Below are positions 1-39,248 of a stretch of DNA of 39,248 nt, piece by piece. The DNA is from Verrucomicrobiota bacterium. Its GTDB lineage: Bacteria; Verrucomicrobiota; Verrucomicrobiia; Chthoniobacterales; UBA10450. Made by a program: the position numbers and the translations under genes. Below the pieces are notes generated by a model. That model made no database searches. It was not told where the DNA came from and worked only from the letters and a program-made list of their open reading frames with translations. Position 1 is the first letter of the stretch; each line of letters begins with the position of its first letter. The stretch spans positions 1-39,248 of the forward strand of contig QHMY01000042.1 in the NCBI GenBank assembly GCA_003218305.1. Reading direction: 5' to 3'.

Positions 1-92
1 ACAAGTTCCCATGATGAAGCGGCAGATAGAACGGTCATTACCAAAACAACAATGAAAATAATCCCTGTCCAGTTGACCGAAAGTGGTAGCAT
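1..92 (-). CDS. Membrane protein, N-terminal part (runs off window)
   Basis: An ATG at 92-90 follows a GGGGG Shine-Dalgarno run that overlaps the stop region of the previous gene. It opens about 30 codons that run off the window edge. The visible N-terminus has a hydrophobic stretch (GIIFIVVLVMTVLSAA) that should span or anchor in the membrane. It is the last visible gene of the 2220-to-1 cassette and continues its run of small membrane proteins. Function is unknown; it could be a signal peptide or anchor of a lysis protein such as an endolysin. The truncation comes from the window and not from the gene. Confidence 0.5.
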   Translation of the reverse strand, partial: MLPLSVNWTGIIFIVVLVMTVLSAASSWEL

Positions 93-100
93 ATAGCCCC

Positions 101-271
101 CTAGAAATTGACTAAGCCGAACGCGCGCACCAAAAACAGGATGAGGATGATGGCGACGATGACCACGATGACCGTCTTGACGGGTTGCGGCAGCGCCATC
201 TGGCCGATGGCCCACAACACGATGTAGGCAATCAGCGCAACTACCAGAACGGTAATCAGCAGACTGATCAT
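101..271 (-). CDS. 56-aa two-helix membrane protein (Thivi_2564-like, holin-like)
   Basis: Starts at ATG 271-269 and stops at TAG 103-101. The protein has two hydrophobic helices (about residues 3-24 and 33-49) joined by a short turn containing LPQPVK. The layout of helix, small turn with P-x-P-x-K, helix and a short FGL-type tail resembles by eye the tiny Thivi_2564 family of bacterial and phage membrane proteins. Its start is 4 bases after the stop of the 91-aa gene, so the two are probably co-translated. In this position a holin or holin regulator is the natural guess, but nothing in the sequence proves pore formation. Confidence 0.65.
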   Translation of the reverse strand: MISLLITVLVVALIAYIVLWAIGQMALPQPVKTVIVVIVAIILILFLVRAFGLVNF

Positions 272-274
272 CGG

Positions 275-550
275 TTAGCCTCCACGGGCGATGCTGCGTG
301 TTTGCGGCGGCGTGCTATCACCACTGGCCCGCACCAACGGCTCGCCATCCTTCGCCGTAGGATTCGCAAGCGGCGTGGTCGTATTGTGCCCGACCAGTGC
401 CACCACCCACGGCGCCAGAACGGTGATCAGCCCCATGATGGCGGCAGATTGCTCCGGCGTCAGATGCACGCCAAAGGCGAGTAGCACGGAGATGACCGCA
501 CCGACAATCGACGTAATGGCGGCAGTTGTAATCAGCGGCATGTTGCTCAT
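275..550 (-). CDS. 91-aa membrane protein, holin candidate
   Basis: Two hydrophobic segments lie in the N-terminal 60 residues (about 6-27 and 37-53). Between them is a short loop with LTPEQSAA, and the roughly 35-residue tail is polar with R and K. This is the size and topology of phage holins with an LTPEQ-type inter-helix loop. The ATG (550-548) overlaps the TGA of the upstream gene by four bases (ATGA), showing translational coupling. Holin is the best guess; a generic phage membrane protein is the alternative. Confidence 0.65.
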   Translation of the reverse strand: MSNMPLITTAAITSIVGAVISVLLAFGVHLTPEQSAAIMGLITVLAPWVVALVGHNTTTPLANPTAKDGEPLVRASGDSTPPQTRSIARGG

Positions 551-1020
551 CGGCTATCACACTCCTGACCCTTGATCTCAAAATGGCGCTCAACAAAGAC
601 GGTGCGCTGCGCCCCTTCCACGTTGCGGGCGGCAAAAGAGCGAATATATTTTCCCGCCGCCAGGTGCGGCACTTGCCACGGTAACTCCTGCAAAAAGGTC
701 GCCGGATGCGGATGCTGCATGTCGGTGAAGGCCGTTTGTGTGCCGACTAGGTTGGCACCGGTTGCGTCGATAGTCGTCAGGTAATAGATGGCGATGATCT
801 CATCGTTGATCGACACTTGGTTGTGTACCGGCACTAACTCACTCCCGCAAAAGACGCCCAACGGCTCCGGGTCAAGACTCTTGATGGCAATCGGCGGAGC
901 GTCGAAATAGACGTTGCGGGCGGCGACAAACAGGATCATCGTCACCACGACCAGCAATTCCATCAGCACGCCCCACAAGGCCATCTCTAAAATGCGGCGT
1001 AGCGGTATGGCGGCAATCAT
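547..1020 (-). CDS. 157-aa membrane-anchored protein with large outer domain
   Basis: One strong hydrophobic helix near the N-terminus (about residues 11-34) is followed by about 120 residues of beta-rich, soluble-looking sequence with two cysteines (FCGS near 58 and QECDSR at the end). This is the topology of a type II membrane protein with an extracytoplasmic domain. The start overlaps the stop of the upstream gene by four bases, and its stop overlaps the next start. I do not recognise a family. A spanin-like or envelope-sensing role would fit the position but is inference. Confidence 0.6.
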   Translation of the reverse strand: MIAAIPLRRILEMALWGVLMELLVVVTMILFVAARNVYFDAPPIAIKSLDPEPLGVFCGSELVPVHNQVSINDEIIAIYYLTTIDATGANLVGTQTAFTDMQHPHPATFLQELPWQVPHLAAGKYIRSFAARNVEGAQRTVFVERHFEIKGQECDSR

Positions 1021-1370
1021 TCGCTCTCTCCGACTTTATCCAGCCCATATTTGCGCCGTAGTCTACTCGCCCGTAGCCGGTCATAAAGCAAAGCGGCAAA
1101 CCAGGCAAAGGCGGCTATCGTGACCAGCGCATTGATGACCAGCCCCGCCACCATCACGGCCTGCGGTGAAAACATCGTAAATTCGGGGATCGAGGCAATG
1201 CGTAACAGCAAAAGCAGCATGACCATCAATAACGTTGTCGCCCCAAACGCCAGATACAGGCGTCTATCCTCCATCCACAGCCCAATACAAAAGGCGATTG
1301 CCAGCCCGTTGATCAGCATAGCGGCGATGTTGGTGACAAGGCGTACCCACGACTGAAACTCAAGATTCAT
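1017..1370 (-). CDS. 117-aa multi-spanning membrane protein
   Basis: The start is placed at ATG 1370-1368 because it overlaps the upstream TGA (ATGA), the coupling used throughout this cassette; a longer frame upstream has no such support. Three or four hydrophobic helices fill residues about 12-100, with a positive C-terminus (RLRRKYG) expected to be cytoplasmic. No family is recognised. It is one of several consecutive membrane proteins following the CHAT-like gene. Confidence 0.65.
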   Translation of the reverse strand: MNLEFQSWVRLVTNIAAMLINGLAIAFCIGLWMEDRRLYLAFGATTLLMVMLLLLLRIASIPEFTMFSPQAVMVAGLVINALVTIAAFAWFAALLYDRLRASRLRRKYGLDKVGESE

Positions 1371-1708
1371 ACGACATGCCCGCCGGTCAACACCCAAAGC
1401 CAGTAGACAATCAGCATGATAAAAATCAGGGTAGCGATAGCGCCTACCGCCAATACCGCATTAAAGAGTTTGTCGTTGGCAGCCTTTGCCGGTGTTGCCG
1501 AGCGGATGAGAATTGCCAACTCGTCAAACTTCTCCTCGGTGTAATTGCGGTTGAGCGTTTGCCCCTCGCTCAGTTGGCGAAACTGGCGATCCATCTCGGC
1601 AGCCTGGCGATCCATCTGCGCCCGCAAGAGAGGCAGGTTGGTTTCGATCACCGTGATGCGCTCGCGCAGCTTGGCGGTGTCCTCGTATGCCCCCCAGCGC
1701 TCGCTCAT
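1367..1708 (-). CDS. 113-aa coiled-coil plus C-terminal TM protein (XhlA-like)
   Basis: An N-terminal soluble coiled-coil-like region (residues about 8-75; LRERITVIETNLPLL and QMDRQAAEMDRQF) is followed by one C-terminal transmembrane helix (about 83-108). This architecture matches XhlA-type haemolysin or holin-accessory proteins and other phage tail-anchored lysis proteins. The ATG overlaps the stop of the CHAT-like gene by four bases. The tail-anchor layout and position support a lysis or membrane-targeting role; family membership is by eye only. Confidence 0.65.
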   Translation of the reverse strand: MSERWGAYEDTAKLRERITVIETNLPLLRAQMDRQAAEMDRQFRQLSEGQTLNRNYTEEKFDELAILIRSATPAKAANDKLFNAVLAVGAIATLIFIMLIVYWLWVLTGGHVV

Positions 1709-2220
1709 GCCGGCGCCTTCGGGTCTAAAAAACGATTCTGAGAGCCGGCTAGATAGATGTAATTCGTGTTATTGCCTGGCTTGCTCCGCTCATAGGCTTG
1801 GCGAAAGTCATCTGATTCGGCCAGCGCCGCTGCCATTAAAGAGCCTGTGCTGTAGGCGCTTAAATCATCCAGGTCGCGCACGGTACACACCACGTCGACT
1901 TGCCCTTCGTTTTGTAGCACTTGCGCTTGGATGAGTGATTGACAAGTGTTGAGATACACGTAAGAGAAACGCCCTCGAATGAGTGCCGCAAGCGCAGGGC
2001 CGTCTACCAAGCCGCTATTGAATTTCCAGCCTTCTGCACCCCCGTGCATCGCTAGCCAGAGCACATCTGCCTTTGTGCGCCGTATTTCACGCAAGAATTC
2101 GGTATAAGTGACATTGCCCAACATCGAACCAACAATTTGCAGACCACTGTTGAGAATGTCCTGCACCTCGTCTGGAACATGACCCAGGTTAGATTTAGGT
2201 GCTACGATGAAGACTCTCAT
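1705..2220 (-). CDS. 171-aa CHAT/caspase-like peptidase
   Basis: The start is placed at ATG 2220-2218 (MRVFIVAP), which has AGGTG eight bases upstream; an in-frame ATG 19 codons earlier adds a tail that does not look coding. The core shows the two catalytic motifs of CHAT (clan CD, caspase-like) peptidases. A hydrophobic strand ends in MHGG (His59), and a second strand ends in YLNTCQS (Cys93). They are separated by the usual DG-x-x-L helix region, and A-Y-x-x-A-type helices follow in the C-terminal third. At 171 residues it is a stand-alone catalytic core without TPR or repeat domains. It heads a run of overlapping membrane-protein genes. Known CHAT proteins cleave partner proteins in bacterial immunity and cell-death pathways; the substrate here is unknown. 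The alternative is a non-peptidase caspase-fold protein. Confidence 0.65.
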   Translation of the reverse strand: MRVFIVAPKSNLGHVPDEVQDILNSGLQIVGSMLGNVTYTEFLREIRRTKADVLWLAMHGGAEGWKFNSGLVDGPALAALIRGRFSYVYLNTCQSLIQAQVLQNEGQVDVVCTVRDLDDLSAYSTGSLMAAALAESDDFRQAYERSKPGNNTNYIYLAGSQNRFLDPKAPA

Positions 2221-2234
2221 GCCAGCATCACCTG

Positions 2235-2243
2235 TGGTATAAT
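2235..2243 (+). promoter_or_regulatory. Extended -10 promoter for the HNH/AP2 gene
   Basis: TGGTATAAT is a perfect extended -10 element (TGn plus TATAAT). No good -35 lies 17 bases upstream, as is usual for extended -10 promoters. It points into the plus-strand gene at 2326, giving a leader of about 75 bases. It sits in the gap between that gene and the oppositely transcribed CHAT-like gene. Confidence 0.55.
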
Positions 2244-2325
2244 GAACTGGTAAAGCCCAATAAAAAGTACCGGCCAACGTGCGTCAACACGTCGCCGGAT
2301 TAGACACAAGAAAGGTGAATTTCTT

Positions 2326-2997
2326 ATGCAGCCTCAGTTTATCACCCTCTCCAAAAGTGCCAAAGATATTACCGGCCAACGATTCGGCAGATGGATTGCG
2401 CTTGGCCCTATCGGCAAAAACGCAAGACGGGAAATTATTTGGCTTTGCCAATGTGACTGTGGGAACATAGGTCACATTGCCGGCCATTCTTTGACATCGG
2501 GCAACTCTCAGTCGTGCGGCTGCCTGAACATAGACAAGATACGGCACGCCTCTACAACTCACGGCATGTCGCTCACGCCACTGTTCCAGACTTGGTATAA
2601 GATCATCGAACGATGCACTAATCCAAGCAACCGAAACTATCACCAATACGGCGCAAGAGGCATAACAATCTGTGACGAATGGCGGAATAGTTTTTTGGAA
2701 TTTCATAAATATGCCAGTCAACTGGATCACTTTGGTGAAAAAGGTTATAGCATCGACAGAATCAACAATTCTCTTGGCTATCAACCTGAAAATATTCGCT
2801 ATGCCACTCAGCATCAACAAAGCCGCAACAAACGAACTAACGTGATGATTACCCACAGCGGCGAAACAAAGTGCCTGAAAGATTGGGCCAGTTCCGTAAA
2901 TATGAGCGTCGGAACACTCCAGAGACGAATCAAGTTAGGCTGGCCCACAGACAAGGTTCTTACTCAGCGACCACGCAAAATGAACACAACCAAATAA
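2326..2997 (+). CDS. HNH/AP2-type free-standing endonuclease (mobile)
   Basis: ATG at 2326 with AAAGGTGA at 2311-2318. The 223-residue protein has the phage layout DITGQRFGRW, then a Cys cluster (WLCQCDCG ... SCGC), then FQTWYKIIERC and YGARGITICDEW. Next comes an HNH-like segment (IDRINNSLGYQPENIRYAT ... SRNKRTN), and the C-terminus is NUMOD/helix-turn-helix-like (LKDWASSVNMSVGTL). Such genes encode homing-type HNH endonucleases that spread as selfish insertions. It lies alone on the plus strand between two minus-strand units, has its own promoter and is visibly AT-richer than its neighbours. All point to a mobile insertion. Activity is inferred. Confidence 0.8.
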   Translation: MQPQFITLSKSAKDITGQRFGRWIALGPIGKNARREIIWLCQCDCGNIGHIAGHSLTSGNSQSCGCLNIDKIRHASTTHGMSLTPLFQTWYKIIERCTNPSNRNYHQYGARGITICDEWRNSFLEFHKYASQLDHFGEKGYSIDRINNSLGYQPENIRYATQHQQSRNKRTNVMITHSGETKCLKDWASSVNMSVGTLQRRIKLGWPTDKVLTQRPRKMNTTK

Positions 2998-3002
2998 CAA
3001 GA

Positions 3003-3037
3003 ACAAAACAAAAAGCCACACTCAATGGAGTGTGGCT
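3003..3037 (-). terminator. Intrinsic terminator of the replication operon
   Basis: Perfect 9-bp stem (3014-3022 with 3029-3037, AGCCACACT/AGTGTGGCT) with a 6-base loop. On the minus strand it is followed by a T-rich run (TTTTTGTTTTG). It lies just after the last gene of the minus operon (3075-3275) and just past the end of the convergent HNH/AP2 gene, for which it may also slow transcription. Confidence 0.85.
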
Positions 3038-3074
3038 GTCGGTAAGACTTGGCCTATTTGGTTGTACAAGGCTG

Positions 3075-3275
3075 TCAACGCACGACGGTTATTGCTTTGT
3101 GCTTTCGCTCTACCTGTACCGGCTCATTGCGACGGATTGGCATCGAACGGACTACCCAACGGTTATCGCCGCAATCACATTCGATTTTACCAATTTCGCC
3201 CGCCAAGTACATGCGGACGAGTTCAGCACGGAATTGTTCGATCACACGCTCAAGTTCCGGCGGCGGTTGGGCCAT
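3075..3275 (-). CDS. 66-aa hypothetical protein, last gene of early minus operon
   Basis: Starts with MAQPPPELERVIEQF, an amphipathic N-terminal helix, followed by a small beta-rich part with a CDCG motif and a basic C-terminus. It ends about 40 bases before the intrinsic terminator. No family is recognised; the CDC pair could bind metal but there are too few ligands for a classic zinc finger. Confidence 0.55.
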   Translation of the reverse strand: MAQPPPELERVIEQFRAELVRMYLAGEIGKIECDCGDNRWVVRSMPIRRNEPVQVERKHKAITVVR

Positions 3276-3298
3276 GTGCCTCTGCTCCTATGGTAGCA

Positions 3299-3421
3299 CT
3301 ATTTCGTGTCTATGTCTAGAGGTGTATCAATGGCCTGCACCTCAGGCGCTTCCACGAGTGGCACAAAGCGCCCCGGATAGGCATCGATAGGACGCCATCC
3401 CTCCTCACCCACCTCGGCCAC
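3299..3421 (-). CDS. 40-aa ORF continuing in frame after a TGA
   Basis: A frame stays open from the TGA of the 65-aa membrane protein (3452-3454) down to TAG 3299-3301, in the same reading frame. The first usable start is GTG 3421-3419, about 18 bases after a very strong AGGAGG (longer than normal spacing). The coded peptide (VAEVGEEGWRPIDAYPGRF...) has protein-like composition. It is either a small separate gene with an unusual start, or the C-terminal part of the upstream protein made by TGA readthrough or lost through a nonsense mutation. Confidence 0.4.
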   Translation of the reverse strand: MAEVGEEGWRPIDAYPGRFVPLVEAPEVQAIDTPLDIDTK

Positions 3422-3451
3422 ATAGCCGATAGAAACTTCGGGGCAACCTCC

Positions 3452-3649
3452 TCATTCGTCCTCTCCCGTCTCGGTTGGGCCAACCAGCAGCGCATCATCG
3501 TCACCAATGCCCATCTCCTGCTGAATGGCGTCCAACTTGGCCTCGATGCGCTCCATGTGCCTGTCGCGCGCCCAGGCATCGCCCAGAATGAAGACCAGCA
3601 TAATTGCCAACACCGCAATGGTCAGGATGATAGTGTAGCCGTCGCTCAT
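3452..3649 (-). CDS. 65-aa single-TM protein with coiled-coil tail
   Basis: Starts at 3649, overlapping the RusA stop by four bases. An N-terminal transmembrane helix (about residues 6-24) is followed by an amphipathic helix (RHMERIEAKLDAIQQEMG) and an acidic end. The layout recalls small phage membrane proteins of the lysis or membrane-anchoring type. The function is unknown. The reading frame stays open after its TGA (see 3299-3421). Confidence 0.65.
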   Translation of the reverse strand: MSDGYTIILTIAVLAIMLVFILGDAWARDRHMERIEAKLDAIQQEMGIGDDDALLVGPTETGEDE

Positions 3650-3981
3650 AGCTCGGTGATCTCCAGTTCGACGCGTGGGTTGGCCTTGTCGTCAGCGCGG
3701 TAGGCGTGTATCTCAGCGATTTGGCTGTCATTGTGATATGCCAAGCCCTGTATCGAATCGAGTAGGACTTTGATCCGGTTATCCAGGTCGCCGCGCTTGG
3801 CAGGGCGAAAGAAGGTCATCGACACACGCACCAATCCGCTGAATGGCTCAATGCCTTCATCGTCGCACAATGCCCACACGTTGCCACGATAGGCGTTGGC
3901 CTCATCGCTGCGGTGCGTGATGCCACGGTCATGGCGATAGTAGCGGTTGGCGCTCGGCGGAAATGGCAAGGTGATATTCAC
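3646..3981 (-). CDS. rusA: RusA-like Holliday junction resolvase
   Basis: RusA family: N-terminal LPFPPSANRYYRH strand-turn and the catalytic stretch KRGDLDNRIKVLLD ... HNDSQI. The three acidic catalytic residues are D65, D67 and D85 in this numbering, with the same spacing as in E. coli RusA (D70, D72, D91). The GTG start at 3981-3979 is preferred because it overlaps the upstream TGA by four bases; an ATG five codons earlier is the alternative. RusA cuts Holliday junctions and helps resolve replicating phage DNA before packaging. It sits in a chain of overlapping small genes downstream of the primase. Confidence 0.88.
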   Translation of the reverse strand: MNITLPFPPSANRYYRHDRGITHRSDEANAYRGNVWALCDDEGIEPFSGLVRVSMTFFRPAKRGDLDNRIKVLLDSIQGLAYHNDSQIAEIHAYRADDKANPRVELEITEL

Positions 3982-4181
3982 GGCAGCACCGCCCATTCCC
4001 GCTCATCCACCGGCGTCTGTAGCATCGCCAGGATGCGCTCGGCGTGGTGAGCGCCATCACAGGGCATGTAGCGGCTCCACATCGATGCCTTGCCCTGCTG
4101 CTCACGGCATGGGCGTACCTGGATGAGCGTGTCATCGGCGGGCGAAATGCGATACTCGAATTCGGGGAAGGCGCTCATCAT
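3978..4181 (-). CDS. 67-aa hypothetical protein upstream of RusA
   Basis: Start overlaps the preceding stop by four bases and its TGA overlaps the rusA GTG start, so it is translationally coupled on both sides. The peptide has conserved-looking segments (YRISPADDTLIQVRPC, WSRYMPCDGAHHAERIL) but no family I recognise. A role in recombination or replication is suggested only by its place. Confidence 0.6.
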   Translation of the reverse strand: MMSAFPEFEYRISPADDTLIQVRPCREQQGKASMWSRYMPCDGAHHAERILAMLQTPVDEREWAVLP

Positions 4182-4414
4182 CGTCTGTCCTCGTATCCTG
4201 GCTCATAACGGGTGCGGTCGTGACACAGACAATCGGGGTCGTTGCAGATGTGCAAAACATGGGCGGCATCGGTCAGCCGGCAATGATAGCCACAGGGCGC
4301 TTTCTCCTTGCACTGGCCCTCTGACGGCTTGCGCTCCGGCTTCCTGCGTGGTGGCTTGGGCGGCGATATCCAGCCGATGACTTGGGCGGCGCGATGGGTG
4401 TCGAGTCCGTTCAT
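4178..4414 (-). CDS. 78-aa Cys/His-rich protein, putative zinc binder
   Basis: A basic proline-rich middle part (PPKPPRRKPERKPSEGQ) is followed by a Cys/His cluster: CKEKAPCGYHC, then HVLHICNDPDCLCH. Six cysteines and several histidines in about 40 residues suggest a zinc-binding fold. It is coupled by four-base overlaps to both neighbours. The family is not recognised; DNA or protein binding is likely but unproven. Confidence 0.6.
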   Translation of the reverse strand: MNGLDTHRAAQVIGWISPPKPPRRKPERKPSEGQCKEKAPCGYHCRLTDAAHVLHICNDPDCLCHDRTRYEPGYEDRR

Positions 4415-4647
4415 GGCGTCACCTCCAACACTTGCCAGCGTCCCTCAAACAGTCCGATAGGCCATTTGGTCGCCCGTCCCAGCATGGCAACGGCGAGTTC
4501 CTTTCTTCGCCCCACCTCTAGCTCTATTACTTCCACAGGCTCGTTGATGACCTCGACATAGCGCCCGCACTGGCGCATCCCATCGAAGTAGGCATAGCAC
4601 GGGCGGTGTGGTGGCAGCTTGCTCCAGTCGGGTTGAATGTCGGTCAT
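4411..4647 (-). CDS. 78-aa hypothetical protein
   Basis: Four-base overlaps at both ends show it belongs to the 5000-to-3452 gene chain. A beta-rich composition with a CYAYFDG segment and alternating hydrophobics (YVEVINEPVEVIELEVG) suggests a small beta-barrel or SH3-like fold. No family is recognised. Confidence 0.6.
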   Translation of the reverse strand: MTDIQPDWSKLPPHRPCYAYFDGMRQCGRYVEVINEPVEVIELEVGRRKELAVAMLGRATKWPIGLFEGRWQVLEVTP

Positions 4648-5000
4648 TTCTTCTTAGCTCCTTTGCTCATTCGATGATTCGTAATTTCGATCAGCCACCC
4701 GCCATTGACCGGGGTTTGGCGCAACGAGATGCCCATTTGCTCGGCGATGCCGACAACTTCTCTGACTTCATCGACTTTAATCAGCCGGTAAAAATAAGGC
4801 GCTAACGGCTCAGGCACTTCCGGCGATAAAAGCTCTATTAGCTGTTCCGAGCGCTTGACGATCTCCTCTTGCAGCACCGGCGTGCATAAATCCATGCGCC
4901 CCGTCACTTTGAGCTTGCCATTGTAGGCACGCAGATGGATGCCCATGCGGAGTAGGTTGGCGTAAAACACCCTTATAGGAAATCCAACATCAAGAGTCAT
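4644..5000 (-). CDS. 118-aa protein with TubC_N-like N-terminal region
   Basis: ATG 5000-4998 with AGGAAGGA upstream. Residues about 13-58 (RMGIHLRAYNGKLKVTG ... LQEEIVKRSEQLIELL) read like the TubC_N docking-domain pattern also found in phage and primase-associated proteins: a short helix, a beta hairpin with NGKL, and a helix ending in LIELL. The rest is a mixed alpha/beta region and a Lys-rich tail. It is the first gene after the iteron region and lies next to the primase gene. A partner-docking role in replication is inference. Confidence 0.6.
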   Translation of the reverse strand: MTLDVGFPIRVFYANLLRMGIHLRAYNGKLKVTGRMDLCTPVLQEEIVKRSEQLIELLSPEVPEPLAPYFYRLIKVDEVREVVGIAEQMGISLRQTPVNGGWLIEITNHRMSKGAKKK

Positions 5001-5027
5001 ACCAATTCCTTCCTGAATTAGTTTTCC

Positions 5028-5265
5028 GCCAACCTGCCAACCTTGCCAACCTTTTTCTCCTTCTTTTATTGGTATATATATACCCCCTATTCCCCCCTAT
5101 TTACTATCTAATAATTTATATAGAACAAAAGGTTGGCAGGTTGGCAGAAAACGCCATTTTCCAGAGTAAATTTTGACGCCAACCTACCTTTTGAGGTTGG
5201 CGGTAGGTTGGCATCAACGCATGAGGTTGGCGTCAAATTCTCCGCGAGGTTGGCGTGAGGTTGGC
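5028..5265. other. Candidate replication origin: GGTTGGC iterons around an AT-rich core
   Basis: Eleven copies of the heptamer GGTTGGC occur in 240 bases. Four are on the reverse strand (starts 5028, 5036, 5045, 5178) and seven on the forward strand (5131, 5139, 5195, 5206, 5225, 5248, 5259). The two paired copies at 5028-5042 and 5131-5145 form a perfect 15-bp inverted repeat. Between them lies a 79-base AT-rich stretch (5052-5130) with the palindrome GGTATATATATACC at 5071-5084. Iterons plus an AT-rich unwinding element next to a primase-helicase gene is the usual layout of a phage origin. The alternative is an operator array controlling the primase or downstream genes. Confidence 0.65.
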
Positions 5266-5273
5266 GGCAAAAA

Positions 5274-7460
5274 TTATTCTGAAACACGTGGCGTAAATCT
5301 CCTTGTTATGCCCCAATAACCGCGAATATCATCCTTCCGTCCCTTCGTCACTTTCAGCCGGCGCAGCGCCTTGCCTACGCCCATTTGCAATTGGCGTGTG
5401 GTCGGCTCGTGGACGCTCAGGGCCAAAAGATTCACAATCTGAGTCGTTGCCATAAACGGGCTATTGTCTGGCTCAGCTTCCGAAGTAACCGTAAAGAGAT
5501 TCTCCAGCGCATCCAAGATCGGGTCTTCCGCCCCGTACCCCTCATTGATCTCATCACGATGCTCTTCTTCTTCTGGCGTCAACTTCCAAGCGTTTTTGTC
5601 TTGGTCGTATAGGTAGGCGGCTTGCGCCCAGAGTTGTATCGGGTCAATATTGCGTGTATAAGCCTCCCATTGGATACCCAGCAGTTCGGCGCTCAGAAAG
5701 CGTCTGTTGCCCGTGGCATCCATCAGGAACCCGGCATTGTCCAAGTTGATTGTGCCGACAAAGGAAGCGCGCGCCGGTCGGTGTACTTCGTTTTTGGCAT
5801 ACGGCACACGGTAACTGCATTCAGGGCGGGTCAGGAATGCCTTTAGCCCTTCGATGTCCGCCTTGCGTGTCGTGGCGCCCAGCTCAGCCACCTCCCAGAT
5901 GAAGTTGCCAGCCAGCCAGCGCAGATGGTCGGTGTTGTCAGGGACGATGGGGCTGCTCACGAAGTAGTCAGAAAGTGGAGAACAAAGCCAGCGTGCAAAT
6001 TCGCTTTTGCCGATGCCCTGATTGCCGGCCAGCACAAGCATCGGGTTTTGGATGCCGTCCAGCGCCTTGCCCACAGCGCCGATCAGCCACTTCCGCAGCC
6101 AGACAGACATGACACTCTTCAACGATCCGTCTGCCAACTGTATTGGCTCATTCTTGCAAACAAACCATCCGCCCAGCATCTCGATATAGTCTTTGCCGTC
6201 CCAGGTTAGGGAGTTGAGGAAATCACGCAGCGGGTCATAGCGGTTGGCCCACGCCTCGGCAAGTAGTACATCGAGGATAAGCGTCTTATTCTTGACGCCT
6301 TGCTCGAAGAGTTGAGCGACAATCGTCGCCTGCTCGCCATCATGCAAAGGCGAGCCATCGGCCAACTCGATACGGTCGCGCAGTTCATTCAGCTGAAAGG
6401 TGTAGCCCATGCGCCGCAGTTCAAGCTGGATCGTCTTGGACGGCCCGACCAGCGACTTGGCCTTTTTCTTTGGCGCCTCTTCATCCTCGGACTCTTCCTC
6501 TTCATCCTCCGGCGGCGTCTCTTCGTGGTTGCGCCCAAACCGCAAGCGTGGCGCCTCCGGCACAATCCGCGGCTGCCCCTTGCCGCTCGATAGCCCGCTG
6601 CGAATCGTTGCCCTGATCTCTTGCTCGGCCAGCCCGATGGCAAGCGCCACATTCTCCAACTTTTCGCCCACCTCGGACTCATCAAGCAAGCCCGACGCCA
6701 CAAGCTGCCCCAATGAAAAAGCGCTCTTATTCAATTGTTCATTGCGCCCGCCCTCGCTACTCTTGGCGAGTGCATCCAGTTCCCTGTCCAGCGCCACCCG
6801 TGCGTATTTCTCTTTGCCGTTCGCTACGCTTACGCCGTTGCCGTTGCCATTGTGATAGCCATTCGTGTTAGGAGGCGGCGTGCGCTTGGGTTCGGGCTTT
6901 CTTAGCGCTTCCAGCACTCGATCCGGCAGCGGTTGCGGCACTGTCTCATCGGGGCGCTCCAGCCAGCGGTAGAAACTCATATAGCCAGGCTCTACGCCCT
7001 TTGAGCGTGCCTCCTGCTCGCTGTAGACCACGCACGACGGCTCCAGCAGGATATAGCCGTTGGCCCGCACATCGATGCCCGGCGGCAGGCTGCCGGGACT
7101 GTTGCTGACCTTGACGCCCAGCGGCGCCATATAGATTAGGTGCGTCCCGTTCGATGGCGTCGATTGCGAGGCGGTTAGATACTCGCTGCTCAAATCTGCC
7201 ATCAACTCACGGCTGCGGTCATCGTAGTGGGATGGGTCGCCGTCCAACGCCACTACCTCGGACTTGTCGCACGCTAAGCCGATATTGGCGTCGGGCCATT
7301 TCTCCCACCACTCCTCGATCTGCGCCGGGTCGTTTGAGGCATCCTTGTAGCCGTGGGCGGTCAGCGGTTGCTTGCCGTTTGGCTCGCAGGGGAAGATAAA
7401 CCAGTTGAATTTGATATACCACTGTGCGGCGGCTTTTAACTTCGTCTTTTTGGCGGGCAT
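5274..7460 (-). CDS. Bifunctional primase-polymerase / VapE-type helicase
   Basis: 728 residues in three parts. Residues about 10-190 are a Prim-Pol (archaeo-eukaryotic primase) domain: GLACDKSEVVALDGD with acidic residues at 73 and 75, GTHLIY with His107, and GIDVRANGYILLEPS. Residues about 200-345 are a linker with an NGNG run and a long acidic-then-lysine tract. Residues about 400-700 form a VapE/VirE-like SF3-type ATPase with Walker A GNQGIGKS (479-486), a downstream WEVAEL acidic strand, and the arginine-finger-like GNRRF. It should prime and unwind phage DNA, acting with the SSB-like gene upstream and the iteron region just downstream. The ATG follows GAGGTC at short spacing. Confidence 0.88.
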   Translation of the reverse strand: MPAKKTKLKAAAQWYIKFNWFIFPCEPNGKQPLTAHGYKDASNDPAQIEEWWEKWPDANIGLACDKSEVVALDGDPSHYDDRSRELMADLSSEYLTASQSTPSNGTHLIYMAPLGVKVSNSPGSLPPGIDVRANGYILLEPSCVVYSEQEARSKGVEPGYMSFYRWLERPDETVPQPLPDRVLEALRKPEPKRTPPPNTNGYHNGNGNGVSVANGKEKYARVALDRELDALAKSSEGGRNEQLNKSAFSLGQLVASGLLDESEVGEKLENVALAIGLAEQEIRATIRSGLSSGKGQPRIVPEAPRLRFGRNHEETPPEDEEEESEDEEAPKKKAKSLVGPSKTIQLELRRMGYTFQLNELRDRIELADGSPLHDGEQATIVAQLFEQGVKNKTLILDVLLAEAWANRYDPLRDFLNSLTWDGKDYIEMLGGWFVCKNEPIQLADGSLKSVMSVWLRKWLIGAVGKALDGIQNPMLVLAGNQGIGKSEFARWLCSPLSDYFVSSPIVPDNTDHLRWLAGNFIWEVAELGATTRKADIEGLKAFLTRPECSYRVPYAKNEVHRPARASFVGTINLDNAGFLMDATGNRRFLSAELLGIQWEAYTRNIDPIQLWAQAAYLYDQDKNAWKLTPEEEEHRDEINEGYGAEDPILDALENLFTVTSEAEPDNSPFMATTQIVNLLALSVHEPTTRQLQMGVGKALRRLKVTKGRKDDIRGYWGITRRFTPRVSE

Positions 7461-7478
7461 CGCATGACCTCAGGGAAA

Positions 7479-7504
7479 GGGGCGAACGGTATTCCGTTCG
7501 CCCC
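7479..7504 (-). repeat. Perfect 11-bp hairpin between SSB-like and primase genes
   Basis: GGGGCGAACGG (7479-7489) and CCGTTCGCCCC (7494-7504) form an 11-bp stem with loop TATT. It has no T-run on either side, so it is not a typical terminator. It lies 10 bases past the SSB-like gene, before the primase start at 7460. A role in mRNA processing, stability or translation balance is possible. Confidence 0.7.
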
Positions 7505-7513
7505 GAATATCAA

Positions 7514-7900
7514 TCAAGCAAAGGGATTGCTATCGTCCTCATCCTCATCCTTCATAAACTGCACATCCGGCTTGCCCTTCGCCTTTTTGGGCGGAGCGCC
7601 GACGGCGACGCCCGCCATCGTCTTGCCGTTGTACTGCACATCGACCGGATAGAGGGCGATCTTTTTGCCGACCCACTCATCGGTATCCTCGCCCAAAAGC
7701 TCGACCAGCTTTTTGATGCGGGTCTTGTTGAGCGTCAGCTTTTGCTCAAGCTCCATAAACGACAGCACGGGCACGGTATCGCCGGATGGGAAGCTGACCT
7801 CCTCCGCCGTCTTGATCGTGACCACCTGGCGCTCGCCCTCTTCCAAATCTTCGCCCTTGAGGAAGGGATTCTTTGTGTACTTCTCGGTGTCAAATGCCAT
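7514..7900 (-). CDS. 128-aa SSB-like replication protein with acidic C-terminal tip
   Basis: ATG 7900-7898 with AAAGAGG upstream. The central part has strand-like alternation (RQVVTIKTAEEVSF, TVPVLSFMELEQKLTL, WVGKKIALYPVDVQY) compatible with an OB-type barrel. The C-terminus ends in a highly acidic tail followed by an aromatic tip (DEDEDDSNPFA), like the partner-binding tail of bacterial single-stranded DNA-binding proteins. It lies directly upstream of the primase-helicase in the same operon, which fits an SSB role. I do not recognise a named family; the SSB call rests on tail, size and context. Confidence 0.6.
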   Translation of the reverse strand: MAFDTEKYTKNPFLKGEDLEEGERQVVTIKTAEEVSFPSGDTVPVLSFMELEQKLTLNKTRIKKLVELLGEDTDEWVGKKIALYPVDVQYNGKTMAGVAVGAPPKKAKGKPDVQFMKDEDEDDSNPFA

Positions 7901-7959
7901 GGTTAAACCTCTTTCTTGAGTTGTAGTGGCGTGCCTTGAGTGGCTCTTGGCTTGCCTGT

Positions 7960-8245
7960 TGATGTGAGTGGATCACTCACCAAATCGCCTGCCGGTATCG
8001 ACTCCGGGTGTCGATCAACACTGACTCCTGCTGTCACGGGCGATCCATCTACTTACGAGTTCTACACACCTTCCTTGCGGAAGTCCCACAAAGCATCTCG
8101 CGCCGCTCACGTCGATAGGCCGTCCCTTCTATGGTGGAACTTATTCAGCGGTCTGTGACCGAGGAACAGCCGCCCCTTCAGTTTCCGACTCACAGGCGCT
8201 CATTTAGCGCCAGGAGCGGCGGCGGGAGTTGCACCCGCTGAACGC
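7960..8245 (-). ncRNA. Highly structured noncoding RNA candidate
   Basis: This 370-base gene-free stretch in the minus operon is packed with inverted repeats. Local stems are 7964-7970/7974-7980 (7 bp), 8070-8074/8079-8083 (5 bp, GNRA loop GCAA on the minus strand), 8149-8153/8157-8161, 8195-8200/8206-8211 (6 bp) and 8222-8226/8234-8238. Long-range pairings are 8101-8108 with 8214-8221 (8 bp perfect), 8081-8089 with 8134-8142 (9 bp with one G-U), and 8144-8151 with 8235-8242 (8 bp perfect, partly competing with a local stem). This is far more complementarity than expected by chance. Strand follows the operon and the GNRA loop. The class is unknown; a transposon-type guide RNA (omega/HEARO-like) or a phage giant-RNA class are possibilities. 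Confidence 0.55.
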
Positions 8246-8267
8246 TTGTCGTTTGCCGCTGGTATGG

Positions 8268-8672
8268 TTAGCCCTTGAACGATGTACCGGCGATGAGAAT
8301 CGGCGCTTTGGCATCGTTGACTCGTGTAAACTTGATTTCGCGTCCTTCCACCCAGGCGTTAAAGCAATTCGCAATATAGCGAGCGCTATAGTACGGTGAT
8401 GCGTTCTTACCTTTGCCGCCGCGCATGGATGTCTCAATCAGATGCGTATGTGCAACTTTGCGTGGGTCGACTAAATGCAGCCCGTCATCTTTGGCGATTC
8501 CAGTCCAAAAATCCTCTACCTTTTTATCGCCAAAGACCGATATCGATTCATCAATCGTGACAATACCCACGGCCATTGATGCTGCCCGGCGCAACAAGTT
8601 GCTTATCCGTCCGCTGGCTCCGGCAATCAACTCGACATAGATTGATGCGGCGATGGCGTACTCACGCATCAA
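8268..8672 (-). CDS. ParB-like protein, C-terminal part (split by frameshift)
   Basis: This frame carries the C-terminal half of the ParB-like gene whose N-terminal half ends at 8669. It stays open upstream of its nominal TTG start (8672), giving KFLVTKYRIDLMREY, which continues the sense of the N-terminal part. It holds FWTGIAKDDGLHLVDPRKVA and a NCFNAWVEGREIKF motif, the W-N-A-W-x-x-G-R type ending seen in phage ParB-like nuclease-domain proteins of about 300 residues. It is best read as one gene broken by a -1 shift in an A run at 8700-8704. Confidence 0.6.
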   Translation of the reverse strand: MMREYAIAASIYVELIAGASGRISNLLRRAASMAVGIVTIDESISVFGDKKVEDFWTGIAKDDGLHLVDPRKVAHTHLIETSMRGGKGKNASPYYSARYIANCFNAWVEGREIKFTRVNDAKAPILIAGTSFKG

Positions 8673-9169
8673 GTCAATGCGATACTTGGTAACAAGAAAT
8701 TTTTGTTGTGCGGTCGAAAGTCACCATTGATCAGAGCAACGGCGGCGCTCAGTTTGGAGTTGTCGAATAGTGATAATCCAAACTCCTCATCTAAGGCCAA
8801 CGCCCGAATGTGATCGTTGATGTTGCGTTGGCGGCCTGTGTCGGTGAGTCCGTAGAGGTTTGCTACTTCGTTGGAGTCAGCGCAATCGAATTCCTTGATA
8901 GCAAACTCGATTGATGCACCTGATTCGATGACAGCAAGCAAGCGATGGCGTCCATTGACAAGATGGCCGTGCTTTTGGCCGTCGCCATTGGGTGAAAAGG
9001 CGATGGCAATCTCGGAACCAGGCAGCCATTCACCCTTTGTCATCGTGCTGGCGTAGGACTCGACATAGCTTTGATTTACTGAGCGCTGGCGCTCATAGGG
9101 ATAGAGTTTTAGCAATTCCTCTGCGGCTGCTGGATTAATGGCTTTTGCGGCCATCTTTGTGAGTTTCAT
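8669..9169 (-). CDS. ParB/sulfiredoxin-like N-terminal part (split gene)
   Basis: The start at ATG 9169-9167 (MKLTKMAAK) has TGGAGAA upstream; a longer frame adds four residues. It contains the ParB-N-like signature GHLVNGRHRLLAVIESG (about residues 82-98), preceded by RSVNQSYVESYASTM and followed by TDTGRQRNINDHI. These phage proteins resemble the ParB nuclease/partition N-domain and often act in phage DNA metabolism. The frame stops soon after residue 155, where a run of five A residues shifts it out of register with the C-terminal part (8268-8672). One added A would restore a product of about 300 residues. Confidence 0.65.
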   Translation of the reverse strand: MKLTKMAAKAINPAAAEELLKLYPYERQRSVNQSYVESYASTMTKGEWLPGSEIAIAFSPNGDGQKHGHLVNGRHRLLAVIESGASIEFAIKEFDCADSNEVANLYGLTDTGRQRNINDHIRALALDEEFGLSLFDNSKLSAAVALINGDFRPHNKNFLLPSIALT

Positions 9170-9314
9170 AGGGTTCTCCAATCGAAAGATTTGAATCTAG
9201 TCGCTTACAGATGGATGCCCATAAAACCGTGATAAACTGTATTTGCGAATAAGTTTCACGGAATGGGCAATGACTACGGTCGTTGTCCTTTGCTTTTGTT
9301 ACACCTTTCGCCAT
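9135..9314 (-). CDS. 59-aa small ORF overlapping the ParB-like start
   Basis: Starts at MAKGVTKAKDND and overlaps the ParB-like gene by about 35 bases at its 3' end. The Shine-Dalgarno is weak. An inverted repeat (CCGTGA ... TCACGG, 9227-9261) lies inside it. Composition is protein-like and it fills an otherwise empty gap, but there is no family or strong start signal. Confidence 0.3.
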   Translation of the reverse strand: MAKGVTKAKDNDRSHCPFRETYSQIQFITVLWASICKRLDSNLSIGEPYETHKDGRKSH

Positions 9315-9336
9315 GCTTGATCTGCCCCGCCACCGT

Positions 9337-9423
9337 CTAGGCACACGCCGCCAGGAGTTCTAGGTCTTTCCGGTTGATACCGTTTGGTAAATCACCCCCG
9401 ACTTGTCTCGTGTGGAAGGGCAT
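9337..9423 (-). CDS. 28-aa small ORF after the zinc-ribbon gene
   Basis: ATG 9423-9421 starts five bases after the stop of the 88-aa gene and ends at TAG 9339-9337. The peptide (MPFHTRQVGGDLPNGINRKD ...) has a plausible helix at its end. Tight spacing to the upstream gene supports coupled translation; the function is unknown. Confidence 0.35.
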   Translation of the reverse strand: MPFHTRQVGGDLPNGINRKDLELLAACA

Positions 9424-9427
9424 GGCG

Positions 9428-9694
9428 TCAATTCAGTTCCGCCCCGCTCAAGTCACCTGCCAGCCCCGTCAGCAGCGCATAGTCAACCATGTCTACGGCA
9501 CGCCGGATGTCGCCGATCACCTGCTCCCTGTCTGCATCATCCTGCGGCCTTGCGGCAATGGCCCGCACCAGTTCATTGTTGCTCTTGAGCACGACTCGCG
9601 GCCCGCCGCACGAGGGGCAGCGGCGTGGATTCGTGCCCAGCGCTTCGCCCGTCCACTCGCAATCTAAACAGTATGCCCAGCGTGTTTGTGTCAT
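9428..9694 (-). CDS. 88-aa zinc-ribbon protein
   Basis: A CLDC ... CPSC pair (residues about 9-12 and 26-29) makes a four-cysteine zinc ribbon, followed by an alpha-helical tail (LVRAIAARPQDDADREQ, then a hydrophobic helix). The ATG overlaps the upstream TAA (TAATG), showing coupling. Such proteins are often small phage DNA- or protein-binding factors; the specific role is unknown. Confidence 0.7.
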   Translation of the reverse strand: MTQTRWAYCLDCEWTGEALGTNPRRCPSCGGPRVVLKSNNELVRAIAARPQDDADREQVIGDIRRAVDMVDYALLTGLAGDLSGAELN

Positions 9695-9918
9695 TAGAGT
9701 GTGTCCTTTTGAAACATAAAGAAACGAAACACTTTCGTAAGTCTCCCCGCATGGGCCAACGGGTAAGCGTCAGCCCATGCTTCACACAGGAGGGTATCCG
9801 CTGCACCGCCTGTCTGAGCCGGAAAGACCAGGCGATGCGCCCTAAAGGAATTTCGAGGTGTATGCTCCACTTCTTTCACCCCGCCGGTTGCTATGGGTTC
9901 GCGGTGGAAGATTGTCAT
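9694..9918 (-). CDS. 74-aa hypothetical protein
   Basis: Reads from ATG 9918 (MTIFHREPIATGG) to a TAA that overlaps the next gene's ATG (TAATG). An in-frame ATG six codons earlier lies inside the upstream 29-aa gene, so the shorter start is preferred, although no good Shine-Dalgarno precedes it. It contains LLCEAWADAYPLAHAGR and a basic, aromatic C-terminus. The TAATG junction and lack of gaps are the main support. Confidence 0.5.
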   Translation of the reverse strand: MTIFHREPIATGGVKEVEHTPRNSFRAHRLVFPAQTGGAADTLLCEAWADAYPLAHAGRLTKVFRFFMFQKDTL

Positions 9919-9920
9919 GG

Positions 9921-10010
9921 TTACAGCAGCGCCCACGTCACATAGCCGATGAGCAACACCAGCAAGAAGCCGAATAAGGCGCCGGCCATGAATTCAGGCG
10001 TTATGCTCAT
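9921..10010 (-). CDS. 29-aa single-TM microprotein
   Basis: ATG 10010-10008 with AGAGGAA six bases upstream, TAA at 9923-9921. The whole protein is a short N-terminus (MSITPEF) and one transmembrane helix (ALFGFLLVLLIGYVTWALL). Its start overlaps the stop of the coiled-coil gene by four bases (ATGA). It is one of three small membrane proteins in this operon; membrane microproteins in early phage operons can modulate host membrane proteins, but this one's target is unknown. Confidence 0.65.
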   Translation of the reverse strand: MSITPEFMAGALFGFLLVLLIGYVTWALL

Positions 10011-10447
10011 TGATTCCTCTGGGCGGGTTCTACGCCCATCCGTGCCTGGGCCAGCGATGCTTGTAGACGGCGCTCCAGTCGAGTGACGGTGATCGCCATG
10101 CGCGCCAGGATCAGTTCCAACTTGCCGATACGCAGCAACACCTCCGTCTCCTCTTCCAGCAGCGCTGCCATGCGATAGTCGAGCGGCGACGGCAAAGCGT
10201 TGATCCTCTCCCGCAGCGATTCACGGGCGTTCATCTCGTTTTCCAGCCAATCCAACATCCGATCCATGTCCTTTTGTAGCTCTATGGCATCCTGCACGCT
10301 ATCCTCCATTGCTCGTTTCACCAGCGTTGATAACCGTGGTTTGTACGGCGTTTGAACCTTCTTGCGCTTAGAGGGTGCCGGGCGAACATCGGGCAGCGGC
10401 GCATTGTCTGTGAAATTGTCTGTAAAATTTGCGTTTCCAGTAGACAT
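10007..10447 (-). CDS. 146-aa coiled-coil protein
   Basis: The start is placed at ATG 10447 (MSTGNANF) because AAGGG lies nine bases upstream; an ATG three codons earlier sits directly against that site. A polar, basic N-terminus (PAPSKRKKVQTPYKPR) is followed by long amphipathic helices over residues about 40-140 (MDRMLDWLENEMNARESL, LLRIGKLELILARMAI, RLERRLQASL). It is probably an oligomeric structural or adaptor protein. No family is recognised. Confidence 0.6.
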   Translation of the reverse strand: MSTGNANFTDNFTDNAPLPDVRPAPSKRKKVQTPYKPRLSTLVKRAMEDSVQDAIELQKDMDRMLDWLENEMNARESLRERINALPSPLDYRMAALLEEETEVLLRIGKLELILARMAITVTRLERRLQASLAQARMGVEPAQRNQ

Positions 10448-10456
10448 CAAACCCAT

Positions 10457-10694
10457 CCCTTGCTAGACTAAATCGCAATCGCCATCCAGCGATTCACACC
10501 TACCACGATGCCCCGGACGCTGAGATGCGTTAACGGCGCATGGGATGGTGTTGTCAGTCTGGCGTTACCATCCCTCTGCCTGCCAAGCTCAGATGGTAAC
10601 GCTTCAAAAACTACGTCGGTGTTAAAAGCCGATTGAACCGCTGCCCGCTCGATGCTGTGTTATGCGCCGAGCGGGTAGCTTATTTGTGCGCCGC
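10457..10694 (-). other. Intergenic region with three inverted repeats
   Basis: No gene with a usable start. Inverted repeats are an 11-bp perfect stem GCGTTACCATC/GATGGTAACGC (10562-10572 with 10592-10602, 19-base loop), an 8-bp stem CCCGCTCG/CGAGCGGG (10644-10651 with 10668-10675), and a 5-bp stem ATGCG/CGCAT near 10525-10540. One minus-strand frame stays open from about 10665 to TAG 10468-10470 with protein-like composition (EALPSELGRQRDG ...) but has no ATG, GTG or TTG near its beginning. It could be a gene remnant, a second structured RNA or an mRNA leader. Confidence 0.5.
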
Positions 10695-13064
10695 TTACTC
10701 TGCCGGTGTGCCGGCGATCTCATATTCGCTAAAGCGATCGATGCCGTCTTGCAAGTCGGGCATGGCGGGCCACTGGGCGGAGAGTTCAGTCATATCAAAC
10801 AAAGTCGGCGTGCTCTGCTTGACCTCAAGCTCGCGCAGATTCTTGAGCGCAATCGCAAAGTAGGATGGCTTGAGTTCGATGCCGATGCCCTTGCGCCCCA
10901 GCTTGACCGCTGAGTACACCTCGCTGGATACGCCCATGAAGGGCGTCAAGACGGTTTCGCCAGGGTTGGAGTAGAGTTTGATGCAGCGTTCGATAGTGCC
11001 CAGTTGGAGCGGGCATAGATGAAGCTCATCATCCGGGTCACGGGCAGCCTGATACTGGAGCGTGTCGCTCTCGCTGATGCCCGTCCAGATGCCGCCCGCC
11101 CAATCGATCCAGGTTTCATTGTCCATTTCGCCGTTGGCGACGGGCGTTACCGGCACGAGGTTATCGCCTGGCTTGTAAAAGAACAGCACCCGATCCAGGA
11201 TGGCGGGACGGCTGGATGCGCTATCCTTGCGTACCTGCACGAAGAGCAGTGCTTTGCTGTGCGTGCGGATCGCTTGCGCCTGTGGATTCTTGGCAACGAC
11301 GGCATAGCCGTGATAAATCCAGCCGTTCTCTTCATAGGCACGGATGACCTCGCCGGGGAAGTCCTTCATGCCGATGTAGCCGTCTCGACTTGCCATTGCC
11401 GGAATGTCGGCAGTATGGACGCAGGTCAAACGCCCTGGCTTGGTCACGCGCAGGATTTCACGGATGACAAATCCATAGTGACTAAAAAACTCCTCGCTGG
11501 TGCGGCTATTGCCCAAGTCGTGCTCGCTGGCCGAGTAGACATACAGGTTGGCAAACGGCGGCGAATAGACCGAGAGATCGATGCTGTTGTCAGCCAACTC
11601 AGCCAGCCGTTGGCACGAATCGCCCAGCAGCGCCGTCCAGTTATTGCCCTTGACCGTCGTCTCCTGATAGTCAAAAGCGCCCTCTTCATTGCTGTTCAAT
11701 TCTTCCATTTCGTATTTGCTCACATGCCTGATCAGTTGTTCTGACATATCTTTTGCCACGGCCTCCTTGCTCATAATCGTATCGAATACCTCTTGCTCGG
11801 ATTGCGACAGAACGACCCGGATGTTGACCGCATGATGCTGCCCAAAGCGATAACAGCGGCGGATCGCCTGATACCACTCTTCCCACGAATAGGAGAGGCC
11901 GACAAATACCTGGTTGTGGCAGTTCTGAAAATTCATGCCAAAGCCGGCAATCGATACTTTTGTCACCAGCACGCGATACTTGCCGTCCTGAAACGCTTCA
12001 ATCGCCGCCGCTTTATCTTCCGGCGAATCGCTGCCGACCACCTCAATCGATCCTGGAATAAGCCCGGCCATCAGCGCTGATTCATCATTCAGCCCCGTCC
12101 ACACGATCCACTGTTCATCGTTGGCGTTGACCAGATCGGCGGCTGCCCGGCAGCGCAGGTCAAGCGTCTCACGCCGTACCGCCCGCGCCCCGCTCAGACC
12201 ATTCAAGCCGGTAAAGACCAACTGATCGGCGGGCGTATACTGGTAGTCAATCCATACAGGCTTGACATGCAGCGGCGGCAATTCATAGCCGGCGTCATCA
12301 AAGCCGATGTCAGACGGCTTGCGGATTGACATCGCCCACGATGCCATCCAGCGATAGAAGCGCTCCTCGGCGTGATGCTTTAGTCGCCACTCCTGGCCGT
12401 TGTCATTGCCCAACTTGCGGCGCAACTTATAGCCGCCCACCTCGCTGATCGTCTCTTTGTTGGCGTGCACAAAGAACATGGCGAGCATGTCAGACATCTT
12501 GGTGATGCCGAGGAACTCGCTGTGGTTGCCGATCTCGGCACGGTCGTTGGGTGCGGGTGTGGCGGTGCAGGCCAGCTTATAAGGTGTACTGATAAACATC
12601 TCGGTTAGCTTGCGGCGGGTCGAGCTATCCAGTGCCTTGAGGATCGATGACTCGTCGATGACCACGGCGCCAAACTGCGAAGCGTCAAAATGGTCAAGCA
12701 TCTCATAGTTGGTGATCCAGAGTTTATGGTCGCCCATCACTTGTGCCTGACTCCGCACATAGCGCACATCGACATCGATCTTTTGTCCCTCGCGTACCGT
12801 TTGGCGGGCCACTGACAGCGGCGCAATGATCAGCGTCTTTTGCCCCATCAGCCGTGCCCACTCCAACTGGATGCGGGTCTTGCCCAGCCCAGTATCGGCC
12901 AGCACAGCACAGCGTCCCTTGCGACACGCCCAGACAACGATCTGGCGTTGGAAGGCAAAGAGGCCAGGGTGCACATCATCGATAGATATATCCTTGCCCG
13001 CCGAGCCAACGACGATGCGCTTGCTCCTCAGAAATGTTTCGTAGCTTGCTGGCTTGTCGATCAC
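10695..13064 (-). CDS. SNF2-like helicase fused to DNA methyltransferase
   Basis: The GTG start (13064-13062) has GGAGG at good spacing and overlaps the stop of the 39-aa gene; upstream in-frame codons are readthrough of other genes. The product is 789 residues. The N-terminal about 430 residues form a superfamily-2 helicase: GLGKT (59-63), DESS (137-140), CTATPAPND, AGFGMNF and QAIRRCYRFGQ. The C-terminal about 300 residues form an N6-adenine/N4-cytosine methyltransferase in the circularly ordered beta class, with SPPF (about residue 500) before the SAM-binding TPFMGVSSEV (about 710) and KGIGIELKPSYF. Possible roles are protective methylation, anti-restriction or DNA-processing; no restriction nuclease domain is visible. 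Confidence 0.9.
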   Translation of the reverse strand: MIDKPASYETFLRSKRIVVGSAGKDISIDDVHPGLFAFQRQIVVWACRKGRCAVLADTGLGKTRIQLEWARLMGQKTLIIAPLSVARQTVREGQKIDVDVRYVRSQAQVMGDHKLWITNYEMLDHFDASQFGAVVIDESSILKALDSSTRRKLTEMFISTPYKLACTATPAPNDRAEIGNHSEFLGITKMSDMLAMFFVHANKETISEVGGYKLRRKLGNDNGQEWRLKHHAEERFYRWMASWAMSIRKPSDIGFDDAGYELPPLHVKPVWIDYQYTPADQLVFTGLNGLSGARAVRRETLDLRCRAAADLVNANDEQWIVWTGLNDESALMAGLIPGSIEVVGSDSPEDKAAAIEAFQDGKYRVLVTKVSIAGFGMNFQNCHNQVFVGLSYSWEEWYQAIRRCYRFGQHHAVNIRVVLSQSEQEVFDTIMSKEAVAKDMSEQLIRHVSKYEMEELNSNEEGAFDYQETTVKGNNWTALLGDSCQRLAELADNSIDLSVYSPPFANLYVYSASEHDLGNSRTSEEFFSHYGFVIREILRVTKPGRLTCVHTADIPAMASRDGYIGMKDFPGEVIRAYEENGWIYHGYAVVAKNPQAQAIRTHSKALLFVQVRKDSASSRPAILDRVLFFYKPGDNLVPVTPVANGEMDNETWIDWAGGIWTGISESDTLQYQAARDPDDELHLCPLQLGTIERCIKLYSNPGETVLTPFMGVSSEVYSAVKLGRKGIGIELKPSYFAIALKNLRELEVKQSTPTLFDMTELSAQWPAMPDLQDGIDRFSEYEIAGTPAE

Positions 13065-13180
13065 AATCCCCTCCCCAAACTCACATAGTGATGGACGACG
13101 ATGGCGAGCGCCAGCAGCACGGCGATCACGCACAGCGACACGGCGACATAGCCCCAGTCGATTCGTTCGTGGCGGCTCAT
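13061..13180 (-). CDS. 39-aa single-TM microprotein
   Basis: ATG 13180 with AGGAGG about ten bases upstream; it overlaps the stop of the 75-aa gene, and its own TGA overlaps the helicase GTG start. The sequence MSRHERIDWGYVAVS is followed by one transmembrane helix and a HHYVSLGRGL tail. It is translationally coupled to the helicase-methyltransferase. Function unknown. Confidence 0.65.
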   Translation of the reverse strand: MSRHERIDWGYVAVSLCVIAVLLALAIVVHHYVSLGRGL

Positions 13181-13404
13181 AGTTCCATTTCCTCCTGATA
13201 GTCGCCGTTGAGAGCGTCCTTTGCCTTGCGCTCGATAACCGCAATGTCGTCGCGCATCCGTGCCAACAAGGTCATCATGGCTGGGTCTTGGTTGCGTTCC
13301 GCCATTGCCATTGCCTTCTCCCATCGCTTCGATGCGGCCAAACAGCGTGCCGCTATGTCGTAGAGTGCCCATTGCGTCTTATTCGCCAAGCGCGTCTTTT
13401 GCAT
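13177..13404 (-). CDS. 75-aa helical hypothetical protein
   Basis: A basic N-terminus and amphipathic helices (LYDIAARCLAASKRWEKAM, LLARMRDDIAVIERKAKDAL). It overlaps the upstream gene by 26 bases and the downstream ATG by four bases. The start lacks a strong Shine-Dalgarno, so the N-terminus is uncertain. No family recognised. Confidence 0.55.
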   Translation of the reverse strand: MQKTRLANKTQWALYDIAARCLAASKRWEKAMAMAERNQDPAMMTLLARMRDDIAVIERKAKDALNGDYQEEMEL

Positions 13405-13681
13405 CGTTCATCTGCATTCGGTTGTAGCTGGCGTGCTGCCAGATGCCGCGAAACGAGACGGCGATAGATGAGACAAAGAACACGGCGACAATCTGCCACC
13501 ACTCAACAGAACCAGAGGCGTCGGTCAGGAATAAGCCAAGCAGGAGATCGACGCCGCAACCGATGGCGGTCATAAACCAAGTCAATCGTTTGGAGATGAA
13601 GTCCCCAAGTTCGGTGAACTGCATAAAGGCGGCAATGATGCAGCCCCACATAAAAGCGAGTAGCAAAACAAAAGCGAGCAT
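13379..13681 (-). CDS. 100-aa multi-TM membrane protein, first gene of early minus operon
   Basis: The start at ATG 13681 (MLAFVLLLAF) is chosen for the perfect GGGAGGAAGA upstream; a longer frame lacks a site. Three hydrophobic segments (about 2-20, 36-55, 64-80) precede a soluble basic/acidic tail (NRMQMNDAKDALGE). It is divergent from the integrase gene. A role in lysogenic conversion, exclusion or membrane anchoring of replication is possible, not shown. Confidence 0.65.
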   Translation of the reverse strand: MLAFVLLLAFMWGCIIAAFMQFTELGDFISKRLTWFMTAIGCGVDLLLGLFLTDASGSVEWWQIVAVFFVSSIAVSFRGIWQHASYNRMQMNDAKDALGE

Positions 13682-13744
13682 TCTTCCTCCCAAACGTGGT
13701 CTAAAAAGTACCCAAAAGAGCACAGACGAAAACGGAACTGCTAT

Positions 13745-13778
13745 CCTCTCAACAAAATTGACAATATTTCGCGAGAGG
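13745..13778. promoter_or_regulatory. Inverted repeat between divergent operon and integrase
   Basis: CCTCTC (13745-13750) and GAGAGG (13773-13778) flank an AT-rich 22-base centre containing TTGACA (13758-13763). The 171-base gap between the minus operon start and the integrase must hold divergent promoters. No convincing -10 stands 17 bases from this TTGACA, so it is offered only as an operator-like site. Confidence 0.35.
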
Positions 13779-13852
13779 AAAAAACGTCATGTATGGCAAC
13801 CGCAACGCTTCGCGGCCAACATCCCAACACAATCCAATAGAAGGATTCCCCT

Positions 13853-14764
13853 ATGTCGCCCAATGACCTCCTGGATCGCTTCATCATTTCCAAAGAGGCG
13901 GCAGCTTGTCTCCCCAACACGCTCAGTTGGTATCGGATGTGCATTTCTCGTTATTTGGAGTGGTGTGGCAGTGAAGGGCAGGAATACAAAAAGCCGGATA
14001 CCATTGAGGTGTATCTAGCCAGCCTGCGTAAGCGCAAACTGGCATCCTCTACGGTATCCGGCTATTTCACGGCGTTGACCGCCTGGTTTACCTGGGCGTA
14101 TCAGCGTGATTACATTTCAGACAATCCTCTGCGTCACATCCAAAAACCCAAGATGATTAAGCGCATCAAGAATCGAGTGCCCAAAAGCGACTTTGACCAA
14201 CTGTATGCCTCAATCGCCGTCAACAAGTGGAGTGACCAGCGCGACCGCTGCATCTTGCTCGTCATGTTCTACAGCGGTTTGCGTGTGACCGAAACTATCT
14301 CACTACTGCCCACCGATGTTGACCTAGACGACCAGATGATTTTTGTCCGGCGTGGCAAAGGTGATAAGCCGCGCCCCGTCCCCTGCCACCCCTCGCTTGC
14401 TATCGAATTGCCTATCTACTATGAGATGCGTCCGGCCTTTTGCTCAGAGACACTTTTTGTCGCCAACGATGGGCATGGGCGGGTGCGTGGGCCACTGAGC
14501 GCCGCCGGTGTACGAATGATCTTCATGCGCCGCTTTGCCAATGCCGGGCTGCCTTACCGCAATCCCCACGCCTTTCGTCATGCCTTTGCAATGGAGTTTC
14601 TCAATGGCGGAATGGAGATAAGCGCAGTGGCGGCGGCGCTGGGTCATGCGTCGGTTAAGACGACTGAAAGCGAGTATGCTCACTGGCTGACGGCTGGGCT
14701 AAAACGGGAATACACCGAGGCGTTGAAACGAGTGTCGCCTGAGGCGACTGTGCCAAAGGGATGA
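13853..14764 (+). CDS. int: Tyrosine recombinase (phage integrase)
   Basis: 303 residues with AAGGA seven bases before ATG. The N-terminal SAM-like core-binding domain spans residues about 1-95 and the catalytic domain about 105-295. All active-site residues are present: Arg144 (SGLRVTE), Lys169 (RRGKGDK), His239 and Arg242 (HAFRH), His265 (LGHASVKTT) and the nucleophile Tyr275 (ESEYAHW). It should recombine the attP found 26 bases after its stop with a host tRNA-Lys gene. No long arm-binding N-terminus is seen, so it may be a simple recombinase. Excisionase was not identified. Confidence 0.95.
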   Translation: MSPNDLLDRFIISKEAAACLPNTLSWYRMCISRYLEWCGSEGQEYKKPDTIEVYLASLRKRKLASSTVSGYFTALTAWFTWAYQRDYISDNPLRHIQKPKMIKRIKNRVPKSDFDQLYASIAVNKWSDQRDRCILLVMFYSGLRVTETISLLPTDVDLDDQMIFVRRGKGDKPRPVPCHPSLAIELPIYYEMRPAFCSETLFVANDGHGRVRGPLSAAGVRMIFMRRFANAGLPYRNPHAFRHAFAMEFLNGGMEISAVAAALGHASVKTTESEYAHWLTAGLKREYTEALKRVSPEATVPKG

Positions 14765-14789
14765 CTAGGAGTCAAAGCGTAAACGCATA

Positions 14790-14833
14790 GACTCTTAATC
14801 ATTGGGTTCAGGGTTCAAATCCCTGGGGAGTCA
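14790..14833. other. attP: attP core: 3' half of a tRNA-Lys(CTT) gene
   Basis: The segment reads as a tRNA 3' half. It has the anticodon loop CTCTTAA (anticodon CTT), 3' anticodon strand TCATT, variable loop GGGTT, T-arm CAGGG-TTCAAAT-CCCTG, acceptor strand GGGAGTC and discriminator A. No D-arm or matching 5' acceptor is present upstream, so it is not a full tRNA gene. Phages commonly carry such a piece so the host tRNA is restored on integration. It lies directly after the integrase gene. Confidence 0.85.
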
Positions 14834-14997
14834 CTCCTCCGAATACCGTATCTATGTGGTTGTCAAGGTGCGGCGCATCGTAGCCGGTTAGCTGCCAGGC
14901 GTGGCGGCTGTGATGCGAGTAAGGGTAAAGCGCTTCGGTACTTGTGCCGGGGCGTTTTGCTTTGCCCCGACTGCATCTATCTAGCGATAGACAACCT

Positions 14998-15243
14998 TCA
15001 ACGGCTCGCCGGGGCGACCAAGAAAGGCTCTGGAAATCCCTCTGCCACAATAAGATCGAATGGATGGCAACGCAAGACCTCGCATAACTTCTCCAGGTCT
15101 GATAGCGTCGTCGATTGCTCCCGCTTTAGCCGAAGTACACTGTTGTAATGCTTTCCCGTTGCGGCGGCCAGCGATTCATTGTCGAATCCTCGCATATCCA
15201 TAATTGTTTCTAGCCGCCTCTTATCAATCCGAATATCGGTCAT
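14998..15243 (-). CDS. Cro/CI-like HTH repressor
   Basis: 81 residues with an XRE-type helix-turn-helix: RRLETIMDMRGFDNESLAAATG then KHYNSVLRLKREQ, a recognition-helix pattern, and SDLEKLCEVLRCHPFDLIV at the end of the domain. There is no peptidase or oligomerisation domain, so it is a short repressor of the HTH_26/Cro type. AGGAGGTGA lies nine bases upstream. It is divergent from the early operon, and shared operators with TTGACA boxes lie between (15285-15379). It likely represses both its own and the early promoter; Cro rather than CI cannot be excluded. Confidence 0.85.
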   Translation of the reverse strand: MTDIRIDKRRLETIMDMRGFDNESLAAATGKHYNSVLRLKREQSTTLSDLEKLCEVLRCHPFDLIVAEGFPEPFLVAPASR

Positions 15244-15268
15244 TACGTATCACCTCCTGTCTGCCACC

Positions 15269-15297
15269 ATCCTAACACAAAAAAGTTGTGGTGTCAA
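15269..15297 (-). promoter_or_regulatory. Promoter of the repressor gene
   Basis: Minus-strand TTGACA (15292-15297), a 17-base spacer, and TAGGAT (15269-15274). The -35 box lies inside one half of the 16-bp operator (15285-15300), so the repressor can control its own synthesis. Confidence 0.75.
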
Positions 15298-15379
15298 CAA
15301 GAAAGTTGTTGCACACTTTTTTTAGTCTTAGCTAAATGTTCGTGGTGTTTCTACACAACAAAGTTGTTGACACCACAAC
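15285..15379. promoter_or_regulatory. Repressor operator region (16-bp inverted copies)
   Basis: GTTGTGGTGTCAACAA at 15285-15300 and its exact reverse complement at 15364-15379 stand about 79 bases apart, centre to centre. A related half site, GTTGTTGCACAC, lies at 15305-15316. Each outer copy overlaps the -35 box of one of the two divergent promoters. This symmetric arrangement is what a lysogeny switch needs and gives the repressor at least two clear binding sites. Confidence 0.8.
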
Positions 15380-15395
15380 AAAAGTGTGATAAAAT
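15367..15395 (+). promoter_or_regulatory. Early operon promoter
   Basis: TTGACA (15367-15372), a 17-base spacer, and TAAAAT (15390-15395) form a near-consensus sigma-70 promoter. Its -35 box lies within the operator copy at 15364-15379, so repressor binding would block it. Transcription should start near 15402. Confidence 0.9.
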
Positions 15396-15519
15396 GTATT
15401 TACAAGCAAAACGAACCAAAAGAGGACATGAGCCGGTGAAGCATAAGAACCTAACGGCAAATGCTGAAACCCAAATTTGGTTCACAACCATCAAACGCAC
15501 CACCACAGGAGACGACACG

Positions 15520-15726
15520 ATGATCAGCCGATACGCACTTAGTCTGTTTGCACCTAGCACACTGGCCGCCATGATTTACGACATGTGCGATATGCCGGTC
15601 GCCAACGCCGAGTTGATCAAGATCACGATGGAACAACTCGATCATAGCGTTGGCGAGATGATGGCACTTGATTTCCTAGTTGATGCAGGCGTTACGCCTG
15701 AAATGCTCGAAATGGCAAAGGTCTAA
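15520..15726 (+). CDS. 68-aa first early-operon protein
   Basis: ATG 15520 with AGGAGA eight bases upstream. A GTG at 15436 with AGAGGA would give 96 residues in the same frame and is the alternative; both lie after the expected transcript start. The protein is helical and Met-rich (MISRYALSLFAPSTLAAMIYD, then TMEQLDHSVGEMMALDFL). No family is recognised. By position it could be an antirepressor-like or lytic-switch protein. Confidence 0.6.
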   Translation: MISRYALSLFAPSTLAAMIYDMCDMPVANAELIKITMEQLDHSVGEMMALDFLVDAGVTPEMLEMAKV

Positions 15727-15805
15727 TCAGTAAAACAAAAACGAGCCGCCCAGCGCAGCAACGCCAAGCGGCCCACAACCAACCCAACAAGGAGCAGTAT
15801 ACACC

Positions 15806-16036
15806 ATGTACAAGCGCACCGACAGTAAATATCGCAGCCGCAACCAGTACCGCCAGGACAAGGCCAGCGCCAAGTCTGCTGGTTGGACAGACGCAGAGAT
15901 TGAGCGCATCCGCGAAGTCAACGCCGCCTTCGCCGCCTACTTCGCCGCCAAGCGCGAGGCAGTAGCGAATGGCACAGAGTTGCCGCAGCTGGAAACCTAC
16001 ACCGCCAAGTTTAGCGTGAATTGGAGCGCAGCATGA
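15806..16036 (+). CDS. 76-aa basic helical protein
   Basis: AAGGAG lies 11 bases before ATG. The N-terminus is very basic and polar (MYKRTDSKYRSRNQYRQDK), followed by WTDAEIERIREVNAAFAAYF, an amphipathic helix. Its stop overlaps the next ATG (ATGA). The basic N-terminus suggests nucleic-acid contact. No family recognised. Confidence 0.65.
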   Translation: MYKRTDSKYRSRNQYRQDKASAKSAGWTDAEIERIREVNAAFAAYFAAKREAVANGTELPQLETYTAKFSVNWSAA

Positions 16037-16350
16037 ACACCTTACGAATCTTGTGTGTTGGCAAAATCACCGAGGGCGACATTGATTGGAGTGTCGCCCC
16101 ACTCCCGCAGACAGACCAGAACATGCTCGTCAGCCGCTACATGAACAGCATCAACGCACTTGGCACGCATGACGAACTTATTTGGGACGGCTTCCATGCA
16201 GCGATAGAGGGGCAGCCGCTTTGCGCCATGCCGACCGAGGCGCAAGAACTAGGATGGTGGCGCGCACAGTGGAGCGGCGCAAAGTTGGAACGACTGAGCG
16301 AACAACAAGAAGCCATGTTAGACGAAGAATGGATGAGAGGTGGAATGTGA
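16033..16350 (+). CDS. 105-aa hypothetical protein
   Basis: The start at ATG 16033 overlaps the upstream TGA; a TTG four codons earlier is a weaker option. The sequence has a beta start (MNTLRILCVGKITEGDI) and a Trp-rich helical end (ELGWWRAQWSGAKLERLSEQ). Its TGA overlaps the GTG of the next gene. Function unknown. Confidence 0.65.
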   Translation: MNTLRILCVGKITEGDIDWSVAPLPQTDQNMLVSRYMNSINALGTHDELIWDGFHAAIEGQPLCAMPTEAQELGWWRAQWSGAKLERLSEQQEAMLDEEWMRGGM

Positions 16351-17498
16351 ACGCAACAGCTTTGGCACTACGCGACGACACAATGTTCCTGCCAGTTATG
16401 GATATGGAAGTGGCAATCGCCCGTCGCAATCACGTAGTGGACTTCACCAAGCGTATCATGGTTGAGGGTGTGGACTTTGGCAAGATACCCGGCGCAGGTG
16501 ACAAACCGACGCTGCTCAAGCCGGGTGCAGAGAAGTTGGCGACGTTCTTCGGCCTGACGCCCATGTTTATCCCCGTCTCCGTTGTCGAGGACTGGACGGG
16601 CGACGACCACAAGGGCGAGGCGTTCTTTTACTATCGCTACCGTTGCGAGCTGCACCGCAATGGCAATCTAGTCGCCTCAAGCGAAGGTAGTTGCAACACA
16701 TGGGAGAGCAAGTACCGCTACCGCAAAGGCGAGCGCGTCTGTCCCAAGTGCGGGCAAGCCAACATCATCAAGGGCAAAGACGACTATGGCGGCGGGTGGC
16801 TATGCTTCAAGAAAAAGGGCGGGTGTGGCGCAACGTTCAAGGATGGTGACACCGCCATTGAGTCACAATCAGTCGGGCGCGTGCAGAATCCCGACGTTGC
16901 CGACCAAGTAAACACCGTGCAGAAGATGGCGCAAAAGCGCGCGCTAATTGCCGCTACCTTGCTTGCCGTCAACGCCTCTGAGTTTTACACTCAGGACATT
17001 GAGGATATGGTCATAGATGGCGAATGGACACCCGTTGTCGAACCAAAGCAATTGACGCAGGGCAGGACGCAGCAGCCGCCGCAGGACAACCCCTTTGAGG
17101 ACGTTGACTTTGCACCTGAACCGAAAGCGCAAAAGGTAATGGCGAGCGCATACGATTTGGTTAAGTGGGCGTCTGACTTGCACCGCAACAGCGATGGCCC
17201 CTGTACACCAAAGCAGTATCAGTACCTTACTGGATTGGTGGATGCGCTCACTGATGGCAATCACGGCTACGTCTTTGCGCTCATCTGCGAAAGTGAAATC
17301 AGCAAAGATAACATGGTCGGTCGCAAGCTAGCCAGCGAACTCCTTGTTATGCTGCCCGAACAGATTGTCGTGAAAGATGCAGAAGGCAAGGCCGTCAAGG
17401 ATGGCAATGGCAAGAGCGTGATGACACCCAATCCTGCCTACCGCAAGGACATTTGCGAAATCATCGCAAGTGTCGTAAAGCAACCAGTTACCGCCTAA
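16347..17498 (+). CDS. 383-aa zinc-ribbon protein of a mobile-element family
   Basis: The GTG start at 16347 overlaps the previous TGA (ATGTGA) and follows AGAGGTGG. Residues about 45-190 have the pattern seen in many phages and mobile elements: KPTLLKPGAEKLATFFGL, EDWTGDD, YYRYRCELHRNGN and GSCNTWESKYRYR. Then come a CPKCG ... C ... C ribbon and VQNPDVADQVNTVQKMAQKR with AATLLAVNASEFYTQD. The C-terminal third carries a small helical domain (TPKQYQYLTGLVDALTDG). The family usually sits in early recombination or replication operons. A DNA recombination/annealing role is a guess, not shown by motif. Confidence 0.75.
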   Translation: MNATALALRDDTMFLPVMDMEVAIARRNHVVDFTKRIMVEGVDFGKIPGAGDKPTLLKPGAEKLATFFGLTPMFIPVSVVEDWTGDDHKGEAFFYYRYRCELHRNGNLVASSEGSCNTWESKYRYRKGERVCPKCGQANIIKGKDDYGGGWLCFKKKGGCGATFKDGDTAIESQSVGRVQNPDVADQVNTVQKMAQKRALIAATLLAVNASEFYTQDIEDMVIDGEWTPVVEPKQLTQGRTQQPPQDNPFEDVDFAPEPKAQKVMASAYDLVKWASDLHRNSDGPCTPKQYQYLTGLVDALTDGNHGYVFALICESEISKDNMVGRKLASELLVMLPEQIVVKDAEGKAVKDGNGKSVMTPNPAYRKDICEIIASVVKQPVTA

Positions 17499-17501
17499 GC
17501 C

Positions 17502-17518
17502 ACAGCACAGCAGCCCGC
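17502..17518 (+). repeat. 17-bp direct repeat, copy 1, with downstream hairpin
   Basis: ACAGCACAGCAGCCCGC occurs here and at 17779-17795, each time right after a gene stop in the early operon. Here it leads into a stem GCCCGCC/GGTGGGC (one G-T pair). The neighbouring gene ends are unlike each other, so the repeat is not coding. Confidence 0.7.
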
Positions 17519-17551
17519 CCATCGGCGTAAAGGTGGGCAGAAGGAACTATC

Positions 17552-17773
17552 GTGGACGCATTAGCGAAGGCAATTGAACTTTGGGAAAGTTACAACTTGT
17601 CCGGCGAAGATAGTCACGTTGGCATGATGCGCGAATTACACGCGTGCGCCGCCATTGCCCAAGCCGAAGCAGCCACCAGGCAAGCGGCGGCAATGGGACG
17701 AATTGTCTACCTGCTAGAAAAAGTGGTTGACATTGACGGCGAGACTATCAGAGTCAGCACATACGCTCAATAG
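17552..17773 (+). CDS. 73-aa helical hypothetical protein
   Basis: GTG start at 17552 with AGAAGGAA upstream. Helical and Ala-rich (MDALAKAIELWESYNLSG, HACAAIAQAEAATRQAAAMG) with a short beta end (DGETIRVSTY). It is flanked on both sides by the 17-bp repeat and hairpins. Function unknown. Confidence 0.6.
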   Translation: MDALAKAIELWESYNLSGEDSHVGMMRELHACAAIAQAEAATRQAAAMGRIVYLLEKVVDIDGETIRVSTYAQ

Positions 17774-17778
17774 CCACT

Positions 17779-17795
17779 ACAGCACAGCAGCCCGC
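17779..17795 (+). repeat. 17-bp direct repeat, copy 2, with downstream hairpin
   Basis: Second exact copy of ACAGCACAGCAGCCCGC. It leads into the stem GCCCGC/GCGGGC with a 7-base loop. Placed between the 73-aa gene and the 66-aa gene, as copy 1 is placed before the 73-aa gene. Confidence 0.7.
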
Positions 17796-17841
17796 GTGCG
17801 ATGCGGGCATAGCCCATGACGGGCAGAGAGGATGGTAGGAG

Positions 17842-18042
17842 ATGGTTCCGTATAACCATAAAGCGACCAAGCTCTTTCAGGAGGCGATACAGTTGCGGGA
17901 CAGCCTTCTGCAACTGTACTTCGATACATGCGAGCATTTTGGCCCGACTAAGTACAACTCTTTTCGCGTTGCCAAAGCGGTGCAAAGTGCATTTGAGCGT
18001 GTAGCAAGACGGCGGGACAAGATTCTAAGGGGGCTAATATGA
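17842..18042 (+). CDS. 66-aa helical hypothetical protein
   Basis: ATG 17842 closely preceded by GGTAGGAG. One long helical protein (ATKLFQEAIQLRDSLLQLYF, FERVARRRDKILRGL) with basic C-terminus. Its TAA region overlaps the ATG of the next gene. Function unknown. Confidence 0.6.
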   Translation: MVPYNHKATKLFQEAIQLRDSLLQLYFDTCEHFGPTKYNSFRVAKAVQSAFERVARRRDKILRGLI

Positions 18043-18389
18043 CCGACACAACCGCACCGCAGGCGCTAGAGCCGTCAGACGCTTGCTACACAGACGAGTA
18101 TAGGGCGGGGATGCTGGATGAGCGTGAATGTCAAGAGGCATTGTATGTGCGCTTTGTGAAGCCGCAAACAGACGCACTCACCGCACGCATAGCCGAGTTG
18201 GAGCAGCAGCTTGCCGAGCGTGGCGAGTGGGAGCCGTTACCCTATGGTATTCATAAGGTTAGAACGCAAGAAGGACGCACAACAATTGAAGTGCGCGCGG
18301 ATATGCTCATCCTCGAAACTAGGCAGAGCATCGTGACGGCAGTTCTACCCGACGACGTTCGCATGTGTCGCCAACGCCCCACGCCCTGA
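18039..18389 (+). CDS. 116-aa hypothetical protein, last early-operon gene
   Basis: Start overlaps the preceding stop by four bases. An acidic N-terminal half with a coiled-coil-like segment (LTARIAELEQQLAERG) is followed by a beta region (HKVRTQEGRTTIEVRADML). It ends 21 bases before the intrinsic terminator. Function unknown. Confidence 0.65.
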   Translation: MTDTTAPQALEPSDACYTDEYRAGMLDERECQEALYVRFVKPQTDALTARIAELEQQLAERGEWEPLPYGIHKVRTQEGRTTIEVRADMLILETRQSIVTAVLPDDVRMCRQRPTP

Positions 18390-18410
18390 TAGCCCACGCC
18401 CCACGCATAG

Positions 18411-18446
18411 AGCCGCTCCCCATCTGCGAGAGCGGCTTTTCTTTTA
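18411..18446 (+). terminator. Intrinsic terminator of the early plus operon
   Basis: An 8-bp perfect stem AGCCGCTC/GAGCGGCT (18411-18418 with 18430-18437), 11-base loop, followed by TTTTCTTTT. It separates the early operon from the convergent fibre gene, whose stop (18444-18446) overlaps the T-run. No T-run follows the stem on the minus strand. Confidence 0.9.
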
Positions 18447-21371
18447 CCTAAACACAATATAGCTGATCACCCGTGACGCCCCGCGCCGGTTCTCAAAGTA
18501 AATCTTGCCATCCGTGCCCACGCTCACCGTAAACTTGGTATCTGTCCCCGTCGTGCCGGCCAGTGCGCCTGTCGTGGCGTTGGTGTTGGAGAGCGCCGAG
18601 ATCGCCGTGCAGTTGGGCGTCGCCGTGCCCCGAAAGCCAAACAGCCCGCCCACCGTCGCCTCGGATGCCGTTGTGCAGTAGAAGGCAAAGAAGCCGACCG
18701 CCGCCGCCCCAGGGTCATAGGTCGCCACGTTATCATCGGCAATCGTAAAGCCGCCGGTCAAAAAGGCGTCCGCCACTACTCTCTCCGCCGTCTGTTGACT
18801 CCCCGCCCAGGTATTCGATGCGCTCAGCGAGCCGTAGATCGTGTCAAAATAGGTCTGCAAATACGCTTTGAAGTTTGTCCCCGTCACGCCCTTAAAGACA
18901 TTTGACGCCTCACTATCCACCAATACCACGCTATCGGCGTTGACCGGCGTGGTTTTGGCGGTCAGCGATGCGATGTTGGTGCTATCCAGCGTCTTGTTGG
19001 TCAGCGTCGTCGCCAAACTATCATAGTACGTTTTGATGGCGGCTTTGAGGTTGGCCCACGTCAATTTCTTGAGCACGTTGCTCGCCGCACTGTCGATCAG
19101 CCCCAACTCATCGGCATCGACAGGCGTTGTCTTGCCGGTGGCAGCGTGGATGTACTGGGCGAGCACGGTCGTGATGTCATTGTCTGCCGGGTCAGCGGTC
19201 GAGCCGGTGATATTCGACTTGACGGTATTCGCCGCCATGTTCGCTGCTTTAGCGTTGGTCACGGCGTCGTTGGCGATGGTCGTGGCGTTGCCGTTGGCCG
19301 AGGCCGTCACGTCGCCGGTCAAGGCAGCCCGCTGCAAATTGCCGCTGCCATCCATCGACAATGACGCACCGAGCAGGATATTCTCCGGGTCGCCGCTGGA
19401 TGCCGTATCACGCCCCACTAAGCTGTCCGTGGCGATATTCTGCATCTTGGCAAAGGTCACGGCGTCGTTGGCTATTGTGGTAGCGTTACTACCTGTAAAA
19501 GCCGTCACGTCCCCGGTTAGCGCCGCTCGCCGCAAGAATTGAGCGCCATTCATTTCGAGCGTAGCGTTAAGCTGGATTACTTCCGGGTCGCCCGTTCCAG
19601 CCGTGTCTCTGCCCAGCAGCGTGCCGGTGGCGATATTTTGCAGCTTGGCAAAGGTCACGGCATCATCGGCAAGTCCCGCCGTTGCCACCGTGCCAAAGCT
19701 GATGGCGCTGCCACTCTCACGCAGGACTGCCCCACTCGCCGCACTCGCCGCAATATCCGCCGGGTCGCCGCTGGTGTTGGCCGAGCGCCCGATCACCGAC
19801 AAGGCGCCGCTGTCGCGCAGTTTGGTATCGCTCACGGCGTTGGCGGCGATGGTCGTGGCGCCGTCGGCAACGCTGGTCACGTCGCCGCTGTGGTTGGGAT
19901 GCACGTAGAGATTGTAGAGCGTGTCAAAATACGTCTTGAGCGTCGCCTTGACATTCGCCCAGGTTAACTTTTTGAGCACATTTGACGCTGCCGTATCCAC
20001 CAAGCCAAGCTCATCGGCGTCTATCGGCGTGGTTTTGCCGGTGGCGCCGTGTATCTCGGCGGCAATGTCGGCGGCATCACCATCCGCCCCTGGCACGCCC
20101 TGCGGCCCCTGGATCGTGCCGACATTCTCCCATGACGCCCCATTCCACACGTAGAGATCGCCGTCCACCATATAGGCGTCGCCTGGCGAGCCGGTTGGGT
20201 GCGCCGCTTCCAAGTCTTCCACCGTGGCATACGAGCCGAGGATCGTAACGCTTGTGCCATCCGCACCATCCGCACCTGGATCACCTTGCGGCCCGGTATC
20301 GCCTTGCGGCCCGACCAGCGACGCCAGCCAAGCTATCTCATCGCCCACAAAGCCCTCACCGACCGCTATCTCATAGGCGCTGTCGCCATCGGCGCCGGTC
20401 GTGCCGCTGATCGAAAACACCAATCGCATCGGCGTATTGTTGGGGATCGTGCCACTAAAGGCCAGCGCATCGACGTTAAAGTTAGACGATACGCTAAAAT
20501 CCTGAAAGCCGGTGACTTTGAAGACCGCCCAGATGCTGGGGTCTGATTCGTGCTGAAAATAGAGCGTAGCCCGCCAGTCATCCGATCCGTATTGAGCGAT
20601 GGCCTGCACCAAGTCCGTGATGTCATCGGCGTTGGCGTCCACATAGGAGATGCCGACGGTCGTTGCCGAGGCAAAGGCGGTATTATTGGTCGCCCACTTG
20701 CCGGATGCGACTTCGCCCGCCACCGTGCTGGTGGTCGTATAGAGCAGCGCCACACCAACGGTAACGCCATCATCGCCGGCGGCGCCGGTTGCGCCTGTAG
20801 CACCCGTTGAACCAGTAGCCCCGGTTGTCCCTGTAGCGCCTTGAATGCCCTGGATGCCCTGAATACCCTGTGCACCCGTAGCGCCCGTGCTACCCGTAGC
20901 TCCCGTTGGGCCAGTTGGCCCGGTGTCACCGACCAGCGATGCTAACCACGCCGCCTCGTCGCCCTCAAAGCCGTTGGTGACGGCGATCTCATAGGCGCTG
21001 TCGCCATCCACGCCAGCCACGCCCGGCTCACCCTGCGGCCCGTCATCGCCCTTATCGCCCTTATCGCCTTTGGCGCCGGTCGCACCTGTCGCGCCGGTTG
21101 CCCCGGTTGCGCCAGTTGGCCCGGTGTCACCTTGCGGCCCTTGTGCGCCCGATGCCACGACAAACTCCAGCCCATCCTCGGCATCATTGACCGCGACGAA
21201 ATAGCCGCCGTAGCCATCGTAGCTATCCGGCGTATCGTCCAGCGCCAAAAAGTCGCCTGCCCCTGGCTCGCCAGGTACAACGATGGGATCGCCGGATGCG
21301 GTAATCGTGCCGACCAGCGCCGAGGAGTTGGCAAGCGTCCCGCTGAGTGTCACCGGGTTATCAAGCGGCAT
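18444..21371 (-). CDS. 975-aa collagen-like tail fibre
   Basis: The ATG overlaps the upstream TAA (TAATG) with GGAGG before it. Gly-X-Y collagen runs occupy residues about 75-124 and 148-202, with shorter ones near 345-375 and 415-430. The module GDSAYEIAV ... GDE-x-AWLASLVG is repeated between runs. From about 440 to 880 there is a series of repeated units (VLKKLTWAN-x-[23 protein letters not shown]-x-x-GDPE), typical of trimeric phage fibres. The C-terminal about 90 residues are a distinct beta-rich domain and the likely receptor-binding tip. It is the last gene of the late operon. Repeated sequence makes it prone to recombination and host-range variation. Confidence 0.88.
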
Positions 21372-21715
21372 TATTCCTCCACTTCCTCGCTGTAAATATA
21401 GCCGCGCCGCAGTTCAATCGTGCCTTGATAGACGGTATGCACCAGCGCCTCGGCGTCAATTACCTCCAACTCTTGTACATACGTCCCTGGTGGCAGGTCA
21501 ACCGTATCGGCGGGCAGAATGGTCACTGTGACAATATTGACGGTGATCTCCACGCCAAAGCCTTGACGTTTGGAGACAAGCTGCTCGCCCGCCAGGTTGA
21601 AGATGCCGTAAGCCGATGCCTGGGCATTGGATATATCGGCATCCTCACCATTGCTATCCGCCACGGCGATATTGAGTACCAGGCTATCGCCTGTATAAAG
21701 CACTACGTCAGCCAT
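21371..21715 (-). CDS. 114-aa BppU/Ig-like baseplate protein
   Basis: Beta-rich with the pattern [13 protein letters not shown]-x-DSNG ... [15 protein letters not shown] ... [14 protein letters not shown]. This resembles the N-terminal Ig-like domain of phage BppU-type upper baseplate or fibre-attachment proteins. At 114 residues it is only that domain. It lies between the tailspike and the fibre genes and overlaps the fibre start, so an adapter joining fibre to baseplate is likely. Confidence 0.7.
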
Positions 21716-21724
21716 ATCGCCCCC

Positions 21725-23614
21725 TTAAATATTATTGGTACTCGTCACAGTCGTACCGGTTAAATTAACACCTTTTTGGGTGGCATTGCCGATAGCAACA
21801 ATCGACGAAATACCGGAGCCACGGATGTTAAATGTTTCGGGTGTGTCATCGCAGACGTTGCCAACGATGGCGAATTTAGGCGTATTAATACTAATTTGAA
21901 TATTAGCCCCGCTGCCACTATTACCTACATCGACAATAACATTCCCAATCATAGCGACATATTTACCCGGTGCTCCTGGCCCAGAATTATTGCCTTGAAA
22001 AATACCTTCTGTCCAACAGTCAACAATAACATTGCCAGTAACACTGCCGTAGTTACAACTATGGTCGAGCTTAATACCTTGTCCCGCTGTAACATGGCTA
22101 ATTAAATTATTCATTAGTACGAAATTACTACTGGGAAATACAACAATACCTTGCGTAACAACATTGCTGACACGATTGCCAACAACAAAAATATTTGTAC
22201 CCTGTAAGCTGATACCGATATTACCGCCATCAATTTGATTATTAGTAACTTCCATATCAATAGCGCCGGAGCGGAGGTTAATCACCGTCCCATTGTGACC
22301 TTTAATCGTATTACCGCGAATCGTGATATGCCCGTCGCTCGCCACGGTGTCGATGGCGCTCGTACTTAGGGGCGTAATATTATAGAAAAAGGTATTGCGC
22401 TCAAAAGCCGTATAGGGGCCGGCGATTTCAAAGGTGGCATCGGCAAAGGCTGAACTACTACAATTGATGATCACATTATCGCAAAAAATATTGTGCGGGG
22501 AAGTATCTTCAATTTTGCCCGCCGCCTGCTTGAGATTCTCCAGATGGTTCATTTCGGCAATGCAATAAGCTGCCCCGTTGCCGGCTAATGAATCATACAT
22601 AATGCCACGGAAGCCGAGTGCCACATAGCAATGGGTAATTTTGCTGCGGCGCGCTGTCTCGACAAAGCGGATGGCGGAGTAAAAGCCGACCTGAATATCG
22701 CAGCCCTCAATCACCGCATCCGGCCCTTTGATGTTGATGCCGTCAAACCATGCTGTCTTTTGCGCTGTGCCGACTGTCGCTGAGTTAGTAATCGTAGAGG
22801 GTACGGTAAAAGTATTCGCATTAACAACAGTAATGCCTCGAATCTGGCGGTCGAGTGTGGTATTAGCGCCAATTGTTCCTGTCCCATAGTTATACACATC
22901 ATCACCGCTGCTAAAACCGTGACTTGGCGCGGTGACGGTCATCGTCCCGCTCGCCGCTACGATATTAGTAATGGCTGCTGTCATCAATGAGCCACGAATG
23001 ATCACGCTGCGTACTTTCATGCGTACCGTCAGGCTGGATGACTGGATTGCCGCCTCTGCCGATACCGCCGATAGATTTTGGATTTGCAAGTTCTCAACAC
23101 AGGCATCCGTGCAGCCGCTCAGGTCAATGGCGCTCTTGCCATCGCTGCCGCGAAAGTCAATGATCGACTTTGCCCCTGCCCCGCGCAAGGTCACATAGTC
23201 ATATAGACCCAAGCAGGCAGTTGCCAGTGCCGGCGTCGTGATCTTGTACGTGCCTCTTGGCAAGAAGACGATACCGCCCCCGGCTGCCCCTGCCGCATTG
23301 AGCGCCGCTTGGATGGCGGTCGTGTCATCGGTCGAGCCATTGCCCACCGCACCATAGGCACGCACGTTGTAAATGTCAGACGCCGCATAGCCGACTGATA
23401 CGGCAAGCGTGGATGGCGGCGTACCGCTCTTGTAATTTAGCCCCGTGCGCGCAGCGATGACCTCGGCGTCGGAGTCGCCATCGCTGAGAATCAGCGCCTC
23501 CAGCGCATCAGCGTTGGCGCCGATGGCGGCGTCAAGGTCGCCAAAGCGAGTATTGAGCGTGTCGGGCGAGTTGCTTTCACCGACTGTGATCGGCTCATGA
23601 AACAATGTGCTCAT
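21725..23614 (-). CDS. 629-aa beta-helix tailspike (pectate-lyase fold)
   Basis: The ATG has AAGGAGAAG upstream. Residues about 80-130 show the classic tailspike entry YNVRAYGAVGNGSTDDTTAI ... GGIVFLPRGTYKI. They are followed by many parallel beta-helix rungs (HITIRGNTIKGHN, NQIDGGNIGISLQGTN, GNVIVDCWTEGIF). The N-terminal about 75 residues are a virion-binding region. Such spikes often cut or bind host surface polysaccharide. The catalytic residues cannot be assigned from sequence alone. Confidence 0.85.
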   Translation of the reverse strand: MSTLFHEPITVGESNSPDTLNTRFGDLDAAIGANADALEALILSDGDSDAEVIAARTGLNYKSGTPPSTLAVSVGYAASDIYNVRAYGAVGNGSTDDTTAIQAALNAAGAAGGGIVFLPRGTYKITTPALATACLGLYDYVTLRGAGAKSIIDFRGSDGKSAIDLSGCTDACVENLQIQNLSAVSAEAAIQSSSLTVRMKVRSVIIRGSLMTAAITNIVAASGTMTVTAPSHGFSSGDDVYNYGTGTIGANTTLDRQIRGITVVNANTFTVPSTITNSATVGTAQKTAWFDGINIKGPDAVIEGCDIQVGFYSAIRFVETARRSKITHCYVALGFRGIMYDSLAGNGAAYCIAEMNHLENLKQAAGKIEDTSPHNIFCDNVIINCSSSAFADATFEIAGPYTAFERNTFFYNITPLSTSAIDTVASDGHITIRGNTIKGHNGTVINLRSGAIDMEVTNNQIDGGNIGISLQGTNIFVVGNRVSNVVTQGIVVFPSSNFVLMNNLISHVTAGQGIKLDHSCNYGSVTGNVIVDCWTEGIFQGNNSGPGAPGKYVAMIGNVIVDVGNSGSGANIQISINTPKFAIVGNVCDDTPETFNIRGSGISSIVAIGNATQKGVNLTGTTVTSTNNI

Positions 23615-23625
23615 CTATCTTCTCC

Positions 23626-26118
23626 TTAGCCGTAAACGACAACACTCTGGATGGTGGAGCGTATGCCTAATTTCGCCCGGATCATCGCCGTCTTGCCTGT
23701 CCCCGCTGCCGTTTTCCTTCGCACCTGGACGATGTTGTACTCCTGATATGGCCTTCGCAATCCATCGGGGTTTTGGATCACACTCGTTACATCCAACTCG
23801 TAAAAGCCGCCCGCCACAGGGATGCCCGTATCCAGGCTGAGCCATCCGCCGCCGTTGACGCTGTACTCAAGGTCAGAGATGACATAGCTGGTGAGCGCCG
23901 CCGCCCGCACCACGCCTGCCGACTCAACCAGCGCCGGTAAGGGATGGGTGTGCTGTGGGCTGGCATGGGCGTGCGGTATATTGTGCGTGTGCGGCATGGC
24001 ATGGGTGTGGCTGATGTCGTGGGTATGGGCGATGGTATGCGTATGGGCGATGGTATGCGTGTGCAGAATCGTGTGCGTGTGAATCATCGAGTGCTGGTGC
24101 GGGTTGGCAGTATGCCCGTGCGTATGCGCCAGCGTGTGTTGGTGAAGTGCCGTGATGGTGTGCTGGTGGTTGATGCTATGGGCATGAAGCGCCACGGAAT
24201 GGGTATGCTCCATATCATGCACATGCGCCGCTATCGTATGGAAGTGTGTCCCTGGATTAGCTGATAATGCGCCATCTGTAACCGTGCCGACGCCCAGTGC
24301 AGCGGTATCGGTAAAGGCATCCGGCAAAGGCGAGCTGGTGGTCAGCGGCGTGGCAGTCTGATTGCCGGAATTGCCGGTAAATACATCGGTGTCACCAGGA
24401 GCGATCAGTCCCGTGTTGGGCGTTGATGGCCCGTCCGTCGCCCCAGGCGTTACGGTGGCGGTCAGGTTGGGCACGGCGGCGCCGCTGTCGGTGGCTGATG
24501 ACCCGCCACTACTCGCAGCGCTGGACGCCCCACTGTTGGCTGCCGAGGATGCGCCGCTGGTGGTGGCGCTGCTGATGGCGGTAGACGCCGTGTTGACGCC
24601 CTGGCTGGCCGTGGTGTCGCTGCCGCCCGTGCTACTTGCCAAGTTGAGCGCCGTATTTGCCCCTGTCACATAGCTCTTGGTATAGCTCAGCACCCGCTCG
24701 ACCTTGCAGCGAAAGAGCACCTGGCGGATGGTGACGACCTCAGTAGAGAGAAAAAAAGGCATCTCCGCTATGTGGTCAGTCTGGTCATCGCCCACCAACT
24801 CCCTGAAATTCTCCCAGTAGACGTTGGCATCGATCTGCGGATGGCCGATCAGAATTTCGCCCTCATCGACCGAGGCCACCAGCGTATGCGTGTCGCGCAG
24901 TTTCCATTGATTGATTGTCGCGACAGTTAGTTTATAAGCAATAGCGCCGTCGCTGTTGATACTGCGGCGGATGCCGAGCACCACGAGGTCGCGATCCAGA
25001 TCGTAGCGGTCATCCTGGTAGATGACACGTATCGTCATGCCTACCTGCACCGTCGGCGGCAGGGCGATCACATCAAGGTCATAGAGCAAGTTATCGTCGA
25101 TGCTGTCATTGCGTGCCAGGTATCCCAGCGCCACATCAAACAGATAATTTTTAGCGGTCAATACGTCGGCATCGGTGTTTGCGAGTGGCCTGATGTCCTT
25201 AAACGACACATGGCGCTTGATCACCTTGCCCACGTAATCATAGGCCGCCCACGAGCGGATGCTGTTGCTGGCCGGATTGTAGGTATAGGCGAGGTCGCCA
25301 TCTACATAAATATCGGGGCCGCGGAGGTTGCCGACCATATCCAGCCGTGTATCGCCAAAGCCGCTGCCATAGGCGACAATATCGGTCATCATGCTTTTGG
25401 CATCGCGGCTTTCGGTCAGGCGCTGGATATAGCAAACATAGCGATTCTCTTCAGCGCCGATGGAGTCGCCCACGCCCTGGATGGCCCGCACGCCGCTGTC
25501 CACCAGCGTATCCTGTAGCCACTCCAGCGAGTAGTACTGATTGCCGGCGTCGCCTTGCCGGTAACGTAGCCGGAATGATTCGTTGACGCTCTCGGCAATC
25601 CTGGTCAGCACCGACAAGGCCGATTCGCCGGCCACGCTGATATAGACGGGCGTCACCGTCGTTTCAACGCCGCCAAAGGTTGACCATTGCGTGGCCGGGT
25701 TTTGCGTGTTATAGGCCAGCAGCGTCAACTGGGGGGCGATGCTGATGGCATCCGGCCCCAAGTTAAAATAGGTAAAGTCGATGCTCGTCTCATCCAGCGT
25801 TGCCAGCGTGTCGCGCCCGCTCAGTACCAGCGTGCGCTGCCCATCGTTGTCTACCTCTTCATGCGCCGCTTCGGTCAGAGCATAGAAAATCAGGTCATCG
25901 TCATAGTAAAAGCGCAAAATATGACGCTTGATCTGCACATAGCCGAGCATCGGGTCGTTGGCCGGAAAGCGTGCCTCCCACGTCCCCGCTTGGCTGAGTA
26001 AGGTGTCGCAGGTCAAGCCGAGACACGACATGATTGGCCCTGGCCCAATCGCCGTGCCCACGCGGTCGATGATGTCTACCGTGATGCGATTGCCACCCTC
26101 GATAAAAGTATCAGGCAT
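23626..26118 (-). CDS. 830-aa Gp37-like tail protein with long HxH metal-binding array
   Basis: The N-terminal about 430 residues match the siphovirus Gp37-like/tail-hub style (MPDTFIEGGNRITVDIIDR, YVQIKRHILRFYYDDDLIFYA, LSGRDTLATLDETSIDF). Then comes a Ser/Gly/Ala/Thr-rich low-complexity linker (about 500-570) and a His-rich array at about 620-724 with about 18 HxH motifs spaced 6-7 residues apart (HTHTIAHTHTIAHTHDI). HxH repeats bind iron in phage needle or fibre tips. The last about 100 residues are a beta domain. It follows the distal tail gene and probably forms the baseplate hub or central fibre. Confidence 0.8.
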   Translation of the reverse strand: MPDTFIEGGNRITVDIIDRVGTAIGPGPIMSCLGLTCDTLLSQAGTWEARFPANDPMLGYVQIKRHILRFYYDDDLIFYALTEAAHEEVDNDGQRTLVLSGRDTLATLDETSIDFTYFNLGPDAISIAPQLTLLAYNTQNPATQWSTFGGVETTVTPVYISVAGESALSVLTRIAESVNESFRLRYRQGDAGNQYYSLEWLQDTLVDSGVRAIQGVGDSIGAEENRYVCYIQRLTESRDAKSMMTDIVAYGSGFGDTRLDMVGNLRGPDIYVDGDLAYTYNPASNSIRSWAAYDYVGKVIKRHVSFKDIRPLANTDADVLTAKNYLFDVALGYLARNDSIDDNLLYDLDVIALPPTVQVGMTIRVIYQDDRYDLDRDLVVLGIRRSINSDGAIAYKLTVATINQWKLRDTHTLVASVDEGEILIGHPQIDANVYWENFRELVGDDQTDHIAEMPFFLSTEVVTIRQVLFRCKVERVLSYTKSYVTGANTALNLASSTGGSDTTASQGVNTASTAISSATTSGASSAANSGASSAASSGGSSATDSGAAVPNLTATVTPGATDGPSTPNTGLIAPGDTDVFTGNSGNQTATPLTTSSPLPDAFTDTAALGVGTVTDGALSANPGTHFHTIAAHVHDMEHTHSVALHAHSINHQHTITALHQHTLAHTHGHTANPHQHSMIHTHTILHTHTIAHTHTIAHTHDISHTHAMPHTHNIPHAHASPQHTHPLPALVESAGVVRAAALTSYVISDLEYSVNGGGWLSLDTGIPVAGGFYELDVTSVIQNPDGLRRPYQEYNIVQVRRKTAAGTGKTAMIRAKLGIRSTIQSVVVYG

Positions 26119-27247
26119 GGTGATCGGTAAACTCCACGGTCATCGTTGCCCCCAGCGGCACGACGCTGCTGGGCGAAAAGGCCACAGACACATAGTTGTC
26201 GCCCGGCGCTAAGACAAACCAACGCTTGCGGTCGGAGAGCGTTACGAGGTCGTAAATGTTATAGAGCGCCGTCATCGTGCCGCCGGATAATTGCCCGTAG
26301 GCTGGAAAGTCGCCGGGCACAAGAAAATAGAATTTGTTGGCAGCCGTCGTGCCAAACTCGGTGTACTCGGTGATGGCGGGAAAGTAAGTGCCGTCATAGG
26401 CGCCGCTGCCCTCGATGCGGAATGGACGCCCGCCCGTCAACTCGTAGTAAAAATGCGACTCCATGCCGTGCGGCTGGTCGGTGATGACCCAGACCCTGTT
26501 TTGCTCACGGTAGATGCCGGCAATCGTGCGCGCCGCCGCTTGCGCCATGTAGATGGTGCGTGCCCCGCTGTCGATCTCGACCCACGGGCGGTTGACGCTT
26601 GCCGAGCGATCCAGGAAGATTGTCTGTCCCGTCGTGCGGTTGATCACCGTCAAATCTTGAAATGGCCCGCTGATGTCAAAGCGCAATTTAACAGCGGTGG
26701 CGTCGATGCTGCCCTCATGCCGCACAACAAAATCGGCCAACGGCGTCGTCATCTCAAAGGTCAGCGACCCAACGCCATAGTAGGCGCTGCCGTCGCCAAA
26801 GTCCCATGAGCCATCGCCCCACGTCCAATCCGCTTGGGTTGCGCCGCGCCAGTTCTGGGCAGCGGTGATCCAGGTAAAGGCAAAGGGCATCCAGCCATGT
26901 TTGACTTCGACGCCACGCGGGGTTGACACGTCTTGCAGGCGTGCCCATTGCCAGCGCAGAGCGCCATCATCGAACAATACGGCTAACTTGGCGCGCCGTC
27001 CCAGCATCGCCCGCCATGCGTCCAGTTGCTCACGGAGCTCCTGCGGCGTGCCCAAAAAGATGCCCGACTTGGAGATGGGGCGTATCCCCTGCGGGCTGAT
27101 ATGCGACTGATAATTATCGTAATATCCCCCGCCCGGTAGCTGGAGGAAGGAAGTCAGAGCGCCGCCTGTGCCTAAATCCTGTCCGTCTCCCGGATGCAAA
27201 TAGGGCGGTACGATTAAATTGCCAAACTGCTGGATCACATAAGGCAT
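26111..27247 (-). CDS. Distal tail protein (Dit-like)
   Basis: 378 residues. It lies between the tape measure and hub genes, the Dit position. An N-terminal alpha/beta tail-ring domain (GIRPISKSGIFLGTPQELRE, RAKLAVLFDDGALRWQWARL) is followed by a C-terminal galectin-like beta part (LRFDISGPFQDLTVINR, FVLAPGDNYVSVAF). Dit rings join the tail tube to the baseplate. Length is normal for the larger Dit proteins. It overlaps the downstream gene by eight bases. Confidence 0.75.
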   Translation of the reverse strand: MPYVIQQFGNLIVPPYLHPGDGQDLGTGGALTSFLQLPGGGYYDNYQSHISPQGIRPISKSGIFLGTPQELREQLDAWRAMLGRRAKLAVLFDDGALRWQWARLQDVSTPRGVEVKHGWMPFAFTWITAAQNWRGATQADWTWGDGSWDFGDGSAYYGVGSLTFEMTTPLADFVVRHEGSIDATAVKLRFDISGPFQDLTVINRTTGQTIFLDRSASVNRPWVEIDSGARTIYMAQAAARTIAGIYREQNRVWVITDQPHGMESHFYYELTGGRPFRIEGSGAYDGTYFPAITEYTEFGTTAANKFYFLVPGDFPAYGQLSGGTMTALYNIYDLVTLSDRKRWFVLAPGDNYVSVAFSPSSVVPLGATMTVEFTDHHA

Positions 27248-27250
27248 TGG

Positions 27251-27463
27251 CTAAATTGGCTCGACCACGAAATACCGCACACGGTCAAAATTAAAACTGT
27301 AAAAGCCCTTCGTCGTGTGGATAAGAAGCTCATTTTCTTTTTTGCTGCTGCCCACGCCGATGATCTCAATCGGGGCTCGCCATGCGCCCCACGCCGTCCG
27401 CTCGGCTAAATAGACCAAATAGAGTAGCTCTTGCGTGTGATCGTGCGTATGCTCATCACTCAT
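27251..27463 (-). CDS. 70-aa small tail-region protein
   Basis: It overlaps the end of the tape measure gene by four bases and ends three bases before the distal tail protein begins. A His-rich start (MSDEHTHDHTQ) precedes a small beta fold (LLIHTTKGFYSFNFDRVRYF). No family is recognised. A minor tail or chaperone role is inferred from position. Confidence 0.55.
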   Translation of the reverse strand: MSDEHTHDHTQELLYLVYLAERTAWGAWRAPIEIIGVGSSKKENELLIHTTKGFYSFNFDRVRYFVVEPI

Positions 27464-30372
27464 GTCAGTTTGCTCCCCAAAAGCGCCTGCTTTAGACCAT
27501 CCGATGCGCCCTGCCGTGCGCCGCCAAAGTCGCCGGATGCGCCGATGGTCTGTGAGATATAAAAGATGTTGGTCGTCTGGGCGGTGTTGAGTGCGCCGGA
27601 TGCAGCAAGCGATGGCGTGCCAGGCGTAAAGCCCGGGAAGGATGCGAACGGGCTTTGTGGCAAGCTATCTTGCGGCCCCTTGCCGCCTTTGGGCAGAGAT
27701 GGCGCGGTGTTTGGGTCATCGAAAATGTTGGGCGCCATCTCATGCAGTTTGTCTTGCAGCCAATCGCCTGCCGCCTTGCCCTTCGTCTCAAACCAGGAGG
27801 TAACGCCTTGCCACCACTTATCAATCGTGTCAAAGCCCTCGCTAAAGGCACGGTCAAGCCAATCGACAAACGGCTGCTCCAGTTTGAGAATGGCGGTCTT
27901 CCAATCCCCGGTTGCCAGTGCATCAATGGCGGGCAGGAGCGTATCGACGATCCACGAATAGAAGCCAAAGCTGGATGGGTCTTCGTTAGGGTCAATCGAG
28001 TCTCGCAAGCCTTCGATAGCACCCTTGAAGCCGTCCCAGGCATCTTGCCACTTGCCTTGTCGCAACAGATTAAGCTCGTTGATGATGAAGTTGACGCCAG
28101 GAATAAAGCCCTTGAGCCAAAAATTATCGCCAAATGGGTCGCTGCCCGTCTCCAGTTCAGGCACATTCTTGCCCAGCACCAGATTGATAAATCCCTCGAT
28201 GATCGGTTGCGCCTTCTCGATCACCTCTTTGATTGTGCCGATGGCATCGGCAAACGACTGGAATGCCGGGTTGAGTTTGACCTCGCCGCTGTTGGCCTTG
28301 CCGGAAAGCGTATCAAGCGCCTCTTTGACCAGTTGCCCCAGCCGCTGAAATTCGGGGAATGTCTCTTTGGCGGCATCTCCCGCCTCTTGTACGCCTTTGG
28401 TCAGCCCATCGCCTGTCCCTTGCTCGTCCTTGAGCTTGTTTTGCAAGCCCACAATGCGGGTCAGGATGTTGTAATACTCAGCCGATCCTTCGACGGTGTT
28501 GGCAAGCTCTCTTTGCAGCAAGGCAAGCTGCCCCGCGGTGTCGGTCGATGCTAGTTGAAAGCCGAGTTGAGCCTGGTGGATGCGCTCCAGTTGGGCGAGG
28601 CGATCCTTATCGGCTGCTTCAGCCTCCCGTTGCGCCTGCTCCAGTTCCCGCAGCGCCTTTTGTTGCGCCGCTAACGCTTCGTTGGCGAGACGGGTGCGGA
28701 GGTCGATCTCCTCGCCAATCAGCGAGTTGGTCTTGACCTGTTGATCAAGAGCCGCTTGTGCAGCATCCAGTTTGGCCTGGTGCGCCGCTTCTTCTTTCTT
28801 GGCGGATGCTATCTTGTCCTCTGCCGCACCAACTGCGGTGTCACGTTCTTTTTCGATGGCGGATGCTTGTTTCTCCAACTCGATTTGCTGGATTTCCAAG
28901 CGCGCCAGTTGCTTCTCGTCCACCGTCGCCGTCGGGTCGGTCAGCGTCTTGCCAAGCTCCTGCAAACGCTCCTGGTCACGTATCTCCTGCTGCTTGCGGC
29001 GTACAGCATCAAGTTGGGCGTTGATCGGGTTGAGCGCATCGGCGTACTTCTGCGTAACTTTGTTGAGGTCATTTTGCGCCGCCTCTACGCCTTTGGCCGC
29101 TTGCGCCAGGTTGAAATACTCGCGCACCAAGTCGCTAATCTTGTCGCCGGCTGGCCCCGACTCACGGGCGATGCGGGCAAAGGTGTCCGCACTGACTAAG
29201 CCGAGTTTATTAAACTCGTTGATGGCGTCACCGATGGCGCGCTGACTGCCAAAGATGCGTTTCACTAGGTCGGTTTCGCCCACCTGCCCCGACGCCACGA
29301 AAGAACGAAGTATCTGCTCAATCACGCCGCCCAGCTGCTTGAGCGAGGCAAAGTCAGCCGTGCCCCAACTGTCGAGATAGACTTGCGCCGCTTCTTTGCC
29401 CCACTTGTCAAGGTCAGGCAAAATGCGCGGCGGCGAGCCTGGCTTGAGCCAGTAGGTGAAGAGTTGGCGTATCTGCACCAGCACGGGCAGGATCGCCTCG
29501 ATGCCATCCGCCAAGCCGTCGGCAAATGAGCGCAGAATGTTAATGGCGTAAGGCTTGACGAGGATGATCAGGTCGGAAAGCCCCTGCGTAAAGGCGAGTT
29601 GGATCGGCTCAAAGGCGCTGCCCAACGTGGCGCTCAAGTTGGTCAGTTGGGCATCGAGAATGCGCTGTGAGTTGGCTAGCTGCTCTGATGTGCGGCCAAA
29701 GTCGCCCTGCGTCAGTGCTGTCTGGTCGAGAATGAGTTGGTAGCGCGCCAAGACCTTTGCTTGGTCATCGACAGCGTTGGTCGTTTCGGCCAAGCCGAGC
29801 TTGACCGCCTCTTGTGCCACGATCTGCTCATTGAGCAGCACGCCAACCGTACGGAGCGGCTCAGACTCGCCGACAAGCCCCGCCCGCAGTTTGGTCAGTG
29901 CCTCATCGACGCCGATGTTATTGATCGAGGCGATGTCGCTGGCAAGTCCTACCAACGCCTTTGACATATCCGCCGATGCGTCGGTGGAGAGTCCCATCGA
30001 ACGAAAGAGCAGCCCAAAACTACTCGCTGCCTCCAGCGCCTGCTGTTGACTTTGGCCGAGTGCGGTGGCGCTATCCTTTGACCAATCGAGAATATCCTGG
30101 GCAGACTCGCCAAAGGCCACGCCTACCTTGCTGATGCTCTCGGTTAAGTCGCTTGCATCTTTGACGCTATCCTGAATGACGCCCACGGCGCCACGCAAGC
30201 CCTGCGTGATGCTTTGAAACAACTGCTGGCCGACGCCTTGTAAGATGCCGGTGGCGATGCTGTTGGCCCAACTGCCGATGGCCGAGCGCGCAGAGGCAAG
30301 CCCAGCCTCTAACGGCTGAGTATCCGCACTGACAGTTACATGCGCCCTGCCTATCTCAGTCGATCCAGCCAT
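27460..30372 (-). CDS. Tape measure protein (970 aa)
   Basis: The longest helical protein of the tail block, directly after the tail chaperones, as expected. It begins with MAGSTEIGRAHVTVSADTQP, the usual phage start. It has a phage-related minor-tail domain (residues about 20-250; ASSFGLLFRSMGLSTDASADMSKAL), long coiled-coil stretches (about 460-620; AQQKALRELEQAQREAEAAD) and hydrophobic segments near 690-790. Tape measure length sets tail length, so a tail of roughly 140-150 nm is expected by the usual 1.5 angstrom per residue rule. Confidence 0.92.
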   Translation of the reverse strand: MAGSTEIGRAHVTVSADTQPLEAGLASARSAIGSWANSIATGILQGVGQQLFQSITQGLRGAVGVIQDSVKDASDLTESISKVGVAFGESAQDILDWSKDSATALGQSQQQALEAASSFGLLFRSMGLSTDASADMSKALVGLASDIASINNIGVDEALTKLRAGLVGESEPLRTVGVLLNEQIVAQEAVKLGLAETTNAVDDQAKVLARYQLILDQTALTQGDFGRTSEQLANSQRILDAQLTNLSATLGSAFEPIQLAFTQGLSDLIILVKPYAINILRSFADGLADGIEAILPVLVQIRQLFTYWLKPGSPPRILPDLDKWGKEAAQVYLDSWGTADFASLKQLGGVIEQILRSFVASGQVGETDLVKRIFGSQRAIGDAINEFNKLGLVSADTFARIARESGPAGDKISDLVREYFNLAQAAKGVEAAQNDLNKVTQKYADALNPINAQLDAVRRKQQEIRDQERLQELGKTLTDPTATVDEKQLARLEIQQIELEKQASAIEKERDTAVGAAEDKIASAKKEEAAHQAKLDAAQAALDQQVKTNSLIGEEIDLRTRLANEALAAQQKALRELEQAQREAEAADKDRLAQLERIHQAQLGFQLASTDTAGQLALLQRELANTVEGSAEYYNILTRIVGLQNKLKDEQGTGDGLTKGVQEAGDAAKETFPEFQRLGQLVKEALDTLSGKANSGEVKLNPAFQSFADAIGTIKEVIEKAQPIIEGFINLVLGKNVPELETGSDPFGDNFWLKGFIPGVNFIINELNLLRQGKWQDAWDGFKGAIEGLRDSIDPNEDPSSFGFYSWIVDTLLPAIDALATGDWKTAILKLEQPFVDWLDRAFSEGFDTIDKWWQGVTSWFETKGKAAGDWLQDKLHEMAPNIFDDPNTAPSLPKGGKGPQDSLPQSPFASFPGFTPGTPSLAASGALNTAQTTNIFYISQTIGASGDFGGARQGASDGLKQALLGSKLT

Positions 30373-30375
30373 CTC

Positions 30376-30726
30376 TTACCTTCGCCCGTTCAGAATATCT
30401 TCAATCGTTGCATCGGTTGATGGCCCGATGCGTCTTGGTGCGGCTTGCGTTGGCTGCCCCTGGCCCTGTTTCTTGCCGCCCTGGATCGCCTCGGCATAGA
30501 GATTGAGCATCTGTACCGCCTGGTTATGTTGCAGCCACAATTGACGGCGGATGTAGCTATCTACTAGGTCTTCGTAGTACGGCGCCGTGGTACCGAGGGC
30601 AGCGGCGTCCCATTCGCCCCATTCGCTAAGGGCGAGTTCGTAGAGATCGCTGTCCCTGGTAAGCCACCCGGCCTCAAGACCAGTAACGCCATATCGAGAG
30701 GGTAGGCAAGGGATACCGCCACCCCC
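30376..30726 (-). CDS. Tail assembly chaperone extension (-1 frameshift product)
   Basis: A frame on the minus strand is open from about 30726 to TAA 30376-30378 with no good start of its own. It reads as protein (LEAGWLTRDSDLYELALSEW ... DLVDSYIRRQLWL ... IEDILNGRR) and lies just before the tape measure. It is in the -1 frame relative to the 157-aa chaperone gene. This is the lambda G/GT arrangement, in which ribosomal slippage makes a longer chaperone. The likeliest slip site is the G5 run at 30722-30726 (CTGGGGGTG), although it is not a perfect slippery heptamer. Confidence 0.75.
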   Translation of the reverse strand, partial: GGGGIPCLPSRYGVTGLEAGWLTRDSDLYELALSEWGEWDAAALGTTAPYYEDLVDSYIRRQLWLQHNQAVQMLNLYAEAIQGGKKQGQGQPTQAAPRRIGPSTDATIEDILNGRR

Positions 30727-31037
30727 AGCGCGGCCAGTGCCTCATCATCGTAGGCTTCGCGTTCGATGCGCTCTCGGTCTGCTTCCAAAGCCGGCGAATA
30801 CTTAAATAAGGCATCCAGCAGCAAATCCATGCTGCCCAAGAGCAAGTCTTTGACGACGGTCACGATCTTGGCAATGTCGCCGGCGGAATCGACCTGCAAC
30901 GACTGAAAGCCGCCCAGCAGCGAAGCAAGCTCGGTCACTGGCTGCCCTAGTTTTTCACGCCACTCCCGATTGGGGCGCATCGCCAATTGGTCGATACGGT
31001 ACTCTTTGCCGCCCAGCACAACGGTTTTGCTACGCAT
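30564..31037 (-). CDS. Tail assembly chaperone (short form, G-like)
   Basis: 157 residues between the tail tube and the tape measure. Begins MRSKTVVLGGKEYRIDQL, then helical (REKLGQPVTELASLL, AKIVTVVKDLLLGSMDLLLD), typical of the short tail chaperone. The last about 50 residues in this frame are low complexity, while the -1 frame over the same bases is protein-like. Hence a frameshifted longer form is expected (30376-30726). Confidence 0.8.
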   Translation of the reverse strand: MRSKTVVLGGKEYRIDQLAMRPNREWREKLGQPVTELASLLGGFQSLQVDSAGDIAKIVTVVKDLLLGSMDLLLDALFKYSPALEADRERIEREAYDDEALAALGVAVSLAYPLDMALLVLRPGGLPGTAISTNSPLANGANGTPLPSVPRRRTTKT

Positions 31038-31052
31038 AACGTCCCTTTAGGC

Positions 31053-31655
31053 TTACGATGATGTGGTCTGAACCGCCGTGATGCGCTGGAAGATGAAGAG
31101 CTTCTCATCATCGGCTTGGGCGTCATCGCTCAGCACTTTGGCGCTGATCGGGACGCCGGTCGCCGCGCCCTTATCAAAGTTCATATTGCCGCCCAGCGAG
31201 ATTTGTACCCGATGGAAGAAGAATCGCACCGGCACCAGCGTGCCACTGGCGAGCGGCGTCTTGCCCTCAAAGCCCAGCGTGTAAACGGTGCGCTGTGTGC
31301 GTCCACCGGCCTTGAGTTCCTTGTAGCCCGCTTGCGCTGCGCCGGCGGGTGTCGTGGTGATGTTGCCGCCAAAGACCAGTTGCAAATTCTCGGCGGTCAG
31401 TTCCGCCAACGTGGTTTGCAGCGTCAACTCCTCGGCGGTGATGGCGCTAAGGATCGGCGTCGATAGCTGTTGCACATCGACGTTAAATTCTGTGGTATTG
31501 ACGTTGAGCGTCAATGGCGCCAGCGTCAGCCCCATATAGTCCCATGCCCCTGCCCAATCCTCGCCAGCCGAGACGGTCGTCTCATCGGGCGGATTTGTGT
31601 CTTCCGGCGCGATGTAGATAAATGCGCCGCTGACTAAAACGTCTGACTGTGCCAT
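31053..31655 (-). CDS. Major tail (tube) protein
   Basis: 200 residues, beta-rich, with MAQSDVLVSGAFIYIAPE at the start and AQAGYKELKAGG, RTQRTVYTLGFEGKTPL, FFFHRVQISLGGNMNF in the middle. Size, position before the chaperones, and the tube-like pattern of a long loop plus beta sandwich support a tail tube protein. Confidence 0.85.
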   Translation of the reverse strand: MAQSDVLVSGAFIYIAPEDTNPPDETTVSAGEDWAGAWDYMGLTLAPLTLNVNTTEFNVDVQQLSTPILSAITAEELTLQTTLAELTAENLQLVFGGNITTTPAGAAQAGYKELKAGGRTQRTVYTLGFEGKTPLASGTLVPVRFFFHRVQISLGGNMNFDKGAATGVPISAKVLSDDAQADDEKLFIFQRITAVQTTSS

Positions 31656-31658
31656 TGT

Positions 31659-32012
31659 TTATGCTCCTCTGAGCGCGTTTTGGATGCGCTCGAATGCCGC
31701 CGGGCCAACGCCATCGACGGCGTAGATTGCGTCTTGGCTTGCCTTGCGGAGATCGTCTAAAGTGCGATAGCCCGCCGCCGTTAGGCTACGGGTCAGTTTG
31801 TCGTCAAATACACCGTCAAAGGGCAGCGCAGGTGTAGGCGCCGCTTCTTCTACCTTGTCATCCACCACGCCACGGATGCGGTGCAGCAGCCCCATCTCCT
31901 GAGCGTGCTCCAACGGCATTTCCGCCAGGCCGGGGCCATAGGCGATGGGCGTAGATTGCTTGCTCTCCCGGTAGAATTGCCGGTTGACCAGCGCCACAAC
32001 TACATTCGGCAT
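31659..32012 (-). CDS. 117-aa protein with C-terminal helix-hairpin-helix domain
   Basis: The N-terminal half is a small mixed fold (VALVNRQFYRESKQSTPIAY), followed by an acidic proline linker. Residues about 75-115 form a helix-hairpin-helix motif: LTAAGYRTLDDLRKASQDAI then VDGVGPAAFERIQNAL. HhH motifs usually bind DNA without sequence preference. Between the tail terminator and tail tube genes this is unusual; it may stabilise the portal or DNA end, or may be a protein-binding use of the fold. Confidence 0.7.
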   Translation of the reverse strand: MPNVVVALVNRQFYRESKQSTPIAYGPGLAEMPLEHAQEMGLLHRIRGVVDDKVEEAAPTPALPFDGVFDDKLTRSLTAAGYRTLDDLRKASQDAIYAVDGVGPAAFERIQNALRGA

Positions 32013-32021
32013 AGCACCTCC

Positions 32022-32408
32022 TTATGCCCACATCAGGGTCGAAAAGAAACAAAGGACGTAGACATAATCTGTCTGCGGCTCAACCAGCGTTTGCCCGGCA
32101 ATCTCCAAAAGCGCCGAGGCGATACCCGCCCCTTGCTTGTCGTCTAAAGCCGTGACCAGCGCCCGGTACAACGTCTGGGCATCGCCCTCTGATGCGCCAT
32201 AGCACTTAAACTGCCATGAGCTATCCAGGAGGGTGCGTGCATAGTCAAGCGTGCCACCACGCATCCGGTACACAAGCGCCTTACCCTGCGATGGCTTGTA
32301 GCCCACGGGCGGCGTTACATGCTCTTTCCAGATGCGGGCGCCGGTCAGTGCCGTCAGGCTGCTCTGGGCGGCCAGAAAGGTGTGCAGCACGGTTGGCGCG
32401 TCAATCAT
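32022..32408 (-). CDS. Tail terminator-like protein (DUF3168 type)
   Basis: The start at ATG 32408 (MIDAPTVLHTFLAAQSSLTA) overlaps the upstream TGA; a longer frame is not coupled. The pattern (short N-terminal helix, TGARIWKEHV, WQFKCYGASEGDAQTLYRAL, then a beta end) matches tail-terminator/completion proteins of HK97-like phages. It lies after the gp10-like neck gene, the usual place. Confidence 0.75.
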   Translation of the reverse strand: MIDAPTVLHTFLAAQSSLTALTGARIWKEHVTPPVGYKPSQGKALVYRMRGGTLDYARTLLDSSWQFKCYGASEGDAQTLYRALVTALDDKQGAGIASALLEIAGQTLVEPQTDYVYVLCFFSTLMWA

Positions 32409-32782
32409 TTGGTCGCCGCTACCTTTTGCACGGCGTTGTAGATAAAGCTGGTGCGCTCCTCGACCCAGATGGCATAGTCGGCTGCCCACGCTGCCACGGC
32501 ACCGACTCTGGGCGGCGGGACGGCGCTATCGACGCTCCTCCGCTTCTCGGTGCGCCCGGTGTGGCGACTCAGGTATTCGCCATCCTTCCAGCGTTCGTCA
32601 AAGGTATTTAGCCCCGACGAGCTATTGACGTAGGCAGAGGCCGACAAGAATCCTGTATCGATGGGCGGGTCACTGGCGGCGATGATCCTGAGCGCCAACT
32701 TGTCGATCTCCTCAATCGCCAAGCCATCGACCTTGACCATCAGCGCCTGTGGATTCCATTCGACTTTGTAGGTTGCGGCCAT
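32405..32782 (-). CDS. HK97 gp10-like neck/tail completion protein
   Basis: 125 residues. The pattern IASDPPIDTGFLSASAYVNS and VGAVAAWAADYAIWVEERTSF matches HK97-gp10-like proteins, which have P-x-D-T-G-x-L-x-x-S and a Y-A-x-x-V/W-E motif. These proteins finish the head-tail joint. It overlaps the tail terminator start by four bases. Confidence 0.85.
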   Translation of the reverse strand: MAATYKVEWNPQALMVKVDGLAIEEIDKLALRIIAASDPPIDTGFLSASAYVNSSSGLNTFDERWKDGEYLSRHTGRTEKRRSVDSAVPPPRVGAVAAWAADYAIWVEERTSFIYNAVQKVAATK

Positions 32783-32784
32783 CG

Positions 32785-33348
32785 TTACACGCGCTCTCTG
32801 TGGGCTTGCTCAGGCTTGCCCAGGCCGATTTGCTGCACCCTGGAGGCGATCACGTTGTACCAGCGGATGTTGTAATGGGCGGCGAAGATGCTGGCGATAA
32901 AACTGAAATCGCCAGCATAGTCGGCGCTAAAATACTTGGCGTGCGCTTGCCACACTTCCCGCCGTACCACGTAGGCGCTGCATCCGATGTCGCCTTGTAC
33001 GGGACGCTTGCCCCATGACTTGTTGGGCAGAATGCCGCGCGGCCCATGATCCATCTTGACCATGATCACGTCTGGGTTGTGCGCCTCGGTAATGTCCAGC
33101 AGGTCGTTATAGAAGGTTGGGCGAATGCACAGGTCGTCATCGTCCAGTATCCAGATATATAGCCCCTCTAGATTGGGCGCGTAGGCTGCCATGTTGGTGT
33201 AGCTCCATCCAATGCCGCGCCCCACATCGTCGGGCAAGAAGGTGTGCCGCAGCCAAGCCCCCTTGAGCATTTCGATGCTGGCGCGGTTGTGGCGTAGCAG
33301 ATGCGGTCTGCGATAGCACCTTGTCAGCACCTCAAGAAACGGCGGCAA
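32785..33348 (-). CDS. GT-A type glycosyltransferase, copy 2
   Basis: TTG start at 33348 with AAGGGGG seven bases before it. The 187-residue protein begins PFLEVLTRCYRRPHLL, the nucleotide-sugar-binding start of GT-A (GT2-like) enzymes. IWILDDDDLC (Asp69-72) forms the metal-binding acidic motif. It is shorter than most GT2 enzymes, so a compact or partial fold. It overlaps the first glycosyltransferase gene by 17 bases. A virion or host-envelope target is inferred. Confidence 0.75.
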   Translation of the reverse strand: MPPFLEVLTRCYRRPHLLRHNRASIEMLKGAWLRHTFLPDDVGRGIGWSYTNMAAYAPNLEGLYIWILDDDDLCIRPTFYNDLLDITEAHNPDVIMVKMDHGPRGILPNKSWGKRPVQGDIGCSAYVVRREVWQAHAKYFSADYAGDFSFIASIFAAHYNIRWYNVIASRVQQIGLGKPEQAHRERV

Positions 33349-34135
33349 CTTGCGCCCCCTTGCTCATATTGGTGATGGTGGCGTAGCCCAAGCGATTCAA
33401 CGTCTCGGCGCGGTCGATGGGCATACTGTAATAGCTGCCCTTCTTCATCGGCTTTTCGATACCGTGAAAGCCGGTTGGCGCATCCCTGAGCGCCAACACA
33501 CGCCCGATGATGCTATCGGTCACAAAAGGCCAGAGCACCGTGCCATCTTCCTTGATATGCCCGCACAGCACATCGAAACGGGCGATCTGTTCGACGCCGC
33601 GCGAGATACAGTCGCCGGCAAAACCGACATCGCCGGCATCGTCCTTGTCTTTGCTGCGAATCGAGATGCGCTCCAGCACCGCACGGCGGATCAGCGTGCA
33701 GCCCCAACCGACGCCGCCCACTTTGCCCCATCCCTGGCGGCGATATTCTGCGACCTCATTCGGGTACATGCTGAGTGTGCAGCCCGTCGCTCGCTTGTCT
33801 TTGTAGCGCCAGGCGTTGAGCGTGGGCGTACCATGCCGCAGCAGATAGACGCCATAGACGACTTGCCCGTGCGACGCATAGAGCTTTTGGATGGCGTCGG
33901 GCGGCAAGATCATGTCATCCTCGACGGTTAACATGGCGTCATGTTTACTCGCCAGGAATAGCTCGCGCGCCCGCTGGTACTGGGCGATGACATTGCGGAT
34001 TTTGTCGCCAGGGTAGGGGTTGTGATAGCCCACTTCCCAGACGTACTCAATATCGGTCTGTTGCGCTTCGATGCTCGCCTTTGTCTCTGGGCGGAGTTGA
34101 TCGCCGATGGTCGGTGTGAAGACGAAGATGCTCAT
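33332..34135 (-). CDS. GT-A type glycosyltransferase, copy 1
   Basis: 267 residues, starting MSIFVFTPTIGDQLRPETKA, with the acidic motif LTVEDDMILPP (Glu72, Asp73, Asp74), YGVYLLRHG, and GGVGWGCTLIRRAVLE, a typical acceptor-side loop of GT-A enzymes. The C-terminal part has GHIKEDGTVLWPF. It lies in the late operon between head-closure and neck genes, together with a second glycosyltransferase. This suggests glycosylation of virion proteins or of the host surface during lytic growth. Confidence 0.8.
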   Translation of the reverse strand: MSIFVFTPTIGDQLRPETKASIEAQQTDIEYVWEVGYHNPYPGDKIRNVIAQYQRARELFLASKHDAMLTVEDDMILPPDAIQKLYASHGQVVYGVYLLRHGTPTLNAWRYKDKRATGCTLSMYPNEVAEYRRQGWGKVGGVGWGCTLIRRAVLERISIRSKDKDDAGDVGFAGDCISRGVEQIARFDVLCGHIKEDGTVLWPFVTDSIIGRVLALRDAPTGFHGIEKPMKKGSYYSMPIDRAETLNRLGYATITNMSKGAQVAAVS

Positions 34136-34515
34136 TCTGTCACCAGTCTGAGCTTGGCAACCATCGTCATATAATCCACCGTCGGCCCCGCCACGATCTC
34201 ATAGGTCAGCGGACTCAGTATCGCCAGCCCGTGAATGTGCGTCACCTGCACCCGATCATCGGGCAGCAGCACGCTATCCCGTGGCAGATAGAGCGTGGCG
34301 TCCACCTGCGGAACTGCCGTGCCCGCCATTGCGTCAAAGTCTGGACGCCCATCGAACAGGCAGGCCAGGCTTGCGCCGGCTGGATAGGTCGGCTTGCCAT
34401 AGCCCTGATCGGATGGTGCGGTGTAGACCAGCCGCTTACAGGTATCCATATACATCGGCTTAACATTGCCGATGACTTGGTTGTACTGGCTGGTCGTTAC
34501 GTAGGTGCCGCTCAT
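34132..34515 (-). CDS. Head closure (stopper) protein
   Basis: 127 residues, beta-rich (KRLVYTAPSDQGYGKPTYP, ATLYLPRDSVLLPDDRVQVT, LTYEIVAGPTVDY). The D-R-V/I-x-V pattern and position after the connector fit the SPP1 gp16/HK97 gp7-like stopper. Four-base overlaps join it to both neighbours. Confidence 0.75.
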   Translation of the reverse strand: MSGTYVTTSQYNQVIGNVKPMYMDTCKRLVYTAPSDQGYGKPTYPAGASLACLFDGRPDFDAMAGTAVPQVDATLYLPRDSVLLPDDRVQVTHIHGLAILSPLTYEIVAGPTVDYMTMVAKLRLVTE

Positions 34516-34940
34516 AGCGTGGTCGGCTCCGGCTGAATCCAGTCCAGGTTAAGATAACCCATACTCATGCCCTCGCCAGTCACGCTGTAGCCGAGTTGGG
34601 AACAGCGGGTAGCGGCGTCATCCATCATCGTCTTGACGTGCATCCGCTGGTCGGTGAAGTTGACCGAGTTACCGCCCAGCGATAGGTTGGTGCGGTCGCC
34701 CAACTGCCGCCAGATGCGGCGGGCGGCGTAGTATTCGGCCAACGTCTCCGCCGCCTCTTCTTGGCTATCTTCCAGCGTCGCCGTCGCCAAGTTCGCACGC
34801 GCCACACCGAGCTTACGCAAAGCCGCATCCACATCTTCCTTGAAGCCAACCAGCGGGTCACTGTTCTGACCGATGGCGGCGCCCAAGTTGCTGAACTGCG
34901 AGTTTAGATAAGCGGCGATGTGGCCGCGGGTGAGGGTCAT
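34512..34940 (-). CDS. Head-tail connector (adaptor) protein
   Basis: The start at ATG 34940 (MTLTRGHIAAYLNSQFS) has AAGGGG upstream; the longer frame is not supported. 142 residues, mostly helical (VDAALRKLGVARANLATATL, TLAEYYAARRIWRQLGD), with a flat C-terminus. This is the helical bundle expected for the ring between portal and stopper. Confidence 0.7.
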   Translation of the reverse strand: MTLTRGHIAAYLNSQFSNLGAAIGQNSDPLVGFKEDVDAALRKLGVARANLATATLEDSQEEAAETLAEYYAARRIWRQLGDRTNLSLGGNSVNFTDQRMHVKTMMDDAATRCSQLGYSVTGEGMSMGYLNLDWIQPEPTTL

Positions 34941-34950
34941 GGGTCGCCCC

Positions 34951-35469
34951 TTAGTTATTACTGGTCGAACGCTGAATCCAGTTTGTACCGTCACTCACCA
35001 GGATCAGCGTGTCATATTGCCCAAGCGCGATGTTGCCCGACAATTTGAGCGTGCCGGTATCGGTGAAGGTGATGGTCGTATTGGCGACGTTGGTCAGTAG
35101 CAGGGTCTTACCCGCCGCACCAACGGTGATGGTCGCCGTTCCCACCGAGCCGGTCGAACTAATCGGCTGATAGGCGCCGAGCGGCGTCAGCGTGCTGTTG
35201 GCGGTCACGGTCAGCATCGATGCTGGGGTCAGCGTCACATCACCGCCAAATACGGTGTCGTCTGTCACGGCGAGGTCATCACCTACCGTCACATCATCGG
35301 ATGTCGTCACCGCGCCGGTAAAAGCAGACGTGGTGCGTACGGTCAATTTACGGACAATCAGCCACGGTGCATTTTCATGCGGGATGACTTGCGCCGAGAT
35401 GGGCGTCACCAAAGCCAACAGGAGAAGCACCAACGCAAGCGATACTTTGCCGCGCCATTTACGCATCAT
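34951..35469 (-). CDS. 172-aa signal-peptide protein in the head operon
   Basis: The start at 35469 (MMRKWRGK; the adjacent ATG at 35466 is equally possible) has AAGGGAGG upstream. A classic Sec signal peptide is followed by a likely cleavage site: positive MRKWRGK, then hydrophobic VSLALVLLLLALV, then PISAQ. The rest is a beta-repeat region (VTTSDDVTVGDDLAVTDDTV) ending GQYDTLILVSDGTNW, similar by eye to phage fibre or decoration proteins. A secreted product in the middle of the head genes is unexpected; surface-exposed lysogen protein or receptor-blocking factor are possibilities. Confidence 0.65.
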   Translation of the reverse strand: MMRKWRGKVSLALVLLLLALVTPISAQVIPHENAPWLIVRKLTVRTTSAFTGAVTTSDDVTVGDDLAVTDDTVFGGDVTLTPASMLTVTANSTLTPLGAYQPISSTGSVGTATITVGAAGKTLLLTNVANTTITFTDTGTLKLSGNIALGQYDTLILVSDGTNWIQRSTSNN

Positions 35470-35848
35470 TTTTGCCTCCCTTGCCCTTCGGCTTGGCAGT
35501 CTCATCCATCACGGTTTTGCTGCCATCCTGCACAATCTCGACCGTCTCGACTGTGACCGGCCCAACGGCGTCGGCGGGCGTTGACGGCTCTTGGGCGGTG
35601 TTAGCCGTCAATGCCGCTACCTGCTCCTCCAACGCCGCTACCTGCTCCTCCAACGCCGCGATGCGCTTGTTGGCGGCCTTATTCGCTTCGTCAACCTTGT
35701 CTGCGACACGCTCCAGGGTCATGATCAATGCCATTTCAGCATCGCCCCTGGCAGTGGCGTGAAGGTCAACGGGTTTATGTCCCAACGTGCGGGACAGACG
35801 TTGTAATGCGTCTGCCCGCCGTGTTGCTTTTGCCCCTGCACTAGCCAT
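35459..35848 (-). CDS. 129-aa coiled-coil protein with tandem heptads
   Basis: A basic N-terminus, then a helix with perfect heptads (RIAALEEQVAALEEQVAAL). They are coded by two exact copies of a 21-base unit (35613-35633 and 35634-35654). The C-terminus is acidic then Lys/Gly-rich. It directly follows the major capsid gene, and the start of the next gene lies inside its end. It may be a head-associated oligomer. The tandem repeat could vary in copy number. Confidence 0.65.
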   Translation of the reverse strand: MASAGAKATRRADALQRLSRTLGHKPVDLHATARGDAEMALIMTLERVADKVDEANKAANKRIAALEEQVAALEEQVAALTANTAQEPSTPADAVGPVTVETVEIVQDGSKTVMDETAKPKGKGGKNDA

Positions 35849-35859
35849 GATGTCCTCCT

Positions 35860-36960
35860 TTAGACGGGCAACGGCGCATCATAGCCGGTGGGGATGGCGT
35901 AGCTGGCGTTGCCGATGCGGGTGACGCAAGCGGCGACACGGTTGGAGACGCCAAAGCCGGCCCAGCGCAAGAGTCGCTGCCCCATGTGGTTGCCGTCTAC
36001 GTCAAAGCCCTCAGTGAAGAGCCCTTGCAAAGCGGGCGTAGCCAGTTCGCGCATCTTCATGAACGGCCCGGCGCCAAGCGCCACGGTGATCATGATGTCA
36101 TCCGGCAGGCGCCCCCACTCGACAATCCAGTTGTTAGAGCTTTGCGTCTTGCCCAGGATTTCGTCGCCAGGGCCGAGAATCGAAGCCGGCGCGCTCGGCA
36201 AGTTATTGCCGTCCATGTAGTTGATGTCGGGGTCGTCTACCTCGATAAACTCAGCCAACGCCGTAGCGGTCGCCACCAGCGCAGTTGGAATATAGGAAAC
36301 GAATGGCCCGGTGTTGGTGGGATGCTCGATCAACTCAGCGCGCGCCGTCGAGAATGGGTTGGCATTGTCGGCAATCGCCGCGGCTTGCGCCAAGTAGTGA
36401 TTGTCGGCTGATTGGCTGCCGCCACGCCGCATGTAGGTCACGCTGTCGTTGTTGGCGAGCGGCAAGACTGAGATGCTACCCAAGCCTTTGGCGCTGCTGC
36501 CATCGCCATACTTGTCGATAAAGGTCAAGGTCACGTTGTCGAAGAGTGCGGCGAGCATGTGACGAATGCGCCAGTCGGCGTCTTTCTGGAAGGCGTCATC
36601 TGTGATGCGATCCGCCTCAGCAACGGTCAGAAACTCACGAGTGATGCGGTTTGTCCCCCACGCAGTACCAGCGCCATAGACGGGGTAGCCTACGGTATAG
36701 TTACCACTTGGCACGACGGGCAACGGGTTGCCGTCTGGGGTCAGTGGCTGCAATGTGCCGCCACCCGGCAGTTCGATATACTCCTGCACCATCGTGGTAC
36801 GCATCACCCAACTCGCCATCATCGAGTCGACGACACGGTTATACTCGTCAACCGACGCCTGTACAGCTTGATAGACCCGGTCCACGCCAACGACGTTGAT
36901 GCGAGTGCCGTACAAATCCTCAAGGCCGATGAAGCCATAGTTCAGTACATTGTTAGCCAT
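35860..36960 (-). CDS. Major capsid protein
   Basis: 366 residues following the decoration gene. Features are an N-terminal amphipathic arm (NYGFIGLEDLYGTRINVVGV), a conserved-looking P-domain with ITREFLTVAEADRITDDAFQ, and a long beta/alpha C-terminus with WGRLPDDIMITVALGAGPF. It has no long N-terminal prohead scaffold, which is separate here (37399-37974). HK97-type fold is expected. Size and position are right for a siphovirus major capsid protein. Confidence 0.85.
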   Translation of the reverse strand: MANNVLNYGFIGLEDLYGTRINVVGVDRVYQAVQASVDEYNRVVDSMMASWVMRTTMVQEYIELPGGGTLQPLTPDGNPLPVVPSGNYTVGYPVYGAGTAWGTNRITREFLTVAEADRITDDAFQKDADWRIRHMLAALFDNVTLTFIDKYGDGSSAKGLGSISVLPLANNDSVTYMRRGGSQSADNHYLAQAAAIADNANPFSTARAELIEHPTNTGPFVSYIPTALVATATALAEFIEVDDPDINYMDGNNLPSAPASILGPGDEILGKTQSSNNWIVEWGRLPDDIMITVALGAGPFMKMRELATPALQGLFTEGFDVDGNHMGQRLLRWAGFGVSNRVAACVTRIGNASYAIPTGYDAPLPV

Positions 36961-36973
36961 GATTCATCGCTCC

Positions 36974-37378
36974 TTATAGGTCAACTAACAAAAGTTTATC
37001 GGCGGTCGTGTTGCCCCATGCGGCAATCACACGCCCGACGATGACCGACTGCGATCCTGCGGTATTGGCGAGTGTTCCGTCCGTATCCGACAGGTAGATC
37101 GGCACGCCATAACTGTAAGAACTCAGCGCGTCGCCGATGTCCAGCACGCCTTTTTTCATCGGCGTAATGGTTTCACCCGCCACAGCCGAGTTCACGGCGA
37201 TACCGCGAATCTGATTCTCCGTGGTATCGCTACCATTGCCCGGCGTGTATTTGCCGGTTGTGGCATCTTCACGTACCGGGACGCCGGCGGCCACAGTTTC
37301 ATTCACCGGGCCATCCGGCATCATTTCCCAAATGGCGACGATGCGAACATCAGCCGCCGTAATTGCTAGGTTTGTCAT
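36974..37378 (-). CDS. Head decoration protein
   Basis: 134 residues, beta-rich. VPVREDATTGKYTPGNGSD and IRGIAVNSAVAGETITPMKK are typical of the gpD/SHP-like decoration proteins that bind capsid three-fold sites. It lies between scaffold and capsid genes, the usual position. Confidence 0.8.
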   Translation of the reverse strand: MTNLAITAADVRIVAIWEMMPDGPVNETVAAGVPVREDATTGKYTPGNGSDTTENQIRGIAVNSAVAGETITPMKKGVLDIGDALSSYSYGVPIYLSDTDGTLANTAGSQSVIVGRVIAAWGNTTADKLLLVDL

Positions 37379-37398
37379 GTGCTACTCTCTCCCCGCGC

Positions 37399-37974
37399 TT
37401 AGCGGTATCGATGCGCCGCTGCCTTTTGCCAAGCGGCGCGCTTGTCCTCTTGTGCCTTCGTTGCACCCGCCATGCCGACCGCTTTCGGCCTTGTGCCGTT
37501 GCCGGGAACGATGGCAGTCGTGCCCATCATCTCCTGCGCCAACGGGCGAAAGCGTTTCGCCCACTCCAGCATTTCGTTGACCGGCATCTCAGCCGTCGGG
37601 AATAGACCCTTGACCTTCTCCGGCCACTGGTCGATCTCCGCCTTGAGTTGCTCAGCCACCACCGGCGCCAACTTGTCATACTCGTCTGCTTTAGCCTTGT
37701 AGCCGTCAATGGTTTTGCCGCGCTCTTCCGCCAACTGCTGCCATTGCGCCTGCTCGACCATCTGCTTCTCTTTGGCCTTTTGCGCCTCAGAAGATGCAGC
37801 TTCCTTCTCCGCCCGAAGTGCCTTGAGTTCTTTGTTGATCTCATCGAAGCGCGACTTGGGTATCATCTGATCGGCTGGAGTCTCGGTTGTCTGCGCCCCC
37901 GCGGGCGGTGTCGCCGTGGTCTGTGATGCCGCTGTCGCTGTCGTCTCGGTGGTTGGCACTGTTTCTTCTGACAT
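37399..37974 (-). CDS. Scaffolding protein
   Basis: 191 residues. A Thr/Pro/Ala-rich N-terminus (about 1-38) is followed by a long coiled-coil (DEINKELKALRAEKEAASSE, KAKEKQMVEQAQWQQLAEER) and a basic C-terminus (KRAAWQKAAAHRYR) that would bind capsid subunits. Composition and position directly before the decoration and capsid genes identify it as a scaffold. AAAGGA stands upstream of ATG 37974. Confidence 0.85.
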   Translation of the reverse strand: MSEETVPTTETTATAASQTTATPPAGAQTTETPADQMIPKSRFDEINKELKALRAEKEAASSEAQKAKEKQMVEQAQWQQLAEERGKTIDGYKAKADEYDKLAPVVAEQLKAEIDQWPEKVKGLFPTAEMPVNEMLEWAKRFRPLAQEMMGTTAIVPGNGTRPKAVGMAGATKAQEDKRAAWQKAAAHRYR

Positions 37975-38032
37975 TGCTGTCTGTCCTTTCGCCCTTACGA
38001 GTTTTGCGCCGATACGCGGCGTGGGCTGGAAA

Positions 38033-38074
38033 TGAAAAAAGGCGACAGCCAGACCGAAGTCTGATTGTCGCCTT
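38033..38074 (-). terminator. Intrinsic terminator with UUCG loop inside the late operon
   Basis: On the minus strand the 9-bp stem AAGGCGACA/TGTCGCCTT (38066-38074 with 38039-38047) encloses an inner stem CAGAC/GTCTG with the stable loop TTCG. TTTTTT follows it (38035-38040). It lies between the 72-aa gene and the scaffold gene. It should end or reduce transcription coming from the portal side, so scaffold and capsid genes may have a separate promoter in the 60-base gap or depend on antitermination. Confidence 0.9.
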
Positions 38075-38098
38075 GTGGTTTCCCTTTGGGCTGATATT

Positions 38099-38317
38099 CT
38101 ATTCGTGCTGCTTACGTGCTTGCTTGCCTGTCATCAACACGGGATAGCCAAGCAATCTGCGAAGTTGATGGATACGAGCCAACAAAAGATTATGTTCGCT
38201 CTCCAACTCCGTGCGGCTCACCACAACTACGCTAGGTGGCCCTGCATCCATAGTAGCACGATTCGCCTCTGGTATCAATAGGGCGGATGTTGCGTATTCC
38301 GTGCGTTGTTCGCTCAT
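38099..38317 (-). CDS. 72-aa hypothetical protein after minor head gene
   Basis: The start at ATG 38317 (MSEQRTEYATSAL) overlaps the minor head stop by four bases. The middle is helical (SRTELESEHNLLLARIHQLR) with a basic end (TGKQARKQHE). It ends about 25 bases before the strong terminator. Function unknown; a head-associated small protein is likely. Confidence 0.6.
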   Translation of the reverse strand: MSEQRTEYATSALLIPEANRATMDAGPPSVVVVSRTELESEHNLLLARIHQLRRLLGYPVLMTGKQARKQHE

Positions 38318-39165
38318 GTTGTTAACGCCTTCCACGCCTTCATATCAAAGTAGACTTCGCGGCGACACTTGCACAATCCGCGCCCCTTACAGACAGTGCC
38401 TGGGAATGGCCCTTGCTTTGGAAGATATGGACTTCCATGTGCAGCATCAAGGCAAGGTCCACAGGTCGTTGGCGAGTCAACGGAGATATAACGGCAAACG
38501 TAGCCGTCGCCGCGATTCTCCACTGTCTCATTGGCTTTGAACCATTGCGCCCAACCCACGCCCCCATATTGCCTAATTCTCGCCTGTAAATATGGTTCGC
38601 TAAAGTCAGCACCTATCGCGCGCTGTACGCTGATCTCACCTGCGAATCTGTGCAAGTACGCCTGTTGTTTCACGGCCAATCCGCTTGCCTCGCTTACCTC
38701 ATCAATCGTCAACGGTCTGCCCAATCCTGCGGTCGTCATTCTTGCGATAAAAGCCCGTTGCTCAAATATCATTTTCTTGTGCCAGAATGCTACGTCGCCA
38801 CCTTCGGCTAATGCGTGGGTGTAACCCGCAACAGCGTTGTCATAATTCTGTCTAAAGTGTTCCCGCAGCCGCTCGCGCAAAAACTGTTTGACTTCGGGCG
38901 GCGTCTCCTTGCTCACCGGCTTGGTCGCCGCCGCCAAGAAGGGCGCCGCCTGTTTGGGCGTCAGTCGCACCGCCACGTCTGACATGGCGACCGCCAACTC
39001 CTGCGTCGTCAAGCGCACCGGCAAGTCGCTCGGTGGCACGGGCAGGTCAGACGTGGCGATCTCGCCCAAGTCAAAGCTCACCACGATGTCAGCCGCTTGT
39101 GCCGCCGTCAGCCGCCCATTGTTGACGAGCAGACGGAGCAGAGCGCCCAGTTCCTGCCTATCCAT
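38314..39165 (-). CDS. Minor head protein (SPP1 gp7/F-like morphogenesis)
   Basis: 283 residues. Helical N-terminal about 110 residues with repeated VRLT-x-x segments (SDLPVRLTTQELAVAM, SDVAVRLTPKQAAPF). A C-terminal phage head morphogenesis domain has YISVDSPTTCGPCLDAAHG and GPFPGTVCKGRGLCKCRREV. The C-x-x-C and C-x-C ligands suggest a metal site, as in this family. It follows the portal gene and helps build the head vertex. ATG 39165 overlaps the end of the portal gene. Confidence 0.85.
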   Translation of the reverse strand: MDRQELGALLRLLVNNGRLTAAQAADIVVSFDLGEIATSDLPVPPSDLPVRLTTQELAVAMSDVAVRLTPKQAAPFLAAATKPVSKETPPEVKQFLRERLREHFRQNYDNAVAGYTHALAEGGDVAFWHKKMIFEQRAFIARMTTAGLGRPLTIDEVSEASGLAVKQQAYLHRFAGEISVQRAIGADFSEPYLQARIRQYGGVGWAQWFKANETVENRGDGYVCRYISVDSPTTCGPCLDAAHGSPYLPKQGPFPGTVCKGRGLCKCRREVYFDMKAWKALTT

Positions 39166-39248
39166 TCGTTACGGGTTGCGGGCGTGGCGTGGGCTGCTGG
39201 TTGCGGGCCAACGCTGCCGATAGCTCGTCTATCGTGGTGGGCGTCTGC
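39158..39248 (-). CDS. Portal protein C-terminus (partial, runs off window)
   Basis: The frame ends at TAG 39160-39158, overlapping the minor head ATG, and is open to the window edge. The last about 28 residues are Pro/Gln/Thr-rich (LSAALARNQQPTPRPQPVTN), typical of the flexible C-terminal tail of portal proteins. The portal call rests on position before the gp7-like gene and on this tail, so it is inferred. Confidence 0.55.
   Translation of the reverse strand, partial: QTPTTIDELSAALARNQQPTPRPQPVTNG

Follow-up and report, generated by a model that had tools for sequence, protein, structure and literature searches.

The window analysed here (39,248 nt) is an entire contig of a 3.6-Mb assembly in 285 contigs. 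Its minus strand carries a phage gene block in which a predicted CHAT-type peptidase comes first and six genes for membrane proteins follow. A distant cousin phage encodes a CHAT protein that has a membrane segment of its own and membrane-protein neighbours; the combination of CHAT and membrane association thus recurs, in two phages only. We propose, tentatively and as a reading somewhat short of probable, that a CHAT protease held at the membrane cuts a co-encoded membrane partner and so triggers or times membrane damage and lysis.

The window is assigned to a phage on the strength of its major head protein, major tail protein, tape measure and replication helicase/primase, in agreement with the origin proposed in the first-pass annotation. 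Overlap between the contig ends was sought and none was found; as the last gene of the block is also cut, the operon is incomplete. Binning of the contig with the assembly host is unproven, and the host assignment is tentative. Scanning the window for Rfam families and tRNA genes returned nothing.

Table 1. Features of the CHAT block and its surroundings in the window.
Feature	Coordinates	Strand	Evidence or remark
CHAT-like peptidase (predicted), 171 aa, His59 and Cys93	1705..2220	-	CHAT fold (model); relatives' profile, 42.2 bits; AGGTGAT before ATG
113 aa, coiled-coil-like N-terminal part (by inspection), one C-terminal membrane segment	1367..1708	-	4-base overlap with CHAT gene
117 aa, three membrane segments	1017..1370	-	No confident family
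157 aa, N-terminal membrane segment, then about 115 aa	547..1020	-	No Pfam or PHROG family listed
91 aa, two membrane segments, holin-like	275..550	-	PHROG 9752 holin, E=1e-4
56 aa, two membrane segments, Thivi_2564-like	101..271	-	NF041949, E=1.9e-5, below cut-off; homologue adjoins CHAT in cousin
Further gene start, ATG at 92, 30 codons visible, one membrane segment	1..92	-	Cut by contig end
Terminator-like hairpin, 10 pairs, then T-rich tail	3014..3037	-	May end early operon upstream

As shown in Table 1, the layout given in the first-pass annotation is present in the window: an open reading frame with His59 (LAMHGG) and Cys93 (YLNTCQS), followed by six membrane proteins. By hydropathy, the six partners have, in order, 1, 3, 1, 2, 2 and at least 1 strong membrane segments, and the CHAT frame has none. 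Exactly four bases are common to the adjoining genes at each of the first four junctions, while the next two are separated by the short spacings that had been described (3 and 8 bases). Use of an alternative in-frame start, TTG 2277, would extend the CHAT frame to 190 aa; AGGTGAT, however, lies just upstream of ATG 2220. Oriented divergently to an HNH gene, the CHAT gene opens a gene run of its own. The hairpin upstream is only suggestive, since the window holds four terminator-like sites where shuffled sequences lead one to expect 3.9.

Searched alone, the 171-aa protein had no match in Pfam, NCBIfam or PADLOC and no significant PHROG match. In particular, it stayed below the curated cut-off of the Pfam CHAT family (PF12770, clan CD), no match to that family being listed for it under HMMER filters that drop most weak matches; the cousin protein reached 21.4 bits (E=2e-4), the cut-off being 24. 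Searches of PDB sequences with the window protein, the cousin and the pair returned no CHAT chain. A CHAT profile was built from the assembly's relatives, 19 of 28 domains being kept as stop-free, bearing the His/Cys pattern and exceeding 200 aa. The window protein alone scored 2.4 bits against it, a value surpassed by 4 of 1000 shuffles; the two phage proteins, taken as a profile, aligned with it at an hhalign probability of 93.7 (E 2e-7). Against a profile of eight relatives built without it, the window protein scored 42.2 bits (E 3.6e-15, Z=1). Among 1000 shuffles the highest score was 3.8 bits, a control that leaves the choice of relatives uncovered because all eight came from searches using the window protein or the cousin. 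None of the other 44 window proteins was among the best eight listed for this profile. These scores point to sequence homology with CHAT proteins beyond chance, reached via the relatives only.

His59, Asn91 and Cys93 are invariant (His, Asn-x-Cys) in all seven rows of each of two alignments, and the His/Cys pair that the first-pass annotation expected in homologues is kept in each relative aligned. The 171-aa protein, with this pair in place, is a putative peptidase. Phages offer two copies only from which to judge how well the pair is conserved, and a non-catalytic scaffold, in which the CHAT fold would bind partners at the membrane, draws some support from this; the retention of His and Asn-x-Cys in each distant relative aligned makes such a scaffold quite improbable in our estimation.

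Structure prediction, which had been put forward as a check on the CHAT/clan CD assignment, gave a clan CD fold. For an AlphaFold2 model obtained from a seven-row alignment (pLDDT 76.2, pTM 0.77), ranks 1 to 5 in the PDB are all occupied by SAVED-CHAT 8tl0 (E 5e-8 to 6e-6, TMq 0.63-0.69). The same structure already held ranks 1 to 4 with a single-sequence model (pLDDT 59.5). The 50 PDB matches listed also include a coral caspase, caspases 1, 3, 6 and 7, MALT1 and separase; below rank 5, many alpha/beta folds outside clan CD are intermixed, pyridoxal kinases first. The predicted fold is caspase-like. Taking together the relatives' profile, the model and the conserved His/Asn-x-Cys, the 171-aa protein is a predicted CHAT (clan CD, caspase-like) domain. 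Two viral proteins in BFVD have the same predicted fold, A0A1P8DJ94 (E 9.4e-11) and A0A8S5MXG5 of Myoviridae sp. ctWaE18 (E 5.2e-7), and may be further cases.

Although SAVED-CHAT provides the best fold matches, its chains are 473-479 residues long and include a SAVED part; the phage protein consists of a core of 171 aa and has membrane proteins as partners. No TPR or SAVED sensor domain was matched in either the window or the cousin CHAT protein. The 171 residues leave no room for a sensor domain beside the core, and what the cousin adds is a coiled-coil-like stretch and a membrane segment. This bears on the possibility that the block serves superinfection exclusion or a phage-borne abortive defence, in which a membrane-bound sensor-protease would kill or block the cell on entry of a second phage. 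Membrane association, a protease type known from cell-death systems (so far as the available parts of the sources cited below describe them) and the position of the CHAT gene at the head of its own run, divergent from the HNH gene, would suit such a function. However, neither copy has a matched sensor, and a holin-like gene fits lysis at least equally; we consider exclusion unlikely.

Csx29, the TPR-CHAT protease of Craspase (type III-E CRISPR), has its His/Cys pair at H585/C627 in the available part of PMC9729208 and at H615/C658 in that of PMC10028731, where it is described as cutting Csx30 at a single site. The phage protein resembles it in the CHAT His/Cys pair, the cutting of one partner once being the feature of Csx29 that invites comparison; it differs in that it has no TPR match and that membrane genes take the place of the RNA-guided complex. 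In Podospora anserina, according to the available part of PMC12881547, a gasdermin is activated by a TPR-CHAT protease. Both cases share the notion that cleavage by CHAT arms a partner able to damage membranes. The phage partners, in contrast, are short and contain membrane segments, and no gasdermin match was obtained among the five complete ones, the sixth being cut off.

Other CHAT proteases function in immunity, as far as these partial sources go, and canonical CHAT proteins occur in 16 of 39 genomes related to the binned assembly, its own included. The phage protein might then act in counter-defence, cutting or titrating a host immune component at the membrane such as a partner of host CHAT systems. 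A pure decoy would have no need of the catalytic pair, which is in place; moreover, the operon partners are membrane proteins rather than obvious inhibitors, and the contig's link to that host is the unproven binning mentioned above. The probability we attach to counter-defence is low. None of the six complete block proteins, CHAT included, had a confident match in the defence library.

At the sequence level the phage copies number two only. The window protein found no relative in viral contigs (21 pattern stretches) or in genome contigs (122 stretches), only its own contig in 387 genomes of the phylum, and four phage records at E 7-9 only. Among 286 genomes of the class, 41 had a match at E<=1, its own included, the best other having E 0.03; a regular-expression screen of 29 weak class loci for the His...Cys pair produced few fitting frames, which were unconvincing. 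The plasmid search returned one record, haloarchaeal. A codon-level motif scan of viral contigs yielded 77 stretches; these and three earlier loci together contained 17 frames with the motif, the window's own included, among which phmmer detected no relative. Stretches of three contigs of the same assembly, considered in connection with the missing terminase piece (phrog_2, a family with matches in 11 of 14 control genomes as well), gave no match to any window protein at E<=0.01. A two-row profile of the window and cousin proteins retrieved only the cousin from viral contigs and, from the 387 phylum genomes, three matches at E 0.005-0.008 besides the window's contig itself. The cousin protein found itself only in viral contigs; in phages it had no match at E<=1 and one at E 8.

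Other genes of the window were also used as queries. Its major head protein found no relatives and its primase one distant record. The helicase/methyltransferase search gave 139 stretches, from which 80 loci were kept; a CHAT relative (E<=1e-3) is present in 1 of the 80. Run against 45 whole records, 44 of them from these loci, the two-row profile gave no match, a negative of little weight because the first-stage screen yielded no candidate in any of these records; the cousin's record was covered in full, and the remaining 35 loci over the stretches retrieved. Two Haliscomenobacter plasmid proteins are matched by the cousin domain (E 6e-4 and 1e-5), and their N-terminal CHAT domains have the same His...Asn-x-Cys core as the phage proteins; they are much longer than these (about 550 aa and more than 990 aa read). 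One adjoins MoxR and SUMF1-type genes, and the other has TPRs. As queries, one of their CHAT domains found nothing in phages (E<=0.1) or viral contigs, and the other only an E 3 match in phages. MT838002.1 ("UNVERIFIED: Bacteriophage sp."), matched by a bacterial CHAT domain, was set aside, as its reading frames read by inspection as a bacterial chromosome fragment.

The cousin phage (L146/L230) has a helicase and a capsid family in common with the window phage. Its CHAT protein (245 aa) consists of a CHAT core, a coiled-coil-like stretch (by inspection) and a single C-terminal membrane segment at residues 222-240. The gene order is a 70-aa membrane gene, a 117-aa coiled-coil/membrane gene, CHAT, a 59-aa gene and the gene for a 213-aa membrane protein. 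The 59-aa protein is a homologue of the window's 56-aa membrane protein (E 5.8e-5); it had no match in NCBIfam, where the 56-aa protein scored 24.6 bits against NF041949, whose cut-off is 33. The window's 113-aa protein is built like the element fused to CHAT in the cousin. It found no match in the cousin record at E<=1 and no sequence alignment with the cousin's coiled-coil gene, and the 117-, 157- and 91-aa proteins gave chance-level matches only in that record (best E 0.85, 0.098 and 0.38).

None of the three outcomes that the first-pass annotation had named as refutations came about. Its linkage with membrane genes has support in that the only other phage copy also has such genes on both sides, but the 113-, 117-, 157- and 91-aa genes have no recognisable counterparts there. 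The description of the block as holin-like is weaker. It would apply to the 91-aa protein, on the basis of its two membrane segments and the holin match in Table 1, yet that match is single, from one library only, and the gene is not common to both phages.

The position of the block differs between the two phages. In the window it apparently precedes the head genes, provided that the genome is circularly permuted, as the gene order suggests; in the cousin it sits downstream of a tail-spike-like gene. A place upstream of head genes might suggest a virion or prohead maturation protease. The cousin copy, with its membrane segment, follows the tail spike and, in the deposited record, is distant from portal and terminase, and we judge a maturation role very improbable.

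XhlA/XhlB-type phage lysis modules contain a coiled-coil-like, C-terminally anchored protein near a two-segment holin-like protein. The window has the same pairing in its 113-aa and 91-aa proteins. It departs from these modules in that a protease heads the block, no match of the 113-aa protein to the XhlA haemolysin-like family is listed in Pfam (whose filters drop most weak matches), and no endolysin is seen: Pfam or PHROG scans covering 31 of the 45 window proteins listed, with the contig ending inside the operon, and seven genes of the cousin's block region returned none.

The lysis reading can be set out as follows. From the first gene of the block the tailed phage would make a cysteine endopeptidase of CHAT type (clan CD, caspase-like) and minimal size, tethered to the host inner membrane by a coiled-coil anchor with a C-terminal membrane segment. 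This anchor would be supplied by a separate overlapping gene in the window phage, where the 113-aa protein is predicted to bind CHAT, and by the same polypeptide in the cousin. Other CHAT proteases serve as the analogy: co-produced with holin-like and other small membrane proteins, in what we assume to be late expression, this one would cleave a single specific partner at a single position. Among candidate substrates the co-encoded membrane proteins are the likeliest. Should the cut release or activate membrane damage, CHAT would be a trigger or timer of lysis; cleavage, substrate and lysis role are all putative here.

CHAT and caspase-like proteases have mainly been studied as host weapons against phages. 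The first-pass annotation held that a phage version joined to membrane genes had no described role, and among the matches listed, the literature searched describes none; nor did the phage records and literature searched contain, among the matches listed, another phage CHAT with membrane partners. The host-weapon picture is turned round when a bare CHAT core, complete with the catalytic pair and tied to membrane proteins, is encoded by a phage. It is a doubtful but conceivable further step that the phage has turned a caspase-type protease of the immune world into its own lysis trigger, in a viral parallel to caspase-gasdermin pyroptosis. How a virus breaks or protects the membrane of its host may be governed by a caspase-type cut, and the phage CHAT would be a proteolytic lysis switch, a response of the phage to caspase-type immunity or an exclusion system that the phage carries.

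The gene for the 171-aa CHAT-like protein is followed, in the same run, by six membrane-protein genes. Its first four junctions are 4-base overlaps and the next two are gaps of 3 and 8 bases; the sixth partner gene is truncated by the end of the contig, the window spanning one entire assembly contig. One of the small membrane proteins encoded with CHAT gives a holin-like match. The contig is a piece of a tailed phage, and PHROG family matches in it include a major head protein, a major tail protein, a tape measure protein and a replication helicase (other features are collected in the table). No endolysin was found among the 31 of 45 listed window proteins that were scanned. A terminator-like hairpin upstream of the CHAT run could mark the end of an early operon, the number of such sites in the window being not above that in shuffled sequences. 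On the other strand and upstream of the CHAT operon, the HNH endonuclease gene separates the operon from the early genes, as if inserted. By inspection, the 303-aa protein resembles a tyrosine recombinase, and a temperate lifestyle is possible for this phage. The TubC_N-like match of the 118-aa protein, which is below the cut-off, is odd for a phage. The 267-aa product of one gene in the structural region weakly matches glycosyltransferase 2 (E 0.006, below cut-off), and the cousin phage described below encodes a counterpart of it (E 5e-31).

Coordinates of features in the window and in a Haliscomenobacter plasmid locus (L235)
Feature	Position	Strand	Evidence
CHAT-like peptidase, 171 aa	2220-1705	minus	MHGG (His59), YLNTCQS (Cys93)
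HNH endonuclease gene	2326-2997	plus	PHROG 374, E 2.8e-63
118-aa protein, TubC_N docking-domain-like	4644-5000	minus	22.3 bits vs Pfam cut-off 26, E 1.5e-4
Helicase joined to DNA methyltransferase	10695-13244	minus	PHROG matches
303-aa protein	13853-14764	plus	
Fibre-like protein, 975 aa, collagen-type repeats	18444-21371	minus	Pfam Collagen E 1.5e-20
Two genes within structural region	32785-34135	minus	
CHAT protein, MoxR ATPase, SUMF1-type protein (plasmid gene row)	L235 2420-5402		

Searched alone, the window protein matched no curated family, and a PDB sequence search with it did not find CHAT chains. Against a CHAT profile from assembly-related genomes it scored 2.4 bits and was not separated from shuffled sequences, 4 of 1000 of which scored higher. 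A haloarchaeal plasmid protein is a relative (tblastn E 0.06, 29% over 80% of the query). Since 139 viral stretches encode relatives of the helicase/methyltransferase, this gene is a good marker for cousins; 80 viral loci were obtained via the helicase gene, and these, together with locus L002, were searched by tblastn with 45 window proteins. The single CHAT relative in this set (25% identity, E 6e-5) comes from L146, which also gave the best match to the helicase (75% identity); we consider this relative more telling for CHAT identity than the haloarchaeal protein. When the 7296 ORFs of 81 viral loci were searched with phmmer, the cousin ranked first (E 4.6e-4; next E 5.4). The 245-aa cousin protein scores 21.4 bits against Pfam CHAT (E=2e-4, cut-off 24) and matches two Haliscomenobacter plasmid proteins (E 6e-4 and 1e-5), one of them annotated 'CHAT domain-containing'. 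A profile of eight relatives, built without the window protein, gave the latter 42.2 bits compared to 3.8 for the best of 1000 shuffled sequences, its members having been recruited by the window protein or the cousin, a choice that lies outside the shuffle control.

Modelled from its single sequence, AlphaFold2 gave a poor structure (pLDDT 59.5) whose four best PDB matches were SAVED-CHAT chains. The seven-row model reached pLDDT 76.2 and pTM 0.77. SAVED-CHAT took all of its top five PDB places (E 5e-8 to 6e-6), and the 50 matches listed included caspases, MALT1 and separase alongside pyridoxal kinases and other alpha/beta folds. His59, Asn91 and Cys93 are invariant in seven of seven rows in both alignments, the second of which used three of the five haloarchaeal rows. 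Altogether, the relatives, the predicted structure and the invariant residues indicate that the window protein is a CHAT domain.

The cousin (L146/L230) is part of an IMG/VR record, 51,337 bases. It has PHROG matches for terminase, portal and major head protein, the head protein falling in the same family as that of the window, and it shares with the window a scaffold gene, two more structural-region genes and the helicase. In the cousin CHAT protein the core is followed by a stretch that by inspection is coiled-coil-like and by a single membrane segment at the C terminus. Two genes, of 70 aa and 117 aa, lie upstream, and the product of each has one membrane segment, also C-terminal; a 59-aa gene begins directly after the CHAT stop codon and is followed by a gene for a 213-aa membrane protein. 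The 59-aa gene is homologous to the 56-aa window gene (42% over 33 residues, E 5.8e-5). The 113-aa window protein does not align with the 117-aa cousin protein, and the 113-, 117-, 157- and 91-aa window genes have no recognisable counterparts in the cousin record. A tail-spike-like gene precedes the cousin block, whose location apparently differs between the two genomes. Given the membrane genes of the block and the fused segment in the cousin, two overlapping window genes have the build of one cousin polypeptide: window CHAT plus the coiled-coil/anchor gene equals the fused protein in build, with no homology of the anchors implied. In the cousin the membrane segment is fused to CHAT; in the window it is encoded by a gene that overlaps the CHAT gene.

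Searches of 50,697 phage records, made with the window protein, with the cousin and with two Haliscomenobacter CHAT domains, gave no convincing match. A longer CHAT domain had one hit, MT838002.1, labelled bacteriophage; it was rejected as mislabelled, its ORFs appearing by inspection to be those of a bacterial chromosome fragment, in which the CHAT protein lies near a subtilase-like gene. When predicted viral proteins were searched by structure, a further two likely cases came up (E<=0.001), so this kind of phage CHAT is rare, not unique. No publication on a phage-encoded CHAT protease was found among the matches listed in text searches of the literature. The Haliscomenobacter plasmid row looks like a conflict system. 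In the window's own assembly, contig C268 (L240) has a 486-aa ORF matching PHROG 2 and other ORFs that are phage-like by inspection, with no match to window proteins; several phage contigs may share the bin.

The CHAT protease Csx29 cuts one partner, Csx30, at one site (PMC10028731), a CHAT protease arms a gasdermin (PMC12881547), and the catalytic pair of Craspase TPR-CHAT is kept inactive until target RNA binding (PMC9729208). For the phage CHAT, the activating signal, substrate and timing are all things that we infer. Counter-defence and superinfection exclusion are possible, less favoured alternatives. Several points speak against the membrane-damage reading: two phages are a thin sample, four of the window's membrane genes have no recognisable counterparts in the cousin, the location of the block apparently differs, the scanned proteins include no endolysin, and the proteolysis is a prediction. 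A partner-cutting protease fits the caspase-type active-site pair, the membrane segment and the small membrane proteins encoded alongside, which include a holin-like one: it would cut a membrane partner, and membrane damage would thereby be released or armed.
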